The translations under genes and the position numbers were made by a program. Positions 1 to 64,000 of a stretch of 64,000 nucleotides of DNA are shown piece by piece (position 1 is the first letter of the stretch; every line of letters begins with the position of its first letter). The notes under the pieces are model-generated. The model did not search any database, had not been told where the DNA came from, and saw only the letters and a program-made list of their open reading frames with translations. The DNA is taken from NCBI GenBank assembly GCA_946554335.1, contig CAMNSA010000007.1, forward strand, positions 1 to 64,000, read 5' to 3'. This DNA comes from an uncultured Neglectibacter sp. Lineage in GTDB: Bacteria > Bacillota > Clostridia > Oscillospirales > Acutalibacteraceae.

Positions 1-333
1 AGCACGCGCCGGTGGCGCGTTGACGCGAACCGTCCGAGCCGGCAGGCGAGAAAGCACGCGCCGGTGGCGCGTTGACGCGAGCTGACCGCCCTCTCCGTCA
101 CGGTTTCACCGTGCCACCGTCTCGGCTGCTGCATGCCGGTGGCATGCGTTTAGCAACGGTCTCACCTGCCGGTTCGGTCAGTGATGAACGGCCTCCACCG
201 GAGGCCATCACCCGGAGTGGCAACGGAGACCAGCTCGCACCAGCGGTCTCGCCTGCCGGCTCGGTCAGGTCAGAACGATTGCCACTGGCAATCTTCTCCC
301 CACCGGGACACGCTCGCCCCATAGGGAGAGGTA
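1..333. repeat. Hairpin-rich repeat array
   Basis: No gene is supported here. A 28-bp unit at 1-28 recurs exactly at 53-80. Four short palindromes share a 3-nt loop but have different stems: 5-19 (repeated at 57-71), 131-147, 190-206 and 277-293. A 25-nt segment at 157-181 recurs with two changes at 244-268, and its core appears inverted at 34-51. The stretch 90-117 and 316-333 resemble the two ends of a hairpin element found elsewhere in the window, as if the array had grown inside one. It continues to the left of the window. Confidence 0.75.
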
Positions 334-367
334 AGCTAACTACTGACTACTAAAAGCTAACGACTAC
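334..367. repeat. TAAC-rich repeat tail, copy 1
   Basis: This short AT-rich segment follows the hairpin array. It contains the spaced words CTAAC, GACTACTAAAA and CTAACGACT that recur in seven other intergenic places in the window, usually directly 3' of a hairpin element ending in GAGCCAAG or GAGGTAAG. Confidence 0.6.
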
Positions 368-384
368 CCCGAGGGAGCCAAGGG

Positions 385-420
385 CAAAAAAGAGAACCCG
401 CGGAAGCGGGTTCTCTTTTG
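385..420 (-). terminator. Rho-independent terminator of the YesMN genes
   Basis: An 11-bp perfect stem (AGAGAACCCGC pairs with GCGGGTTCTCT) with a GGAA loop is followed on the minus strand by six T residues. It lies about 40 bp past the stop of the histidine kinase gene. Confidence 0.85.
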
Positions 421-459
421 CTTTTTCTTTCAGCCTTGTTTTTCGCCATGGTCCTCGCT

Positions 460-2292
460 TTATTTGATCTGCTCCTGCATCTTCTCGAAGGGCAAAGCGG
501 GAAAGCGGACGAACACCGTCGTTCCCTTTCCCAGCACGCTCTGGAAATCCAGACCGCACTGTTCTCCAAAGGAAAGCTTCAAGCGGGAATCGATATTCTT
601 CAGGCCGTAGCCGTGAGACTCGGTGGGGTCCGTGCTGTTTAAGCCGCGCAGCTGTTCTTCGCTCATGCCGGGGCCGTCGTCCGATACCTTCAGCACCAGC
701 ATATCTCCCTCCCGGCTGCCGGTGATGGAGATGGTGCAGTGGTCGATCTCCAGATTTTCCGCCATGCCGTGCATGATGGCATTCTCCACCAGAGGCTGCA
801 GAATAATGTTGGGACAGCCCAGGGAAAGCAGTTCTTCAGGCACACGCGTTTTCAGAGTAATGGCGCCGTCAAAATGGTAATTCTCGATTTTCACATAGGC
901 TTCCACATGGCTGAGCTCCTCCCGGACTGTCACTATCTGATCGCCTTTATTCAGGCTGATCCGGTAGAATTTCGCCAGGTTCTGGGCGATCTCCGCCACC
1001 TGGGGAAGATCGTGATCGATGGCCTCCCAGTTGATCAGGTCCAGGGTATTATAGAGGAAATGGGGATTGATCTGCGCCCGCAGCGCCTTGAGCTGCGCAG
1101 CCTTTACCTCCTGCCCGGAGAAGTACTGCCGGTCCATCAGTTCCTTGAGTTCCTGGGTCATCCGAGAGAAGCTCTGAAACAGTCTGCCTATCTCGTCCCC
1201 CTCCGGGCGTTCCACCGGCACATCCAGATTGCCCTTCTGTACGGAGTTCATCATGCGGTCAAGCTGCTCCAGGCGTCTGGTATAGGAGCGGGCGATGAGT
1301 ACAGCGGCCAAAAACGCCAAGGCTACCGCCACCAGAGAAAGGCTGAGGATCACTGAACTGACAGGAGCAGTCTGCCGGGTGATCTCCTCTTCCGGAACGA
1401 GGGTGACCAGCGTCCATCCAGGGAGCTCCAGTCTTTGCTGGCGCATCAGGTACTCTTCATTTTCCAAACGCTGCGAGGTCCAGGCAGAACCTACCTCCGA
1501 AATTTCGGGCAGCGTCCCCTTCTTCTCCCAATCAGCGATCCTCGTTAGACTGCCCACAGAGGAACTGACGATATTCCCGTTTCCATCCACCAGATAGATC
1601 AGTCCGCTTTGGGTGATGTCCGACTTGGACAGGACCTCCTGAAGCATTTTTGTCTGCACGCTGATCTCCTCCACCGTCACCGGGCGGGCGGCGCCGTCTG
1701 TAGTGCGGATCACGCGGAACATGGAAAAGAGGTTGACCGTATAGAAAAGCCCCGGGATCTCTTCCTCTCTGGGGGTGGAGAAATAGACTGCTCCCCACTG
1801 CAGCTTCTCCGAGATCCCCTCAAATTCCGGATGCTCCAGCAAATCGGAATATCCCGCAAAATGCTTCCGGTTGTAGGAATAAAAGATCTCATCCGGGATA
1901 AACACTCTGGCCCGGTAGATCACATCTACCATCTCCGCAGTGGAGAAGACCTTGTCCAGCCGCAAAAACTCCCGGTACTGCACGCCGATGGAACGGTCTG
2001 CGTTGAATTCCTCAGAGGTCATGGTTTTTTGCAGGTCGGTATTATAATAGATCTGATTGGACACATTCACCATGGTATCCAGATAATTCTGGAGGAAGGC
2101 GTAGGCCTGTTCACAGGACTTCTCCGTGCTTTCCAGAAGCTGCTGCCGATAGTTTCCCGTAATAAAACGATTCAGCAGCACCATCAGCAAAAGCAGCAGA
2201 AGAACCATGACGGAGGAAAAAGTCACCGTCAGTTTGGCGCGCAGAGAATGTCCCATAAACCAGTTTTTAAAATGAGAGATAAAGCGTTTCAA
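460..2292 (-). CDS. YesM-type sensor histidine kinase
   Basis: This is a 610-residue membrane histidine kinase of the YesM/LytS class that would phosphorylate the response regulator encoded just upstream. A membrane segment lies near residues 20-43, followed by a roughly 260-residue extracytoplasmic sensor region, a second membrane segment, a HAMP linker, the His-kinase box with the motif QINPHFLYNTLDL, and a C-terminal ATPase domain with VENAIMHGM and DDGPGM. The start is TTG, overlapping the regulator stop by 4 bp (TTGA), so the two are translationally coupled. In this family the signals are usually oligosaccharides or the sugar transporter next door; no transporter gene is visible in the window, so the ligand is unknown. 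Confidence 0.92.
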   Translation of the reverse strand: MKRFISHFKNWFMGHSLRAKLTVTFSSVMVLLLLLLMVLLNRFITGNYRQQLLESTEKSCEQAYAFLQNYLDTMVNVSNQIYYNTDLQKTMTSEEFNADRSIGVQYREFLRLDKVFSTAEMVDVIYRARVFIPDEIFYSYNRKHFAGYSDLLEHPEFEGISEKLQWGAVYFSTPREEEIPGLFYTVNLFSMFRVIRTTDGAARPVTVEEISVQTKMLQEVLSKSDITQSGLIYLVDGNGNIVSSSVGSLTRIADWEKKGTLPEISEVGSAWTSQRLENEEYLMRQQRLELPGWTLVTLVPEEEITRQTAPVSSVILSLSLVAVALAFLAAVLIARSYTRRLEQLDRMMNSVQKGNLDVPVERPEGDEIGRLFQSFSRMTQELKELMDRQYFSGQEVKAAQLKALRAQINPHFLYNTLDLINWEAIDHDLPQVAEIAQNLAKFYRISLNKGDQIVTVREELSHVEAYVKIENYHFDGAITLKTRVPEELLSLGCPNIILQPLVENAIMHGMAENLEIDHCTISITGSREGDMLVLKVSDDGPGMSEEQLRGLNSTDPTESHGYGLKNIDSRLKLSFGEQCGLDFQSVLGKGTTVFVRFPALPFEKMQEQIK

Positions 2293-3860
2293 ATCAGATT
2301 GTTCTCCCGGTATTCCGACGGAGTCATCCCCGTCTGTTTTTTGAAGATCTTGGCAAAATATCCGGGATCCTCATATCCCACCTGCTCAGAGACATGATAA
2401 AGCTTGAATTGGGGGTCCCGCAAAAGCTCCTTGGCCTTCTCCATGCGCACGGAGGTGATGTACTCACTGATGGTTTTGCCCGTCTTGCGCTTAAAGAGCC
2501 CGGAAAGATAAGTAGGGGTCAGGTAAACGCTGTCCGCCAGCTGCTTGACGGAAAGGTCGCTTTTCCCATATTCCTGCCAGATGAGCCTGGTCACCCGCAG
2601 GATCACCGGGTGATTGCTTTCGTCCTTTTGGCTTTCTTCCAGCATTTCCCGGACCCGGGACAGGAGGAAGTCATTGATCGCGTCCAGGGTATCCAAAGCG
2701 CCCAGACGGCTGGTGTCCTCCTCGCTTCTTTTTCCAAGGGTCTCCCTCTGTTCTGGGAAACGGCGCAGATATTCCTTCCAGATCTCTGTCAGCAGTCCGT
2801 AATAGAAGCTTTGCAGCAGAGGACACTGCACCGCTTCGCTCTTCTGCAGGGAGCTCGCTGTCTCCTTCAGAAGCCCCTCAATCTCCCCCTCACGGCCCCT
2901 TTGCAGCTTCTGGCGGAACTCCTCGGTGATCCCCTCCTGCAAATCGAGGGGAAAAGGCCTTCGGCCGTGCAGGGCGAACCCGCTCCACCCCCGGTAGAAT
3001 ACCGTCTTTTCCGCCTCATGGGCCGTCTGATAAGAATGTTGGATCTCGGAAAGCAGATGAACGACCTCGCCCGCTCCCAGGAAAACCCGGATCCCATCGA
3101 TCTGTCGGGAACAGGCGCCGATCAGGCTGCGCATCAGCTGTCCGGCGTCCTCTATCAGCCCCCAGTCTCCTCCTATCAGGAAGACCAGCCTCCGGTTATC
3201 CCAGAATTCACAGTACAGAGCGCAGTCCTCTTTTGAAAACTTTTCCAGCCCTGCCGCCTCATAGAAGGCTTCCCGGAATTTCGTGAGGTTGACGGCGTTT
3301 TCCGAAAGGTACAGCACACAGGCCCTAAGGCAGGAGTAGACCTTGGGAAAGAGGCCGCTTTCCAAGGCGATCTGCCGCAGCTCACCCTCCTGCTCTCCTC
3401 CGCGCAGCAGCAGAAAGAAGGTCTCCCGCTTGATATAAGCCTTACCCTCCGGGGGAGCGGCCGGGTCCTTTCTGCTCCTTCTCTCCTCCAGAATAGAACT
3501 TACGGCTTTTTGCACCGCCCGACGCAAAACCTCTTTGTCCACAGGCTTTTCCACATAATCGGTGGCGCCGATCTCAATGGCGGCCTTCAGGTATTCCTTG
3601 TCGGAATAGCCGCTGATAAAAATGATCCGACAGGCGGGATAGCGCTCCCGCAGGATCCGGCACATCTCCACGCCGTTCATGCCGCGCATCCGGATATCGG
3701 AAAGCACGATGTCCGGAAGAAAATTCTCACAGATCCCGATGGCCTCCGGGCCGCTGGCGGCCGCCTGGATCATATCCACCCCCAACGCTTTCCAATCTAT
3801 GTGGCGCAGCATACCGTTTCTGGCGGCAGATTCGTCATCCACGATCAAAAGGCTTATCAT
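2289..3860 (-). CDS. YesN-type response regulator, REC plus AraC HTH
   Basis: The 523-residue protein has an N-terminal receiver domain with acidic pocket D8/D9, phosphoacceptor D55 (VLSDIRM) and K in VEKPVD, a long middle region, and a C-terminal AraC-type double HTH at about residues 425-523 with the family ending GMTPSEY. It is the transcriptional output of the coupled sensor kinase. I chose the ATG at 3860 because it begins the REC domain (MISLLIVDDE) and is preceded by AGGAGGG; the reading frame is open 72 codons further upstream but that part is not REC-like. The targets are probably sugar-utilisation genes. Confidence 0.92.
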   Translation of the reverse strand: MISLLIVDDESAARNGMLRHIDWKALGVDMIQAAASGPEAIGICENFLPDIVLSDIRMRGMNGVEMCRILRERYPACRIIFISGYSDKEYLKAAIEIGATDYVEKPVDKEVLRRAVQKAVSSILEERRSRKDPAAPPEGKAYIKRETFFLLLRGGEQEGELRQIALESGLFPKVYSCLRACVLYLSENAVNLTKFREAFYEAAGLEKFSKEDCALYCEFWDNRRLVFLIGGDWGLIEDAGQLMRSLIGACSRQIDGIRVFLGAGEVVHLLSEIQHSYQTAHEAEKTVFYRGWSGFALHGRRPFPLDLQEGITEEFRQKLQRGREGEIEGLLKETASSLQKSEAVQCPLLQSFYYGLLTEIWKEYLRRFPEQRETLGKRSEEDTSRLGALDTLDAINDFLLSRVREMLEESQKDESNHPVILRVTRLIWQEYGKSDLSVKQLADSVYLTPTYLSGLFKRKTGKTISEYITSVRMEKAKELLRDPQFKLYHVSEQVGYEDPGYFAKIFKKQTGMTPSEYRENNLI

Positions 3861-4091
3861 ACCATCCCTCCTGCTTTCTGTGTGCCTTACCGCAAACGGG
3901 CGCTTCCATCCCCCTGGAGTCTTCGCGGACAGAGATAATTCTGCACCAGAACTGGTGCAGAAACAGGAGGCGCCTCCTGTCTTTTCCCCGGCCTTTGCCT
4001 GCTGTGGGAGGGCAAGGGGAAAATTATTAGCTGAATCGTTCCTGTTTTTAGAAAATTGTGTATTCCAACCGGTCAAAAAAACTATATAATT

Positions 4092-4928
4092 TTATTTGTG
4101 GGCAGATTTGATTTTTGTGGATGGATCCCAATCGGCAGTTCCCTTGCACTGCTTTCGGTATTCTCCCGGCGACTGGCCGGTAGCCCGCTTGAAGACGCGG
4201 TGAAAATAGGAATACCCTCCGAAACCGGAATTTTCTGCGATTTCTTCCAGAGCGGCCTGGGAATACTTCATCTGTTCCATGGCAAAATCCAGGCGCACCT
4301 TCATCAGGTATTCCACCATGCTGCTTCCCGTCACCTCTTTGAAGAGGTGGGCGGCCCTGGATTCGCTTAGGGAGGTCTGGGCAGCCACATCCGCCACCCG
4401 AAGCTTTTCTACTGCGTGGTTCTCAATATATCTGCGCATTCTGGAAACGATAAAATCCGATTCTTCCATGGGCTCTTCCTCGATCTGCCGTTTGACCAGC
4501 AGGCAGAAGGTGCGAAGCAGAGATTCCAGATAGGCGTCGTCCCTTGCCTGGGGCCTGTGCCTGCTGTCCTGGATCAACAGCCGCCACAGATCCAAAAGTG
4601 ATTCGCTGGGCGGGATCCTTGTCAGCTTCTTCCCGCCGATATCCCGATACCACTGGGCGATCCACTCCCCCTGGCACATGAGATAATAGTCGCCGCTGAC
4701 ATTGCTGTCGCCGGTCGAGTCTTTTTCCTTTTTCAGTCTCAGTCTGTCTCCGGGCTCCAGTGTGAGCAGATCCCCTTTTTTCAGCGTGAACCACTGGCCG
4801 TCGTTGAGACAGGCTCCGCAGTCTCCCTGGGTCTGCAAGCGGATGAGATAGTGAGGATTTCCCTCTTTTCTTCCCGGCATATCACATTGCTGGTGAACGG
4901 AGTATCCGCACATGATAATAGAATTCAT
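4092..4928 (-). CDS. AraC-family transcriptional regulator
   Basis: A 278-residue one-component regulator. The N-terminal 150 residues look like a cupin-type ligand-binding domain (HYLIRLQTQGDCG and KKGDLLTLEPGD). The C-terminal 100 residues are the AraC/XylS DNA-binding domain with two HTH motifs and the signature GFGGYSYFHRVFKRATGQSPGEYR. It is divergent from the two TIM-barrel isomerase genes with 143 bp between start codons, so it probably controls them. The start ATG has an AAGGAGAG site and a promoter with a perfect -10 box. The effector is not identifiable. Confidence 0.9.
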   Translation of the reverse strand: MNSIIMCGYSVHQQCDMPGRKEGNPHYLIRLQTQGDCGACLNDGQWFTLKKGDLLTLEPGDRLRLKKEKDSTGDSNVSGDYYLMCQGEWIAQWYRDIGGKKLTRIPPSESLLDLWRLLIQDSRHRPQARDDAYLESLLRTFCLLVKRQIEEEPMEESDFIVSRMRRYIENHAVEKLRVADVAAQTSLSESRAAHLFKEVTGSSMVEYLMKVRLDFAMEQMKYSQAALEEIAENSGFGGYSYFHRVFKRATGQSPGEYRKQCKGTADWDPSTKIKSAHK

Positions 4929-4970
4929 TGCCCTCTCCTTTAGGCGTTTTACAGAGTTATGCTTATTTTG

Positions 4971-4999
4971 ATTATATCACTCTTTGGTAAAAAACACAA
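4971..4999 (-). promoter_or_regulatory. Promoter of the AraC regulator gene
   Basis: On the minus strand TTGTGT and TATAAT are separated by exactly 17 bp, about 45 bp before the start codon. A perfect 12-bp palindrome CATTCCGGAATG lies just upstream at 5008-5019, between the divergent genes, and is a candidate operator. Confidence 0.65.
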
Positions 5000-5071
5000 C
5001 GGCGATCATTCCGGAATGTCCGGGTAATGATACAAAAGAATCAAAATAATTTATTTTGGGAGGAACAAAAA

Positions 5072-5893
5072 ATGAACAAGATGAAAGCTGCAATGATCGG
5101 TTTTCTGCCCCGCGACGGCTCAGATCCCTATGCCGTCCTGGAAAGCTATGCCAAGATGGGCTATTCCGCCTTTGAGGGCGCCGATATGCTTCTGCGGGAG
5201 GGCGATCCTGCCGAGAACCTGAAGAAGGTCCAGTCCTTCGGCATGAAGCCGCTGGCTGTCCACCTTGGCATCAACACGGATGTAGATGTGGCGGATGTGC
5301 TGGAGAGGGCCAAGAAGACCGGCGTCAAGCGCGCCGCCAATTTCTGCGGCTGTATCGGCGGATATCGCTTCGGCGGCGGAACGCCTCCTACCTACGACGA
5401 TCTGATGGCCGAGTGCCAGCGCTTTGACAAGGCTGCAAAGGAGCTTGCCAAGGAAGGTATCTCTGTGACCTTCCACAACCATGACGCGGAATTCAAACAC
5501 ACCTTCAACGGCGTACCCGCCTTCTTCCTGATGGTGGCCAACACCGAGTACCTGAAGTTTGAGGTAGACTGCGGCTGGGTGAAGTTCGGCGGCTATGACC
5601 CTGTTACGGTGATCAATCAGCTGGGCGACCGGATCGGCGCTCTGCACATCAAGGATTATATTGAGGGACCCACTGTGGATCAGCCCACTCCTAACGGCGG
5701 TGTAAACAAGAACATGCCTCGCTTCACCACCCCCGGCACCGGCTGTCTGGACCTCAAGGGCTGCCTGGAAGCGGGACTGAAGGCCGGTATGGAATACGCC
5801 ATTGTAGAGCAGGACTTCCAGTATAACCTGACTCAGGCTGAGACCTTGCAGGCTGCTTATCTCAACATGAAGGAGACCGGCTTTGTAGAGTAA
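5072..5893 (+). CDS. Sugar phosphate isomerase/epimerase, TIM barrel
   Basis: The 273-residue protein belongs to the xylose-isomerase-like TIM-barrel superfamily (AP endonuclease 2 fold, IolE/IolI relatives). Metal-site features are TFHNHDAEF, the segment FEVDCGWVKFGG, ALHIKDY and the late Glu in YAIVEQDF. These enzymes isomerise, epimerise or dehydrate sugars and inositols; the exact substrate cannot be read here. The start at 5072 has GGGAGGA 7 bp upstream; an in-frame ATG at 5027 lacks a good site. It is followed after 51 bp by a paralogue, and both are divergent from the AraC gene. Confidence 0.85.
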   Translation: MNKMKAAMIGFLPRDGSDPYAVLESYAKMGYSAFEGADMLLREGDPAENLKKVQSFGMKPLAVHLGINTDVDVADVLERAKKTGVKRAANFCGCIGGYRFGGGTPPTYDDLMAECQRFDKAAKELAKEGISVTFHNHDAEFKHTFNGVPAFFLMVANTEYLKFEVDCGWVKFGGYDPVTVINQLGDRIGALHIKDYIEGPTVDQPTPNGGVNKNMPRFTTPGTGCLDLKGCLEAGLKAGMEYAIVEQDFQYNLTQAETLQAAYLNMKETGFVE

Positions 5894-5944
5894 GCCGGAT
5901 TCGGATCAAGCAAAAGACAAACTCGACAAGGAGGATCTGGACCC

Positions 5945-6736
5945 ATGAAGATCAGAAAGGGCGTGCAGGGCTATACTGTGCGCGATTATACCAAGACGCT
6001 GGAAGGCTACAAGGACTCTATGAAGAAGATCGCCGAGATCGGCTACGACAGCGTACAGACCGGCACTTCTCTGATGAGCCGTGAAGAGCATAAGGCCTTT
6101 TTGAAGGATCTGGGGCTGAAGATGGAGTCCGTTGGCGGCAATTATGAGGACATGGTCAATGACCCCGCCAAGGTAAAGGAAGCCATTGACAACGCTCATT
6201 TCTATGACACTCCCTATGTCTCCGTCGGCACGCTTCCCATTCCCATGAGAGAGAGCGTGGAGGGCTATAAGGAGTATGCGGCCGGCATCAATAAAATCGG
6301 CGCTCAGATGAAAAAGGAAGGCGTAAAGCTGATCTATCATCCCCATGCATTGGAGTTCTTCTCCTTTGGCGGCGGTAAGAACGGCTTTGATCTGCTGTTT
6401 GACGAGACAGACCCTGAGGCCTTCTGGTATTGCCTGGATACCCACTGGCTCCAGTCCGGAGGCAAGAACCCCCCCGACTACATTCGCAAGGTAAAGGGCC
6501 GTATGAAGATCATGCACTTCAAGGATTATAAAATCATCGGCGGCGCTTCCTATATTGAGGAAGTGATCAAGGACTTTGCCGAGGTAGGCGAAGGAAATCT
6601 GAATTGGCCCGCCATTATTGAGGCTGCCAGAGAGATCGGCATTGAGGCTGTGATCGTGGAGCAGGATAAGTGCACAAGAGATCCCTTTGACTGCCTGAAG
6701 ACCAGCTACGACAATATGGTGAAGTTTGGCCTGTAA
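5945..6736 (+). CDS. Sugar phosphate isomerase/epimerase, second copy
   Basis: A 263-residue paralogue of the preceding TIM-barrel protein. It keeps the same landmarks in the same order: KLIYHPHALEF, WYCLDTHWLQSGG, IMHFKDYK and EAVIVEQDK. An AAGGAGG site precedes the ATG. The pair is probably one transcript ending at the strong terminator at 6761-6802. Tandem non-identical members of this superfamily often catalyse consecutive steps, such as oxidoreduction partners in keto-sugar or inositol breakdown; that is inference. Confidence 0.85.
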   Translation: MKIRKGVQGYTVRDYTKTLEGYKDSMKKIAEIGYDSVQTGTSLMSREEHKAFLKDLGLKMESVGGNYEDMVNDPAKVKEAIDNAHFYDTPYVSVGTLPIPMRESVEGYKEYAAGINKIGAQMKKEGVKLIYHPHALEFFSFGGGKNGFDLLFDETDPEAFWYCLDTHWLQSGGKNPPDYIRKVKGRMKIMHFKDYKIIGGASYIEEVIKDFAEVGEGNLNWPAIIEAAREIGIEAVIVEQDKCTRDPFDCLKTSYDNMVKFGL

Positions 6737-6760
6737 GAAAAGCCTGATCTGTTGAACAGG

Positions 6761-6802
6761 GGTGCGCTGCAGAACAAAAAGCTGCAGCGCACCTTTTTCT
6801 TT
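6761..6802 (+). terminator. Terminator after the isomerase pair
   Basis: A perfect 12-bp stem (GGTGCGCTGCAG with its complement) and a 9-nt A-rich loop are followed by TTTTTCTTTC. It lies 24 bp past the stop codon. Confidence 0.92.
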
Positions 6803-6833
6803 CGATCCCTCAGTCTGCCTAAGAGATGAAGGT

Positions 6834-7110
6834 CTTCTCTTGTCCCCCCCTTTGCCTCCTCTTGGGGGGGAGCCAAGGCTCTTTCTAACGACTAATACCT
6901 AAAATCTAACAACTATCAGAAGGTGAGCCAAGGGGTGGCTCCAAAGCCGCAAACCGCAGAAACCTCTCGCCTCCCCTTTTCTAAGGGGAGGCGGTAAAAT
7001 CGAAGATTTTGACGGAGAGGTAAGAAGCTTTCCCCTATCCCCTCAGTCACGACATGGCGTGACAGCGTCCCTTGCAACAAGGGGAACCTAAGACCTGAAA
7101 GCTTCCCCCG
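6834..7110. repeat. Cluster of hairpin repeat elements
   Basis: This gene-free stretch holds at least three hairpin elements of the type scattered through the window. The first, at about 6845-6880, pairs C-rich and G-rich arms and ends in GAGCCAAGG followed by a TAAC-rich tail at 6884-6917. The second at 6970-7022 has GCCTCCCCTT/AAGGGGAGGC arms and ends in GGAGAGGTAAG. The third at 7033-7088 contains CAGTCACG-ACATGG-CGTGACAG between CCCCT/AGGGG arms. Confidence 0.7.
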
Positions 7111-7141
7111 TATAAGCGGAAAGAAAAAGCAAGCTAAAAAA

Positions 7142-7189
7142 GTTCTAAATAGAACCTTGACAAAAAATAGTTCTATACAGTACTATTAT
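7142..7189 (+). promoter_or_regulatory. marR promoter with two candidate operators
   Basis: TTGACA at 7157-7162 and TACTAT at 7181-7186 (18-bp spacer) form a promoter about 20 bp before the start codon. A perfect palindrome GTTCTA-AA-TAGAAC at 7142-7155 sits just upstream of the -35 box. A 20-bp imperfect palindrome (7167-7186) covers the spacer and -10 box and shares the word GTTCTATA. This layout suits autorepression by the MarR protein encoded downstream. Confidence 0.75.
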
Positions 7190-7207
7190 TGTGAAAGGAG
7201 GAACAAG

Positions 7208-7681
7208 ATGGATACTCGGACGGGATTTTTGATCTCGCAGATCAAACGGGTACAGGACAGGATCTTTGAGCGGCTGCTTCAGGATTGTGGAGTGGAGGAA
7301 TTCAACGGTCCTCAGGGACGCATTTTATATCTGCTGTGGCAGAGAGAGGGTGTTCCTATTGTGGAACTGGCACAGAAAACCGGGCTTGCAAAGAACACCT
7401 TGACCTCCGTGCTGGGACGAATGGAGGAAAAGGGTCTGATCCTCCGAGAACAGAGTGAAATTGATCGCCGCAGGACAATCATCACCCTGACAGAGAAGGC
7501 CCGCAGCGCTCAAAAAAGCTATGAAGCGGTATCTCAGCAGATGAATGAGCTTTTTTACCAGGATTTTTCGGAAAAAGAAGCTGCTCTGCTGGACGGACTT
7601 TTGGACCGGGTGCTTTTCAACCTCACCCACTGCGAAGAAGAATGGAAACATAAAAAGCGGCAAAAGAACGGAAAGGAGTGA
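7208..7681 (+). CDS. MarR-family transcriptional regulator
   Basis: A 157-residue winged-HTH protein. The N-terminal helix for dimerisation is followed by the recognition region VELAQKTGLAKNTLTSVLGRMEEKGLI and the wing with ReQSEIDRRRTII, typical of MarR. The ATG at 7208 has GAAAGGAGGAA upstream and lies just after a promoter with palindromes, so an upstream in-frame start at 7157 is excluded because it is inside the -35 box. Its stop overlaps a GTG codon and is 5 bp before the flavin-reductase ATG, so the two genes are one operon. The inducer is unknown; family members often sense phenolics or oxidants. Confidence 0.9.
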   Translation: MDTRTGFLISQIKRVQDRIFERLLQDCGVEEFNGPQGRILYLLWQREGVPIVELAQKTGLAKNTLTSVLGRMEEKGLILREQSEIDRRRTIITLTEKARSAQKSYEAVSQQMNELFYQDFSEKEAALLDGLLDRVLFNLTHCEEEWKHKKRQKNGKE

Positions 7682-7686
7682 ATCAT

Positions 7687-8280
7687 ATGGCAAAGATCAC
7701 CAGCGAAATCGGAAACGATTTCTGCCCTCAGGCGTTATTTTTATACGGGAACTGGAAAGAGGACGGCACACCGAATTTCGGTTTGTTCTGCTGGTTTAGC
7801 TATGTACACATCGCGGACGGAGAGGACGAGGGGCTTGGAGCGATGGCCTGTATCGGAGAGGAAAAGCTTACAAAGGACCTGATCCGCAAAAACGGGGTAT
7901 TTTCCGCCAATCTGGTCACCGAGAAGCTGCTGCCCCTGGCAGACTATTACGGCAATGTAAGCGGGCGGGAAACACCCGATAAGATGAAGCTGCTTCCCAC
8001 TGTGGAAAGGGGCCGGGTGCTGGATGTTCCCACCATTGCGGAAAGTCCGGTAAGCTTTGAGCTGAAGGTGCTTCAGGAGCTTCCCCTTGCCAAGGGCAGC
8101 GATCTGTTTTTATGTAAAATCTGCAATGTGACCCTGGAAGAAGAACTGAGAAAAAACACCCCTTTCCCAGAGCGCTTGCGTCTGGCCGCTCCGATCATCA
8201 CATCCGGAGAGCAGAGCTACAATTCTTTGACCGGAGAGTATTTGGGAAAATGGGGAGAGCCACAGAGAAAGCTGTTTTAA
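7687..8280 (+). CDS. Flavin-reductase-like FMN-binding protein
   Basis: A 197-residue protein of the flavin reductase-like split-barrel family (FMN-binding). Landmarks include the N-terminal strand region QALFLYGNWKEDGTPNFGLFCW, the KNGVFSANLVTEKL segment that typically binds flavin, and the late SYNSLTGEYLGKWGE. Enzymes of this type reduce FMN with NAD(P)H or bind FMN in electron transfer. The start ATG has AAAGGAG 8 bp upstream. Cotranscription with a MarR gene suggests induction by a toxic compound or redox stress; the substrate is not identifiable. Confidence 0.8.
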   Translation: MAKITSEIGNDFCPQALFLYGNWKEDGTPNFGLFCWFSYVHIADGEDEGLGAMACIGEEKLTKDLIRKNGVFSANLVTEKLLPLADYYGNVSGRETPDKMKLLPTVERGRVLDVPTIAESPVSFELKVLQELPLAKGSDLFLCKICNVTLEEELRKNTPFPERLRLAAPIITSGEQSYNSLTGEYLGKWGEPQRKLF

Positions 8281-8384
8281 GAGCATAATGTCTATTTGTC
8301 CCTTGGAAGCTGTAAACAGTTTTCGCCGAGAGAAATTCTCCCACTCATCTGCACGACCCAATGTTTTTTGTAAAAGTTAAAAGC

Positions 8385-8810
8385 TCAAGCAGGGAAAGAA
8401 ATGATTTTCTTTCCCTTTTTCTTTGCATATTGCAAGGTTTTCTGCGCACCGCCAAAAGATCGGATCACATAGGCCACTATGACATCAGCCATATCCACCA
8501 TTCGCTGATTTCTCTTAGATATGGCAAAGCGCAATGGAACATCTTCTAAATCCGGATAAAGAGAGGAATCATAACCTGATGTATCAGTATTCCTGTTTAG
8601 ATAGGCCAGCACCAGAATGATTCGAATATGCGGGTACGCTTTTCTCAGTTTTCGCAATACGGCGGCACAAAGCTTATCGAACTCGCCATATCCTCCCAAA
8701 AAGAAGGTGTCAGCACCCTCTAAAATCAATGTTTCCACTGTGTCTGCCAACCAGCTCTCCACATAGTCCCGCCGCATGATTTCAGCATGTCCACAGAAGG
8801 TAACTTTCAT
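8385..8810 (-). CDS. SLOG/YpsA-like Rossmann protein
   Basis: A 141-residue protein starting MKVTFCGH, with GGYGEFDKLCAAVLRKL, a middle IILVLAYLNRN strand and the late segment KRNQRMVDMADVIVAYVIRSFGGAQKTLQYAKKKGKKII. This order matches the DUF1273/YpsA group of the SLOG superfamily, which binds nucleotides or nucleotide-derived ligands. The cellular job is unknown; some SLOG proteins sense nucleotide signals. It is convergent with the flavin-reductase gene, and its last codons contain that gene's terminator. Confidence 0.75.
   Translation of the reverse strand: MKVTFCGHAEIMRRDYVESWLADTVETLILEGADTFFLGGYGEFDKLCAAVLRKLRKAYPHIRIILVLAYLNRNTDTSGYDSSLYPDLEDVPLRFAISKRNQRMVDMADVIVAYVIRSFGGAQKTLQYAKKKGKKIISFPA
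8392..8423 (+). terminator. Terminator inside the convergent SLOG gene
   Basis: A 10-bp perfect stem (GGGAAAGAAA with TTTCTTTCCC) and a 4-nt loop are followed by TTTTTCTTT on the plus strand. It ends the marR operon while lying in the 3' coding end of the opposite-strand gene, encoding its Lys-rich tail. Confidence 0.8.
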
Positions 8811-8942
8811 TTTTTCTCCCCTTTTTCCCTTGCATACTTATTTCGTCATTCTTATATGTGCAACTAATTACACATAACATCTTACAGCTTATAAAGCCAA
8901 TCTATCAAAGCTACACTAGTTTTGTCAACTGCTTCAGATAGG

Positions 8943-9185
8943 ATGGTGAAGAAATTGGGGAGATACGGTACGATCAGGATCAACCTTGCAAAGCTCATAG
9001 AGAAAAGCGGGATCAGCAAAAACAAACTCAGCCAGCGGGCGGAGATGCAGAGAACACAGCTGAACCGCTACTGCAACAACGACATTGCGCGCCTGGACAT
9101 TGATGTGTTAGCACGGCTCTGCTCTGTTCTCGATTGTGAGATCGGCGACCTTCTGGAATTCGTCCCGCCGGATAAATCAGATTAG
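8943..9185 (+). CDS. Small XRE-family HTH regulator
   Basis: An 80-residue Cro/C1-type HTH protein of the YozG kind: INLAKLIEKSGISKNKLSQRAE gives helices 1-2, followed by the recognition helix and the tail VLARLCSVLDCEIGDLLEFV. Such stand-alone HTH proteins often regulate a neighbouring gene or a toxin; no partner is visible here. The ribosome site is weak, so the start could be the ATG at 8943 or the TTG at 8922. Confidence 0.8.
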   Translation: MVKKLGRYGTIRINLAKLIEKSGISKNKLSQRAEMQRTQLNRYCNNDIARLDIDVLARLCSVLDCEIGDLLEFVPPDKSD

Positions 9186-9193
9186 GAAGGAGC

Positions 9194-9221
9194 AAAAGAT
9201 TGAGCTTTGCTCAATCTTTTT
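9194..9221 (+). terminator. Terminator of the small HTH gene
   Basis: The stem AAAGATTGAGC with GCTCAATCTTT and a 3-nt loop is followed by TTTTTGC, 8 bp after the HTH stop codon. Confidence 0.8.
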
Positions 9222-9222
9222 G

Positions 9223-9254
9223 CGACTAATCACTTACAACTAATAACTAATTGC
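9223..9254. repeat. TAAC-rich repeat tail, copy 3
   Basis: The segment GACTAATCACTTACAACTAA and the following TAACTAATTGCC match the AT-rich tail found next to hairpin elements elsewhere. It lies between two terminators. Confidence 0.5.
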
Positions 9255-9260
9255 CAAAAT

Positions 9261-9292
9261 AAAAAAGACGCCTTAGGAAAGGCGTCTTTTTT
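9261..9292. terminator. Bidirectional terminator of secF and HTH gene
   Basis: A 12-bp stem (AAAAAAGACGCC with GGCGTCTTTTTT) has T runs on both strands. It lies 13 bp past the secF stop and serves the convergent HTH gene as a second terminator. Confidence 0.88.
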
Positions 9293-9305
9293 ATTTTCGG
9301 TATTC

Positions 9306-10262
9306 TCACCGCTTGGAAGAAGCGGCTGCCAATCTTTTCTGCTTGTGGATCTGCCACATGGCAAAAATGTTGGGAGCAATAAACTGAGAGGAAAAACAGC
9401 CTGCTACAACGCCCACCAGCATGGGAAGGGCGAAGGAGACCACAGAGCTGATGTTGTAGACCATGGCGACGATCAGCACCACCAGAATGGCCAGGAAGGT
9501 GGTAAGAGAAGTGCAGATCGTGCGGCCCAGCGTCTGATTCAGGCTCAGGTTCATAACATCGGTAAGCTCCGCCTTGGGCCCCAGCTTCCGCTTATTTTCC
9601 CGGACGCGGTCATAGATAACAATGGTGCTGTTGATGGAATAGCCCAGGATGGTAAGCACCACGCCGATGAAGATATCGTTGATGGAAAGCCCGAACACTA
9701 CAAACACGCAGAAGGAGATCAGCACATCGTGCAAAAGGGCGATCACCGCGGTGATACCGGCGGAAAAACCGCCGATCTTCCGGAAACGCAAAGTGATATA
9801 CACCAGCATCAGAATGGTCGTCAGCGCAAAGCATACCAGGCATTTCTGGAAGAATTTCGCGCCCATGGTGGCGTCTACGGAGTTGGACTCCAGCAAAGTA
9901 AAGGTGAGGTCGTCATAGACGGTGGTCAGGGTTTCGGCCACCTTGGTTTGCTCGTCCGGGGAAAGACTGTCATTTCCCGCGAAGGACACGGTAACGGACT
10001 TGGCATTGGAATTGATGCCCTCGTTCACCGTGACGGAAGCGTCCCGGTTAAACTCGGTTTTGATGGTATCCTCCAAAGCCTCGGCAGACACCTCGCCGCC
10101 CTCCACAGAGTAGCGGATCATCGCGCCGCCCGCAAACTGGATATCCAGCTTGGGCTTAATGATGACGCTTGCTAAGATACCCACAACGATCACGGCAACG
10201 GAGATGAGGAAAAACACATTCTTCCTCTTGTAGAAATCCAGGTTAAATATTTTCTTATTCAC
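9306..10262 (-). CDS. secF: Protein translocase subunit SecF
   Basis: A 318-residue inner-membrane subunit of the SecDF accessory complex that uses the proton or sodium gradient to assist late steps of Sec export. An N-terminal transmembrane helix is followed by a periplasmic-type domain (IQFAGGAMIRY) and five more helices; the family motif GYSINSTIVIYDRVREN is clear. I chose the GTG at 10262 because GGAGGT lies 7 bp upstream; it overlaps the secD stop by 8 bp, so the two are translationally coupled. The longer frame starting at a TTG (10277) has no ribosome site. Confidence 0.95.
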   Translation of the reverse strand: MNKKIFNLDFYKRKNVFFLISVAVIVVGILASVIIKPKLDIQFAGGAMIRYSVEGGEVSAEALEDTIKTEFNRDASVTVNEGINSNAKSVTVSFAGNDSLSPDEQTKVAETLTTVYDDLTFTLLESNSVDATMGAKFFQKCLVCFALTTILMLVYITLRFRKIGGFSAGITAVIALLHDVLISFCVFVVFGLSINDIFIGVVLTILGYSINSTIVIYDRVRENKRKLGPKAELTDVMNLSLNQTLGRTICTSLTTFLAILVVLIVAMVYNISSVVSFALPMLVGVVAGCFSSQFIAPNIFAMWQIHKQKRLAAASSKR

Positions 10263-11667
10263 CGCGAGCACCTCCAAACAGCCACTTTTTATGCAGGCAC
10301 TTGAAGCCGGCCAGGGACATGGTCATCATTCTGGTGGCAAACACGCCCATGATGAAGTTGGCAATAATACCCACCAGAAGGGTAAACCCGAAGGAGAAGA
10401 TGGAACCGGTGGTGGACTGGCCGAAGATCATGGAAAGAATATTGCTGGGGCCAAACACACCCATGAGCATCACTGCCACAATGGCGGTGGTGAGGTTGCC
10501 GTCGAAGATGGCCCAGAAGCTGCTCTTGAAGCCGTTCTGCAAAGCGCCGTCCAGGGTCTTCCCGTTCTTCAGCTCTTCCCGGATCCTGCTGGCGGTAAGT
10601 ACATTGGCGTCCACGCCGATACCGATAGAGAGGATCAGGCCAGCAATACCGGGCAGCGTCATGGTGAAGGAGCTGAACTGGGCAAAGTATCCGGAAACGG
10701 CCGCGAAACAGATGCCCATCTGACCGGCCAGGCTGATGGTAGCCACTACGCCGGGCAGGCGGAACACCAGGATCATCAGCACGGCGATCACCGCAAAGGC
10801 GATCACACCCGCCAGGGTCATGGCGTCCAGAGCCTGAGCGCCCAGGGTGGGGGCAAGAGAGTTGAAGTTGGAGGTCTCCAGGGCAAAGGGCAAAGCGCCC
10901 GCCTGGATCCTGGCCGCCAACGCGGAGGCGGACTCATTGGTGAAGTCTCCCTGAATCACACATTTTCCGTCGGTGATCACCGCTTCCACCGTGGGGGCGG
11001 AAAGGCGCACATCGTCCATCCAGATGGAGATGGTCTGGCCCTTCAGGCGTTCTGTGGCCTCGGCAAATTTCGTGGTTCCCTCATCGGAAAGCTCCAGGGA
11101 AACAATGGGCTCCGTACTTCCGGTCTGCTGATCCTGCTGGAAAGCAAGCTCGGCCTTGACTACATCGGAACCCTCCAGGATCACATTTTCCGCTGTGGTG
11201 CCGGAGGGCGTCTTATAGACGGTCTCACCGTTTGTTCCATACTCCATGCTCTCATAGGAGCCGCCCTCCCGGAAGGTGAGCAGAGCGGTGGAGGCCAATT
11301 CCTCCACAGCGGTTTCCGGATCAAAATCCGTCTCATCACTCTTCCAGGGGAAGCGCACGATAATGCGGTTGTTTGCCGCGTCGGTGTAGAGCTCGTAGTC
11401 CGTAATATTGGTGGACACCATACGGGTCTCGATAATAGCCTTGGCGGACTCCAGCTCAGAGTCGGTGGCCTTTACGCCATTGGCAGGGCTGAAGGTGGCC
11501 TCTACTCCGCCGCGGATATCGATTCCCCATCTGATATCTCCCGCGCCTTTTATGACGGCGTCCTTAAAATCGCCTCTCTGAGTGTACACGCCGAACAGGG
11601 CCGTGTATACCAGAGCCGCAATGAGAAGCGCCACCACAAAAAACACTGGTTTTTTTACTCGCTTCAT
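10255..11667 (-). CDS. secD: Protein translocase subunit SecD
   Basis: A 470-residue SecD. It begins with a transmembrane helix, has the D1 motif WGIDIRGGVEATF, the P1 external domain (residues about 60-260) and six-helix C-terminal translocase region with GIGVDANVLTASRIREEL, a conserved motif carrying the ion-relay Asp. The start at 11667 has GGAGG upstream and matches the usual N-terminus; the frame is open 11 codons further. It is the first gene of secDF, downstream of the ispH-rpsA gene. Confidence 0.95.
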   Translation of the reverse strand: MKRVKKPVFFVVALLIAALVYTALFGVYTQRGDFKDAVIKGAGDIRWGIDIRGGVEATFSPANGVKATDSELESAKAIIETRMVSTNITDYELYTDAANNRIIVRFPWKSDETDFDPETAVEELASTALLTFREGGSYESMEYGTNGETVYKTPSGTTAENVILEGSDVVKAELAFQQDQQTGSTEPIVSLELSDEGTTKFAEATERLKGQTISIWMDDVRLSAPTVEAVITDGKCVIQGDFTNESASALAARIQAGALPFALETSNFNSLAPTLGAQALDAMTLAGVIAFAVIAVLMILVFRLPGVVATISLAGQMGICFAAVSGYFAQFSSFTMTLPGIAGLILSIGIGVDANVLTASRIREELKNGKTLDGALQNGFKSSFWAIFDGNLTTAIVAVMLMGVFGPSNILSMIFGQSTTGSIFSFGFTLLVGIIANFIMGVFATRMMTMSLAGFKCLHKKWLFGGARGE

Positions 11668-11743
11668 GGGTGTTTTCCTCCACTTCCGGCTTCCCGGCAA
11701 AGCTACGGGCAGGGAAAGCCAGGATTATTCTTTCACTACATGC

Positions 11744-11772
11744 AAAACAGGGCAGTGTACACCACCCTGTGT
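11744..11772 (-). terminator. Weak terminator-like hairpin after ispH-rpsA
   Basis: On the minus strand CAGGG and CCCTG arms flank an 11-nt loop and are followed by TTTTGC. It lies between ispH-rpsA and secD and could attenuate readthrough. Confidence 0.4.
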
Positions 11773-11794
11773 GTTTTGACATGTAAAACGCTTC

Positions 11795-13939
11795 TTATTC
11801 CTCAGCGGGCTCTTCCGCCGCAGGCTCCTCTGCCTTCTCGGGCTCCACAGTCTCTGCGGGCTCCGCAGGCTTTTCTTCGGCTGCGGGAGCGTCCTCTCCG
11901 GCAACATAAACTATCGCGTTTTCAGGGGCTTCCTTGGCCGCCTCATCCTCAGCCGCCTGCTGCTCCTCCAGGAGAGCGCGGATGGAAAGAGAGACCCGGT
12001 GCTTCTCCAGATCCACTTCCGTGATCTTCACCTTGACCTCGTCCCCTACCTTCAGCACATCCTGAGGCTTCTCGATGCGGTGGTCAGCGATCTGAGAGAT
12101 ATGGATCAGGCCGTCGATGCCCGGAATCACCGTGGCAAAAGCGCCGAACTGGGTAAGACCCACGATCTTTACATCGCATACCGTACCGGCGGGATATTCG
12201 TTCTTCATCTTCTCCCAGGGATTGTCCTCCGGACGCTTGTAGCCCAAGGAGATCTTGTTGTTCTCTCTGTCCAGACTCTTGATGTACACCTCGGCCGTAT
12301 CGCCCACATTCAGCACTTCGCTGGGATGCTTGATCCGGTTCCAGGAAAGCTCGGAAATATGGACCATGCCGTCCACTCCGCCCAAGTCCACAAAGGCCCC
12401 AAAGTTGGTCAGGGATTTCACCTTTCCGGTGAAGCGCTGTCCCTCTTCGATCTCAGACCAGAACTTCTCCTGGGCCGCTCTGCGCTCCTCCCGGAGCACG
12501 CTGCGGATGGAGCCCACTGCCCGGCGGCGCTGGCGATTCACTTCAATAATACGGAACTTTACTTCCTTGCCCATCAGCTCGTTCAGGTCTTCCCCTCTGG
12601 AAGCGGTGGCCTGAGAGGCGGGGACGAAAATGCGCATGGCGTCTTTCAAAACGATGACGCCGCCCTTGACCACCTCGATGACCTTGCCGGAAAGGATCTC
12701 GCCGCTTTCCTGGGCCTGGGCAATCTCATCCCAGCCCTTCATAGCGTCTACACGGCGCTTGGAAAGCATGATGGTGCCCTCCTGGTCATTGGTCTTCATG
12801 ATGAGAAGCTCCATCTCATCGCCCAGCTTAACTACATCCTCAGGCTTCACGGCAGGGTCATTGGAAAGCTCGTTGGCCGGGATGAATCCGGCCTGCTTTC
12901 TGCCCACATCCACATACACTTCCGTAGGAGAGATCCCTACTACGACACCGTGCACCTTCTCGTCTGTATTTAAGCTTTTGAGGGATTCCTCAAGCATCTC
13001 CTCAAAATTTTGCTCAGTGTTGTTGATTTCTGACATGGCAGCTAGTACCTCCTTTATTATGCTTGCAGGCGTGGACGCGCCCGCAGTAATACCGATCTTA
13101 CCCCCCGGCCCCAAAGACAGCAGCGGGGCCGTTTTCTCTTCCCGGCTTTCCAAGCATCCTCCCGCCTTCCCGGGATCCTCCCCGAAAAGAGCCGGAAGCT
13201 CGTCTGCTCCCTCAATGAGAAAAGCGGGGCCATACTGCGCGCAAATTTTCAGAAGCTTGTCCGTGTTGGAGCTGTTTCTGCCCCCCAGCACCAGCATGGC
13301 GTCACACTGCCCCGCAAGGGAAGCGGCTTCCGTTTGCCTCAGCGCAGTTGCATTACATATTGTATCAAAAACCGCGGCGTTTGTACATAGTTTTTTCAGA
13401 GTTTTTGAAGTATTCTCCCATTCTTTTTTGTGAAAAGTGGTCTGGGAAGCGATGGTGACCGGCATTTCTCTGAGAGAGGGCTTTTGGGAAAAAACTTCTT
13501 CCAGCTCCCGGGCGCCGTTCACCACATAATGCTCACCCACACAGTGCCCGATGATCCCCTGCACTTCCGGATGCTCCCTGTCTCCGGCCAGAAGAAACAC
13601 CCGTCCCTCTTCCCCGGCGCGCCGGGCGATCTCATGGATCTTTTTCACAAAGGGACAGGTGGCGTCGCAGCAGGGGATACCCAGGCTTTCGATCTCCTCC
13701 GTGACCTTTTGTGACACGCCGTGAGAGCGGATTACCAGCACAGTCCCCTCCGGCGTATCCTCCGGGCGCTCCACCGCCCTTACGCCTTTTTCCTCCAACT
13801 CTCTCACCATGCGGGGATTGTGTATGATCGGCCCTAAGGTGGCCGCCTTTTTTCCTTCCTCCAGCAGCTTATATACCTGCTTTACAGCCCGGTCCACGCC
13901 GAAACAAAACCCCGCGTGGGCGGCTACTTCGATTTTCAA
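11795..13939 (-). CDS. ispH-rpsA: IspH reductase fused to ribosomal S1 domains
   Basis: A 714-residue fusion. Residues 1-300 are 4-hydroxy-3-methylbut-2-enyl diphosphate reductase (last step of the MEP isoprenoid pathway), with iron-sulfur ligands C12, C95 and C195 and the TASQTTFHKKEW signature. Residues about 325-650 are four S1 RNA-binding domains; the clearest are GKVKSLTNFGAFVDLGGVDG and the fourth ending IDGLIHISQIAD. A Glu/Ala-rich acidic tail closes it. This fusion is known from many Clostridia. The start is TTG, overlapping the plsC stop by 4 bp. Whether the halves cooperate is unknown. Confidence 0.93.
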   Translation of the reverse strand: MKIEVAAHAGFCFGVDRAVKQVYKLLEEGKKAATLGPIIHNPRMVRELEEKGVRAVERPEDTPEGTVLVIRSHGVSQKVTEEIESLGIPCCDATCPFVKKIHEIARRAGEEGRVFLLAGDREHPEVQGIIGHCVGEHYVVNGARELEEVFSQKPSLREMPVTIASQTTFHKKEWENTSKTLKKLCTNAAVFDTICNATALRQTEAASLAGQCDAMLVLGGRNSSNTDKLLKICAQYGPAFLIEGADELPALFGEDPGKAGGCLESREEKTAPLLSLGPGGKIGITAGASTPASIIKEVLAAMSEINNTEQNFEEMLEESLKSLNTDEKVHGVVVGISPTEVYVDVGRKQAGFIPANELSNDPAVKPEDVVKLGDEMELLIMKTNDQEGTIMLSKRRVDAMKGWDEIAQAQESGEILSGKVIEVVKGGVIVLKDAMRIFVPASQATASRGEDLNELMGKEVKFRIIEVNRQRRRAVGSIRSVLREERRAAQEKFWSEIEEGQRFTGKVKSLTNFGAFVDLGGVDGMVHISELSWNRIKHPSEVLNVGDTAEVYIKSLDRENNKISLGYKRPEDNPWEKMKNEYPAGTVCDVKIVGLTQFGAFATVIPGIDGLIHISQIADHRIEKPQDVLKVGDEVKVKITEVDLEKHRVSLSIRALLEEQQAAEDEAAKEAPENAIVYVAGEDAPAAEEKPAEPAETVEPEKAEEPAAEEPAEE

Positions 13940-14622
13940 GGCTGATCCTCCCCCGGCTCTGCCTTTCTGGAGGCGATTCCCAGCTCTTGAAGGGACTCCT
14001 CCCGCAAGCGGACGATGGAGTCCATGATCGTGCGGCTGGCCTTTCTCAGCTGCATGCTGGAATCATCCGGAATGGCCAGCTCCTCTGCCGAAAGAGGTTT
14101 TCCGAAACGGATGAACATTTTGTGAAAGGGCTTGGGAAGCTTTCCGTCCTGGGCAGTGATGCACACCGGCACCACCGGAGCCTTTGTCCGGTAATGCAGC
14201 AGCGCGGCGCCGGTTTTAGGCCGCTGCAGCTCTCCCGTTTCAGAGCGGTGTCCCTCCAGGAACACGCCCACCACGCCGTTTTCTCCTAAAAGCTTTACCG
14301 CGTCTGCCAGCGCGTCCTCTCCGCCGCTTCCCCGCTTGACCGGGAAGGCTCCCAGCCGTCTTAACAGCCCGCCGATAAAGGCGTTATGAAACAGCTCTTC
14401 CTTCGCCATATAAAACACCTGGCGCTTCTGTACCAGTCCCAGCACCACGGGATCCTTCATGGCCAAATGGTTGCTGCAAAGCAGCACGGGCCCTTCCTTT
14501 GGAATATGCTCCATTCCCGACGGGGACAGCCGGTAGACCGGATAATAAAAGATGCTCAAAAGGAATTTCCCCACCCGGTAGAGCCATCCCATTTTCTTAG
14601 CCTTTCTCTGTTCTCTCTTCAT
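13936..14622 (-). CDS. plsC: 1-acyl-sn-glycerol-3-phosphate acyltransferase
   Basis: A 228-residue PlsC-type acyltransferase that makes phosphatidic acid at the membrane. The catalytic NHxxxxD motif is NHLAMKD near residue 55, and the second motif FPVKRGSGGED and third FLEGHRSETGEL are present. An N-terminal hydrophobic stretch (residues 13-30) would anchor it. GAGGTG precedes the ATG. It sits between cmk and ispH-rpsA, the usual clostridial order, with the ispH start overlapping its stop. Confidence 0.92.
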   Translation of the reverse strand: MKREQRKAKKMGWLYRVGKFLLSIFYYPVYRLSPSGMEHIPKEGPVLLCSNHLAMKDPVVLGLVQKRQVFYMAKEELFHNAFIGGLLRRLGAFPVKRGSGGEDALADAVKLLGENGVVGVFLEGHRSETGELQRPKTGAALLHYRTKAPVVPVCITAQDGKLPKPFHKMFIRFGKPLSAEELAIPDDSSMQLRKASRTIMDSIVRLREESLQELGIASRKAEPGEDQP

Positions 14623-14645
14623 ACCATATCACCTCTTCCCCATAT

Positions 14646-15332
14646 TTACAAGCGTGTCCCCTGCTCCCTGAGGCGAGCCTCCACCATTTCCACCAGCCTC
14701 TGCACGGATTCCTCCAGCGTCTCCCCGGTGGTGTCCAGAAGCAGAGAGTCCGCGGCCGGCTTTAAGGGGGCGATCTCCCGCCGGGAGTCCTGTTCATCTC
14801 TCAGGCAGATCTCCGAAAGGATCTTTTCAAACTCCGCCTTCTGTCCGGCGGCCTCCAGCTGCCGAACCCTGCGCCGGGCCCGCTCCTCCGCGGCCGCGGT
14901 GAGGAAGATCTTCAACTGGGCGTCAGGCAGCACCACCGTCCCGATATCCCGGCCGTCCATCAGCACATTGTTCTTTCTCGCGAGTTCCCGCTGAAGCTCT
15001 AAAAGATACGCCCGCACTGCCGGGATCGCTGAACACTGGGACGCCGCCATGGACACCTCCGGCGTGCGGATCAGAGCAGTGACCTCCTCCTCCCCCAGGA
15101 ACATCTTCTGGCCCTCTTCGGCGGCCTCGATGCCCACCTCCAGTCCCGGCAGGGCAGCCTCTACGGCCGCGGGATCCCGGGGGTCGATCTGCTCGCGCAG
15201 CAGGTATAGGGCAATGGTGCGGTACAGCGCGCCGGTATCCACATACAAAAATCCCAGCTTTCCGGCCGCCGCCTTGGCGATGCTGGACTTGCCCGCTCCG
15301 GCGGGCCCGTCAATGGCTACTGCAAAAGTCAT
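14646..15332 (-). CDS. cmk: Cytidylate kinase
   Basis: A 228-residue (d)CMP kinase. The P-loop is GPAGAGKSS near residue 10; the family signatures YVDTGALYRTIALY and MDGRDIGTVVLPDAQLKIFLTA follow, then a LID-like segment rich in Arg. It converts CMP and dCMP to diphosphates. The start ATG has GGAGAAAA upstream. It is followed after 23 bp by plsC; cmk-plsC-ispH is a conserved gene string in Clostridia. Confidence 0.95.
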   Translation of the reverse strand: MTFAVAIDGPAGAGKSSIAKAAAGKLGFLYVDTGALYRTIALYLLREQIDPRDPAAVEAALPGLEVGIEAAEEGQKMFLGEEEVTALIRTPEVSMAASQCSAIPAVRAYLLELQRELARKNNVLMDGRDIGTVVLPDAQLKIFLTAAAEERARRRVRQLEAAGQKAEFEKILSEICLRDEQDSRREIAPLKPAADSLLLDTTGETLEESVQRLVEMVEARLREQGTRL

Positions 15333-15398
15333 CTTATTTTCTCCTTTTTCGCTTCCTGCCGCGAACCGGCGCGGCGACGGGCTGAAGCCCGGAATTCC

Positions 15399-16637
15399 TT
15401 ATAAATACCCGCCGGCAAGATGACCGGTGGAAAAGGCGATCTGCAAATTGTAGCCGCCGGTATAGGCGTCGCAGTCCATCACCTCTCCGGCAAAATAGAG
15501 ACCCTTCCTGAGCTTTGACTCCATGGTGCGCGGGTCGATCTCCCGGAGGCTGACCCCGCCGCAGGTGACGATGGCCTCTGAGATGGGCCGAAAGCCCTGG
15601 ATCTCCACGGCGAAGTCCTTCAAAAGCCCGGACAGCGCCTGGCGCTGCTCCCGGGTAACGGAATGACAGCGGGTTTCGGGAGGGATCCCGGAACGCCTGA
15701 CGATCACCGGGATCAGCTTTTGAGGCAGCAGCTCATCAAGAGAATTTAAAAAGATCCTGTTTTTATTCTTTTCCAGGTCCCGCAAAAGCCTGGCGTCCAG
15801 CTGTCGGGCGTCCAGAGCGGGCTTCAAATCAATGTGTACCGTATATTTCCCCGGCTTCATAGGGTGCATGTGGGCAGAGGCGCTTAAAATGGTGGGACCC
15901 GAAAGGCCGAAATGGGTAAAAAGCAGCTCTCCGAAATCCTCGTACACCGGCTTTTTCTTTCCCATAGCGGTGACTTTCACGCCGCAGTTTCTCAGGGAAA
16001 GCCCCATCATGCTCCGACAGTCCTCCCCCGTCTCTACCAGGGGAATCAGCGAGGGGACAGGCTCACTCACCGTATGGCCCGCAAGCTTTGCCAGCCGGAA
16101 GCCGTCCCCGTTGGAGCCGGTGCCGGGATAGGAGGCCCCGCCGCAGGCAAGAAGCACCGTTTTTCCCCGGTAGTCTCCCCGATGAGTGCGCACACCCCAA
16201 ATCCCTCCCTCATGGGAAAGCAGGGAAAGGACCGGCTCCCGGAGCGCCTCCGCCCCCGCGCCCAGGGCAAAGCGCGCCAAAGCGTCCGCAATATCGTGGG
16301 CGCTGTCCGACTGCGGGAACACCCTTCTGCCCCGCTCGGTTTTCAGCCTGACCCCCCGGCTCTCGAAAAATTCCATCACAGCCTGAGGAGGAAACGCCGT
16401 CAAAGCCGTGTACAGGAACTTCCCGCCCCGGGGGATATTCTCAATGGCCTGCTCTACAGAGCAGTGATTCGTCACATTGCAGCGCCCCTTGCCGGTAATG
16501 CGCAGCTTTCTTCCCAAAACCTCGTTTTTATCGAACAGGGCGACTCTTTTCCCCCGTCCGGCGCAAACGCCCGCCGCCATCAGACCCGCGGCGCCCGCTC
16601 CGATGACGATGGCGTCATATTCCTCTAAAAAGTTCAC
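15399..16637 (-). CDS. HI0933/BaiN-family FAD-dependent oxidoreductase
   Basis: A 412-residue flavoprotein. The N-terminal Rossmann motif is IVIGAGAAGLMAAG, followed by GRKLRITGKGRCNVTNH, and a C-terminal second FAD segment ends GEVMDCDAYTGGYNLQIAFSTG, the signature of the HI0933/YhiN/BaiN family. BaiN has been reported to reduce bile-acid intermediates, but most members have no known substrate, so a bile-acid role is not implied. The GTG start overlaps the RpiR stop by 4 bp, so expression is coupled to that regulator. Confidence 0.9.
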   Translation of the reverse strand: MNFLEEYDAIVIGAGAAGLMAAGVCAGRGKRVALFDKNEVLGRKLRITGKGRCNVTNHCSVEQAIENIPRGGKFLYTALTAFPPQAVMEFFESRGVRLKTERGRRVFPQSDSAHDIADALARFALGAGAEALREPVLSLLSHEGGIWGVRTHRGDYRGKTVLLACGGASYPGTGSNGDGFRLAKLAGHTVSEPVPSLIPLVETGEDCRSMMGLSLRNCGVKVTAMGKKKPVYEDFGELLFTHFGLSGPTILSASAHMHPMKPGKYTVHIDLKPALDARQLDARLLRDLEKNKNRIFLNSLDELLPQKLIPVIVRRSGIPPETRCHSVTREQRQALSGLLKDFAVEIQGFRPISEAIVTCGGVSLREIDPRTMESKLRKGLYFAGEVMDCDAYTGGYNLQIAFSTGHLAGGYL

Positions 16638-17506
16638 TGGCCGCTTTCATCCACCTTTTCATAGACAGAATATTCGTCCCAGATGCTCTCGATCCGTTTC
16701 AGTGTTTCCGCCACCTCGTCCTTCTTCTGGATGGCCACCGTGACGATCAGGGCGTTGATCACGCTCAGCGGCCCCACCAGGGAATCTACAAAGGACACCA
16801 TGTCGCTGCGGGCCAGAAGCAGGTGCGAGGAATACTCCGCCAGAGGCGACAGGGGGCTGTCCGTGATGGCGATGGTGGAAAGCCCGCGGTCAGAGGCGTA
16901 TTTCAGGGTTTTCACGGCCTTTTTGGAATATCTTGGGAAGCTGATGGCGATCACGGCGTCTCCCGCCTTTGCCCGGATCATCTGCTGTAGGATCGTGGCC
17001 TCGCTGGTGGCCTCCACCAGCTGCACCGAATCGAACACCAGGCGCAGGTAATGGGCCAGCAGCGTCGCCAGAGCCAGAGAACTGCCCGCGCCCAGAATAT
17101 ACACCTGAGGCGCCTTGACCAGGGCGTCCGCCGCCCGGTAAAAGTCCTCGTGGTTAATGCTCTCCTTCGTCCGCTTCAGGATGCCGATATCCTGATCCAA
17201 CACCTCGTCCAGAAGATGATCCAACTCCGTGTTGTTGGAGGTCATCTCCAACCGCTGGAGGCTGGTCATCTTATTGCGTATCATTTCCTGCATCGCCTGC
17301 TGCAGGGCAGGGTAACCGGAATAACCGATCTCGGTGGCGAAGCGCACCACCGTAGACTCGCTGACTCCCACAGTGGCCCCCAGACGGGAAGCCGTCATAA
17401 ACGCAACCTTATCCGAGTGCTCCTCGATGAATTTCGCGATAAGCCGCTGCCCCTTGGAGAAGGTAGGGCTCTTCTCCCGGATCCGTTCCGCAAGCTGACT
17501 GTTCAC
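16634..17506 (-). CDS. RpiR/MurR-family transcriptional regulator
   Basis: A 290-residue regulator with an N-terminal HTH (FSKGQRLIAKFIEEHSDKVAFMTA and VGVSESTVVRFATEIGYSG) and a C-terminal SIS sugar-isomerase domain (residues about 120-260; VYILGAGSSLALATLLAHYL). SIS domains bind phosphosugars. The GTG start has GAGGGGG 7 bp upstream. It is the first gene of a run toward cmk, yet RpiR proteins usually govern sugar genes, so its target may lie elsewhere. Confidence 0.92.
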   Translation of the reverse strand: MNSQLAERIREKSPTFSKGQRLIAKFIEEHSDKVAFMTASRLGATVGVSESTVVRFATEIGYSGYPALQQAMQEMIRNKMTSLQRLEMTSNNTELDHLLDEVLDQDIGILKRTKESINHEDFYRAADALVKAPQVYILGAGSSLALATLLAHYLRLVFDSVQLVEATSEATILQQMIRAKAGDAVIAISFPRYSKKAVKTLKYASDRGLSTIAITDSPLSPLAEYSSHLLLARSDMVSFVDSLVGPLSVINALIVTVAIQKKDEVAETLKRIESIWDEYSVYEKVDESGQ

Positions 17507-17837
17507 AACAAATCCCCCTCTTTCCTTTCGGGCGGCAGACCCCCACCGGGCCCGCGCCGAAAGCAGTACATTTGATCTTGCCTTTCATTTTAAAGGTTCC
17601 CCCTGCAAAAATCAAGGGATTCCACAGATTTCAAGGGAAAAATAAGAGGAATTTTGCAGGAATTTTCTCTCTTCCTTCAGAAATGAGGTTTTTCTTTCTC
17701 CCTTTCCACGCAAAGGTCGGGGAAAAGGACAAGCCTTTTCTCCGACGCATTTTTTCCGGTTCTCACAGAAACACGGCCCCGGGGCGATCCCCGGGGCCGT
17801 GTTTCCGAACTATCGGTAAAAGCTCTGAGCCGCGCCG
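17507..17837. other. Intergenic region with GC-rich hairpin
   Basis: About 330 bp without a supported gene. A very strong hairpin at 17771-17802 (ACACGGCCCCGGGG with its complement around a CGAT loop) lies past the stop of the membrane-protein gene and probably ends that transcript although its T run is short. The remainder is the 5' region of the rpiR gene. Confidence 0.6.
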
Positions 17838-18380
17838 CTATTTCCGGCGAAAGATCCTCTCCACCTGCGGATGAAGCCGCCTGAAATACTGAACGATCAG
17901 CCCATCCATGCAGTAATCGTAAAGCAGGAACACCAGGTTCCCCATGAGCAGCAGGAAAAGGGGCGTGAGCTTCCCCAAAAAGGCGACGCTCTCCAGCGGG
18001 ATCCCCAGAAGATAGATGGAGATAACCCCCTCGGAAATCACCGCGGCATTGAAGATCCCAAACTTTGCAAGATACCGCAGCGCCCGGTTCCCGATCCGCC
18101 CTAAAATCGCGTAAAGCACCGGATAATAGCCGAAAAACAGCACATAGAACAGGGCGGCTTCCCGGTCCGGAGCCAGGAAAAAGCTTAAAACCGCACAGAC
18201 TGCGTACACACCGAAGCCCCATCGGACGCCCGCCTCCGCCACAACGGAGATCAGAAAGCAGCCGGCAAGAGCGGGAATGGCCAAAGTGGCCACCGGGATC
18301 AAGCCGGACAAAAACATGAGCACGACAGACAGCGCTGCCGCCACTCCGCAAAAGGCGACCCGGGAAGAAATAGACTTCAC
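17838..18380 (-). CDS. Multi-pass membrane protein, ECF S-component-like
   Basis: A 180-residue hydrophobic protein with about five or six predicted helices. The beginning RVAFCGVAAALSVVLMFL and the pattern of small residues resemble substrate-binding (S) components of energy-coupling-factor transporters or related integral membrane proteins, but no substrate motif is recognisable. It ends in a basic cytoplasmic tail. The GTG start is preceded by AAGGAAGG. It follows the DnaJ-like gene in the same direction by 19 bp. Function unknown. Confidence 0.6.
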   Translation of the reverse strand: MKSISSRVAFCGVAAALSVVLMFLSGLIPVATLAIPALAGCFLISVVAEAGVRWGFGVYAVCAVLSFFLAPDREAALFYVLFFGYYPVLYAILGRIGNRALRYLAKFGIFNAAVISEGVISIYLLGIPLESVAFLGKLTPLFLLLMGNLVFLLYDYCMDGLIVQYFRRLHPQVERIFRRK

Positions 18381-18399
18381 ACCATCACGGCCTTCCTTA

Positions 18400-19029
18400 T
18401 CAGCAGCAGGGGATCAGATCCCCGCCCATACATTCACAGCAGCAGTCCGCGCACATCAGGGAGGAACACATATCGCAGGCATTGCAGCCTCCAGCGTTCA
18501 TATTGGTGTGAGGGCGGTAGCCTCCGTACATTCCGCTGCCCTGATTCATGGCCTGATTCAGGGCGGCGCTGTACTCTCCGTTTCCGGGATCCATCTGACA
18601 GGCCCTGGAAAAGTGATCTTTTGCCTCCTCCAGCCAGCCCCGGCGGTAGAGCACAGAGCCCTTCAGAAAATACCACTCTGCATTGCGCCGCTCTGCGGGG
18701 ACGCCGTTTAAGATCTGCTCCGCGTCCGCGATGCGCCCCGCCATAATATAGCTGCGCACATCCTGAAACCCGGAACTGCCCGAAGCGCCTACGGGGTTAT
18801 AGCTCCCCTGATAGCCGCCTCCCCACTGAGAAGAGCCCTCCCTGCGCTGGGAGGTGATGGCGTCGTAGGCCTCGTTAATCTCCTTCATCTTCTCGTCCGC
18901 CAGATCCTTCAAGGGGCTGTCGGAATACTGATCGGGATGGTATTTTTTGGCCAGATTCCGATAGGCCTCCTTGATCTCCTCGTCCGTGGCAGAAGGGGAG
19001 ACTCCCAGAACTTTATAGGGATCCGTCAT
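18400..19029 (-). CDS. DnaJ-domain protein with Cys-rich tail
   Basis: A 209-residue protein. Residues 1-65 form a J domain with the HPD motif at 31-33 (KKYHPDQYS), which would stimulate a DnaK partner. A Gly/Ser linker is followed by a TPR-like helical segment (WYFLKGSVLYRRGWLEEAKDHF) and a C-terminal 30-residue tail with ten cysteines (CNACDMCSSLMC, ADCCCEC, IPCC). It has no G/F or zinc-finger region of classic DnaJ. The tail suggests metal or Fe-S binding; the client is unknown. It lies 51 bp downstream of the DUF5685 gene. Confidence 0.85.
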   Translation of the reverse strand: MTDPYKVLGVSPSATDEEIKEAYRNLAKKYHPDQYSDSPLKDLADEKMKEINEAYDAITSQRREGSSQWGGGYQGSYNPVGASGSSGFQDVRSYIMAGRIADAEQILNGVPAERRNAEWYFLKGSVLYRRGWLEEAKDHFSRACQMDPGNGEYSAALNQAMNQGSGMYGGYRPHTNMNAGGCNACDMCSSLMCADCCCECMGGDLIPCC

Positions 19030-19080
19030 GATTTTTTCTCCTTTTGGCTCTATATTCTTACAGTTGGGGAATGAGTCGCT

Positions 19081-19989
19081 TTACAGCATCTCTTCCCGTT
19101 TTTTCTTTTTCAGATTCACATGGAGGAACAGAATCTCTCTCTGCATCTCAGGAAGCCCCTTCTCGATCACATTTTCCACTAAGGGGGCAAAATTTTCCAG
19201 TGAGATCAGTCTGAAAGGCAGCAGCATCTGGGCCATGGTGGCGTTGAGCGCCTCATTGCAGAACTCATCCGCCCTCTTTCGTTCTTCGGCGGTAAGCTCC
19301 TTTTTCCCGCTCAGGCCCAGCCGGTTCGCAAAAGGGTTGAAGGAGCCCGTTTTCAGGTCCTCCTCCAAATCATCCGCCGCGTCCATCAGATAGATCCAGC
19401 GTCCTAAGAAATAGCCGAATCGCTCCAACGCCGCATCCTCTCCCTCCCTGCAGCCGGGCAGCTCCCGAAAAAGCTCAGACAGCATCTGGGCCGTGGGGTG
19501 AGCGCAGCGGTCAATCCCGCCCTTCTCCTTCTGGGCCAGGGCCTGGTCCTCCATGGCCTTTCCCACAATCTCTTCCAAAAAGGGATACCGTTTTCCCGCC
19601 CTTTTCGCTTTTGGGGAAACCAAAGCCATCAAAAGCTTCGCGCGAAGAGCAGAAAACCTCCCGCCGTCTTCGACATCGTCCTTCAGCTTATAATAGGTAA
19701 GGATTACGCACAGGGCGGCCGCCTTTTCATATTCTTCCCCTTTTACCGGCAGATAACTGCATTTTTTCAGGGGATTCATCACACATCTTCCCGTGTCCAG
19801 ACGCACCTGAGAGCGGGAGACGCAGAGGGCCAGGAGCGCGTAAAAGGTACAGTCATAACTCAAGGCAAAGCGCGAAAGGATCCCATAGCTTTTTCCAAGC
19901 CGTCTGCACAGCTCACAGTAGATGGCCTTGTACTGCTCATATTCCTTTACAAGCATTTCCGATTTATAGGGCCGCACATAACCAAACAC
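19081..19989 (-). CDS. DUF5685-family protein
   Basis: A 302-residue mostly helical protein of the DUF5685 family. I chose the GTG at 19989, preceded by GGGAGGA, because the resulting start (MFGYVRPYK) is the usual beginning of the family; longer in-frame starts lack a ribosome site. C25 and C28 form a CxxC (YCELCRRLG), with more cysteines at 69 and 77. Two acidic motifs, KDDVED near 104-108 and DAADDLEED at 203-211, resemble the aspartate-rich motifs of class I isoprenoid synthases. No function is established. It lies between rnfB and a DnaJ-like gene. Confidence 0.8.
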   Translation of the reverse strand: MFGYVRPYKSEMLVKEYEQYKAIYCELCRRLGKSYGILSRFALSYDCTFYALLALCVSRSQVRLDTGRCVMNPLKKCSYLPVKGEEYEKAAALCVILTYYKLKDDVEDGGRFSALRAKLLMALVSPKAKRAGKRYPFLEEIVGKAMEDQALAQKEKGGIDRCAHPTAQMLSELFRELPGCREGEDAALERFGYFLGRWIYLMDAADDLEEDLKTGSFNPFANRLGLSGKKELTAEERKRADEFCNEALNATMAQMLLPFRLISLENFAPLVENVIEKGLPEMQREILFLHVNLKKKKREEML

Positions 19990-20108
19990 GCTTTTTCCTC
20001 CCGAAGGATCCCTTTCGCCGCTCATTGTACTCTGATTTTCCGACAAGTTGTTGAACACACTGTAAACAATTCCCGTCAAACCCGTAAGAAACCGGGGTTT
20101 TCGGGAGC

Positions 20109-20900
20109 CTACAGGGACAGCAGGGTGATCACATGCCTGGGGCAGACCTCCACGCAGGCTCCGCAGCCGGTGCATTTGGAGGCGTCCACAAAGGCGCAGC
20201 TGCCCTTCATGGTGATTGCCTCACTGGGACAGGTCTTCTGGCACTTCATGCAGCCGATACAGCCGATCTTGCACACCTGCATGGTGTCTTTTCCCTTGTC
20301 ACAGTTGGAGCAGCGTACCACCGCCTGCTTTTTCAGGGGCACAAAGCTGATTAGGCCCTTGGGGCAGGCCTCCACACACTTGGAGCAGCCACGGCACAGG
20401 CTGGGGTCGATCTTCGCCACACCGTTGCACACGGAAACGGCTCCGTACTCGCAGGCTCTGACACAGTCGCCCATGCCCATGCAGCCATAACGGCAGCTGG
20501 TGATCCCGCCGGCTAAAAAGGTGGAGGCAGAGCAGCTTTGGATGCCGTCATAGCGCATTTTATCCGTGGTGTTGTCATAGCTTCCCATGCAGTGAACCAG
20601 GGCGGTCTTATACTCCACCTCTACCGCCTCGCCGCCTAAAAGCTGAGCGCATTTCTCGGCGGTCTCCTGTCCGCCGGGAGAACAGAGCCCGGGCTTTGCC
20701 TCCCCCTTGGACATGGCCGCCGCATAGCCGGAGCATCCGGAAAAACCGCAGGCGCCGCAATTCGCGCCGGGCAGCACTGCCTCCAGCGCTTGAGCCTTTT
20801 CATCCTTGGGCACCGCCATCACAACAGAGGCCACTGCCAGAATGATCCCGGCCAAAAGGCCGATTCCTCCCACAATCAGGATCGGGGTCAAAACACTCAT
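20109..20900 (-). CDS. rnfB: Rnf complex ferredoxin subunit RnfB
   Basis: A 263-residue iron-sulfur subunit. An N-terminal membrane helix (residues 7-28) is followed by the CGACGFSGCSGYA cluster motif and then several 4Fe-4S ferredoxin motifs such as CRGCSKCVEACPKG and CTGCGACVEVCPRH. It receives electrons from reduced ferredoxin and passes them into the ion-pumping complex. GGAGG lies before the ATG, 12 bp after the rnfA stop. It is the last gene of rnfCDGEAB. Confidence 0.95.
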   Translation of the reverse strand: MSVLTPILIVGGIGLLAGIILAVASVVMAVPKDEKAQALEAVLPGANCGACGFSGCSGYAAAMSKGEAKPGLCSPGGQETAEKCAQLLGGEAVEVEYKTALVHCMGSYDNTTDKMRYDGIQSCSASTFLAGGITSCRYGCMGMGDCVRACEYGAVSVCNGVAKIDPSLCRGCSKCVEACPKGLISFVPLKKQAVVRCSNCDKGKDTMQVCKIGCIGCMKCQKTCPSEAITMKGSCAFVDASKCTGCGACVEVCPRHVITLLSL

Positions 20901-20912
20901 AAAATAGCCTCC

Positions 20913-21533
20913 TTACAGCAACCGGTCTACTACGCCGTTAAAGCCTAAAAAGGACACTGCCACCAGCGAGGCCGCCACCAGCGTGATAGGCAGGCCACGG
21001 AAAAACTGGGGAATATCGCAGTCCTCCAGGCGCTCGCGGACCCCGGCAAACAGGATCATAGCCACCAAAAAGCCCACGCCGGAGCCGAAGGCATTGACCA
21101 AAGACTGCAAATACCCGAAGCTTGCATCCGCCGCTGTCTTTTCCAGCACCAGCATGGTAACGCCCAGCACGGCGCAGTTGGTGGTGATCAGGGGCAGATA
21201 GATGCCCAGGGAGTTATAGAGGGGCGGCATGTATTTGTGCAGCACTGTCTCCAAAAGCTGCACCAGCGCCGCGATCACCAGGATAAACACAATAGTCTGA
21301 AGGTACTCCAGGTGCCACGACCGCAGCAGGTAGGTATATAAGGGCCAGGTGACCGCCGTGGCGATCACCATCACCACCGTGACGGCACAGCTCATGCCGA
21401 AGGCGGTGTTGAGCTTTTTGGAAACGCCCAAAAAGGGGCAGATGCCCAAAAACTTATTGAGCACATAGTTCTCTGTCAAAATGGCGGCCAGGAAAATGCC
21501 CACCAAAGTTTTGATCGTCTGTGCATCCATCAT
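20913..21533 (-). CDS. rnfA: Rnf complex membrane subunit RnfA
   Basis: A 206-residue integral membrane subunit with six helices; the start MDAQTIKTLVGIFLAAILTE and the segments ENYVLNKFLGICPFLGVSKK and TNCAVLGVTM are typical. RnfA and RnfE are inverted-topology homologues forming the membrane core that holds a Fe-S cluster. The ATG overlaps the rnfE stop by 4 bp, with AAGGAGG upstream. Confidence 0.95.
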   Translation of the reverse strand: MMDAQTIKTLVGIFLAAILTENYVLNKFLGICPFLGVSKKLNTAFGMSCAVTVVMVIATAVTWPLYTYLLRSWHLEYLQTIVFILVIAALVQLLETVLHKYMPPLYNSLGIYLPLITTNCAVLGVTMLVLEKTAADASFGYLQSLVNAFGSGVGFLVAMILFAGVRERLEDCDIPQFFRGLPITLVAASLVAVSFLGFNGVVDRLL

Positions 21534-22234
21534 TCTGCCTCCTTTTCTTCCGGCTGTGCCTCATCTAAACGCTTGGAGCAGGAGGCGGCCAGCGGGCAGC
21601 CCGCGCATCCCATGGACTCCGGAGCGTGCCCCTCCCTGGAAAGCTTTCCGGAAAGGGCGATGAGGATCCCGAACACGAAGAAGCCGCCGGGAGGCAGCAG
21701 GAAGATGATGATGGGCTCCATAAACCCCGACAGGATGGGGATCCCGAACACGGTCCCGGCCCCCAGAAGCTCCCGGATGATCCCCATGCACAGCATGGCG
21801 GCGGTAAAGCCCACGCCCATGCCCAGGCCGTCGACCACCGAGGGCAGCACCTTGTTTTTGCTGGCGAACATCTCCGCCCGTCCCAGGATGATACAGTTGA
21901 CCACAATGAGGGGCAGGAACACGCCCAAAGCGGTGTCAAGAGCCGGAGAAAAGGCCTTGATAAACAGCTGCACAATGGTGACAAAGCCCGCGATAATGGT
22001 GATAAAGGCGGGGATGCGCACCTTGTTGGGGATCACATTGCGCAAAAGAGAGATGGCCGCATTGGAGCACACCAGCACGAAGGTGGTAGCCGCTCCCATG
22101 CCGATAGCGTTGGAGGCGGCAGTGGTGACCGCTAAGGTAGCACAGCAGCCCAGCACCAGCCTCAGCACCGGGTTTTCCCTGATAATGCCCTTGGTAAACT
22201 CCCGGAAAAGGCCGCCTGTCTTCTTCTTTTCCAT
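21530..22234 (-). CDS. rnfE: Rnf complex membrane subunit RnfE
   Basis: A 234-residue six-helix subunit homologous to RnfA (FTKGIIRENPVLRLVLG, NCIILGRAEMFASKN). A cytoplasmic C-terminal tail carries an extra cysteine group (MGCAGCPLAASC), beyond the membrane core. GGAGAG precedes the ATG, 3 bp after the rnfG stop. The tail cysteines are an oddity that may be a clade feature. Confidence 0.95.
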   Translation of the reverse strand: MEKKKTGGLFREFTKGIIRENPVLRLVLGCCATLAVTTAASNAIGMGAATTFVLVCSNAAISLLRNVIPNKVRIPAFITIIAGFVTIVQLFIKAFSPALDTALGVFLPLIVVNCIILGRAEMFASKNKVLPSVVDGLGMGVGFTAAMLCMGIIRELLGAGTVFGIPILSGFMEPIIIFLLPPGGFFVFGILIALSGKLSREGHAPESMGCAGCPLAASCSKRLDEAQPEEKEAE

Positions 22235-22237
22235 GGC

Positions 22238-22780
22238 CTACTCTCCTCCCTTCACTTGATAATACTGCTCGATGGCCGCGTTCACCGCGTTGGTCACGGC
22301 CCTGGTGGTGATGGTGGCGCCGGTCAGCGCCTCCACCTCGCCCTCGCCGGGCGTCTGGAATTTTACCACCTGAAGGCCGTTTTCAGGGGCCTTTTTCTGA
22401 AATTGGTCCCGGAAGCTTTCCTTCTCGGCGTTGGCTCCCAGGCCGGGGGTCTCGCCATGCTCTAAAATCACAATTCCGGTGATCATTCCTTCTCTGTCGA
22501 TCCCGGTCATCACCCTGACAGTGCCGCCGTAGCCTTTGCCCTCTGTCTCAAACACATAGCCCACGACATCGCTTCCGCTCTTTCCCAGGTAGCAGCCCTC
22601 TCCCTCTTCAAAGGAGTCCGCAGCGGGCAATACCACCTTGCGGGACTGCTCCGCCTTCAATTCCTGCTGCTCGATGATCTTGTCCTCCGTCAGCAGATTG
22701 GCTCCTGCCAGAGCCGCGGCCACCGCCACACAGATGACAAACAGAATGGCCGCCGGCTTGATCACTTCACCAAGCTTCAT
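22238..22780 (-). CDS. rnfG: Rnf complex flavoprotein RnfG
   Basis: A 180-residue subunit with one N-terminal membrane helix (residues 9-29) and an extracytoplasmic FMN-binding domain. The covalent FMN attachment motif is LTGATITT near residue 155, matching the [ST]GAT consensus, with GETPGLGANAEKE before it. The ATG overlaps the rnfD stop by 4 bp. Confidence 0.95.
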   Translation of the reverse strand: MKLGEVIKPAAILFVICVAVAAALAGANLLTEDKIIEQQELKAEQSRKVVLPAADSFEEGEGCYLGKSGSDVVGYVFETEGKGYGGTVRVMTGIDREGMITGIVILEHGETPGLGANAEKESFRDQFQKKAPENGLQVVKFQTPGEGEVEALTGATITTRAVTNAVNAAIEQYYQVKGGE

Positions 22781-23742
22781 CCCTCAAGCTCCCCCTTCCT
22801 TTTCTGTTTCTCCAGTCCGAAGGCCCGGGGTCTGATCCACCGCTCGATCAGCGGGGTGAGAATATTCATCAGCACGATGGAATAGGAAACGCCCTCCGGC
22901 AGAGAACCGAATTCCCGGATGATGATGGTGAGGATCCCGCAGCCCACCGCGAACACGACCCGGCCCCAGAAATACAGGGGGCTGGTGGTGTAATCCGTCG
23001 CCATAAAGAACGCGCCCAGCATCAATCCTCCCGCCAGAAGATCGAAGAGAGGGTCTCTCCCCAGCAGGAGGGAAAGCACCGCCACGGTTCCAAGATAGGT
23101 CAGGGGGATTACCGGGCTGATGACCCGGCGGGCGATGAGGTAGATCCCGCCCAGGAGGATGGCCAAAGCGCAGGTCTCGCCCAGACAGCCGCCGTGAGCG
23201 CCCAAAAACATTTCCAGATAATCGGGAACATAGGTCCCGTCCGCGTTGGCGGCGAAGGAAGCCAGAGGCGTGGCGGTGGTCACCGCGTCCGCCGTGGCCG
23301 AATAGTCAAAGGCCGCCGTCCAATGAGTCATTCTGGCGGGGAAGGAATTCATCAGCACGATGCGGGCCGTCAGGGCAGGGTTCACAAAGTTCTGCCCGAT
23401 CCCGCCGAACATCTGCTTGACCACCACAATGGCCACCACAGAGCCGAACGCCGCAATGAGCGGGTGAATGGTGACCGGCAGATTCAAGGCCAGAAGCACC
23501 CCGGTCACCACGCAGGAGAGGTCTCCCACCGTCTGAGGGCGCTTCATCACCCTGCGGCACAGGTACTCGCTGAGCACGCAGGAGGCCACGCAGGTCAGGA
23601 TTACCACCGCCGCCCGAAATCCGAATATTACCACAGAGGCTATCATGGCGGGAGAAAGGCCGATGATCACATCCAGCATAATACTCTGCGTCGTTTTCTT
23701 CCCGTGAAAATGAGGGGAGGAGGAAACGATAAGCTTCTCCAT
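22777..23742 (-). CDS. rnfD: Rnf complex membrane flavoprotein RnfD
   Basis: A 321-residue polytopic membrane subunit. The covalent FMN site is the TTATPLA segment near residue 160, and GGIGQNFVNPALTARI and FMATDYTTSPLY are family landmarks. It passes electrons across the membrane with RnfG. It begins 43 bp after rnfC. Confidence 0.95.
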   Translation of the reverse strand: MEKLIVSSSPHFHGKKTTQSIMLDVIIGLSPAMIASVVIFGFRAAVVILTCVASCVLSEYLCRRVMKRPQTVGDLSCVVTGVLLALNLPVTIHPLIAAFGSVVAIVVVKQMFGGIGQNFVNPALTARIVLMNSFPARMTHWTAAFDYSATADAVTTATPLASFAANADGTYVPDYLEMFLGAHGGCLGETCALAILLGGIYLIARRVISPVIPLTYLGTVAVLSLLLGRDPLFDLLAGGLMLGAFFMATDYTTSPLYFWGRVVFAVGCGILTIIIREFGSLPEGVSYSIVLMNILTPLIERWIRPRAFGLEKQKRKGELEG

Positions 23743-23785
23743 AGTTCTACTTCATCCTTTCCGGTGAAAATTGGGAGCCAACGCC

Positions 23786-25129
23786 TTACGCCTTTTTAGC
23801 CGCTGCCCGCTTCAAATAGCTTTTTCCCAGGCGGATCGCCTGCACGAGTCGTCTTCCGGCCGGGCAGGAAAACGCGCAGCAGCCACATTCCATACAGGTG
23901 GTCACATGGTACTGTGTGAGCGCCTCCAGATCCTTTTTCTCCACGGCCTTTTCAAGCCTCGTGGGCATCAGGTTCATGGGGCAGGCCTTTACACAGTTCC
24001 CGCAGCGGATACAGGCTGTAGGCTCCATCAAGGCGGCCTCTTTTTCATCAAAGGCCAGAATGGCGTTATTCTGCTTTAAAATGGGAAGCTGGTCGCTGGT
24101 GATGGCCACGCCCATCATCGGGCCGCCCATCAAAAGCTTCTGGGGCTCGCTTTGGTAGCCGCCGCAGAACTCAATGATGTCGGCAATTTTTGTCCCAATG
24201 GGAACGATGACATTTTGAGGATTGCGCACAGCGGAGCCGTCGATGGTGACGCGCTTGAGCGTCAGGGGCATTCCCGTGCGCATATAGCTTGCCAGAAAGG
24301 AGATAGAAGCTATGTTCATCACAAGGCATCCCACATCAGCGGGAAGCTTTCCGGGCGGCACCTTTCTGCCGGTACAGGCCTGTACCAACACCTTCTCCGC
24401 CCCCTGGGGATAACGGCTTCGAAGGGGAAGCACCCGCACCTCGTCTTCCGGATCCATCTCAGGGTTGTCGGCGATCTCCTTGAGCTTCTCGATCACATCG
24501 GGCTTATTGTCCTCTATTGCAATCAAAACCCGGTGAACGTCAAGGATCTCCTTGACCTTATAAATTCCATCCAGCACATTTTTCCCGTTTTCCAAAGCCT
24601 CCCGATGGTCCGAGGTGACATAGGGCTCGCACTCCGCCACATTGACGATGAGAGTGTCGATGTTTTTTCCCTCCGGGACATTGAGCTTGACATGAGCAGG
24701 GAACCCGGCTCCTCCCAGGCCCACCAGCCCTGCCGCACGGGCGGCGGAAGCCAGCTCTTCTTTGGTATGTATGGCCTTGGGAGGATGGATCTCCGGATCC
24801 ACCTCCATTTTGCCGTCGGAGTCGATCACCACGGCCTGGGTCATCTGTCCGCCGGTGAGCATCACCTCTTTGATCTCCGCCACCGTGCCGGACACAGAGG
24901 CGTGAACCGGCGCCGAAACATAGGCCTCGCTGTCGCCGATGATCTGCCCTAAATAGACATGATCTCCCTTTTTGACCGTGGGGATGCAGGGCGCGCCGAT
25001 ATGCTGCTGCATCGGCAAAGTGACCTGCATGGGCACAGGCATCACAACGGAGGCGCTGTGCGCCGTACCCTTATGATGGGGGACCGGCGCGCCCCCATGA
25101 GTCCGGTAAGGCGATTTTGGAAACTCCAT
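23786..25129 (-). CDS. rnfC: Rnf complex NADH-linked subunit RnfC
   Basis: A 447-residue peripheral subunit, the site of NAD reduction. It contains the NADH/FMN-binding region (GLVGLGGAGFPAHVKL and VNVAECEPYVTSDHR) and two C-terminal 4Fe-4S motifs (CIRCGNCVKACPMN and CMECGCCAFSCPAG). It is the first gene of the operon, with a GAGGAGGA site. A 7-8 bp stem in the leader (25178-25200) may affect expression. The long C-terminal extension of proteobacterial RnfC is absent, as usual in Clostridia. Confidence 0.95.
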   Translation of the reverse strand: MEFPKSPYRTHGGAPVPHHKGTAHSASVVMPVPMQVTLPMQQHIGAPCIPTVKKGDHVYLGQIIGDSEAYVSAPVHASVSGTVAEIKEVMLTGGQMTQAVVIDSDGKMEVDPEIHPPKAIHTKEELASAARAAGLVGLGGAGFPAHVKLNVPEGKNIDTLIVNVAECEPYVTSDHREALENGKNVLDGIYKVKEILDVHRVLIAIEDNKPDVIEKLKEIADNPEMDPEDEVRVLPLRSRYPQGAEKVLVQACTGRKVPPGKLPADVGCLVMNIASISFLASYMRTGMPLTLKRVTIDGSAVRNPQNVIVPIGTKIADIIEFCGGYQSEPQKLLMGGPMMGVAITSDQLPILKQNNAILAFDEKEAALMEPTACIRCGNCVKACPMNLMPTRLEKAVEKKDLEALTQYHVTTCMECGCCAFSCPAGRRLVQAIRLGKSYLKRAAAKKA

Positions 25130-25401
25130 GTGTTCTCCTCCTCTTATGAATTGCTTTCCCGAAACAAATCTATAAGAAACGGTTCGGGCCTTTGTCCGAA
25201 CCGCCTTTTCGACAAAAATATTTTACCTTAAAAAAAGGCCGCTTGCAACCTATTTCTTTGGATTTCCGCCCGTGTTTTTTCCTGTCCTGTTTTCAAAAGC
25301 AGAAATTGCCTCTTGATTCCATTGACGAAAAAAGGAAAAGGCAGTATCATAAATTTAATGCTTCTGCTTTTTGAAATTCGTGAGAAAAGGTGGTATCTCC
25401 C

Positions 25402-26463
25402 ATGAAACGACGGATTTTTTCTCTGTTCCTCACACTTTGTCTGCTGCTTGCCGCCCTGCCGCTGCCTGCAGCTTTTGCCCAGGAGACAGCTTCCCAGACG
25501 GTCAGAACAGCTCTTTCTCAGAAAGCTCAGCGGATGCTGGGTTTAGTAAACAACGAGAGAAAGAAAGCAGGGGTTCCCGCTCTGACCGCCAATAACTCCG
25601 CTTTGCAGCGTGCGGCGGACATCCGGGCCAAAGAGATCGAAGCCCTGTTTTCCCATACCAGGCCTAGCGGAGAGAGCTGCTTTACGGTGTTTAACGAGGT
25701 AGCGCTTTTCCCCCTGGCGGCGGGAGAAAATATCGCCTATAACTATGGATATCCGGATACGGTGGCCATTACCATAGAGGGCTGGATGAATTCTCCCGGC
25801 CACCGGGCCAACATTTTGGACCCCGATTTTCAGCAGATCGGCATCGGCCTTTACGAAAACAGCGGCCATTATTACTGGGTGCAGCTTTTTTACACCGGCG
25901 AAAACCCGGATGCGCCCAAGCCCTATCCCCCCACCCCCTTTGTGGACATCGGAAAGCACTGGGGAAGAGACGCCATCTGCTGGGCCTGGGAACAGGGCCT
26001 GTTCTCCGGCACCACAGAGGACAGATTCTCCCCCAACAAAAAGCTGGAGCGGGGTATGCTCTCCCAGGTGCTTTACCGGATGGCGGGAGAGCCCCTTTCT
26101 TTCGGAGCATCACCCTTTTCCGACGTGTCCTCCAAAGCCTATTATTATGACGCTGTCCGCTGGGCTTTTGAAAACGGCATCGTAGACGGCGTGGGAAACG
26201 ACCGCTTCAATCCCAAAGGGCCCATCACCCGGGAGCAGCTGGCCGTGATGCTCCACCGCTACGCGGGTCTTCCCGAGGCGGCTGATCCGGAGGCTTTCGC
26301 CTCTTTTTCGGACGGCGGCCAGGTGAGCGGCTGGGCCCGCTCCGCTATCAACTGGGCCGTGGAGGAAGGCATCTTAAACGGGAAATCCGGAAACCGTCTG
26401 GACCCCAAAGGCAACGCCACCCGGGCGGAGGCCGCCACCATGCTCCAGCGCTTCGCAGGCTGA
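25402..26463 (+). CDS. Secreted CAP-domain protein with SLH repeats
   Basis: A 353-residue exported protein. A signal peptide (basic MKRR, hydrophobic core, AFAQ cleavage region) is followed by a CAP/SCP domain at about residues 40-175 with LVNNERKKAGVPALTANNSAL, FSHTRPSGESC and the late NSPGHRANIL. Three SLH domains follow (about 180-353; DAICWAWEQGLFSG, AVRWAFENGIVDG and AINWAVEEGILNG), which bind pyruvylated cell-wall polymer. The ATG has AAGGTGG upstream; a GTG 12 bp earlier is inferior. CAP proteins of bacteria have no settled enzymatic role. A strong terminator follows. Confidence 0.9.
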   Translation: MKRRIFSLFLTLCLLLAALPLPAAFAQETASQTVRTALSQKAQRMLGLVNNERKKAGVPALTANNSALQRAADIRAKEIEALFSHTRPSGESCFTVFNEVALFPLAAGENIAYNYGYPDTVAITIEGWMNSPGHRANILDPDFQQIGIGLYENSGHYYWVQLFYTGENPDAPKPYPPTPFVDIGKHWGRDAICWAWEQGLFSGTTEDRFSPNKKLERGMLSQVLYRMAGEPLSFGASPFSDVSSKAYYYDAVRWAFENGIVDGVGNDRFNPKGPITREQLAVMLHRYAGLPEAADPEAFASFSDGGQVSGWARSAINWAVEEGILNGKSGNRLDPKGNATRAEAATMLQRFAG

Positions 26464-26484
26464 CGATTTAAAATACGACAAAAA

Positions 26485-26518
26485 GGCTCCGGCGAAAAAA
26501 TTGCCGGAGCCTTTTTTC
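26485..26518 (+). terminator. Terminator of the CAP-SLH gene
   Basis: A 9-bp stem (GGCTCCGGC with GCCGGAGCC) and an A-rich loop are followed by six T residues, 22 bp after the stop codon. Confidence 0.9.
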
Positions 26519-26656
26519 TGGTTTCCGAAACGGGAAAGCATTTCTTTAGTCTCGCCCTGCTGTATAGAGCTGTATAGATGGGAAGAAAGACTTGAAATCT
26601 TATCACAGCTACTTTCTTTTGTCCCGCGGAATTGACTTAACGGTTTATCAGCTTGA

Positions 26657-26770
26657 TCCCCTCCACCATGCTTCGCATGGTTCCCCTCCCCTTGTAAACA
26701 AGGGGAGGCAAGGAGGGAAGCAGGGAGAGCCAAGCCCTTTCTAACGGCTAACATCTCAAATCCAACTACT
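26657..26770. repeat. Hairpin element plus TAAC-rich tail
   Basis: A hairpin with CCATGCTTCGCATGG and CCCCTCCCCTTG/CAAGGGGAGG pairs resembles the other dispersed elements; it runs into GAGAGCCAAGCCCTTT and then the AT-rich tail at 26741-26770. The tail supplies the stop codon of the downstream minus-strand flavin-reductase gene. Apart from the terminator, 26519-26656 holds nothing I recognise. Confidence 0.65.
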
Positions 26771-27275
26771 GCCCCTCATGGTAGGACGGGGCGTTCTTTG
26801 GGGTTTTGCCTTTGATCACCGTGCGGTAATAGGCGTAGGTAAGGGGAGGCTCCTCGCTGAGCCGTTCCGCCTGCTCCACCTCTCCGATAAACATCAGATG
26901 GGTGCCTAAGTCCACGGTGTCCATCAGGCGGCAGCTGTAAAAGGCGCAGGCACAGCCGGTGGGATAGGGAATCCCGCTTTGGTCCTTCCCCGTCTCGATC
27001 CCTTCAAATTTGTCAAAGTCCCGTCCGGTGCGAAAGCCGAAGCGCCCGATCTGAAGCAGATCCGCCCGTTGATCCAGGGCCACCGCAGCAAAGCGCTTTG
27101 CCCGCCCGATGAGTTCGGTGGTATAGTTTTCCTTATTCACCGTGACCGCCAACTTCACCGGCTGGGCCGTGACCTGCTGTAGGGTATTGACCACACAGCC
27201 GCTTTTTTCGCCGCCGTGTGCCGCACACACCACATAGAGCCCATAAGTCATTTGATAAAGAGCCTGTTCATCCAT
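26766..27275 (-). CDS. Flavin reductase-like domain protein
   Basis: A 169-residue FMN-binding split-barrel protein of the flavin reductase family (YGLYVVCAAHGGEKSGCVVNTL, LAVTVNKENYTTELI, HLMFIGEVEQAERL). It resembles the first domain of high-molecular-weight rubredoxins and stand-alone NAD(P)H:FMN oxidoreductases of anaerobes. The start MDEQALYQMTYG is the family beginning; the ribosome site is weak and the frame is open 22 codons further. Its stop codon lies in a dispersed repeat tail. Confidence 0.85.
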   Translation of the reverse strand: MDEQALYQMTYGLYVVCAAHGGEKSGCVVNTLQQVTAQPVKLAVTVNKENYTTELIGRAKRFAAVALDQRADLLQIGRFGFRTGRDFDKFEGIETGKDQSGIPYPTGCACAFYSCRLMDTVDLGTHLMFIGEVEQAERLSEEPPLTYAYYRTVIKGKTPKNAPSYHEGQ

Positions 27276-27363
27276 TGTATTTTTCGTCCCTTCCAAAAAT
27301 TTCTTTAAGAAAAGGATACCCCTTTTTTCCTTTTCTATCAAGGGGTACTTTCTCTTGCAGAGG

Positions 27364-30186
27364 CTATTTCAGAAGGGGCTTCAGATATTCGCCGGTATAA
27401 GAGCCCTTCGTCTTTGCTACTTCCTCCGGCGTGCCCTGCGCAATTACGAGGCCGCCCCGGTTGCCTCCCTCCGGCCCCAGGTCGATAATATGATCCGCCG
27501 TTTTAATCAGGTCCAGATTATGCTCGATCACCAGCACCGTGTTCCCGGAGTCCACCAGCCTCTGCAGCACCTCAATGAGCTTGTGCACATCGGCGATATG
27601 CAGGCCCGTGGTGGGCTCGTCCAGTATATAGATGGTCTTTCCGGTAGGCCGCCTGGAAAGCTCTGTGGCAAGCTTCACCCGCTGGGCCTCGCCTCCGGAA
27701 AGGGTGGTGGCAGGCTGTCCGATCTTCACATACCCCAACCCTACATCATAGATGGTCTGAAGCTTTCTTTGCAGCTTCGGAATATCCCGGAAAAATTCCA
27801 GACCCTCCTCCACTGTCATCTCCAGCACATCGTATATATTTTTTCCTTTATACTTCACTTCCAAGGTTTCCCGGTTGTATCGGTGGCCTTTGCACACCTC
27901 GCAGGGCACATAAACGTCCGGCAGAAAGTGCATCTCGATGCAGATAATGCCGTCGCCCTGACAGGCCTCGCACCGGCCGCCCTTTACATTGAAGGAGAAG
28001 CGGGAGGCGTTGAAGCCCCGCAGCTTGGCCTCCTGAGTGCTGGCGAACAGCTCCCGGATATCGGTGAACAGCCCGGTATAGGTGGCAGGGTTGGAGCGGG
28101 GCGTGCGCCCGATGGGCGACTGGTCGATCTGGATCACCTTGTCAAGGTTTTCCAAGCCCCTGACCTCTTGATGCTTTCCCGGATGGGTATGGGCGCGATT
28201 GAGCTCTGAGGCCAGCTTTTTATAGAGGATCTCGTTGACCAGGGAGGATTTTCCGGAGCCGGAGACCCCTGTGACGCACACGAATTCCCCTAAAGGGATC
28301 TTCACATTCACATTTTGCAGGTTGTTCTGAGCTCCCCCGCGCACCTCCAGAAACTTCCCGTTTCCCTTTCTGCGCTTTTTGGGCACCTCCACTTTCTTTT
28401 CTCCGCTCAAATACTGGCCGGTAACAGAGTTTTTGCACTGGATCAACCCCTTGACGGGGCCGGAGTAGATAACGTCCCCGCCATGAATACCCGCGCCGGG
28501 GCCCACATCCACCACATGATCCGCCGCGCGGATGGTGTCCTCGTCGTGCTCCACCACGATCACCGTATTGCCCAGGTCTCTCAGGCGCTTGAGGGTCTCC
28601 AGCAGCTTGTGGTTGTCCCTCTGGTGCAGCCCGATGGAGGGCTCGTCCAGAATATACAGCACGCCCATCAGGGAGGAGCCGATCTGAGTGGCCAAACGGA
28701 TGCGCTGGCTCTCGCCGCCGGAAAGGGTGCCGGAGGCCCGGGAAAGGGTGAGGTATTCCAGGCCCACGCTCTTGAGGAAGCCCAGGCGCGCCTTGATCTC
28801 CTTGAGAATGGGCGCGGCGATGAGCTTTTCCCGGTCCGTGAGAGTCAGGCCTTCCACAAACTCCAGCGCCTCGGTCACGGATTTCCCGCAGAAGGCGGCG
28901 ATATTGATTCCGCCCACGGTGACGGACAGGCTTTCCTTGGAGAGCCTGTCTCCATGGCACTCGTCGCAGGGCACGGCGCTCATATAGGTCTCGATCTCCT
29001 CCTTGATCCAGTTGGAGGAGGTCTCCCGGAAGCGGCGCTCCAGATTGTTGATCACGCCCTCAAACTCCGCCTCATAGGTCCCGCTGCCGTATTCGCTGAC
29101 CCGTTTGAGCTTGATCTTCTCTCCCTTGGTGCCGTATAAAAGGATGTCCACGATCTCCTCCGGAAGCTCGCCGATTGGGGTATCCAGGGAAAAATGGTAG
29201 TGCTCGGCAAGGCCCTTCATATACATGGCGGCAATGGTGCTTCCCTCCATGGCCCAGCCGCTGGCCTTCAGGCCACCTTTATTGATGGAGAGACGCTTAT
29301 CCGGAATGATGAGGGCCGGGTCGATCCTCATAAACACGCCCAGACCCGTACACTTTTTACAGGCTCCGAAGGGATTGTTGAAGGAAAACATCCGGGGAGA
29401 AAGCTCTTCGATGCTCACCCCATGCTCCGGGCAGGCGTAATTCTGGGAAAAGGTGATATCCTCCCCGTCGATCACATTCACCACCACCACACCTCCGGTG
29501 AGGCCGGCGGCCGTCTCGATGGAATCCGCTAAACGGGAGCGGATATCCGGCTTGATGGACAGCCGGTCCACAATGATCTCAATGGTATGCTTCCTGTTTT
29601 TTTCCAGGGAGATATTCTCGTTGAGGTCGTAGATCAGCCCGTCCACTCTGGCCCGCACAAAGCCGCTTTTCCGGGCGGACTCAAACTCCTTCTGGTGCTC
29701 TCCCTTCTTTCCCCGGACCGTGGGGGCCATCACCTGGATCCTGGTCTTTTCCGGCAGGGCAAGGACCTGATCCACGATCTGATCCACCGTCTGCTGCTTA
29801 ATCTCCCTGCCGCAGACGGGGCAGTGGGGAATTCCGATGCGGGCGTACAGCAGACGAAGGTAGTCATAGATCTCCGTCACGGTGCCCACGGTGGAGCGGG
29901 GGTTTTTAGAGGTGGTCTTCTGGTCGATGGAAATGGCGGGGGAAAGCCCGTCGATCATGTCCACATCCGGCTTCTCCATCTGCCCCAAAAACATTCTGGC
30001 ATAGGAGGAAAGGCTTTCCACATATCTCCTCTGCCCCTCGGCATAAATGGTATCAAAGGCAAGTGACGATTTTCCGGACCCGGAAAGGCCGGTCATAACC
30101 ACCAGCTTGTCTCTGGGAATAGTCACATCCACATTTTTCAGATTGTGCTCTCTGGCGCCGTGCACCACTATCTTGTCAAGGCTCAT
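27364..30186 (-). CDS. uvrA: Excinuclease ABC subunit A
   Basis: A 940-residue ATPase of nucleotide excision repair. Two ABC modules carry Walker [13 protein letters not shown] and [12 protein letters not shown] and signatures TLSGGE, with zinc-binding groups [16 protein letters not shown] and [17 protein letters not shown]. It loads UvrB on damaged DNA. I start it at the ATG at 30186 to give [10 protein letters not shown], but the ATG at 30195 is nearly as likely. uvrB lies about 1.2 kb upstream in the same direction, separated by a peptidase and a GrpB-like gene. Confidence 0.95.
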
Positions 30187-30230
30187 TTTCCCCATCCGCC
30201 CTTTCCATACCTCATGATGATTTTTCCTTT

Positions 30231-30788
30231 TTAAAAACTGCCCGCCGTTCTTTTCCCAAGCTCCGTGTATTTTCCGACAAACTCCGCCTTCTGCCGGGTG
30301 TATTCGTCCCGGTCATGCTCATATTCCTTCCACAGCCGAAGCTTTAAGGCTTCATATTCCTTTGCCGCCTCCGGATGGGTGTTCATGTAATCCCGAAAGT
30401 ACAGCTCATCGTGATCTCCTATAAGCCGTAAATGCAGGTGAAATACCTTCTCCGCAAAACCGTGCTCCGTATAGCCCTTGTTGAAGGAGACCCTTTCACC
30501 GCTGTCTGACATCAGAATATATCCCCGTTCCACCAGCGCCGCTTTCGCCAAAGAAAACGCGGCTTGATCCGGCGCTTCGATCAAAATATCCACGATGGGC
30601 TTGGCCCAGATTCCCTCTATAGCCGTGCTGCCGATATGACTTACCCGGCTTTTCGAAGGGAGAAGCTGTAAAAGCATCTCTTTTTCTTCCTGAAACCACT
30701 GGACCCAGCATTCCCGGTGCTCCGTCAGGAAAATGGGAAACAGCTCCCATAACTCCTCAAGACTCATCTCTGATAACTTTTTCCCCAT
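30231..30788 (-). CDS. GrpB-family protein (UPF0157)
   Basis: A 185-residue protein of the GrpB/UPF0157 group, which has a nucleotidyltransferase-like fold. The core is [22 protein letters not shown], the pattern GS-x-D-x-D-like of the superfamily, followed by [24 protein letters not shown] typical of GrpB. The substrate is unknown in general; some family members are thought to modify small molecules or tRNA-like targets. It lies between the S51 peptidase gene and uvrA. Confidence 0.85.
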
Positions 30789-30833
30789 AGCATTGTCTTC
30801 CCTACACTTTCCCGTTCATTTCCGCCGCTTCTC

Positions 30834-31379
30834 TTATTCGATGATCTCCATCTTCCCGTCCGTAATCTTCACCGCTTGAAAATTGGTGAGATACACTGTA
30901 TCCTCCGGCAGCTTTCCCGCCGCTGAGCCCTTTTCGCAATGAACCTCCAGCCGTCTGGGCAGATACCCCAGATTGTCCTTGAGATTTTGGGCGGCAATGA
31001 TACTGCCTGCGCTGACGCCGACATACAAAAGCCCGTTTTCCAGCCCCTTCTCCAAAACCGGGGGAAACCCGGAGGCAAGCACCCGCTCTAACAGATATTC
31101 TGTGGTCCCGCCGCAGAAATACACGGCGTCGTATCCGGAAAGCTCCTCAAAGTCCATGGGACGGTCCAGGTCATAGGTGACAATATTCTCTTCCGAAAAG
31201 CCGATCCCGGTAAGGTCCCCAAAGCATTTTGGCAGCACGGACTTTGCCTCCTCATCAATGGCGGCAGTGGGGATAAAAAGGGCTTTCGCCTGTTTGGGAT
31301 CCTTCCCCAAAAGCTCCAGAAAAGCCTTTTGGATCTCAGGGGTAGCAAGCCCTGTGCTGGTCAATAAAAACTTTTTCAT
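30834..31379 (-). CDS. Peptidase S51 (dipeptidase E-like) family protein
   Basis: A 181-residue class I glutamine-amidotransferase-fold protein like peptidase E. The nucleophile elbow is [10 protein letters not shown] near residue 120, preceded by [14 protein letters not shown]. Peptidase E cleaves Asp-containing dipeptides; members of the group also include cyanophycinase. The ATG has an AAGGAG site and overlaps the uvrB stop by 4 bp, so it is coupled to uvrB. It is shorter than typical PepE (about 230 residues) and may lack the terminal parts. Confidence 0.82.
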
Positions 31380-33376
31380 CGTCTGCTCCTTCCTTTCGGC
31401 AGCGGGGCTCTTCCCGCGCCGCCTTCCTCCAATTCCTTGATCTTGTCTCTCAGGTAAGCGGCATGCTCGAATTCCAGAAGCTTTGCCGCCGCCTTCATCT
31501 CCTTCTTGTACTGCTCGATCAGTTGGACCCGCTCGGCAGGAGTATAATGCTTCTTTTTCTTTCCGTTTCCGCCGTCCTCCTTATGAGTGGAGATCTCCAG
31601 GATTTCCGCCACATCCTTTGTGATGGTCTTGGGCGTGATCCCGTGAGCGGCGTTATACTTCTCCTGGATCTCCCGGCGGCGTTCCGTCTCCGTGATGGCA
31701 TATTCCATAGAAGGGGTCACTTCATCTGCGTACATGATCACCTGGCCCTCCGCATTTCTGGCAGCCCGTCCGATGGTCTGGATCAAGCTGCGCCCGCTTC
31801 TCAAAAAGCCCTCCTTGTCCGCGTCCAGAATCGCCACCAGAGAGACCTCCGGAATATCCAGGCCCTCTCGCAATAGGTTGATGCCCACCAGCACATCGAA
31901 TTCTCCCAGGCGCAGGTCCCGGATGATCTCCATGCGCTCCACCGTGTCAATATCGTGGTGCATATACCGGACCCGGATGCCGTACCCCTCCAAAAATCCG
32001 GTGAGGTCTTCCGCCATCTTCTTGGTGAGAGTGGTGACCAGCACCCGCTCCCTCTTCTCCACCCGCAGGTTGATTTCACTGATCAGGTCATCGATCTGCC
32101 CGTCGGTGGGCTTCACGGTGATCTTCGGGTCTAACAGCCCGGTGGGTCGGATGACCTGCTCCACCACCTGGGCGGATTTCTGAAGCTCCAGATCCCCCGG
32201 CGTGGCGCTGACGAAGACCGCCTGATTCACATGGGAATAGAACTCGTCGAAATTCAAAGGCCGGTTATCAAAGGCGGAGGGCAGGCGGAAGCCATATTCC
32301 ACCAGCATCTCCTTTCTGGCCCGGTCCCCGGCGTACATACCCCGCACCTGGGGCAAAGTCACATGAGACTCATCCACAAACAGAAGATAATCCTCCGGAA
32401 AATAGTCCAATAAGGTAAAGGGGGCGCTTCCCGGCTCCCGGCGGGACATGACCCGGGAATAGTTCTCGATCCCCTTGCAGAAGCCGATCTCGGAAAGCAT
32501 TTCCATATCGTACCGGGTGCGCTGCTCGATGCGCTGGGCCTCGATCAGCTTTCCCTGGGACTCAAAGAACCGAACCCGCTCCTTCATCTCGTCGTTGATG
32601 TCCGCGATGGCCTCCTCCATCTTCTCCTTGGGGACAATATAATGGGAGGCAGGATAAATGGCGATGTGCCTGAGCTCTGAGACCACTTCTCCCGTCAGGG
32701 GGTGAAACTCCCGGATACGGTCGATCTCGTCGCCGAAAAACTCGATACGCACCGCCCGATCCGTCGCCTCTGCCGGGAAAACCTCCACCACATCTCCCCG
32801 CACCCGGAATTTGTTTCGGGTGAAATTCACATCGTTGCGCTCATATTGCAGCTCCACCAGTTTTTTCAGAAGCTCGTCCCGATCCTTCTCCATGCCGGGG
32901 CGCAGGGAGATGACCATGGTGCGGTAATCGATAGGGCTGCCCAAGCTGTAAATGCAGGAGACAGAGGCCACGATGATCACATCTCTGCGCTCGGAAAGGG
33001 CGCTGGTAGCGCTGTGGCGCAGCTTGTCGATTTCGTCGTTGATAGAGGAATCCTTTTCAATATAGGTATCGGTCTGGGCGATATACGCCTCCGGCTGATA
33101 ATAATCGTAATAGGACACAAAGTACTCCACCGCGTTTTCCGGGAAAAATTCCCGGAATTCCGAGCAGAGCTGGGCGGCCAGAGTCTTGTTGTGGGCCAAT
33201 ACCAGAGTAGGGCGGTTCAGCTGAGCGATGACGTTCGCCATGGTAAAGGTTTTGCCCGAGCCGGTAACGCCCAAAAGCGTCTGCTCCTTCATGCCGCTTT
33301 GCAGGCCCTGGGTCAGCTGCCGGATGGCCTCCGGCTGGTCTCCGGTAGGAGTAAACCTGGAAGAAAGCTTAAAGTC
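31376..33376 (-). CDS. uvrB: Excinuclease ABC subunit B
   Basis: A 666-residue helicase-like damage verifier. Walker A is [11 protein letters not shown], the beta hairpin region is [11 protein letters not shown], motif II is DESH, motif VI region [11 protein letters not shown], and the C-terminal UVR domain ([21 protein letters not shown]) binds UvrC. The start ATG with GGGAGGA gives the usual [19 protein letters not shown]. It overlaps the radC end by 8 bp and the S51 gene start by 4 bp. Confidence 0.97.
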
Positions 33377-34142
33377 CATTCTGATCCTCCCTCTGCTTTT
33401 GCAGCGCCTGCTCCAGCTCACGCGCATCTTTCAGTTCTTCTTCGATCATCTGGCTGTTTTTCTCCCGCTCCACGGCGAGGATTCCGCTTTTTCGAAACGA
33501 GTAAAAATCATTGCCGCCGAAAATGATATGATCCTGCAATCGGGCGTCAATGCTGCGCAGCGCCATTTCGATCTGCCTGGTAGCGGTAATGTCGTTGCGG
33601 GAGGGGAATACGGAATCGCTGGGGTGATTGTGCGCCAGAAAGCAGCTGTAGGCCCCATAGTTGATGCACAGCTCCAAAAGCCTTCGGATATAGATGGGCA
33701 CCGCTGTTACGGAGCCCTCCACCACAATGCCGTGATACAGCACCTGGCCTCTGGCGTTGAGCAGGAGCACTGCCATCGCCTCCGCCTTTCTTCCCAGAAA
33801 CTGAGGCCGCATTACCTCGCAGGCGGAAGCGGTGTCGAACACCCGCCGCAGAGAGTCTGCCCGATCCTCCAGGTAGGCCCTGGAAAGATCGACCGTCAGC
33901 TTTAACAGGCGGGCCGCCTCAGAAGAGGCCCCCGCTTTTCTCAACTCCTCCTCCGGGGCAAAAAAGATCCCCCGGAAAGAGCCGAAATAGGACAGCAGCA
34001 GGGAGAGCTGTCTCCTGGCTTCCTCCGGCGGACACAGGCAGGAGAAAAGCTCAAAGATCAGCTCCCTGCGCCGCTCTTCCCCCTCCGGGACAGTGAGCAG
34101 ATGAAGCTTTCCTTCACTGGAAAAAGGCTCTGTTGTTTTCAC
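33369..34142 (-). CDS. radC: RadC-type JAB metalloprotease-fold protein
   Basis: A 257-residue RadC protein. The N-terminal half is a helix-hairpin-helix-like region ([20 protein letters not shown]). The C-terminal JAB1/MPN+ domain has the zinc motif [14 protein letters not shown] with the upstream Glu in VEGSVTAV. Despite the name, a role in repair is not established. I chose the GTG at 34142, preceded by AAGGAGGGG, over the upstream ATG with no such site. It overlaps uvrB by 8 bp. Confidence 0.9.
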
Positions 34143-34566
34143 AGGGTTCCCCTCCTTTTCTCCGGGACTGCAAAGCGGCCCAGTTTTCTCTTTGAAACCG
34201 GCGTCTCTGTCCAAAAAGCACCTTTTCTGCGGGAACGGACCAGGCCGTAAAAGGCCCTGGATATTCGCTGTTTCCAAAGCTCCTCTGTATCATATCAAAC
34301 ATTTGTTCTTGTGTCAATGAGTCCTTTTGCTGAACTTGTGAGGGAAGAAAAAACTTTCTCTTTTTCCAAAAATTTTTTGCTTTTCCTCTTTTCGGAATAT
34401 GGAACATCTGGTATAATGAGGTAAGCTTATCCACAATACGAAGTGTTTTTCGGTGTATCGGAATTTATCACCCGTCCTTCGACAGCAAAAAGGGACAGGA
34501 TCGCCTGTTTCTTTCTGCTATGCTGGAAAGGCCAAAAAGAGTATGTCAGAGGAGCGCGAACCGTTC

Positions 34567-36489
34567 ATGAAACCATCACCCCACCGCCGCAAGGTTGAAA
34601 AAAGTGTTTCGAGAGGAAGACTTTCTTCCCGGAAAAAAATATTCTTCCGAGGAAAGGTCCTCATTCTTTCGGCTCTGTTGACCCTTTCCTGCCTCTCTCC
34701 CGCCGCTTTGGGAGAGGAGCCGTCTTCTTCCCTTTCGGAGGAAGAATCGGTTCTCCTTTCCTCTGAGCCGGAGGAGCCGCGGGAGCCGGAAGTCTCTCTT
34801 TCCCCGGAAGAGTCCGATCCGGAAGGATCCATCCAGGAGGAACCGAAGGAGTCTTCTTTGGAAGAGCCCTCCGCAGAATCCGGCCTCGCCTCTCAAAAGG
34901 AGAAGGAGGGAAAAACCTTCACCGTCACCTTCGACATGGGCGCGTTGGGAAAAAAGGTCTATCTGGTGCCGGAAGGAAGGCGCCTTACTCAGATGCCGGA
35001 AGACCCTTCTCTTCCCTGCGCGGTCTTTCTGGGCTGGTATGACAGTGATGGGGCGCCTGTCGCGCCGGACAGTCTGCCCATCACGGAGGATACCACCTTT
35101 TGGGCCCGCTTTTCCCGAAGCCTTTCCGACCTGCTGAACACCCGGGACCATATCGCCTATATCGGCGGCTATGAAAACGGCATGTTCAAGCCTCAGAAAA
35201 GCATCACCCGGGCGGAAGCGGCAAAAATGTTCTACGCCGTGCTGCTCAGCCAGAGCTGGGAGACAAGGGAGTTTTCCGATGTGCCTCAGGGGAAATGGTA
35301 CACAGAGCCCGTGGGCGCCGCCGCCTATCTGGGAGTAGTCTCCGGCTATCCGGACGGCACCTTCCGGGCGAACAAGCGCATCACCCGGGCGGAATTCGTA
35401 AAGATCGCGGTGAGCTTTGACACCCTGGAGGAGGCCAGCGTCTCCTTTACCGACGTGAAGAAGGATTCCTGGGCTTATCCCTATATTGCCACCGCCTACC
35501 AGAAGGGCTGGATCACCGGCTTTGAGGACGGCACCTTCCGTCCCAACGACCCCATCACCAGAGCCCAGGCCGTCACCATTCTCAACAAGATGCTGGGGCG
35601 TTCTCCGGACGAACATATCAAGGAATGGGAGCTGGTCAAAAATTTCTATGATGTGTTCCCCGGCCACTGGGCCTATGGGCAGATTGAGGAGGCGGCCACA
35701 CCCCATTCTTATTATACCACAGGCGAAGGAGAGGTCTGGACCGGTTTTGAGGAGGACCATTCCCTGGTGGATCACTCCCGCTGGATCATCGACGGCAGCG
35801 ACCATTATTATTTGGACGCCGAAACCAGAAAATTCCTTCGGGGGAAACAAACGATCGATGGCGTTACCTATCTGCTGGACGATTCCACCGGGAAAGCCGT
35901 CACCGGTTTTCGCAAGGTGGGCTCCTGGAGAAGATACTATAAGAATGGCCTGATGGTGGACGATATTTCCGATCTGGGCGTCACAAAAGGGCCCTACTTC
36001 ATCAAGGTGTATAAGCCCTCCAACTATCTCATCATCTTTGCAAAGGACGAAAGCGGCTCTTACAACACTCCTGTCACGGCCATGCGGGTTTCCTGCGGAT
36101 ACGGGACTCCCACCGGCACCTACTACACGCCTGACCGCTACCGGTGGCTGCAGATGATCGGCGACACCTGGGCCCAGTGGTGTACTCAGATCCAGGGGAA
36201 CTACCTCTTCCATTCGGTACCCAACTGGACCTACAACAACTTTGACCTGGAGGTGGACGAGTACAATCATCTGGGCGAGACCCGGTCCTTAGGCTGTATC
36301 CGACTGAACTGCCGCAACGCCAAATGGATCTTCGACAACTGCGCGCTGGGCACCAAGGTGCACATCACCGAGGGCGAAACCAGCGGGCCGCTGAAAAAGC
36401 CAGCAGGGATCACCATTCCCGCCTGGCACACCTGGGATCCTACCGATCCCACCGCATCCTACCGCTGCAAGCAGCTGGGCTGTCATTGA
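34567..36489 (+). CDS. SLH-anchored L,D-transpeptidase
   Basis: A 640-residue surface protein. A basic N-terminus and hydrophobic segment (about residues 30-48) form a signal/anchor, then come a Ser/Glu-rich linker, an InlB/Flg_new-like beta repeat (VTFDMGALGKKVYL to TTFWARF), three SLH domains (about 190-370), a short cell-wall-binding-like part, and a YkuD L,D-transpeptidase domain (about 475-604) with LFHSVP and the catalytic SLGCIRLNCRNA motif. It should crosslink peptidoglycan by 3-3 bonds or attach proteins. The start is uncertain: ATG 34543 is also possible. SLH plus YkuD in one chain positions the enzyme at the wall polymer. Confidence 0.88.
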   Translation: MKPSPHRRKVEKSVSRGRLSSRKKIFFRGKVLILSALLTLSCLSPAALGEEPSSSLSEEESVLLSSEPEEPREPEVSLSPEESDPEGSIQEEPKESSLEEPSAESGLASQKEKEGKTFTVTFDMGALGKKVYLVPEGRRLTQMPEDPSLPCAVFLGWYDSDGAPVAPDSLPITEDTTFWARFSRSLSDLLNTRDHIAYIGGYENGMFKPQKSITRAEAAKMFYAVLLSQSWETREFSDVPQGKWYTEPVGAAAYLGVVSGYPDGTFRANKRITRAEFVKIAVSFDTLEEASVSFTDVKKDSWAYPYIATAYQKGWITGFEDGTFRPNDPITRAQAVTILNKMLGRSPDEHIKEWELVKNFYDVFPGHWAYGQIEEAATPHSYYTTGEGEVWTGFEEDHSLVDHSRWIIDGSDHYYLDAETRKFLRGKQTIDGVTYLLDDSTGKAVTGFRKVGSWRRYYKNGLMVDDISDLGVTKGPYFIKVYKPSNYLIIFAKDESGSYNTPVTAMRVSCGYGTPTGTYYTPDRYRWLQMIGDTWAQWCTQIQGNYLFHSVPNWTYNNFDLEVDEYNHLGETRSLGCIRLNCRNAKWIFDNCALGTKVHITEGETSGPLKKPAGITIPAWHTWDPTDPTASYRCKQLGCH

Positions 36490-36513
36490 CAGGAAAAAGA
36501 TAAAGATACAACT

Positions 36514-36549
36514 GGCAGGGCAAACCAAAATGGTTTGCCCTGCCGTTTT
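36514..36549 (+). terminator. Terminator of the L,D-transpeptidase gene
   Basis: A 14-bp stem (GGCAGGGCAAACCA with its complement) and a 3-nt loop are followed by GTTTTATC. It lies 24 bp past the stop. Confidence 0.88.
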
Positions 36550-36604
36550 ATCTCGTTTCATCCCTCAAGAAAACGCTTCTCAAAAAGGGCAAGGCTGTCA
36601 AACA

Positions 36605-37255
36605 CTACTTTACAGCTTTGATCACAGCGGTAGCGCTCCATTCAGCGAGCAGCTCTACAGCAGGAAATCCCGATTCGCGAAAGGCCTCTATCTCATGCGC
36701 CTTTGTAAGCGGCGTATCGTAATGATAAAACTCGTTGTCAGAGATCCCCTGCTCGGATTTCAACCGCGCTAATCCCTGTCTGTAAAAATACTCCTGCTCC
36801 TCTGTCTGCGCAAAATAATCTGTTAAAATCATGTATCCGCCCGGCTTCAGCGCCTGATATGCTTTTTGGTAGAGAAAGATTTTTTCCTCTTTGGTAAAAT
36901 GGTGCAGCGATTCCACTGAAACAACAGCGTCATAGCATTTTTCTCCGAAAGGAATATCAAAATAGGAACCACAGATTGCTGTAAGGCTTTTTTCCGGGAA
37001 CTTCTGTTTCAATACCTCAAGCATGTCCTCCGCAAGATCAATTCCTGTTACCTGCGCCGTAGGATTTGATTCAAAATAAAATCCTAGCTCCAGACCTGTT
37101 CCGCACCCCAGATCCAGTACCTGTGCATGATCCTGCACCGGCAGGCAGGAAGCCGTATAGCGGTAAAATTCCTGCGCGCCGTCTATGGTAGTCAACTGAT
37201 GCTCTTCATACCCTATGACTCTCCTGTTAAAAAACTCATTCATTTTCTCCAGCAT
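36605..37255 (-). CDS. Class I SAM-dependent methyltransferase
   Basis: A 216-residue methyltransferase. Motif I is VLDLGCGTGLELG, motif II VTGIDLAEDMLEVLK, and the post-motif region DAVVSVESLHHF follows. The C-terminal part PGGYMILTDYFAQTEEQEYF is typical of small-molecule or quinone-type methyltransferases. The substrate cannot be named. The chosen ATG (MLEKMNEFFNRR) is preceded by GGGAGA; the open frame extends 21 codons upstream. Confidence 0.85.
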   Translation of the reverse strand: MLEKMNEFFNRRVIGYEEHQLTTIDGAQEFYRYTASCLPVQDHAQVLDLGCGTGLELGFYFESNPTAQVTGIDLAEDMLEVLKQKFPEKSLTAICGSYFDIPFGEKCYDAVVSVESLHHFTKEEKIFLYQKAYQALKPGGYMILTDYFAQTEEQEYFYRQGLARLKSEQGISDNEFYHYDTPLTKAHEIEAFRESGFPAVELLAEWSATAVIKAVK

Positions 37256-37379
37256 AGATATCAATCTCCCATAAGCTTTATTTTTCCTGATAGATCCGGG
37301 CTCATGCCTGTGAAACAACGATGCTTTCCAACAAGCTTCACTTTCTATCAGGTATTTTCCGAAGGCTTTTTATTCTGCC

Positions 37380-38510
37380 TTAGCCCAAAGACAGCTCTTT
37401 GCCCAGATACCCGGCAAGCGCTTTTTGAATACTGCGAAACCCCGGCTCCTCCCTGTAAGGCGCAAAGGCGCTTTCCTCCGTTACCGCTGAAAGCAGCGCA
37501 CGGCAAATGCTCTTTTCCTCTCTGGGCGGCTTTGTTTCCAGGCTGATCTCCTGAAGCCAGGGGTCGATCCGGGAAAAGAATTGATCGCCGTGGAGCTTCA
37601 AAGGAAACAGCTTTGTGGTACAGATTTCCTGGTATTCCCGAAGGCAGGCGATCACCTCATCCTTTTTCCCTCTGCGGGCGTAGCCCACTGCCGCTCCGTA
37701 GTAGACCTGAAGGGCCGCGTAGGGGTGCAGATTTTCCAGGTCAAAGAGCTTCACCATCCCCACAGCTCTTCTGACGCTTTCCAAAAAAGCAGGTTCCTCC
37801 ACGGTATCCAGTAAAAAATAGGGTGTGAGACCACCTAAAAGCCCTATCAGGTGCCGGTAAACACATACCTGTAAGGTCTCCTCTGCCTTCTGGGTCTCTC
37901 CCGTCATCTGAAGGGCCGAGGCATAGAGTCCCTCGTCGCCCATGTCAGGAACGCGGTTTACATCCTTGAGAAGCGCAAGTACTTCTTCGGCTTTTCCCAG
38001 CAAAAGGCTGGCGGCCGCCTCCAAAGAGTTGGCCATCCGAAGAGAGGCCATATCCGAAGTCTCCCTTTTCACCCGTCTGCACAGCGAAATCACCGTATGC
38101 AAAGCACGCTTGCGAATGGCCGGATCCTTTGCCCTGTCGCAGTAATTGAGCAGCAGAGAGGCCATCTGCACCAAAAACGGAAAACAGGAGTAATAGGTTT
38201 TTACCTCGCGCTCCCAGAAGAGCAGCGCCTCTTCAAAGGGCTTCTTTGCGAAGCCTTCGGACAATTTGCGGTAAAGCGCAAGGATCTCCTTTTTGGAAAG
38301 CTGCGGCCGGTAGTTCAGAAGCTCGTCTACACTGATGGAAAAATAGGCCGCGATACGGGGCAGAAGAGCAATATCCGGCAGGCTCTGCCCCGTCTCCCAC
38401 TTGGAGACGGACGCCTTGGAAACATCCAGATAACGGGCCAGCTCCTCCTGAGTGATCCCCTTTTCACGCCGCTTTTTGACCAGCACCTCATGAAGTCCCA
38501 GCTCTCTCAT
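37380..38510 (-). CDS. XRE-type HTH regulator with helical C-terminal domain
   Basis: A 376-residue protein with an N-terminal Cro/C1 HTH (GITQEELARYLDVSKASVSKWETGQSLPD, residues about 15-60), followed by roughly 300 residues of TPR-like helices. This layout (like Rgg or AimR-type regulators) often means binding of a peptide or small ligand. The ATG at 38510 has AAAGGAG 7 bp upstream. It is divergent from the alpha-galactosidase gene with 231 bp between them and could regulate it. No autoinducer gene is visible. Confidence 0.85.
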   Translation of the reverse strand: MRELGLHEVLVKKRREKGITQEELARYLDVSKASVSKWETGQSLPDIALLPRIAAYFSISVDELLNYRPQLSKKEILALYRKLSEGFAKKPFEEALLFWEREVKTYYSCFPFLVQMASLLLNYCDRAKDPAIRKRALHTVISLCRRVKRETSDMASLRMANSLEAAASLLLGKAEEVLALLKDVNRVPDMGDEGLYASALQMTGETQKAEETLQVCVYRHLIGLLGGLTPYFLLDTVEEPAFLESVRRAVGMVKLFDLENLHPYAALQVYYGAAVGYARRGKKDEVIACLREYQEICTTKLFPLKLHGDQFFSRIDPWLQEISLETKPPREEKSICRALLSAVTEESAFAPYREEPGFRSIQKALAGYLGKELSLG

Positions 38511-38641
38511 AGCAAAGCTCCTTTCCACAGGAATGATCCGTTCGATCCCTATCATAACATAAGCTTCGGAAATTACAACGTCTCTTTTGAATCTGAAAGA
38601 AAATCAGGAAACGAAGCGTGTGCGGCACAAACTCCTTTTTA

Positions 38642-38670
38642 TTTACAAAGGTCTGTACAAATGCTATACT
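38642..38670 (+). promoter_or_regulatory. Promoter of the alpha-galactosidase gene
   Basis: TTTACA at 38642-38647 and TATACT at 38665-38670 are spaced by exactly 17 bp. The start codon of the GH36 gene follows about 70 bp later, with AAAGGAGG upstream of it. Confidence 0.7.
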
Positions 38671-38741
38671 GTGGCTAATAGAAAATCGGACCGCCCAGGA
38701 GGTGCAGGAGCATCCCCGGAGATGAAAAAGGAGGCTCTTCT

Positions 38742-40859
38742 ATGGCAGAACGCATTGCCGTCACGGAAAACGGACTTCACCTTTTATTTGAGATCAATGA
38801 GGAAAATGAGATCAAATTTCTCCATTTTTCCGCCCTGCCCTTTGACGAAAGCACTTTGACCTCCCGCTGGGGAACGGTGGGCTTCCGCCTTGCGGAGGTA
38901 CAGATCTCCGGGCTGGACCGTCCCGGAGAGCGGCACGGCTTGAAATATGTCCGCACAGCTCCGGGCTACCGACTGAAATACAACCGGATGGAGGACCTGC
39001 GCAATGAGACAGGCAGGCTTCTCATCATCCACCAGAAGGACGAGCCCCTCTCCTTTTCGGTACGCTCCTATTTTCAGTTTTACGACGGCCTTTCCGTGGT
39101 CCGTTCCTGGACCCAGGTGGAAAACCGGGGAGAAAAAGCCCAGGGCCTGGAGTATGTTTCCTCCTTCGCTTTGACCGGCATTGAAAAGGAGGGTCTGCTT
39201 CCCTATGACAAGAAGCTTTCCCTGTGGATCCCCCACAACGGCTGGCAGAAGGAGCTTCACTGGCAAAATTATTCCTTCCCGCAGCTTGGCATGTCTCTTT
39301 CCCAGCCGGAGGACGACCTGCACACCTCCAAGTATATCCATGTCTCCAACACCGGAAACTGGTCTTCTAAGGAATTCCTTCCCATGGGCGTGCTGGAAAA
39401 CCGGGAGGCGGGACACAGCCTGCTCTGGCAGATCGAGCACAACGGCTCCTGGCACTGGGAGATTGCCGACCAGGACGGCTTCCTCTATTTGCAGCTCTCC
39501 GGCCCCACGGAGACTCAGTCTCACTGGTGGAAGAGTTTAAAGCCCGGGGAGACCTTTGAAACCGTGCCGGTGAGCGTATGCCCCGTAAAAGGGGATGCCC
39601 AGGAGGCCTTCCGGGAGATCACGAAATACCGCCGGAGGATCCGCCGGAAAAACCGGGACAACGAGACCCTGGCCGTGATCTTCAACGACTATATGAACTG
39701 CCTCTGGGGCGACCCCACCACCGAAAAGGAGCTTCCTCTCATTGAGAAGGCTGCCGAGGCGGGGTGTGAATACTTCTGCGTGGACGCGGGCTGGTATTCC
39801 GACGGCTTCTGGTGGGACAATGTGGGCGAGTGGAAGCCCGCCGAGAAGCGGTGGCCGGGCGGGCTCAAAGAGGTGATGGACCTGATCCGTTCGAAGGGGA
39901 TGATTCCCGGCGTATGGCTGGAGCTGGAGGTCATGGGCATCAAATGCCCCATGGCAGACAAGGTGCCCCGGGAGTGGTACTTTATCCGTCATGGAGAAAA
40001 GGTATATGACAGAAGCCGCTACCAGCTGGATTTTCGCCATCCCGGAGTGATCCGGCACGCCAATGAGGTAATCGACCGTCTGGTGAAGGAATACGGCGTG
40101 GGCTATATCAAAATGGACTATAACATCGAGCCGGGCATCGGCACAGAGGTGGACGCGGACAGCTTCGGGGACGGGCTTTTGCAGCACGAGCGGGCCTATC
40201 TCAAATGGCTGGACTCCGTCTTTGCCCGATACCCTGACCTGATCATTGAAAACTGCTCCTCCGGCGGGCTTCGGATGGATTACGCCCTATTGTCCCGCTA
40301 CAGCATCCAGTCTACCAGCGACCAGGAAAATTACCGCTACTATGCGGCCATAGCGGCCAACGCCCCCAGCGCCTTGACGCCGGAGCAGGCCGCCATCTGG
40401 AGCTATCCCCTGACCGAGGGAGACGACGAAGAGGTGATCTTCAACATGGTAAACGCCATGCTGCTGCGGATCCATCAGAGCGGCCATCTCGCGAACCTCA
40501 GTCCCCGGCGCTTTGAGCTTACGAAGGAGGGCATCGCCTGCTATAAGGCCATTCGGGGAGATATCAAAAACGCTCTGCCCTTCTGGCCCTTGGGCCTTGC
40601 GCAGTATGAGGATGAATGGGTCTCGTTGGGACTGAAAACAGAGAAGAAAACATATGTCGCCCTCTGGCGCAGAGGGGCTGCCTCTTCCGCCTGTTCCGTG
40701 CCTCTTGCCCATCTGAAGGGAAAACAGGTGAAGGTAGGCTGTATCTATCCAAAGGAGGAAAACTGCTCCTTTAGCTTCCAGAGCCAGTCCGGGCTTTTGA
40801 CGGCCAGACTGCCCTCTCCTTTCTGCGCGAGGCTGTTTTTGCTGAAACAGGAAAGTTGA
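38742..40859 (+). CDS. Alpha-galactosidase, glycoside hydrolase family 36
   Basis: A 705-residue cytoplasmic GH36 enzyme that removes alpha-galactosyl residues from raffinose-type sugars or galactomannan fragments. An N-terminal beta-sandwich (residues 1-300) precedes a (beta/alpha)8 barrel with YFCVDAGWYSDGFWWD, the nucleophile Asp in YIKMDYNIEPG, and the acid/base Asp in QSTSDQENYR, with CSSGGLRMDYALLSRY before it. There is no signal peptide, so substrates must be imported. The transcript probably ends at the hairpin near 40878. Confidence 0.93.
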   Translation: MAERIAVTENGLHLLFEINEENEIKFLHFSALPFDESTLTSRWGTVGFRLAEVQISGLDRPGERHGLKYVRTAPGYRLKYNRMEDLRNETGRLLIIHQKDEPLSFSVRSYFQFYDGLSVVRSWTQVENRGEKAQGLEYVSSFALTGIEKEGLLPYDKKLSLWIPHNGWQKELHWQNYSFPQLGMSLSQPEDDLHTSKYIHVSNTGNWSSKEFLPMGVLENREAGHSLLWQIEHNGSWHWEIADQDGFLYLQLSGPTETQSHWWKSLKPGETFETVPVSVCPVKGDAQEAFREITKYRRRIRRKNRDNETLAVIFNDYMNCLWGDPTTEKELPLIEKAAEAGCEYFCVDAGWYSDGFWWDNVGEWKPAEKRWPGGLKEVMDLIRSKGMIPGVWLELEVMGIKCPMADKVPREWYFIRHGEKVYDRSRYQLDFRHPGVIRHANEVIDRLVKEYGVGYIKMDYNIEPGIGTEVDADSFGDGLLQHERAYLKWLDSVFARYPDLIIENCSSGGLRMDYALLSRYSIQSTSDQENYRYYAAIAANAPSALTPEQAAIWSYPLTEGDDEEVIFNMVNAMLLRIHQSGHLANLSPRRFELTKEGIACYKAIRGDIKNALPFWPLGLAQYEDEWVSLGLKTEKKTYVALWRRGAASSACSVPLAHLKGKQVKVGCIYPKEENCSFSFQSQSGLLTARLPSPFCARLFLLKQES

Positions 40860-40871
40860 ACTGCACAAAAA

Positions 40872-40900
40872 AGCACAGGGCCGGAAAATCCGGCCCCCTT
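40872..40900. terminator. Bidirectional terminator hairpin
   Basis: A GGGCCGG/CCGGCCC stem with a 5-nt loop sits between convergent genes. On the minus strand six T residues follow 5 nt after the stem, so it probably ends the lipoprotein gene; the plus side has only a weak T tract. Confidence 0.6.
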
Positions 40901-40921
40901 CTCTGCTCTTTTCCGCACTTC

Positions 40922-41662
40922 TCAGCGAGAGAAATGCTTACGATATTTTTTTGCCAGGGGCTCGTCCGCATAGATCCGTTCGATCATATAGTCCACATAA
41001 TCAATGGGAACCGCAGCGGAGAAAAAGCAATCATCCTGGACCCAATAGAGCATTTTTGCCACCACATCGCCTTTCCCCTCTCCAGAATTTGAATAGTAAA
41101 GCCCTTCGAAGCCATCCACCCGAAAAACATTGTCCGGGTTGCTCTCAACAAAATATTGAAGACCGCTTTCCCCGTTCCCTGTGTAATTCCAGCCCACAGA
41201 GATCGTGTGTTTAAATTCTTCATCATAAATATTTGAGTCCGTTTCCCCGTCCGGCGTGGGGCTGCTGGCTGCACTGCTGACCTTATCGGCTGCTTCTTCC
41301 TGACAGGGCTGTTCCTCTGATCCTTCGGGCGCCTCAGGGAAAGACCCGTATTGAAACCCGTTTAAAACATATCGATAGTAAGCGTTATTTCCCGACAGCC
41401 TGAGATCCCAAAGCTTCGCCTCTTCCAGGTCGATGGAAACCTCGAAGACCGGTATCTCCTCACTTGCAGCGCCCGCTCTTTTATTTTTAGAAGGCCCATT
41501 TTTGTTATGATTTAGATACTCATTCAATGACTGAACATCTTCAAATAGCATCTCCTGGGAATATGCCGCGCAGGCGGTAGAATCTCTTTTTTCAGACGAA
41601 GAACAGGCCGCTGAAAGCAGAAGAACAGCCGCAAGAAAAAGCATAGCCTTTTTTCTCATCAT
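40922..41662 (-). CDS. Predicted lipoprotein of unknown function
   Basis: A 246-residue lipoprotein: signal peptide with hydrophobic core and lipobox LSAAC at about residue 20, then a Ser-rich, low-complexity linker (residues about 105-145) and a beta-rich C-terminal domain with no recognisable motif. A GAAAGGA site precedes the MM start. It lies downstream of another lipoprotein gene in the same direction; the terminator at 41705-41733 suggests a separate transcript. I do not recognise the family. Confidence 0.8.
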   Translation of the reverse strand: MMRKKAMLFLAAVLLLSAACSSSEKRDSTACAAYSQEMLFEDVQSLNEYLNHNKNGPSKNKRAGAASEEIPVFEVSIDLEEAKLWDLRLSGNNAYYRYVLNGFQYGSFPEAPEGSEEQPCQEEAADKVSSAASSPTPDGETDSNIYDEEFKHTISVGWNYTGNGESGLQYFVESNPDNVFRVDGFEGLYYSNSGEGKGDVVAKMLYWVQDDCFFSAAVPIDYVDYMIERIYADEPLAKKYRKHFSR

Positions 41663-41704
41663 CCGTGGGTCCTTTCTTTCGTTTGAAATAGCTATGGGTC
41701 CAGC

Positions 41705-41733
41705 GAAGAAAAATTCTCCGCTCCTTTCCGGAG
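41705..41733 (-). terminator. Terminator of the 387-residue lipoprotein gene
   Basis: On the minus strand CTCCG and CGGAG arms with an 8-nt loop are followed by AATTTTTC. A GC-rich hairpin (41737-41770) lies just upstream of it. Confidence 0.55.
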
Positions 41734-41861
41734 ATCGGGGGCCGTCCCTTTCCGGCCCCCTGTTTTCCCGGTCTCTTCACTCTACTTAATTTCTGCCGCT
41801 TATAGGCTTATCTTTTGAAAAAACACGGTTTTGCATGAATCGAAGGAGGAAACCCCCTTGA

Positions 41862-43025
41862 TTAGTTTTCTTCCGGCGGCAATGAGGTCACGGTTTCCGG
41901 CTCGGAAGAAACGGGCTGTGACTCTTCACGCGGCCAGATGAATTCCTCTCCCGGTATAAAGAGTCCTTCAATCGGACTGTAGTCTGCCATAGCTACCTGT
42001 ATATTGAACCCTTCCGGCGACATAAACCGATAACAGGGGATATAGAAGCCTATTTCCACCCAATCTTCATAGTAAACTTCGCAGCTAAAGCCATTTGCAA
42101 ACTGTTCCGGATACTTTTCCAGCACATAATCCCGAGCCTGCGCATAGGATACCGATTCCAGAGGAACCACCTGTGAGGGGGAAACATCCTTTGTAGAAAT
42201 ATAAATATAGGAAACCTCTTCGTCTGTGTCCATAGAAATATTGACAGAGTGAAAGGCCTCCTCGTAAATATTCTCGGACAGCTCCTCTGAGCGCTGAGTG
42301 ATCAGATAGTCATAGCTATTAATCTCTCCTGTTGTAAGATTAGACACATTTCTCACCAACGGGTCGTCAATCTCCATCATCTCTAGCACAACTTTTACAG
42401 CGGGAATTTCCAGCATAGCGGTTTCATCATTCTCTCGCAGGGCGGTTTCTGCGGCTTCTTCCCGAGGCATCATTACCGAAAACCCTTCCATACTTGAACC
42501 GAGCCGGATCGTACCGTCATCATACCCTACGCTGTCATGGCCACTTTTCAGATAGAGCCTGTAATCCTTTGGGGGGGCGTTATCATTATTTGACTCTCGG
42601 TAAATGAAGTTTTCTTCCCTGATCTGGGTCTCTTCCCCGTAAAAGAGCCGAAGATAGTCCCGGATCTGCTCCTTCATCCCGGCCCGATCTTCTTCGCTTA
42701 CCTCATACAGCTGTCCCGCCTGCCAATAGGGGCATGGGTCTACATATACCGGCAAAGGCGCAAGAGCAGTTCCCTCTTCCAGCGCAAAATGTGTTCCGGG
42801 AATTTCCATTCCACCCTCGGCACGTTTCCCATTACATTCCCGGATGACAGGAGCCTTTGTTTTTTCCACTGGGTCTCTTTGCAGAGTTTCCAATTCAGAG
42901 ACACTATTCAGTCCAGTTTTCGTTTCTGCGGGTTTTGGTGGTTCCTTTCTCTGTACCCCGCAGCCCCATAACAGAGTGCTGATACAGCACACCGCCAAAA
43001 TCAGGCTGAGCAATTTCTTTGCCAT
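41862..43025 (-). CDS. Predicted lipoprotein of unknown function
   Basis: A 387-residue lipoprotein: the signal peptide has a Cys-containing core and lipobox LLWGC at about residue 22, followed by a Pro/Glu-rich linker and a long acidic extracytoplasmic domain with no motif I recognise. I chose the ATG at 43025, preceded by AAAGGTGG; the frame is open 20 codons further. The broken C39 peptidase gene lies just upstream in the same direction, and a smaller lipoprotein gene downstream. Confidence 0.78.
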   Translation of the reverse strand: MAKKLLSLILAVCCISTLLWGCGVQRKEPPKPAETKTGLNSVSELETLQRDPVEKTKAPVIRECNGKRAEGGMEIPGTHFALEEGTALAPLPVYVDPCPYWQAGQLYEVSEEDRAGMKEQIRDYLRLFYGEETQIREENFIYRESNNDNAPPKDYRLYLKSGHDSVGYDDGTIRLGSSMEGFSVMMPREEAAETALRENDETAMLEIPAVKVVLEMMEIDDPLVRNVSNLTTGEINSYDYLITQRSEELSENIYEEAFHSVNISMDTDEEVSYIYISTKDVSPSQVVPLESVSYAQARDYVLEKYPEQFANGFSCEVYYEDWVEIGFYIPCYRFMSPEGFNIQVAMADYSPIEGLFIPGEEFIWPREESQPVSSEPETVTSLPPEEN

Positions 43026-43100
43026 TTCTTCAACCACCTTTTCTTGTTTTTTAAAGGGAGATGTTTTTCTTTTTTCAATCTTCATTTTACTTCTCCCTTC

Positions 43101-44103
43101 CTAGTTCTGCACCACAATAATCCATCCAGAATGATAGGAATTATAAAACGCAAGGGTACTGAGAGGCACTGTGGGGGTAGAAGTAAAGCCAGCTTCCGGA
43201 GTTCCATTTTTTCCGGGTTGTAGGGATCATTAATCTTCACATCACTTCCATCTATTCCCTTGACGACCACATAATGCCCATCAACATCGTAATGAAAATA
43301 TGGATCTGGTTTCGGTGCACTTTCAATGGGTATCTGAGAAGGGTATCCAGCCATGATATTCTTTTTTATGAGCCTCGCGCACTCTTCTTCACCCACATAA
43401 ACACATTGATACTGAATGCTTTTTCCATTCTCACTTAAGAAATGATTGATCGCATTAGTAAGATGTGCAACTACAGTGAAATCCGCCATTCCCGCAGATT
43501 TAAGGTATTTTGTAATATCGGATTCTGTCACTGAAATACCATAGTACGCCAGAATCATCCGTGCGCTGGCAGGGCCGCAGGTATCGTCGTCGCTCTGTTG
43601 ATACAGCGGCACATCCAGATTTTTACTCTCCCCCTTCACGGTAAAGGTCAAGGACGTCTCCGCCGTGCCGGTTCTGGGGTTCGATTCCGCGTAGCTTCTG
43701 GAGATCAGCGTCACCGTATAGGTTCCGGCAGAGTTTGGATGAAAAGATTCTATAAATATGCATTGAATAAAGCTCTCTTACAAATTTATCTCGAAGAAGC
43801 CCGGTGCTTTTGCATAGCAAAAGAGAGGCGTTTCACGCCTCAGGGCTTCTTCTCTACAGCCGCTTCGCGGCTGTTTGCGACATTACGATAGCAGGGGGTA
43901 GTGGATGTAGCCTTTACTGTCACCGTGTCTCCCACATATTTCGTGGAAATCGAGGTAACGGAGATCTCCGGCGGGACCGGGTCCGTAAACGAGTAAGGCT
44001 GGGCCGTTCCTCCCCCGGGGTTTGCTGCCGCCGCTGCGGGAATTCCCAGCATGAAAACTCCCATCAGCAGACAGAGCAATGAAAGTAAAGCTTTTCTTCT
44101 CAA
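43101..44103 (-). pseudogene. Broken secreted C39-family peptidase
   Basis: The first part (44103-43890) encodes a signal peptide ending PAAAAANPGG and the start of an Ig-like domain (SVTSISTKYVGDTVTVKATS). A structured insert lies at about 43747-43890. The rest (from 43747 down) resumes with HPNSAGTYTVTLISRSYAE and a C39 papain-like domain with the catalytic Cys in DTCGPASARMILAYYG and the His in DGHYVVVKGIDG. Part of the Ig-like domain is missing and the frames differ. A second lesion is an A-run of six on the minus strand (43212-43207): one more A would restore a C-terminus ending FYNSYHSGWIIVVQN before a stop at 43101. C39 domains usually cleave double-glycine leaders or are inactive relatives. 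Confidence 0.8.
43747..43890. mobile_element. Structured insert with nested hairpins
   Basis: The insert interrupts the peptidase gene. A 10-bp perfect inverted repeat GAAGAAGCCC (43793-43802) and GGGCTTCTTC (43843-43852) encloses two more hairpins: CTTTTGC-ATA-GCAAAAG (43807-43823) and GAGGCG-TTTCA-CGCCTC (43825-43841). A further 8-bp stem ACAGCCGC-TTC-GCGGCTGT lies at 43856-43874. An AT-rich side (43750-43790) completes it. There is no transposase frame. It could be a miniature element derived from an IS200/IS605-type end, which carries subterminal hairpins and leaves no target duplication; that origin is inference, and the ends are approximate. Confidence 0.55.
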
Positions 44104-44504
44104 AATTATTCCTCCTTGGTTTTTTACATTGCCTTCCGCAGGAAACAGGGAAGGCTTTCCGGCCGTGGAAATTTTTCCCGGCTGTTTCCTCTTGCTTTTT
44201 TCTTCAAAACCAGTTAGAATAATCCCATCGTATCAACTGAGCGCCGAATTTTTCGGCGGGCCGCCCAGCCATTTCAGTTTGGTACGATTTTTTTATTCCC
44301 GAACCACTTTGAAGAAGATATTCTTTTGAATCGGGCAATAAATTGCCTGCTTTCACCTTCCCATCGGTACCACCCCCTTTCCTTTCATTTGCCCGTTTTT
44401 ACGAGGGTCAAAACCGTCCTCTCCACCGGATAAAGAAGCGTTTGTAAAACCTATCCAAACTTTTTCCTTAATTAATAGAAATATTTCAATATTTTCTGAT
44501 TTTT
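44104..44504 (-). other. Leader region of the peptidase pseudogene, about 400 nt
   Basis: No gene is visible. Transcripts from the promoter at 44505-44533 would carry this long 5' leader before the ATG at 44103 (AAGGAGG site at 44107-44115). It holds a large hairpin at 44228-44292 with arms ATCGTA(T/C)CAA-CTGA and an inner CGCCGAA/TTCGGCG stem. I could not match it to a riboswitch class. Confidence 0.5.
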
Positions 44505-44533
44505 ATTTTAAATTAGCAAATTGAGTTTGTCAA
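44505..44533 (-). promoter_or_regulatory. Strong promoter upstream of the peptidase pseudogene
   Basis: On the minus strand a perfect TTGACA (44533-44528) and TAAAAT (44510-44505) are 17 bp apart within an AT-rich stretch. It is about 400 bp before the pseudogene start. Confidence 0.75.
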
Positions 44534-44690
44534 GAGTTTTTTTAACTCTTAAAAGTATTTTGTAGTTTCTTGCTCTCCTGCACTTATCACGCACGGTTCT
44601 CATTCGGGCTGCCGGAGTTTGTCCTTTCTGCTTTTCCTCATCTTAGAATTCAGGAGGAGCAAATTTAAAGAAATTGAAAGAAAACATCTC

Positions 44691-44719
44691 TTGGAAAGCT
44701 ATGCGCCATGGTGTATACT
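44691..44719 (+). promoter_or_regulatory. Promoter of the P-type ATPase gene
   Basis: TTGGAA (44691-44696) and TATACT (44714-44719) are spaced by 17 bp. The ATG at 44708 would be inside this promoter, which supports the downstream TTG start. The stretch 44534-44690 otherwise shows nothing recognisable apart from AAGAGTT/AACTCTT arms near 44532-44549. Confidence 0.65.
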
Positions 44720-44773
44720 GGAAGCAGCGAAACAAAAGCGCCATGTCATTTAACATCCAGGAGGTACTCCGTT

Positions 44774-47269
44774 TTGTCCCGTCAAAGAACTTCTTCCACT
44801 CGTGGTTCCACCCGGGATTCCGCCGCCCGGGAATCAGGCAGGCATACACAGCCGGCAAAAAGCGTGGAGCGCTTTTATCCGGACCCCGCCTCGGGCCTTT
44901 CCGCCCAGCAGGTAAAGCTGCGGGTCTCTCAGGGCCTGCACAATGGCAGCACCGGCATCAAAACCAAAACGGAAGGGCAGATCATCCGGGAAAACCTGAT
45001 CACCTTCTTTAATATTCTGAACTTTGCTCTGGCCATCGCCGTGATCCTGGTGGGCGCTTACCGAGACGCCCTGTTCATCGGCATCATCGTCTCCAACACC
45101 GTGATTGGCTCCTTTCAGGGGATCCGCGCGAAGAGGACCATAGACAAGCTCTCTCTCATCTCCTCTCCCAAGGCCTCTGTCATCCGGGACGGCCAGCGCC
45201 GGCATGTGCGCATTGAGGAGATCGTACTGGACGACATCCTTCTGCTTTCCTCGGGAAACCAGATCTGCTCTGACGCGGTGGTGGCTGAAGGGGAGTGCGA
45301 GGTCAACGAGTCTCTCATCACAGGGGAATCGGACCCCGTTTTGAAGCTTCCCGGCGATTCCCTGCTTTCCGGCAGCTTTGTGGTCAGCGGCTCCTGCTCT
45401 GCTAAGGTGGAGCATGTGGGAGCGGAAAACTATGCCAACCGCATTGCGGGAGACGCGAAATACATCAAAAAGCGGAATTCCGAGATCATGGATTCCATTG
45501 ATTTCATCGTCAAGATTATCGGCTTTGGCATTTTGCCCATCGGCGCGCTGCTGTTCTGGAAGCAGTATGTTGTGCTTTCCGACCCCCTTCCCGACTCCGT
45601 CAGCAGCACGGTGGCCGCCATGGTGGGCATGATCCCCGAGGGGCTGGTGCTGCTCACCAGCCTGGCCTTTGCCGTAAGCGTGTTCAAGCTTTCCCGGCAC
45701 AAGACCCTGGTGCAGGATCTCTATTGCGTGGAGACGCTGGCCCGGGTGGACACTCTGTGTCTCGATAAGACCGGCACCATCACCGAGGGCTCCATGCAGG
45801 TGGATGAGCTTCTGCCCTTCCCGGGGCACACGGAAGAGGAAATGCGCGTTCCCCTCACGGCTTTAGTCCACAATTTGCAGGACGACAATCCCACCTTCCA
45901 GGCCCTTGCCGAGTACCTGCCCCATAAGAGCGACTGGCAGGCCTCTCACCTGGTGCCCTTCTCCTCCGCCAGAAAGTGGAGCGGCGCTTCCTTCCCCAAA
46001 GCGGGCAGCTATCTGATGGGCGCGGGAGAATTTATTCTCGGCCCCAAATTTGAAGAGATCAAGGAGCAGGTGGAGGCCTATTCCTCCAAGGGACAGCGAG
46101 TCTTGCTTTTGGCCCATTCCCCGGAAATGATGGAGGGGGTGGAAACGCCCTCTAAGCTCAACTCTCTGGGACTGGTCCTCATCAGCGATAGGATCCGCCG
46201 GGAGGCTCCCCGCACCCTGCGCTACTTTGCGGATCAGGGCGTAGATTTGAAGGTAATCTCCGGCGACAACGCGGTCACCGTAGCGAATATCGCCCAGAAG
46301 GCGGGGCTGGAAAAGGCGGATTATGTAGACGCCACCACCCTGGAAACCGAGGAGCAAATGGCCGAGGCCGTAGAGAAATACTCCGTGTTCGGCCGGGTCA
46401 CTCCCCAGCAGAAGCTGAGCTTTGTGAAGCTTCTGAAGGCCCGGGGACACACCGTGGCCATGACAGGGGACGGGGTCAACGATGTGCTGGCCTTAAAGGA
46501 GGCGGACTGCTCCATCGCCATGGCCTCCGGCAGCGACGCCGCCCGCACCGTTTCCAATCTGGTGCTTTTGGACTCCAATTTTGCCTCTATGCCTCTGGTG
46601 GTGCAGGAGGGCCGGCGCTCCATCAACAACCTGCAGCGCTCCAGCTCTCTGTTCTTAGTTAAGACCATCTTCTCCGCTTTGATCGGCGTGCTGTTCATCT
46701 TCCTCAACTACGCCTATCCCTTCCGGCCCATTCAGCAGACGCTGATCAGCAGCCTGACCATCGGGATCCCCTCCTTCATCCTGGCCCTGGAGCCCAACAG
46801 GGAGCGGATCCGGGGGAAATTCATTTTCAATGTGATCAAAATGTGCATCCCCGCCTCCCTCACCATGACCGCCAATGTGCTGGTGCTCTGCGCCCTCAGC
46901 GAGCCTCTGGGCCTGACGGCAGACGAGCTTTCCACCCTGGCGGTGATCATGACGGCGCTGTCCGGCTTTTTGATGCTGTTCAAGGTGTGCACTCCCTTCA
47001 ACAGTCTGCGGGTGGTGCTGTTTAGCGGGCTGTTATCCGCATTTATTCTGGCTCTGCTCTTCTTTAAGGACATTTTCTATCTCTCAGATTTCACCATTCC
47101 CATGCTCATTGTGCTGGCGCCCCTCGCCCTGTTTGCCATCATCCTGATGCTTGCGCTGCTTCATTTGGTAGACCATGTGATCGCCAATTCGCAAAGCCCG
47201 GTCTACCCCTTCAAAAAGCGGAAAAAGAACAAAGCCCCCAGACGGGGCGCCCGCTACTCTTCACGGTGA
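44774..47269 (+). CDS. P-type cation-transporting ATPase, CtpE-like
   Basis: An 831-residue P-type ATPase. It has the TGES dephosphorylation loop, the phosphorylation motif LCLDKTGTIT, MTGDGVNDVLALKEADC hinge, and the membrane motif MVGMIPEGLVLLTSLAFAVSV, which is typical of the CtpE/Exp7 group; mycobacterial CtpE takes up calcium. About eight to ten membrane helices are visible. The start TTG at 44774 has AGGAGGT 8 bp upstream; the ATG at 44708 lies in the promoter. Substrate cation is not proven here. A strong terminator follows. Confidence 0.88.
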   Translation: MSRQRTSSTRGSTRDSAARESGRHTQPAKSVERFYPDPASGLSAQQVKLRVSQGLHNGSTGIKTKTEGQIIRENLITFFNILNFALAIAVILVGAYRDALFIGIIVSNTVIGSFQGIRAKRTIDKLSLISSPKASVIRDGQRRHVRIEEIVLDDILLLSSGNQICSDAVVAEGECEVNESLITGESDPVLKLPGDSLLSGSFVVSGSCSAKVEHVGAENYANRIAGDAKYIKKRNSEIMDSIDFIVKIIGFGILPIGALLFWKQYVVLSDPLPDSVSSTVAAMVGMIPEGLVLLTSLAFAVSVFKLSRHKTLVQDLYCVETLARVDTLCLDKTGTITEGSMQVDELLPFPGHTEEEMRVPLTALVHNLQDDNPTFQALAEYLPHKSDWQASHLVPFSSARKWSGASFPKAGSYLMGAGEFILGPKFEEIKEQVEAYSSKGQRVLLLAHSPEMMEGVETPSKLNSLGLVLISDRIRREAPRTLRYFADQGVDLKVISGDNAVTVANIAQKAGLEKADYVDATTLETEEQMAEAVEKYSVFGRVTPQQKLSFVKLLKARGHTVAMTGDGVNDVLALKEADCSIAMASGSDAARTVSNLVLLDSNFASMPLVVQEGRRSINNLQRSSSLFLVKTIFSALIGVLFIFLNYAYPFRPIQQTLISSLTIGIPSFILALEPNRERIRGKFIFNVIKMCIPASLTMTANVLVLCALSEPLGLTADELSTLAVIMTALSGFLMLFKVCTPFNSLRVVLFSGLLSAFILALLFFKDIFYLSDFTIPMLIVLAPLALFAIILMLALLHLVDHVIANSQSPVYPFKKRKKNKAPRRGARYSSR

Positions 47270-47283
47270 ATAGGTGTTAGACG

Positions 47284-47312
47284 AAAAAAGGTTCCCGAAA
47301 GGGAACCTTTTT
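47284..47312 (+). terminator. Terminator of the P-type ATPase gene
   Basis: AAAAAAGGTTCCC and GGGAACCTTTTTT form a 13-bp stem with a GAAA loop, 14 bp past the stop codon. It is symmetrical and could also act on minus-strand transcripts. Confidence 0.9.
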
Positions 47313-47400
47313 TAGATATTGGATGTTAGATACTGGATGTTAGAGGCGGTTTAATGAATAAGAAAACCGCTTCGCTGATGAATAATGAATAATTGCTTTT
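47312..47400. repeat. TAAC-rich repeat tail (reverse) and second dispersed motif
   Basis: The segment 47312-47345 is a reverse-orientation copy of the AT-rich tail. It is followed by a stretch whose complement contains ATCAGCGAAGC and ATTCATT, also found 3' of the tail near 61697-61725, so the two may be parts of one composite repeat. Confidence 0.5.
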
Positions 47401-47421
47401 CACTCTCTGCCCTTTGCAGCA

Positions 47422-48753
47422 TTATATTCTCAGCACCTTTACCCCATAGGGGGGGAGGTCGATCCTGCCGGAAAGCTCCTCTTCTGCTCCGGTAAGCAGC
47501 TCCAGCGCCCGGCCGAAGGCCCTACATTCGATGGAGGAGGGAACCCCTTCGGCGTTGACGGCCAGCAGCACCGTCTCCTCCGGGCAGCTGCGGCGCATGA
47601 CCCACTGCCGGTTTTTGAGGGTCTCGTTCTGGAAATCCCCATAGCACAGGGCCCTGCTCTCCCTCTTGACCCGGGCAAGCTTACCCAAAAACCCGGTCAG
47701 CTCATTTTCGATGGGAGCGTCAAAGGCAGGCCTCAGCGCCGGGTCGCCCTGGCTCTTGTCCCCCTCGGCTCCCCACTCGCTGCCGTAATAGAGGCAGGGG
47801 ATGCCTGGCATACAGAACAGCACCGCGTAAAGGGGGAAGATGTGATTTTTGTCCTGCAAAATGCTGTGGATGCGGGTGACATCGTGGTTATCCGCAAAGC
47901 ACAGCAGGTGCTCGCCCCGGTAAAGAGTCCAGTTTTCCGGGCCGAACTGTCTGAGAAGGGAATGGGCGATCTCAAAGAGATTCATGGAGTTAAAGGCAGA
48001 GTAAAGCCCCTTATAGCACTCATAGTTTGTGACGCTTTGGAGCATTTCCGGGTTCATGATGCGGCGGTAGTCCCCGTGGATCATCTCACCCAGCAGGAAG
48101 AAAGAAGGGCTCAGCCCTGCCGTGAAGCTTCGAAGCCTGCGCAGGAAGCCTTCATCCAGGCAGTAGGCCACATCCAGCCGCAGGCCGTCGATGGCGAACT
48201 CTTCCCACCAGCCTTTGACGCAGGAGAGCAGATGGTCCGCCACCTGGGGATTTTGCAGGTTCAGCTTGACCAGCTCGAAATGCCCCTCCCAGCCCTCATA
48301 CCAAAGGCCGTCGTTGTAGCCGTTATTGCCCGAGAAGTTTACATAAAACCAATCCTTATAGAGGGAAGCTTCCCGGTTTTTCAGCACATCCTGAAAGGCC
48401 CAGAAGCCCCTGCCCACATGGTTAAAGACCCCGTCCAGCACCACCCGGATCCCCGCCTCGTGAAGGGCATTACACACCTCTTTGAAATCCTCATTGACGC
48501 CAAGGCGGACATCAATTTTAGAATAGTCCCGGGTATCGTAGCCGTGAGTATCCGATTCAAAGATGGGGGAAAAATATACCGCTCCTATCTGGAGCTTTTG
48601 CAGGTGGGGGATCCAGTCCAGCACCTTTTTGATCCGGTGGGCCGGGACCCCGTCGTTTTCAAAGGGCGCTCCGCAAAACCCCAGAGGGTAAATCTGATAG
48701 AACACGGTCTCATTCTGCCAGCCCGGCAGATTGGAAAGGGACATAGAAGACAT
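47422..48753 (-). CDS. GH13 alpha-amylase/cyclomaltodextrinase-type enzyme
   Basis: A 443-residue GH13 enzyme. Conserved regions are VVLDGVFNHVG, the nucleophile Asp in GLRLDVAYCLD, the acid/base Glu in FLLGEMIHGD and FADNHDVTRI. The N-terminus (ETVFYQIYPLGFCGAPFEND) and its short length fit a small cytoplasmic maltogenic or neopullulanase-like hydrolase; no signal peptide is present. The ATG has AAGGAGA upstream. The M18 peptidase gene lies 14 bp upstream, so the two are probably cotranscribed. Confidence 0.92.
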   Translation of the reverse strand: MSSMSLSNLPGWQNETVFYQIYPLGFCGAPFENDGVPAHRIKKVLDWIPHLQKLQIGAVYFSPIFESDTHGYDTRDYSKIDVRLGVNEDFKEVCNALHEAGIRVVLDGVFNHVGRGFWAFQDVLKNREASLYKDWFYVNFSGNNGYNDGLWYEGWEGHFELVKLNLQNPQVADHLLSCVKGWWEEFAIDGLRLDVAYCLDEGFLRRLRSFTAGLSPSFFLLGEMIHGDYRRIMNPEMLQSVTNYECYKGLYSAFNSMNLFEIAHSLLRQFGPENWTLYRGEHLLCFADNHDVTRIHSILQDKNHIFPLYAVLFCMPGIPCLYYGSEWGAEGDKSQGDPALRPAFDAPIENELTGFLGKLARVKRESRALCYGDFQNETLKNRQWVMRRSCPEETVLLAVNAEGVPSSIECRAFGRALELLTGAEEELSGRIDLPPYGVKVLRI

Positions 48754-48767
48754 CTTTTTCTCTCCTT

Positions 48768-50063
48768 TTATCCGATTCTGCAAAAGTCGCTTCTCTCCCA
48801 GAAAAGCTCTGTCTCATAGAAGGATCGCATGGCGTTCACCATATGGGTCACATCCTCTCTCCCCGCCGTCTCAAAGGGAGAGTGCATGGAAAGCTGGGCA
48901 AGGCCGATATCCACTGTGGGGATGGACACATGAGAACCGGAAAGGTTCCCCAGCGTGCCGCCTCCGGGCTCGGCGGAATGGTTGTAGTAGGTCTGGGTAG
49001 GAACGCCGTTTCTTTTGCAGATCTCTTCAAATACTCCCGCCGTCACGGCGTCCGTCGCGTAGCGCGCGCTGTGCTTGATGACCACGCCTCCGTTTAAATA
49101 GCAGCGGTTGGTAGGGTCCGCCTTTTCCGGGTAATTGGGATGAACGGCATGGGCGTTGTCCGCGGAAAGCAGGAACCCTCCCGCGATGGCCCGGATCTGC
49201 TCCTCCCGGCTCTTTCCGGACTGCTCGCAGATCCGAGAGATCACATCGAACAGGAAGGTGGAATCCGCCCCCTGGCGGGTCAGACTTCCGATCTCCTCGT
49301 TGTCAAAGAGGGCGCACAGTGTCACATTTTCCCGGTTCTTTCCGCCGATCAGCGCTTTCACGGCGGAGAAGGCGCACTCCAGGTCGTCCAGCTTGGGGGA
49401 GGCGATAAACTCCTCCTTCGCGCCGAACACCGTGCCCTTCGCCCGATGGTAGAGGTAGAGGTCATAGCTTACGATCTCCTCTTTCTTTACCCCGGCGGCC
49501 TCCGCCGCCAGCTCCAGAAGATCGGCCTCGCCTCCCCCCAGCAGAGGCAGAGTGTCCTTCTGTGGGTTCAGCTTCACGCCCTCGTTGACCTGTCTGTTCA
49601 TGTGGATAGCAAGGCCCGGGATCATCAGAAGATCCCGGTCAATATTGGTGAGCACTCCTTTCACACCCTCGGGGGCGCGCACCGCCAGCCTGCCCGCCAC
49701 GGACAGGGGACGGTCCTGCCACAGGCCCACCTGCATCCCGCCGTAGACCTCTGTATTGAGTCTGGTATACTTTCCCTCCGCCTGAAGCTCCGGGCTGGCC
49801 TTCACCTGAAAGCAGGGGGAATCCCCATGAGGAGCCGCAATGGAAAAGGCGCGGAAATTCCGTTTTGGGTAGCGAAAGGCGATAAGCGAGCTCATACTTC
49901 TCACCACAAAATAGCTTCCGCCCTCGGAAAGCTTCCAGGGCTCCGTCTCCGAAAGCTCCTGAAAGCCCTCCTCCAAAAGCAGCTTGCGCGCCGTGTCCAC
50001 CGTGTGGCAGGCGGAAGGGCTCTTTTCAATAAAGTCAAACAGTTCACGAACCAGCGGTTCCAT
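48768..50063 (-). CDS. M18-family aminopeptidase
   Basis: A 431-residue zinc aminopeptidase of family M18. Metal and catalytic regions are APHGDSPCFQVK, LDDLECAFSAVKAL, ALFDNEEIGSLTRQGADS and the late QLSMHSPFETAGRED. It would trim N-terminal acidic or neutral residues from peptides in the cytoplasm. The start at 50063 (MEPLVRELFDFIEKSPSAC) has AAAGGGG upstream. It sits between the DUF4091 and GH13 genes. Confidence 0.93.
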   Translation of the reverse strand: MEPLVRELFDFIEKSPSACHTVDTARKLLLEEGFQELSETEPWKLSEGGSYFVVRSMSSLIAFRYPKRNFRAFSIAAPHGDSPCFQVKASPELQAEGKYTRLNTEVYGGMQVGLWQDRPLSVAGRLAVRAPEGVKGVLTNIDRDLLMIPGLAIHMNRQVNEGVKLNPQKDTLPLLGGGEADLLELAAEAAGVKKEEIVSYDLYLYHRAKGTVFGAKEEFIASPKLDDLECAFSAVKALIGGKNRENVTLCALFDNEEIGSLTRQGADSTFLFDVISRICEQSGKSREEQIRAIAGGFLLSADNAHAVHPNYPEKADPTNRCYLNGGVVIKHSARYATDAVTAGVFEEICKRNGVPTQTYYNHSAEPGGGTLGNLSGSHVSIPTVDIGLAQLSMHSPFETAGREDVTHMVNAMRSFYETELFWERSDFCRIG

Positions 50064-50095
50064 GGAATATCCCCTTTCCTTTTCAAACGATCCTT

Positions 50096-51724
50096 TCACA
50101 GCTTTTCCCCGATCAGCCGGTTTGCCTCTTCTCTGGCGTCCAGCAGCCACCGGGCGCTTCTGGGATAGTGGGAAAAGGTGATCGGGCCTTCCCTCTCCAA
50201 AAGGGACAGCACCTTTTCTCTTCCCATGAGGCTCTCCAGAAGGGACAGCGCCCGCATATCCTGCAGACCGTGGTAAAACACTCTGCCCCGTATGGAGGGG
50301 ATGGGGCCCTGCTTTCCCGGATAGACGGAAAAGGCGTCTCCACCGGGGAAGGCCCTTCCCGCGTCCGTGACCCGGTAGGGGTCGATTTTCGCCCGGGAAT
50401 TCTGCGTATACCAGAAATTATACCCCCAGTGAAGGAACCCGGAGATCCCGAACCGATATAGCTGCGTCCCCAGGATCCGGTTCCGGTAGGAGGGCATGGC
50501 AAAAAACCGGTTTCCCACCCGCCGGTTCTGAGCACAGCAATAATAGGCCCAGAGCCCCGGCGTGTGATGCTCCAAAAAGGGCTCGATATGGTCGGTGGAG
50601 GCGATGGGATGCTCTACCGCCCCCCGCTCCAGAAATTGGTAACCGGAAAGGGCGTCATAAACCGGGAATCCGGAAAGGAAGGGCACTGCCCCTTCTTTCG
50701 CATCCAAATAGGAGGCCAACTGTTCCTCCTCCGGCTCGTCGGAAATATGGAAGATCACCCGGTTTTCAAGGCCCTTTTTCCGGAGGAAATCAGTAAGCCG
50801 GGGCAAAAGCTGCCTGAGAAAGCTCCGGTAAGCGGGACCTGCCGCCGGAGTTTCCCAGCCGAACAGCCGCTTTCTCTCTCCCCGTTCCACCCCGTAAATA
50901 CTGGGCGCCGCTTTCGCCCCCCACTGGGTATAGAGGTGAGAGATCTCAAAGTTCCCGATCCCGCAGGCTTGAGCCAGCTCAAGAAAGCGCTCCAGAAGAG
51001 AAAAGTCAAAGCGATAGCTTTCCCCCTCCTTTTCCACTCCCAGAAGCTGGGTACAGGGGCGCTCGCCGCCGACCTCCGTGTCCAGCGCCGGAGTCAGGAC
51101 AGGGGTCAGGACCATATTGACCCCGTCCTCATGGGCGCCCTTCAAATAGCTTTCCAGCAGCCGCCAGTGGGCCTCGGAATACACCGGCACCTGATAGTGC
51201 TCCGCGATGCAGTCCCCGTGGAACCACTGGGTATAGATAAGCTTCTGAGGGGGAAGCTCCCGTCCGATGACGGTGAGGAAAAAGGTCCTCTCCTCCCGGT
51301 CCTCTCCACAGCTTACCGTAAAGGAAATGGGATATTCCCCCGCCGGAAGCTCCCGGGGAATATCCACCTCCACCCAAAGCGCCGTCCGGGAAAATCCGCT
51401 GATCTCCACTCTGTCCTCGCAAAGGGGAAAGAGGGGATCCGGAAACAGGCCGGGGGCTGTGGTGAGGTAATCCTCATCGCAGGCGTCCGGATAGGCCGGA
51501 AGCTCGCAGGGCACATTTCCCACCCGATAAAGCCTTAGCCGCTCCTTTAAGGGAGAATCCACCCTGAGAAGAGCTTCCGCCCGTCCCCAGCCGTCGTGCT
51601 TCAAAGAAAGCTGAAAGGCAAACCGCTCCCCCAAAAGCGCGCTTCCCCGGTCAAAGTCCGGCGCGGTATCCCGGGAATCCAGGAAGATTTTTTCCAAAGC
51701 AGACCGAATTCTCACTTCAAGCAT
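50096..51724 (-). CDS. DUF4091 glycoside-hydrolase-like protein
   Basis: A 542-residue protein with no signal peptide. The N-terminal part is a beta-sandwich; the C-terminal part has the DUF4091 block with GGDAFSVYPGKQGPIPSIRG and earlier FHISDEPEEEQLASY, whose DEPE resembles GH catalytic carboxylates. The family is associated with polysaccharide or N-glycan loci, but its reaction is not settled. The ATG has GGGAGG upstream. It begins 36 bp after the radical SAM gene. Confidence 0.85.
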   Translation of the reverse strand: MLEVRIRSALEKIFLDSRDTAPDFDRGSALLGERFAFQLSLKHDGWGRAEALLRVDSPLKERLRLYRVGNVPCELPAYPDACDEDYLTTAPGLFPDPLFPLCEDRVEISGFSRTALWVEVDIPRELPAGEYPISFTVSCGEDREERTFFLTVIGRELPPQKLIYTQWFHGDCIAEHYQVPVYSEAHWRLLESYLKGAHEDGVNMVLTPVLTPALDTEVGGERPCTQLLGVEKEGESYRFDFSLLERFLELAQACGIGNFEISHLYTQWGAKAAPSIYGVERGERKRLFGWETPAAGPAYRSFLRQLLPRLTDFLRKKGLENRVIFHISDEPEEEQLASYLDAKEGAVPFLSGFPVYDALSGYQFLERGAVEHPIASTDHIEPFLEHHTPGLWAYYCCAQNRRVGNRFFAMPSYRNRILGTQLYRFGISGFLHWGYNFWYTQNSRAKIDPYRVTDAGRAFPGGDAFSVYPGKQGPIPSIRGRVFYHGLQDMRALSLLESLMGREKVLSLLEREGPITFSHYPRSARWLLDAREEANRLIGEKL

Positions 51725-51760
51725 AGGACGCCTCCCATATTTTGTAGTTTTAAAAAAGTC

Positions 51761-52657
51761 TCAGGAAAACTGATGAAAGTCCGGAATATACTCCTTGCCC
51801 CCGGACTTTCGGGACTGAACGAAGCCCTCCATATCAAGCTCAAAAAGCTTGTCCTCCACCTTTTGCAGCTCCCGTCGGGTGACCCTGCGGGAAAGCTCCG
51901 GAAAACCGGGAAGTCCTCCTTCCCGCTCGCAAAGCCCCGCAGGAGTGTACTGGGCCATCAGGCTGACGGGGAGCTCCGGAAAGCGGCTGTGAAGGAGCTC
52001 CAGAGCCTTGAGAGAATTCCCGGTGTGCCCGGGAAGGATCAGGTGGCGGATCATCACGCCGCTTACCATCATGCCCGCGCTGTCATAACGGGGCTTTCCC
52101 ACCTGAAGCGCCATCTCTTCGATGGCCGCAAGGGCAGTTTCCGGATAGTCCGGCGCGTGGGAAAGAGCGCCGGCAAGTTCCCGTTGCGCATATTTGAAAT
52201 CGGGCAGATATACATCGATAAGCCCCCGAAGGGAGCTGAGCGTCTCTGCCCGTTCATAACCTGAGGTATTGTAAACCACCGGCACCGGAAGGCGCTTTAC
52301 GCAAAGGGCTTTCCGGATGACCGGGACAAAATGGGTAGGCGTCACCAAATTGATGTTGTGTGCGCCCTGTTCCACCAGGGAAAAGAAAAGCCCGGAAAGC
52401 TCTTCGGAAGTAAGCTCCTTCCCCAGAGAGGAGGGACGGCTGATCTCATAGTTCTGGCAATAGACGCATCCTAAGGGACAGCCGGTGAAGAAGATCGCTC
52501 CGCTGCCCCTTGTGCCGCTGATGGGCGGCTCTTCCCAGAAGTGCAGGGCCGCTCTGGCCACCCTGGCCCTAGCGCCGCTTTTGCAGACGCCCTCCCCTGT
52601 CTCTCCCCTACGGACTTTGCAGTTTCGGGGGCAGAGACGGCAGCTTTCTATAATCAC
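51761..52657 (-). CDS. Radical SAM protein, PflA-like (COG1313 type)
   Basis: A 298-residue radical SAM protein. The cluster motif is CPLGCVYCQN near residue 65, and an N-terminal extra Cys group (CRLCPRNCKV with GVC later) is typical of the COG1313/PFL-activating-enzyme-like group. The role of these proteins is generally unknown. The start is GTG with a GGGAGA site. It is followed by the DUF4091 gene in the same direction and preceded by the exonuclease-PgeF fusion gene. Confidence 0.87.
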   Translation of the reverse strand: MIIESCRLCPRNCKVRRGETGEGVCKSGARARVARAALHFWEEPPISGTRGSGAIFFTGCPLGCVYCQNYEISRPSSLGKELTSEELSGLFFSLVEQGAHNINLVTPTHFVPVIRKALCVKRLPVPVVYNTSGYERAETLSSLRGLIDVYLPDFKYAQRELAGALSHAPDYPETALAAIEEMALQVGKPRYDSAGMMVSGVMIRHLILPGHTGNSLKALELLHSRFPELPVSLMAQYTPAGLCEREGGLPGFPELSRRVTRRELQKVEDKLFELDMEGFVQSRKSGGKEYIPDFHQFS

Positions 52658-52720
52658 AGCTTTCTCTCCCTTCTCCCTTTTCCCGCCGGGAAAGCCATGC
52701 TAACACAAGGCAAACCTTGC

Positions 52721-54400
52721 CTATTGCAGGGCTAAAAAGGCGCAGTTGCTGCCCCGCTGTCCTCTGGTTTTCCGGTGAGAAAAGATCAGGTCGCTTTCAC
52801 ACATGGAGCAGACGCCCCCCACGGTGATGTGCTCCGGCAAAAGCCCCGCCTCCAAGAGAAATTGGCGGTTGCACTCCCAGAGGTCCACCTGATATTTCTC
52901 TCCTTTAGGCCCGGAAACCACCTTTTGGCCGAAGGGCAGGGCAAGGAATTCCTCTGCCACCGGCTCATCCACCTCAAAGCAGTCCTTGCAGATGGAGGGT
53001 CCGATGGCGGCCTGCAAAGCCGACGGATCCGAGCCGAACTCCTCTTTCATCCGCTCCGCCATGGCTTTGGCCATACCGGCGGCGGTGCCCCGCCATCCCG
53101 CGTGGGCAAGACCGATGGCCTTGTGCTCCTCGTCCACAAAATACAGCGGAACGCAGTCCGCGCAGTAGATCACCAGCGTGACGCCCTTTACATCGGTACA
53201 GAGCCCGTCCACGCTGTCCTCCATTTTATCCTTCCAGATCCCCATCCCCCGGTGAGAAAGGTCCACCCGGCAAATGTGGATGTGGTGATCCTGATTTCCT
53301 GTGACCAGCGACTCCCGGGAAAATCCGGCGGCCTCACAGAAGCGCCTGAAATTCTTCTCCACATTCTCTCTTGAGTCTCCCCTGCCAAAGCCCAGGTTGA
53401 TGGAGGCAAACTCCTTTTCGCTCACCCCGCCGATGCGGGTGGAAAAGGCGTGGTTTACGCAGGACAGCTTCTCCCAGGCGGGAAAGCGCAGCACACCCAC
53501 GCCGCCCCGGTCCTCTAAAACCATATTGCCCAAAGTCCCGGGAGAAAGCTCTCTGGGGGGCTGTAAAACGGGTACGGGAAAGGTTTTCTGATTCACAAAA
53601 AGTCCCTCGTATTTCTGTTTGATGGTAACCCGCCCGCCGAAGCGGCAGGAACATTGCTTACATTCAAATTCCGCCCGGAAGCTCTTGTTCTTCGCGGTCC
53701 ATTTGCTTCGCTTTACCGCTTTTCCGCCGCACTTCGGACAGGAAAAGCGCAGATAGCTGCGCTTGATGAGGGGGCTTCTCAGGTCGCAGATATAGGCGGT
53801 CTTAAAGGTGATTCTCCTGTAAAACTCCTCGTCGCACCGGCTGAGAAAGGGAGAAAGCTTTTCTCTATTGTACACCTTTTTGAGGATGGACAGGGCCACC
53901 CGGCTGTCATCCAGCGCCCTGTGGTGGTTGTTGCCGGAAAGATCGATCTCAAGAAGCTCCGCTGCGCGATACAGGCCCAGCTGCTCCTTGCTTCCCAGCT
54001 CCAGCCGCTTTTGCACAAAGCTCTGCAGGTCGCAGTACCAGAAGAGAAAAGGCACCCTCTCCTCCCTGCTGAAATAGCGGCAGTTTTCGATGAGCGTCAG
54101 GATATCCGAGGTGCTCCAGGTGAAGATCTCAGCCTCGCCCGCCCACTTTTGAAAACGGCTCACCGCCTGCGTAAAGGTAAGGCCCTCGCTGAGATTTTCC
54201 TGCGTGATGCTGGTAAGCCCGGAAACCAGCGAGCTCAGCCGTTTCCCCACCTGGGGCTTGACAAAGCAGGAAAAGCTGCCCTTCTCCCTCAGATCCTCCC
54301 CGCATTTTACCGCGCCGAACTCGATGATCTCGTTCAAATAGCCTTTCAGACGGCGGCTGTAAGTGCCGTTCCACTCCAGGTCCAACAGGATCTTATCCAA
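52721..54400 (-). CDS. Fusion of DEDDh exonuclease, zinc ribbon and PgeF
   Basis: A 559-residue chain. Residues 1-185 are a DEDDh 3'-5' exonuclease: D7-L-E9, D99 and H160-x4-D165. A four-cysteine zinc ribbon lies at 221-250 (CPKC and CKQC). Residues about 305-559 are the PgeF/YfiH/YlmD domain with the zinc-ligand regions GNQDHHIH, YCADC and HAGWRG, known to act as a purine nucleoside phosphorylase or adenosine deaminase and once called a laccase or peptidoglycan editing factor. TTG start with AAGGAGGG. The typA gene ends 24 bp upstream. The fusion is unusual in my experience; both halves keep their catalytic residues. Confidence 0.88.
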   Translation of the reverse strand: MDKILLDLEWNGTYSRRLKGYLNEIIEFGAVKCGEDLREKGSFSCFVKPQVGKRLSSLVSGLTSITQENLSEGLTFTQAVSRFQKWAGEAEIFTWSTSDILTLIENCRYFSREERVPFLFWYCDLQSFVQKRLELGSKEQLGLYRAAELLEIDLSGNNHHRALDDSRVALSILKKVYNREKLSPFLSRCDEEFYRRITFKTAYICDLRSPLIKRSYLRFSCPKCGGKAVKRSKWTAKNKSFRAEFECKQCSCRFGGRVTIKQKYEGLFVNQKTFPVPVLQPPRELSPGTLGNMVLEDRGGVGVLRFPAWEKLSCVNHAFSTRIGGVSEKEFASINLGFGRGDSRENVEKNFRRFCEAAGFSRESLVTGNQDHHIHICRVDLSHRGMGIWKDKMEDSVDGLCTDVKGVTLVIYCADCVPLYFVDEEHKAIGLAHAGWRGTAAGMAKAMAERMKEEFGSDPSALQAAIGPSICKDCFEVDEPVAEEFLALPFGQKVVSGPKGEKYQVDLWECNRQFLLEAGLLPEHITVGGVCSMCESDLIFSHRKTRGQRGSNCAFLALQ

Positions 54401-54424
54401 GCCGCCGCCCTCCTTTTCCGGCCT

Positions 54425-56245
54425 TTACTTTTTCTTGCTTGCCTGCTTCATGCGAAGCTCTTTGGAAAGAATACACTTGCGCATCCGGATGCTTTCCGGC
54501 GTCACTTCCACCAATTCGTCCTCCGCGATGAATTCCAGGCATTGCTCCAGGCTCATCACGGAATGAGGCGTCAGCTTCAGCGCCTCGTCGGCGCTGGAGG
54601 AACGGGTGTTGGTGGCGTGCTTTTTCTTGCACACATTCACCACGATATCCTCATTTTTCGGGTTCGCGCCCACGATCATCCCCTCGTACACCTCTACGCC
54701 GGCGCCGATGAATAACCGGCCGCGGTCCTGGGCGTAAAACAGGCCGTAAGCGGTGGACTCTCCGGTCTCATGGGCGATGATGGAGCCCTGGGCCCTGTGC
54801 TGGATCTCTCCCTTAAAGGGCTCATAGCCCTCAAACACATGGTTCATAATGCCGTTTCCGTTGGTGTCCGTCAAAAACTCGGAACGGTAGCCCATCAGGC
54901 CTCTGGCGGGAATTTTGAATTCCAAATGGGTGGTGCCGGATTCCCGCGCACCCATATTGAGCAGCTCCGCCTTACGGGGACCCAGCTTTTCCATAACAGC
55001 GCCCACATAGCTGTCGGGCACCTCGATCATCAAAAGCTCTATGGGCTCTGCTTTGACCCCGTTTTCCGTCTTGTAGATCACACTGGGGGGCGAGACCTGG
55101 AATTCATAGCCCTGTCTGCGCATCTGCTCGATAAGGATGGAAAGGTGCAGCTCGCCTCTTCCGGACACCTTGAAGGTGTCCGCGGAGTCGGTCTCCTCCA
55201 CCCGCATGGCCACATTGGTTTCCACCTCTTTGAAAAGCCGGTCTCTCAAATTCCGGGAGGTGACATATTTTCCCTCTCTGCCCGCGAAGGGAGAGTTGTT
55301 GACCATAAACATCATAGACACGGTGGGCTCGTCAATCTTTACAAAGGGCAAAGGCTCCACATGCTCTGTATCGCAGGCCGTTTCACCGATGTTGAGGTCC
55401 TGGATCCCGGACACCGCAATGATATCCCCCAGCTGGGCGGATTCCGCCTCCACCCGCTTGAGTCCCTCGAACTGGTAGAGCTTCGTCACCTTGGCGTTTT
55501 TCGGGTCCGCGTCCCCACCGCAGATGGTCACGGTCTGCCCCGCGGCCAAATGGCCGCGCTCCACTCTGCCGATCCCGATGCGTCCTACATAATCGTCATA
55601 GTCCACGTTGGAAAACAGGACCTGCAAAGGCCCGTCCTCCTCGCCCTGGGGGGCGGGGACCTCCTTGATGATCGTCTCAAACAGCGGCTTCATGTCGGTG
55701 CCGGGCGCCTTGGGGTCGAGGCTTGCAAAGCCGTCTCGCGCGGAGGCGTACACAACCGGGAATTCCAGCTGGCTGTCGTCCGCTCCCAGCTCGATGAACA
55801 GGTCCAGCACCTCGTCTACCACCTCCAGGGGACGGGCTCCCGGGCGGTCGATCTTATTGACCACCACCACCGGCTTTTTCCCCAGGCCCAGCGCCTTTTT
55901 CAGCACGAACCTGGTCTGGGGCATACAGCCCTCAAAGGCGTCTACCAGCAGCAGAACGCCGTCCACCATCATCAGGATCCGCTCCACCTCGCCGCCGAAG
56001 TCCGCGTGTCCGGGAGTGTCTACGATATTGATCTTCGTGTCGCCGTACATCACGGCCGTATTCTTTGAGAGGATGGTGATGCCCCGTTCCCGTTCCAGAT
56101 CTCCGGAGTCCATCACCCGCTCCGCAACCGCCTCATTGGCGCGAAACACACCGCTCTGACGCAAAAGCTGATCCACCAGCGTGGTCTTACCGTGGTCTAC
56201 ATGGGCGATGATCGCCACATTCCTCAAATTTTCCCTGCTGCCCAT
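54425..56245 (-). CDS. typA: Translational GTPase TypA/BipA
   Basis: A 606-residue ribosome-associated GTPase. Nucleotide motifs are HVDHGKTTL, DTPGHADFGGEV and VVNKIDRPGARP, followed by EF-G-like domains and the C-terminal TypA-specific region. It helps assembly of the large ribosomal subunit under stress or cold. The ATG at 56245 has AAGGAAG upstream; longer in-frame starts are less suitable because they precede the GTPase fold. It begins a run into the exonuclease-PgeF gene. Confidence 0.95.
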   Translation of the reverse strand: MGSRENLRNVAIIAHVDHGKTTLVDQLLRQSGVFRANEAVAERVMDSGDLERERGITILSKNTAVMYGDTKINIVDTPGHADFGGEVERILMMVDGVLLLVDAFEGCMPQTRFVLKKALGLGKKPVVVVNKIDRPGARPLEVVDEVLDLFIELGADDSQLEFPVVYASARDGFASLDPKAPGTDMKPLFETIIKEVPAPQGEEDGPLQVLFSNVDYDDYVGRIGIGRVERGHLAAGQTVTICGGDADPKNAKVTKLYQFEGLKRVEAESAQLGDIIAVSGIQDLNIGETACDTEHVEPLPFVKIDEPTVSMMFMVNNSPFAGREGKYVTSRNLRDRLFKEVETNVAMRVEETDSADTFKVSGRGELHLSILIEQMRRQGYEFQVSPPSVIYKTENGVKAEPIELLMIEVPDSYVGAVMEKLGPRKAELLNMGARESGTTHLEFKIPARGLMGYRSEFLTDTNGNGIMNHVFEGYEPFKGEIQHRAQGSIIAHETGESTAYGLFYAQDRGRLFIGAGVEVYEGMIVGANPKNEDIVVNVCKKKHATNTRSSSADEALKLTPHSVMSLEQCLEFIAEDELVEVTPESIRMRKCILSKELRMKQASKKK

Positions 56246-56491
56246 CCAGTAAACTTCCTTTCTTTTCTCCGGTGCATCCATGGGATGCACTTGCGGCCTG
56301 CGGCCATACCTGCGGCTCTCCGCCGCATCCAAAGCTCTGCACAGCTTTTTATCAGTACGGATTATTATAACACTCTCCCGGTCCTTTGGAAAGAAAAAAC
56401 TGAGGGAATCTCTGTTTTTTCTCCTTTCCCACAAAAGAAAGCGGCGGCGCGCCTTTTCTTTTGGAGTCTATGAAAGCATACTGCTTTTGTC

Positions 56492-56520
56492 TTTACTTTA
56501 TCCGCTTTTTTCACTATAAT
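56492..56520 (+). promoter_or_regulatory. Promoter of the first MATE gene
   Basis: TTTACT (56492-56497) and a perfect TATAAT (56515-56520) are separated by 17 bp, about 70 bp before the MATE start codon. Confidence 0.75.
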
Positions 56521-56593
56521 GAATTTCGTTGTTTCCCACGCCCGGAGGAAATTACCCCGGGCAGCCAAGAAAATCGCAAGGAGGAGTTCGTCC

Positions 56594-57988
56594 ATGGGAA
56601 GCGTTCAGCCGGATAAAAATTCTGATTTTTCCCAGGGGAGCATGGCGGGAAATATTTTATGGCTGGCTCTTCCCATGACTATCGCCCAGCTGATCCATGT
56701 GCTATACAGCGTGGTGGACCGCATGTACCTGGGGCGTATTCCCCAGGCGGGCGCGGACGCCCTCACCGGCGTGGGCGTCACCTTTCCCATTATCGCCATC
56801 GTTACCGCCTTTGCCAATCTCTTCGGCATGGGCGGCTCGCCCCTGTTTTCCATGGAACGGGGCCGGGGCAACACAGCCCTTGCCGGGCGAATCATGGGCA
56901 ACTGCTTTTTTCTTCTGGTGTCCACCGGCGCCGTGCTCACCGGTATCTTTTTCGCCTTTAAAAAGCCCCTGCTTTACGCCTTCGGGGCCAGCAGTATCAC
57001 CTTCCCCTACGCGGACGGGTATCTCACCATCTATCTTTTGGGCGCCATCTTTTCCATGCTGAGCCTGGGGATGAACTACTTCATCAACGCCCAGGGTTTC
57101 GGCCGCAAGGGGATGATGACCGTGCTTCTGGGGGCCGCCGTCAATCTGCTTTTGGACCCTCTTTTCATCTTTGTCTGGAACATGGGAGTGCAGGGAGCCG
57201 CCCTGGCCACCGTCATTTCCCAGTTCGTGTCCACCCTCTGGGCCGTCTGGTTCCTCTTTTCCAAAAAGGCGGTGGTCCGCCTGGAGCTTTCCGCCATGGA
57301 GCTGAAGCTTAAGCTGGTGGGAAAGATTTTGGCTTTGGGCTTTTCCGGGTTTATTATGTCCGTGACCAACAGCGTGGTGCAGGTGGTGTGCAACTCCACT
57401 TTGCAGGCCTTTGGCGGGGACCTCTATGTAGGGGTGATGACCGTGCTCAACTCGGTGCGGGAGGTGGTTTCCAGTCCCTTAAGCGGGATCAACAGCGCCG
57501 CCCAGCCCGTGATCGGCTTTAACTACGGGGCGGAGGAATACCGCCGGGTGAGAACAGGGATCAAATTCCTCTCCTGGGTCTGCATCGGCTACACTACTCT
57601 GATCTGGCTGCTGCTGTTTTGCTTCCCCGGGGTGTTCATCCGAATGTTCACCAATGAGCCGAAGCTTTCCACAGCCGCCGTGCCCGCCATGCACATCTAT
57701 TTCTTCGGCTTCTTTATGATGGCGCTGCAAAACGCTGGGCAGACCACCGCCGTAGCCCTGGGCCGCTCCAAGCAGGCGATCTTCTTCTCTCTGCTGCGCA
57801 AGGCGGTAATCGTGGCGCCCTTGACTCTCCTGCTGCCCAACCTCTGGGGCTTAGGCGTAAACGGTGTGTTTTTGGCGGAGCCGGTTTCCAATTTCATCGG
57901 CGGCGGAGCCTGCTACCTCACCATGCTTCTCACCATCTGGCGGGAGATCAAGCGCAAGGAACAGGAAAGGCTTTCCGCCGAACGCTAA
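56594..57988 (+). CDS. MATE-family multidrug exporter
   Basis: A 464-residue twelve-helix antiporter of the MATE family. The N-terminal part (LALPMTIAQLIHVLYSVVDRMYLG) and the second half with AQPVIGFNYGAEEYRR repeat the family pattern. MATE proteins export cationic drugs or other small molecules using sodium or protons. The ATG has AAGGAGG upstream. Its 3' end faces the ABC-F gene. The substrate cannot be inferred. Confidence 0.9.
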   Translation: MGSVQPDKNSDFSQGSMAGNILWLALPMTIAQLIHVLYSVVDRMYLGRIPQAGADALTGVGVTFPIIAIVTAFANLFGMGGSPLFSMERGRGNTALAGRIMGNCFFLLVSTGAVLTGIFFAFKKPLLYAFGASSITFPYADGYLTIYLLGAIFSMLSLGMNYFINAQGFGRKGMMTVLLGAAVNLLLDPLFIFVWNMGVQGAALATVISQFVSTLWAVWFLFSKKAVVRLELSAMELKLKLVGKILALGFSGFIMSVTNSVVQVVCNSTLQAFGGDLYVGVMTVLNSVREVVSSPLSGINSAAQPVIGFNYGAEEYRRVRTGIKFLSWVCIGYTTLIWLLLFCFPGVFIRMFTNEPKLSTAAVPAMHIYFFGFFMMALQNAGQTTAVALGRSKQAIFFSLLRKAVIVAPLTLLLPNLWGLGVNGVFLAEPVSNFIGGGACYLTMLLTIWREIKRKEQERLSAER

Positions 57989-58110
57989 AAATGGCTGAAG
58001 CAAACCGCAAAAAGCTTGATCTACGATTGAGCTTCCTCAAATTTCACTTCCCGGCTTGAAAAGCGATGATCCCGTAAAGCGGAACCGTGAGATTTCGGGG
58101 TAAAGTTTTT

Positions 58111-58140
58111 CTGACAACTAATATCTAAAGTCTAACGACT
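58111..58140. repeat. TAAC-rich repeat tail, copy at the ABC-F stop
   Basis: CTGACAACTAATATCTAAAG and the following TCTAACGACT are a close copy of the dispersed tail. The ABC-F stop codon (58127-58125) and its last three sense codons fall inside it. Confidence 0.7.
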
Positions 58141-59714
58141 GTTCCCTCCCTCAGCTTCCGATCTTCCAGGCGAATGACTCTGGTGGCGATCTTTTCAATA
58201 AAATACCGGTCGTGAGAGACGCAGAGGAGCGTTCCCCGAAAATCTAGCAGGGCGTCCTCCAGGAGCTCCCGGGTCTCAATATCGATATGGTTGGTGGGCT
58301 CGTCCAAAAGCAGGAAATTCACCTCCCGCCGGATCAGGACGGCAAGCTTCAAAAGCACCTTTTCTCCGCCGGACAACATGCCGGTATTCTGAAACACGCT
58401 GTCTCCGGTAAAATAATATTTTGCCAGAATATTTCTGGCCTGCCCCTCTGTGACCGTGACCTCCCGGCGGAAGGCCTCCAGCACCGTGTCTGTCTCCGGG
58501 GAAAAGCGGATCTCCTGGGGGATATAGCCGATTTTAGTGCTGGGGTTCCGCACGATTTTACCGCCGTACTCCACTCGCTCCCCCAGCACGGCCCGGATGA
58601 GGGTGGTCTTTCCCGTGCCGTTGCCGCCGATGAGACAGACCCTATCCTTTTCCCGCACCAGCAGCTCACCTCCTTCCAGTAGGGAAGAACCGGAGAATCC
58701 CAGAGAAAAATCCGTGAGCTTTAGCACCTCTTCCCCAGTTCGCCCGCCGCCGAAGGCGAGATCCAGCTTCTTTTTCTCCGACTGGGGACGGTCTATAACC
58801 TCCATTTTTTCCAGCTGCTTTTCAAGCTGGGCGGCCTTGCGGAAAAACTTGGGATTATCCCCCCTGCTTCCCCAGTCCCGGAAGCGCTTTATGGCAGCCT
58901 TCATAGCGTCGATCTTTCGCTGCTGATTCTTATACTGCTCAAATTCCAACAGCATCAGGCGCTCCTGCTCCTTTTGGGCGAAGGAGTAATTTCCCGGGAA
59001 GGAGGTGCATTTTCCCCCTTCCAACAGGATCGTGCGGGTGGCCACACGGTCCAGAAACCAACGGTCGTGGGAAACGAGGACCACGGTGCCCCGATACTTA
59101 TTTAGGAAGCTCTCGAACCACTCCAAAGTCTCCATGTCCAGATGATTGGTAGGCTCGTCCAGCAGCAGGATATCCGGCTGGCGGAGCACGGCGGCCGCCA
59201 GATTCACTACGGTCTTCTGACCGCCGCTGAGCACATTGTACTTCCGGTCAAGCAAGTCGGTCAGCCGGAAGCCCCCGATCACCTTGCTCCGGCGTTCCTC
59301 CATCTCATAACCCCCCAGGGCAGTGTAGGCCTCCTGGGCCCTTGTGTACCGCTCCATCACCGCATCCAGAGAGGCCTCAGACACTGTCATTTCCGCTTCC
59401 AACTCCCTGAGGCTCTGTTCCAAGGCCAGCACCTGGGCGAAGGGCTCCAAAAGCACCTGCTCCACGGTTTTCCCCGGATCCCGCAGAGGAGGGATCTGTG
59501 GGAGCATCCCCACCACTGTCCCGCGGCGCAAGGTCACCTCTCCCCTATCCGGAGTCTCCTCGCCGCAGATCAGGCGGAGGATGGTGGATTTTCCGGTCCC
59601 GTTGCGCCCTACCAGGGCCGCCCGCTCCCCTGTCATGATCTCCAGCGAGGCGCCGTCCAGCACCTTGCTGAAGCCATAGTTTTTTACGACCTGATTCATT
59701 CCGATTTCAATCAT
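58125..59714 (-). CDS. ABC-F ATPase, possible ribosome-protection type
   Basis: A 529-residue protein with two ABC domains and no membrane part. Walker A motifs are VGRNGTGKST and GGNGTGKTT, signatures LSGGQ and LSGGE, and Walker B LLLDEPTNHLDME and LLLDEPTNHIDIE. The linker between them (about residues 245-300, ending WGSRGDNPKFFRKA) would reach into the ribosome. ABC-F proteins act in translation, many giving resistance to peptidyl-transferase drugs. The leader carries a small ORF and terminator, which supports an inducible resistance gene. The final codons lie in a dispersed repeat. Confidence 0.92.
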   Translation of the reverse strand: MIEIGMNQVVKNYGFSKVLDGASLEIMTGERAALVGRNGTGKSTILRLICGEETPDRGEVTLRRGTVVGMLPQIPPLRDPGKTVEQVLLEPFAQVLALEQSLRELEAEMTVSEASLDAVMERYTRAQEAYTALGGYEMEERRSKVIGGFRLTDLLDRKYNVLSGGQKTVVNLAAAVLRQPDILLLDEPTNHLDMETLEWFESFLNKYRGTVVLVSHDRWFLDRVATRTILLEGGKCTSFPGNYSFAQKEQERLMLLEFEQYKNQQRKIDAMKAAIKRFRDWGSRGDNPKFFRKAAQLEKQLEKMEVIDRPQSEKKKLDLAFGGGRTGEEVLKLTDFSLGFSGSSLLEGGELLVREKDRVCLIGGNGTGKTTLIRAVLGERVEYGGKIVRNPSTKIGYIPQEIRFSPETDTVLEAFRREVTVTEGQARNILAKYYFTGDSVFQNTGMLSGGEKVLLKLAVLIRREVNFLLLDEPTNHIDIETRELLEDALLDFRGTLLCVSHDRYFIEKIATRVIRLEDRKLREGTVVRL

Positions 59715-59775
59715 TGCAGTTTCTCCTGTTCTATGAATGGCGGGGCCTTAGGCCCGGCCGGGTTTTGAGGGCATA

Positions 59776-59821
59776 GAAAAAGAGACCCGTCTGCTGCCGA
59801 TCAAGCGGCAGGAAGAGTCTC
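59776..59821 (-). terminator. Attenuator terminator before the ABC-F gene
   Basis: On the minus strand a stem GAGAC..CTGCCG pairs with CGGCAG..GGTCTC around a 6-nt loop and is followed by TTTTTCT. It lies between the leader ORF and the ABC-F start, so readthrough is needed for ABC-F expression. Confidence 0.8.
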
Positions 59822-59865
59822 CTCAGGAATTTCTGCAAGCGATTCAAAGAGAGATCATAGGCAAA

Positions 59866-59884
59866 AGCCTTGCCTAACTCTTAA
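59866..59884 (-). other. Hairpin overlapping the leader ORF stop
   Basis: The minus-strand sequence TAGGCAAGGCTTTTGCCTA forms a 7-bp stem immediately at the leader ORF stop codon. It may be an alternative structure to the terminator, or part of an antiterminator. Confidence 0.5.
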
Positions 59885-59981
59885 AAAAGGGCGCAGAAAT
59901 CCCCGTTAGCCCTGCAATGAACGCAAGAACCAGACTGCTGCTGCTCAGAATTCTGGTTCGTGAAAACAGGGATTCAGACAT
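59874..59981 (-). CDS. 35-codon leader peptide of the ABC-F gene
   Basis: A short ORF starting ATG with the strong site AAAGGAGGG 6 nt upstream and ending TAG. The peptide begins MSESLFSRTRILSSSSLVL and ends SAPFFKS; it has a hydrophobic middle. The coding stretch can also fold through AACCAGA/TCTGGTT arms. Location between promoter and attenuator, and the absence of any other gene in this 355-bp region, make it a regulatory leader peptide of the type seen upstream of ABC-F and Erm genes. It could alternatively be a small membrane peptide. Confidence 0.7.
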   Translation of the reverse strand: MSESLFSRTRILSSSSLVLAFIAGLTGISAPFFKS

Positions 59982-60016
59982 CCCGCGCCCTCCTTTCTTT
60001 TCTTAATCTGACTATA

Positions 60017-60045
60017 AGTATATCAGAAGGCAAAAAATACCGCAA
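60017..60045 (-). promoter_or_regulatory. Promoter of the ABC-F leader transcript
   Basis: On the minus strand TTGCGG and TATACT are spaced by 17 bp, about 35 bp before the leader ORF start. The -35 box is poor. Confidence 0.55.
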
Positions 60046-60070
60046 GGGCTTTGAACAGAAAAGGTGCCCG

Positions 60071-61426
60071 CTATGATTCATTTCCCAAATTGCGGTAATT
60101 TCTCCGGATTGCTAAAAAATAGTAGATCATCACAAACACCGCCGAGAAAAACCAGCCCAGGGGAAAGCCGATATACACATTGGTCACCGTGTGATTGACG
60201 CCCATGGAGAGATAAAGCCACAGCTGGCGGCAGCCGATCATCCCCACAAGGGACAGCACCATCACGGCCTTAGACTTTCCAAAGCCCCGTACGGCGTTGG
60301 AAAACACCTGGTTGAGGGACTGAAAGTAATAGAGGGGGACCATGGTGGTGATCATGGAAACGCCATAGGAAATAGCGTCAGTGGAATCGGTAAAGATTCT
60401 CACAAAGAAGGGCGCGAAGAAGTAGATGATCACTCCCGGCACGGCAATGCCTCCAAAGGCCATGACAAGACAGAGCCGGATCCCCTGAAAGGCCCGGCGA
60501 ATCTTTTGCGCGCCGATATTCTGGCTGACGAAGGTGGTGATGGCAAGGCCCAGAGACTGGGCAATCATTCCCACGAACTTATCGATCTTTTTCGCCGCGC
60601 CAATCCCGGCCATAGCCGAGGAACCGAACTCGTTTACATAGCGTTGGACGAAGAGGTTGGAGATGGCGATCAGGCTGGTCTGAATGGCGGCGGGCAGGCC
60701 CAGGTTCATCACCTGCAGCAAAAGCTCTTTGTCGATTTTCAGATCCCGGATCACAAGCCGGTACACATCGTGGGTTTTGATCATCTTGCGAAACACCAGG
60801 ACCACCGAGAGACATTGGGAAACGATGGTGGCAAGGGCCACGCCGGAAACCCCCAGACGAAGCCATTTGACAAAGAGAAGGTCCAGAACGATATTGGTGC
60901 AGCTGGCCACGATGAGATAGTAAAGCGGATTTCTGGAATCCCCCACGGCCCGCAGCACACCGGAGCCCACATTGTAGATGGCCGTAAAGAGGATCCCCAC
61001 AAAATAGATCCGCAAGTAGAGCGAGGCTTCCGGGTAAACATCCTGCGGGCAGCTCACGACTCTCAGCAAAACCGGGGTCAGCACCACGCCCAAAGCCGCC
61101 ATGAACACCCCTAAAATCACGGCGAACAGTACGGCGGTATGGATGGCGTCGTGGAGTCTTTCATAGTTTTTCGCCCCGTAAAACCGGGAAAAAAGCACGC
61201 CCGCTCCTGTGGCAAGTCCCGTGAAAAAGCCCACCAGCAGATGGGAGATATCGCTGCAGGAGGTCACTGCCGCCAGAGCGGTGGTCCCCACATATCTTCC
61301 CACCACGATGGAATCCACGCTGTTATAGAGGTTTTGAAAGATCTGACCGATCAGAATGGGCAAAGCAAAGCTGACGATCAGCTTTACAATATTGCCCTGG
61401 GTCAGATCCACACTGCTTTTCTTCAT
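60071..61426 (-). CDS. MATE-family exporter, DinF-like
   Basis: A 451-residue twelve-helix MATE protein (LTQGNIVKLIVSFALPILIGQIFQNLYNSVDSIVVGRYVG begins as in the family; the second half has AQNIGAQKIRRAFQG-like region). It is different from the first MATE in the window. It exports drugs or metabolites by ion exchange. The start has GGGAGAAG upstream. It shares direction with the ABC-F leader downstream; the 25 bp between its stop and the ABC-F promoter suggest separate promoters. Confidence 0.9.
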   Translation of the reverse strand: MKKSSVDLTQGNIVKLIVSFALPILIGQIFQNLYNSVDSIVVGRYVGTTALAAVTSCSDISHLLVGFFTGLATGAGVLFSRFYGAKNYERLHDAIHTAVLFAVILGVFMAALGVVLTPVLLRVVSCPQDVYPEASLYLRIYFVGILFTAIYNVGSGVLRAVGDSRNPLYYLIVASCTNIVLDLLFVKWLRLGVSGVALATIVSQCLSVVLVFRKMIKTHDVYRLVIRDLKIDKELLLQVMNLGLPAAIQTSLIAISNLFVQRYVNEFGSSAMAGIGAAKKIDKFVGMIAQSLGLAITTFVSQNIGAQKIRRAFQGIRLCLVMAFGGIAVPGVIIYFFAPFFVRIFTDSTDAISYGVSMITTMVPLYYFQSLNQVFSNAVRGFGKSKAVMVLSLVGMIGCRQLWLYLSMGVNHTVTNVYIGFPLGWFFSAVFVMIYYFLAIRRNYRNLGNES

Positions 61427-61744
61427 ACGCTTCTCCCCGCTTTCCCAAATGCTGCCTCTATGATGCGCATGGGAAGGAATTTCTTTTTTGTGCCGGTGTG
61501 AGTTTATGTTCCCAGTTGTCGGATTTTAGATTTTAGTTGTTAGGGAAGACCAGGGAAAAGGGCAAGGGCATTAAGGGCTCTCTCCCTCTGCTCCCATCGT
61601 CAGGGGGGAAACGCCCTCTCAGTCAGCTATGCTGACAGCTCTCCCAAAGGGAGAGCCAAGGTCTTTTCTAACGACTCATATCTGACAGCTAACAACTAAT
61701 CAGCGAAGCAGCTTCATGATTCATTGCGGATAGTCTTCCGCCCT
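61427..61744. repeat. MITE-like element with inverted tails
   Basis: No gene is present in these 318 bp. A reverse copy of the TAAC-rich tail at 61513-61542 and a direct copy at 61669-61700 form imperfect 30-nt terminal inverted repeats (22 of 30 match). Between them lies a hairpin element with CAGTCAGC-TAT-GCTGACAG, CTCTCCC and GGGAGAGCC arms. The whole, about 188 bp, looks like a miniature inverted-repeat element without a transposase. Confidence 0.7.
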
Positions 61745-62602
61745 TCACTGCTGAAAGGTCAGGGTCTCACCTGATTTGATCCGGCAGGTCTCTCCGTCCC
61801 TGTTAAACCAGACATCCAAAAGAGAAGGATTGTAGAGGATCCCGTCGTCCGCGCTGAACACCAGGGAATGGTAGGCGGTGATATAGTCGTAGATCTCCAG
61901 ATTGGTTGCGTACCAGATATCCTTTTTGCCGGAAAGCTCCTCGCACAGAGAAACCAGCAGCTCCCAGTTGTTGTCCTCATGAAATTCGTAGCTGTGACCC
62001 CAGAGGTAAAATAGCCTGGGCATCCGGTTAGCCACATACACATTCTGGCAGTCAAGGGAAGTAAATTCTTTCGCGTATTCCAGCGCCCGGGGGTTCTTGT
62101 GGTGAGCGGTCGGCATCCAGGCGTACCAGTCCTCAGGCAGCAGGAAGCTGTTGTTGTCTCCTTCCAAAGTACGGGAGTAGACGATGCCTGCGCCGGAAAG
62201 GATCTCCCGGATGTTTTCATAAGAGGCGCCGTTTTGCATCATGGTGATCCCGGAATCCGGATAGGCCATGCCCCGGATGATCCGACCAAACTGCTGTTCC
62301 AGAGAAAGCCTGCACAGCAGTACCTCTCTCATCAGATCCGGCGTCCTGCTCTTTCCCGGCGCGATGTGCTGTTGTCCGTGGACGGCCGCCTCATGCCCTT
62401 TTGCCAGGATATGCCGGGAAATTTCATCGGCGGAGAGCCGATCCTCCCGGCCGATGGCAGCGCTGTTCAGGTTAAAGGTGCATTTGAGTCCGTACCGGTC
62501 AATGATTTCCAGAAGCTTCAGATCATGCCTGCTTCCGTCGTCATAGCTCAGGGTCACCGCCTTTGGCTTTCCTCCCGGAAAGCGGGCGAAACAGTATTTC
62601 AT
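61745..62602 (-). CDS. Polysaccharide deacetylase (NodB-type) protein
   Basis: A 285-residue cytoplasmic-looking protein of the polysaccharide deacetylase family. The first NodB motif is TLSYDDGSRHD, and the metal-binding region HEAAVHGQQH is present, followed by MAYPDSGIT. No signal peptide is visible, so the substrate may be a small acetylated molecule rather than wall glycan. The ATG has AGGAGGG upstream. Confidence 0.85.
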   Translation of the reverse strand: MKYCFARFPGGKPKAVTLSYDDGSRHDLKLLEIIDRYGLKCTFNLNSAAIGREDRLSADEISRHILAKGHEAAVHGQQHIAPGKSRTPDLMREVLLCRLSLEQQFGRIIRGMAYPDSGITMMQNGASYENIREILSGAGIVYSRTLEGDNNSFLLPEDWYAWMPTAHHKNPRALEYAKEFTSLDCQNVYVANRMPRLFYLWGHSYEFHEDNNWELLVSLCEELSGKKDIWYATNLEIYDYITAYHSLVFSADDGILYNPSLLDVWFNRDGETCRIKSGETLTFQQ

Positions 62603-62698
62603 AAGCGCCCTCCTGTCTGATTATTTTCTGCCTTTCTTTATATAAGCCAAGCCAGTAAGCTGGAAAATCTATTGGAAACAAGAAGCTGCCCGTCCCGT

Positions 62699-63160
62699 TC
62701 AAGGCTCCAGCCACTGCACAAAGCCCGTTTTGTCCTTTCTGTTATAGCCCGCGTTCTCGTAAAAACGCAGGGTGCTCTCCCGCTTGGAGCCGGTCAGCAG
62801 CATAATCTTATAGCAGTTTTCCCGCTTTGCCAGCTTCTTTGCGTACTCCAGACACCGGGAGGCATAGCCCCGCTTCCGGAACGCCTCATGGGTCACCACA
62901 TTTTCCACCAGAGCATAGGGGCGCTGGCCGTGGGTCAGGTTGGGCACGATAACGCAGACGCAGGAGGCGACGATCTGCCCCTCCCGCGTTTTCAACACGA
63001 TGAGATGATACCCCTCTCTGGCGCGCATGTTCCGCCAGAGCTTTTTTACTTTTTTCAGCTCTTTCGGGATGGGGTTATCGTGCAGCTGAGTGTAAAGGGC
63101 CAAAATTCCGGATAGATCCTTTCTTTTGGCCTCCTCCGGAATAAACTTTTCCTCGGGCAT
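62699..63160 (-). CDS. GNAT-family N-acetyltransferase
   Basis: A 153-residue acetyltransferase with the acetyl-CoA loop EAFRKRGYASRCLEYAKKLA preceded by the beta strand YALVENVVTH, and the last strand CYKIMLLTGSKRESTLRFYENAGY. The substrate is not apparent. The ATG has GGTGAGGG upstream, and the pyrE stop is 16 bp away upstream, so the genes are likely cotranscribed. Confidence 0.88.
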   Translation of the reverse strand: MPEEKFIPEEAKRKDLSGILALYTQLHDNPIPKELKKVKKLWRNMRAREGYHLIVLKTREGQIVASCVCVIVPNLTHGQRPYALVENVVTHEAFRKRGYASRCLEYAKKLAKRENCYKIMLLTGSKRESTLRFYENAGYNRKDKTGFVQWLEP

Positions 63161-63176
63161 ATTCCCTCACCTCTGA

Positions 63177-63836
63177 TCAAAGCACGCAGTACTGCTCCAT
63201 ATAGCTTTCCATTGCCCGGGGAAGCTCGGGGTCATCGCCCTTCTCCGTCAGATAGGCGTAAATATCCTTTACCGTGACGATGGGATGTACCCTGATCCCG
63301 AAGGTCTCCTCCACCTCCATAATGGCGGTTTTCCCGGGAGTGGTACCGATCTCACAGCGGTCTACGCTGATAAACATATGCGGGACCTGCACCTTGGCGC
63401 AGGCCTGAAGCACAGGCATGGTCTCCCGCACGGCGGTGCCCGCGGTGATCACGTCCTCAATGATGATCACCCGATCCCCGTCCTTCGGCTGATAGCCCAC
63501 TACATTACCGCCCTCGCCGTGGTCCTTCTGCTCTTTCCGGTTGAAAAAGTAGGGCCGGTCGATCCCGTAATCGTTAAAAAGGGCGACCGCGCAGGCGCAG
63601 GCCAGCGGGATCCCCTTATAGGCCGGGCCGAACATGGCGTCAAACCCGTCTCCCACCGTCTCTTTCACAAGCTTTGCGTAATAGCTGCCAAGCTTTGCCA
63701 TCTGGGCGCCTGTTTTATAATTTCCGGTGTTGACAAAATATTGGGTGTTCCTGCCGCTTTTGGTCACAAAGTTTCCGAAGCGCAGCACCCCGGCGGAAAG
63801 CATAAATTCGATGAACTCCTGTTTGTAGGCTTCCAT
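63177..63836 (-). CDS. pyrE: Orotate phosphoribosyltransferase
   Basis: A 219-residue enzyme converting orotate and PRPP to orotidine monophosphate. The PRPP motif is VIIIEDVITAGTAV and the N-terminal region LRFGNFVTKSGRNTQYFVNTGNY and GPAYKGIPLA are typical. GGAGGTAG precedes the ATG, 17 bp after the upstream stop codon. Confidence 0.95.
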   Translation of the reverse strand: MEAYKQEFIEFMLSAGVLRFGNFVTKSGRNTQYFVNTGNYKTGAQMAKLGSYYAKLVKETVGDGFDAMFGPAYKGIPLACACAVALFNDYGIDRPYFFNRKEQKDHGEGGNVVGYQPKDGDRVIIIEDVITAGTAVRETMPVLQACAKVQVPHMFISVDRCEIGTTPGKTAIMEVEETFGIRVHPIVTVKDIYAYLTEKGDDPELPRAMESYMEQYCVL

Positions 63837-63853
63837 TTTACTACCTCCGTTTT

Positions 63854-64000
63854 TTATGTTTGATCGCTGGACTTCACTGAGGGAAGCCCAGTTTCTACCG
63901 TAAGATCCTCCCCGTCAGAGAGCATCACGATGGTGCCGTCCTCATCGGTGCGAAGCACCCGGACGGAAAGCTTTTGCAGCTTTTGCAGGGTGCCCTTGTG
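63854..64000 (-). CDS. Partial gene, C-terminus only
   Basis: The last 48 codons of a gene running off the right edge, ending with TAA 17 bp before pyrE. The visible residues contain LQKLQKLSVRVLRT and DGTIVMLSDGEDLTV, and do not identify the product. It is probably cotranscribed with pyrE. Confidence 0.6.
   Translation of the reverse strand, partial: HKGTLQKLQKLSVRVLRTDEDGTIVMLSDGEDLTVETGLPSVKSSDQT

Follow-up and report, generated by a model that had tools for sequence, protein, structure and literature searches.

In the portions of the published accounts on which this comparison draws, the leaders of vmlR, cplR and the ARE5 genes carry short upstream open reading frames (uORFs) encoding MIN, MRI, MLV and MVGDDDISG (PMC9226507, PMC10201436, PMC12421871). 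The same portions describe terminators combined with masking of the main ribosome site for vmlR and cplR (PMC9226507, PMC10201436) and, for the ARE5 uORFs, stalling at the start codons by lincomycin, clindamycin, tiamulin and pristinamycin IIA (PMC12421871).

The leader analyzed here precedes an ABC-F gene in a window of 64,000 nucleotides (the whole stretch of DNA that was studied). With Bacillus subtilis vmlR (uORF MIN) it shares a uORF set in 5' structure, an intrinsic terminator, a masking hairpin and – here by computation – re-pairing when an initiating ribosome stalls; in the account of vmlR that is cited, however, the uORF has three codons (35 here) and an antiterminator competes with the terminator, whereas terminator T2 of the window is unswitched in fold calculations (PMC9226507). 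Clostridioides difficile cplR (MRI) likewise combines transcriptional with translational attenuation and has an anti-SD element, but there, as described in the part cited, the terminator stem masks the main ribosome site, a role taken here by a separate element (PMC10201436). In the Streptomyces ARE5 leaders (MLV of are5scL1, MVGDDDISG of tiaAL) a lincosamide, streptogramin A or pleuromutilin stall occurs at the uORF start, as is proposed here, and the uORF ribosome sites overlap antiterminator hairpins, as they do here; the phylum is another one and the ORFs in the portion cited are shorter (PMC12421871). The msrD leader (MsrDL, MYLIFM) also places an ABC-F gene behind a leader ORF and a terminator, but the cited part of its description reports macrolide arrest at the stop codon and regulation at the level of transcription (PMC10314930). 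By computation, the window leader would work on the principle of the VmlR, CplR and ARE5 leaders, but its ORF has 35 codons and provides the lock at its far end. Since the uORF is not conserved, the leader is counted as a variant that works like this group and is not assigned to any named family of leaders.

The leader lies between a MATE efflux gene (61426-60071) and the ABC-F gene (59714-58125), all on the minus strand. In 5' to 3' order it comprises an extended -10 element, the leader ribosome site, the 35-codon ORF, a hairpin at the stop codon, T2, a GGGCC/GGCCC hairpin, and the ribosome site and start of the ABC-F gene (Table 1). A sequence-only reading of the locus had described a promoter, a 35-codon ORF with a strong ribosome site (Shine-Dalgarno sequence AGAAAGGAGG), a stop hairpin, an intrinsic terminator and an ABC-F start at 59714: sequence and folding bear out this arrangement. 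A promoter upstream of the leader ORF is plausible, and is the weakest part. The extended -10 (TG-A-TATACT, 60022-60017, minus strand) follows a weak -35 (TTGCGG, 60045-60040, minus strand, three of six consensus matches), and the site is below the threshold of a consensus promoter scan and absent from its list. The 301-nt leader as a whole is strongly structured, with a folding energy of -118.7 kcal/mol compared to -94.6 (sd 4.9) for shuffled sequences (z -4.9; none of 100 shuffles as stable). A search of Rfam across the whole window gave no match at gathering score, and thus no known leader or riboswitch.

Table 1. Features of the ABC-F leader and gene, with positions in the window.
Feature	Position	Strand	Basis or remark
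Promoter-like site: -35 TTGCGG (weak), 17-nt spacer, extended -10 TGaTATACT	60017..60045	-	By consensus only
Element 1: leader ribosome site to A of AUG (AAAGGAGGGCGCGGGA); 5' arm of 16-bp lock	59981..59996	-	Shuffles
Leader ORF, 35 codons, MSESLFSRTRILSSSSLVLAFIAGLTGISAPFFKS	59874..59981	-	ORF call
Elements 2/2b: AACGGGGATTTCTGCGCCCTTTTTT, end of leader ORF; 3' arm of lock and of T1 (U6)	59883..59907	-	Folding
Small hairpin AGGCAAggcTTTTGCCT overlapping leader stop codon	59859..59875	-	Seen by eye; present in fold
Element 3: TGCAGAAATTCCTG; partner is element 2 (14 bp) or ABC-F ribosome site	59824..59837	-	Folding
Intrinsic terminator T2	59777..59824	-	Expected 3' end ~59776; folding
Short hairpin GGGCCtaaGGCCC (GGGCC/GGCCC)	59743..59755	-	Sequence
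Element 4: CAGGAGAAACTGC, ABC-F ribosome site, predicted masked by element 3	59716..59728	-	Folding
ABC-F protein, 529 aa, two ABC domains	58125..59714	-	Profile search

Folding predicts helices that compete for the same sequences. Element 1 (59996-59981) and the last part of the leader ORF (59898-59883, TTCTGCGCCCTTTTTT) can form 16 contiguous bp, and only one of 300 dinucleotide shuffles contained a helix of equal or higher score. In the minimum-energy fold this 1:2 helix is prolonged by a helix of about 9 bp (59973-59965 with 59907-59899), such that the whole ORF becomes a single hairpin, T1 (59998-59883; -51.1 kcal/mol), which ends in GCGCCC followed by U6 (U tract 59888-59883) and may be an active transcription terminator. 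Element 2 (59905-59892) can alternatively pair with element 3 (59837-59824) over 14 bp, a score reached by 11 of 300 shuffles. Element 3 in turn has an alternative partner in the ABC-F ribosome site (element 4, 59728-59716). When the transcript is cut after T2 and before element 4, the minimum-energy fold contains the 2:3 helix even without a ribosome: the off state therefore requires either that 1:2 has formed first, or that element 4 is present. The 1:2 helix is complete 46 nt before element 3 begins, and its early formation is thus possible. Separately, nine leader bases, TCATTGCAG (59920-59912, minus strand), are exactly complementary to the region of the ABC-F start codon (59719-59711), a pairing that could possibly provide a further way of masking initiation.

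The effect of a ribosome on these helices was computed by keeping the bases under a ribosome unpaired, with the footprint placed at each leader codon in turn (37 states in all), under six footprint settings, of which those beyond the main one covered 13 codon positions only. Without a ribosome P(1:2b) is 0.97, P(2:3) is 0.00 and P(3:4) is 0.75. With a ribosome at codons 1-3 the order is reversed – P(1:2b) ≤0.01, P(2:3) 0.94-0.97 and P(3:4) ≤0.04 – and these three positions switch the RNA on under all six settings. Codons 4-5 are intermediate; at codons 6-35 (main footprint) P(3:4) is 0.54-0.75, with the lowest value at codon 11, where the shift is partial (P(2:3) 0.28). With the main footprint, a ribosome at the stop codon turns the switch on again, and narrower settings give this result at codon 35 instead. 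For the AGGAG core of the ABC-F ribosome site, the probability of being unpaired rises from 0.04 without a ribosome to 0.63 with a ribosome at the leader AUG.

Two sets of null sequences, designed after the helices had been seen, left the 5' leader, the encoded peptide and the start of the ABC-F gene unchanged; synonymous leader codons were drawn at random and the spacer was shuffled. In the first set, where the best of codons 1-3 for the observed leader was compared to the best of codons 1 and 3 for the nulls, none of 139 equaled the observed change (one was as large in the opposite direction). In the second, where codon 1 was used for observed and null sequences alike, none of 712 equaled the change and four reached half of it.

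Beyond these direct results – the elements in the sequence, their competing helices and the switch as computed – we propose, with moderate confidence, that the leader is an RNA switch under ribosome control, with its sensor at the start of the leader ORF, and that it acts by translational release of the ABC-F ribosome site. In the free RNA, or where leader ribosomes are quick to leave the start, 1:2 would be locked and 3:4 would mask the ABC-F ribosome site: the gene would be off. A ribosome held at leader codons 1-3 would cover element 1, leaving element 2 to pair with element 3; the ABC-F site would then be released and the gene would be on. Agents capable of holding a ribosome there would include inhibitors of early peptide-bond formation (lincosamides, pleuromutilins, streptogramin A), and such drugs would be expected to act on the leader in this manner by analogy with the systems above. 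The features of an initiating-ribosome ABC-F attenuator are in part recognizable: a leader ORF with a strong ribosome site stands between the gene and a promoter (the latter by consensus only), and a ribosome at the leader start refolds the RNA and frees the main site (as computed). As to removal of a terminator by the change of fold, T2 is unaffected, and T1 – a candidate terminator – would go, since the same block at codons 1-3 would prevent its formation. Conservation of the uORF among homologues was not found, the leaders of relatives being different.

That codons 1-3 flip the switch and codons 6-34 do not indicates that the likely sensor is the start of the leader and not the sequence of its peptide. 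The sequence-only reading had held that the peptide sequence selects the drug class, a claim that is supported neither by the position of the switch (codon 11 being partial) nor by the searches for the peptide elsewhere. A peptide-specific arrest, in which the nascent leader – by way of R-T-R at codons 8-10, its hydrophobic stretch or its APFFKS end – would cause a stall in the presence of a macrolide-like drug or another drug of the tunnel, in the manner of MsrDL or ErmDL, is accordingly a reading that we consider unlikely, even though several observations speak for it. R-T-R fits the Arg/Lys-X-Arg/Lys motif as given in the cited part of PMC10314930; the stop codon or codon 35 exposes the ABC-F site under some footprints, as codon 11 does partly; and a motif conserved among leaders at related loci (see below) suggests peptide-specific arrest there. 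Nevertheless, codons 6-34 (main footprint) leave the ABC-F site mostly masked. A ribosome on R-T-R itself keeps P(3:4) at 0.72-0.75, a stall at codons 9-10 would require a queued ribosome at the start, and the peptide is not conserved.

Searches for the leader outside its own genome bear on this last point. The peptide has no family match at E≤0.001 and no convincing homologue beyond its own genome among 295 genomes of the order, and hence no conserved arrest motif of the MsrDL/ErmDL type could be recognized in those genomes; the sole other match (E 0.007, 42% identity) contains an in-frame stop and was taken as chance. Among 198 genomes the leader DNA is matched in full in its own genome only, the other matches being 23-38 nt long (one in its own genome and one each in eight others). 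No similar leader was found by BLAST (low-complexity filter on) among plasmids (19 records; alignments 26-42 nt long, best E 0.08) or phages (nine records, best E 0.3). With no second copy found in any of these sets, the leader helices have no covariation or other evolutionary support.

T2 consists of a stem of GAGACUC..GGGUCUC plus CUGCCG/CGGCAG and a U tract at 59781-59777. It folds with -23.5 kcal/mol (four of 200 shuffles were as stable); a consensus terminator scan did not list it, which we think is because of its internal loop. Its probability is 0.91 in all 37 ribosome states: at equilibrium the leader helices do not regulate T2. On the footprint folding, T2 was rejected as the regulated terminator, and the earlier claim that stalling prevents termination at 59776 is not supported. 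Folding the leader for alternatives, which the sequence-only reading had advised, brought to light the competing 16-bp and 14-bp helices, unreported until then, and left the formation of T2 unaltered. According to the proposed switch T2 would be a second terminator, one not switched by the helices, that probably lowers basal readthrough. Transcripts would be expected to end at both T1 and T2, and if any terminator is regulated, it is more likely T1 than T2.

Indeed, T1 might be the whole of the mechanism: a ribosome on the leader start would block the leader's own terminator hairpin, and masking of the ABC-F site would be incidental. The stability of the hairpin (-51.1 kcal/mol) and its end, GCGCCC then U6, are in keeping with this, but the loop is long and made of side helices, which we take to be unusual for an efficient terminator, and the exchange between 2:3 and 3:4 exceeds that of all 712 nulls; we regard attenuation by T1 alone as improbable. 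Still less probable is a fixed leader for weak expression, in which a terminator and a masked ribosome site keep ABC-F levels low with no response to drugs. A T2 that is unchanged in all states speaks for such a leader, and a start-dependent switch far beyond the nulls speaks against it. That the 35-aa ORF encodes a small membrane protein with its own function, the structures being incidental, is highly improbable: the peptide does have a hydrophobic middle and charged ends, but there is neither family match nor convincing homologue, and its last codons are a switch element.

Within the genus, five of 29 genomes (the genome of the window included) have a match to the ABC-F gene at E≤1e-160; of 398 genomes sampled evenly from the family, no more than two, this one and one other, reach 1e-170. 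Thirteen related loci, with 47-71% identity, were collected, and the 11 with at least 350 nt upstream were retained (L058, with 109 nt, and L059, with 81 nt, were left out). A leader ORF is present at 10 of the 11 and none was identified in L055. Together with the folding of the leader, the footprint switch and the nulls, this makes a ribosome-responsive attenuator ahead of the ABC-F gene, as the sequence-only reading had it, much the likeliest reading. The same leader as in the window was sought upstream of these homologues and was not found, the 10 loci carrying other leaders: a leader is kept in position among relatives, as that reading expected, and the window's peptide is not. Neighboring genes differ as well. 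Of 11 loci searched, one (L053) has a MATE gene in the flank available, with distant similarity to the window's two (31% and 23%). Rfam searched on ten loci at E≤0.1 returned three tRNAs only.

Two of the related leaders (L056 and L057) are identical, so that nine distinct leaders were examined. Their peptides, with the starts chosen, are 18-26 aa long and unlike that of the window; examples are MVLKKQGRFYFRVGSDVLRTNPMDAE (L050), LVLMKNDRFCFRIGSDVLHTSPMNAD (L049, TTG start), MYLINYRAFSFRPTFKTLRASL (L005, where the ribosome site lies outside the search pattern and the leader was read from the sequence), MLLSAYGFRTWSTVLRTKSVVQ (L054, TTG start) and MCVYKQTVLIYTSNITLR (L056). A TATACT/TATAAT box is found at variable distance, up to 90 nt upstream of the leader start, in seven of nine (not in L050 and L051). 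Most of the nine (L049-L054, L005, L006 and L056) combine an M-hydrophobic-L start with an xL(R/H) motif, and are on this basis a candidate arrest-peptide family. In seven leaders, 11 of the 12 nt centered on the xL(R/H)x codons can pair with a partner downstream, and in two (L006, L056) nine of the 12 can; in L056 the partner is the ABC-F ribosome site, which looks like chance. Both sides of this helix change together in L049, L054 and L005, as judged by eye, pairs having been tallied per sequence and not as an alignment-based count of covariation. The helix is part of the minimum-energy fold in six of nine (L049, L050, L052, L053, L005 and L006, not L051, L054 or L056), and in L049, L050, L051 and L054 the hairpin is followed by a U-rich tract, which is less clear or lacking in the others. 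A hairpin with one arm made of xL(R/H) codons was not met in the publications consulted, which were not selected by motif.

Footprints were placed on the related leaders as well, at every second codon in those longer than 20 codons. A ribosome at the leader start clearly exposes the ABC-F site in one of nine only (L056, from 0.02 to 0.60); in L052 exposure rises from 0.36 to 0.48, and in the remaining seven it is almost unaltered. Internal positions expose the site in L054 (codons 9-19), L051 (codons 19, 25 and 27) and L005 (codon 13). Given that a start ribosome is ineffective in most relatives and that internal positions are effective in some, the sensor of most relatives is likelier to be inside the peptide, plausibly at the xL(R/H) codons.

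These differences allow a reading that we offer only tentatively: that within one ABC-F clade (gut Oscillospiraceae and kin) the sensor module may have been swapped, most members having arrest-like xL(R/H) leaders and the window an unrelated, initiation-sensing leader with a lock between its SD sequence and its last codons. The sensor, and hence the inducing drug class, would then evolve independently of the resistance protein. If true, this would mean that relatives within one genus can have the same ABC-F gene wired to different ribosome signals, and that peptide-specific sensing of a drug does not have to follow from a long leader ORF; the xL(R/H) leaders would be a candidate family of arrest peptides in gut bacteria. 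The 69 more distant loci (L060-L128) and a further 21 (L007-L027, the genomes being partly shared) did not, by eye, have the arrangement of the window. Short ORFs occur in only some of these, several being the tails of upstream genes, and L007 has a long candidate of other sequence. Two records from further afield, one of Listeria monocytogenes (L153) and one of a Staphylococcus epidermidis plasmid (L152), contain ABC-F genes at ~40% and 38% identity that are preceded by long hydrophobic leader ORFs (36 and 48 aa); these, too, begin with MFL.

The protein itself passes the NCBIfam model NF000355 ('ribosomal protection-like ABC-F') with 399.9 bits (cut-off 380), and Pfam finds ABC_tran in two stretches plus ABC_tran_Xtn, that is, two ABC domains with an ABC-F linker. 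Scores to the named resistance subfamilies (Vga, Lsa, Msr, Sal, OptrA, CplR) are well below the cut-offs, among the best 25 of 188 families. The cut-off of NF000355 is also exceeded in eight of 14 control genomes, so that passing it is no proof of resistance; that the ABC-F protein confers resistance is suggested more by the leader than by the protein. MATE-family efflux genes stand on both sides of the ABC-F gene (window positions 56519-57988 on the plus strand and 60071-61426 on the minus strand), and the three genes look like a local drug-resistance-like cluster. Six peptide patterns found no ABC-F in viral contigs. The same genome has another ABC-F gene on contig C1 (C1:30516), with 309 bits to NF000355, below the cut-off. 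Upstream of it (L029, ~1283-1294) is a tripeptide uORF, Met-Arg-Lys, with a ribosome site, followed (by eye) by a GC-rich hairpin and then UUUU; the cited part of PMC9226507 lists MRK among the variants of the vmlR uORF.

The end of the leader ORF (59882-59903, minus strand) carries the motif GGGATTTYTGCGCCCTTTTTTA. With up to two mismatches this motif is found in six of 80 genomes, compared to no match for the reversed control pattern. The motif or a near variant lies just upstream of genes that read as integrase- or recombinase-like (L146, L144, L138, L140, L143, L150 and L151), where an inverted repeat stands before it and the reading frame varies. As GGGATTTYTGCGCCCTTTTTTA or a near variant also precedes recombinase-like genes, one idea is that a mobile element may have supplied the end of the leader. 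A close variant ends a hairpin upstream of a gene for a tetracycline-type ribosomal protection protein in another genome (L147, G002); the matching place in the tet(W) and tet(M) plasmid records is occupied by GGGGATTTTTATGCCC and GGGATTTTTATGCCC, which are related but different in sequence.
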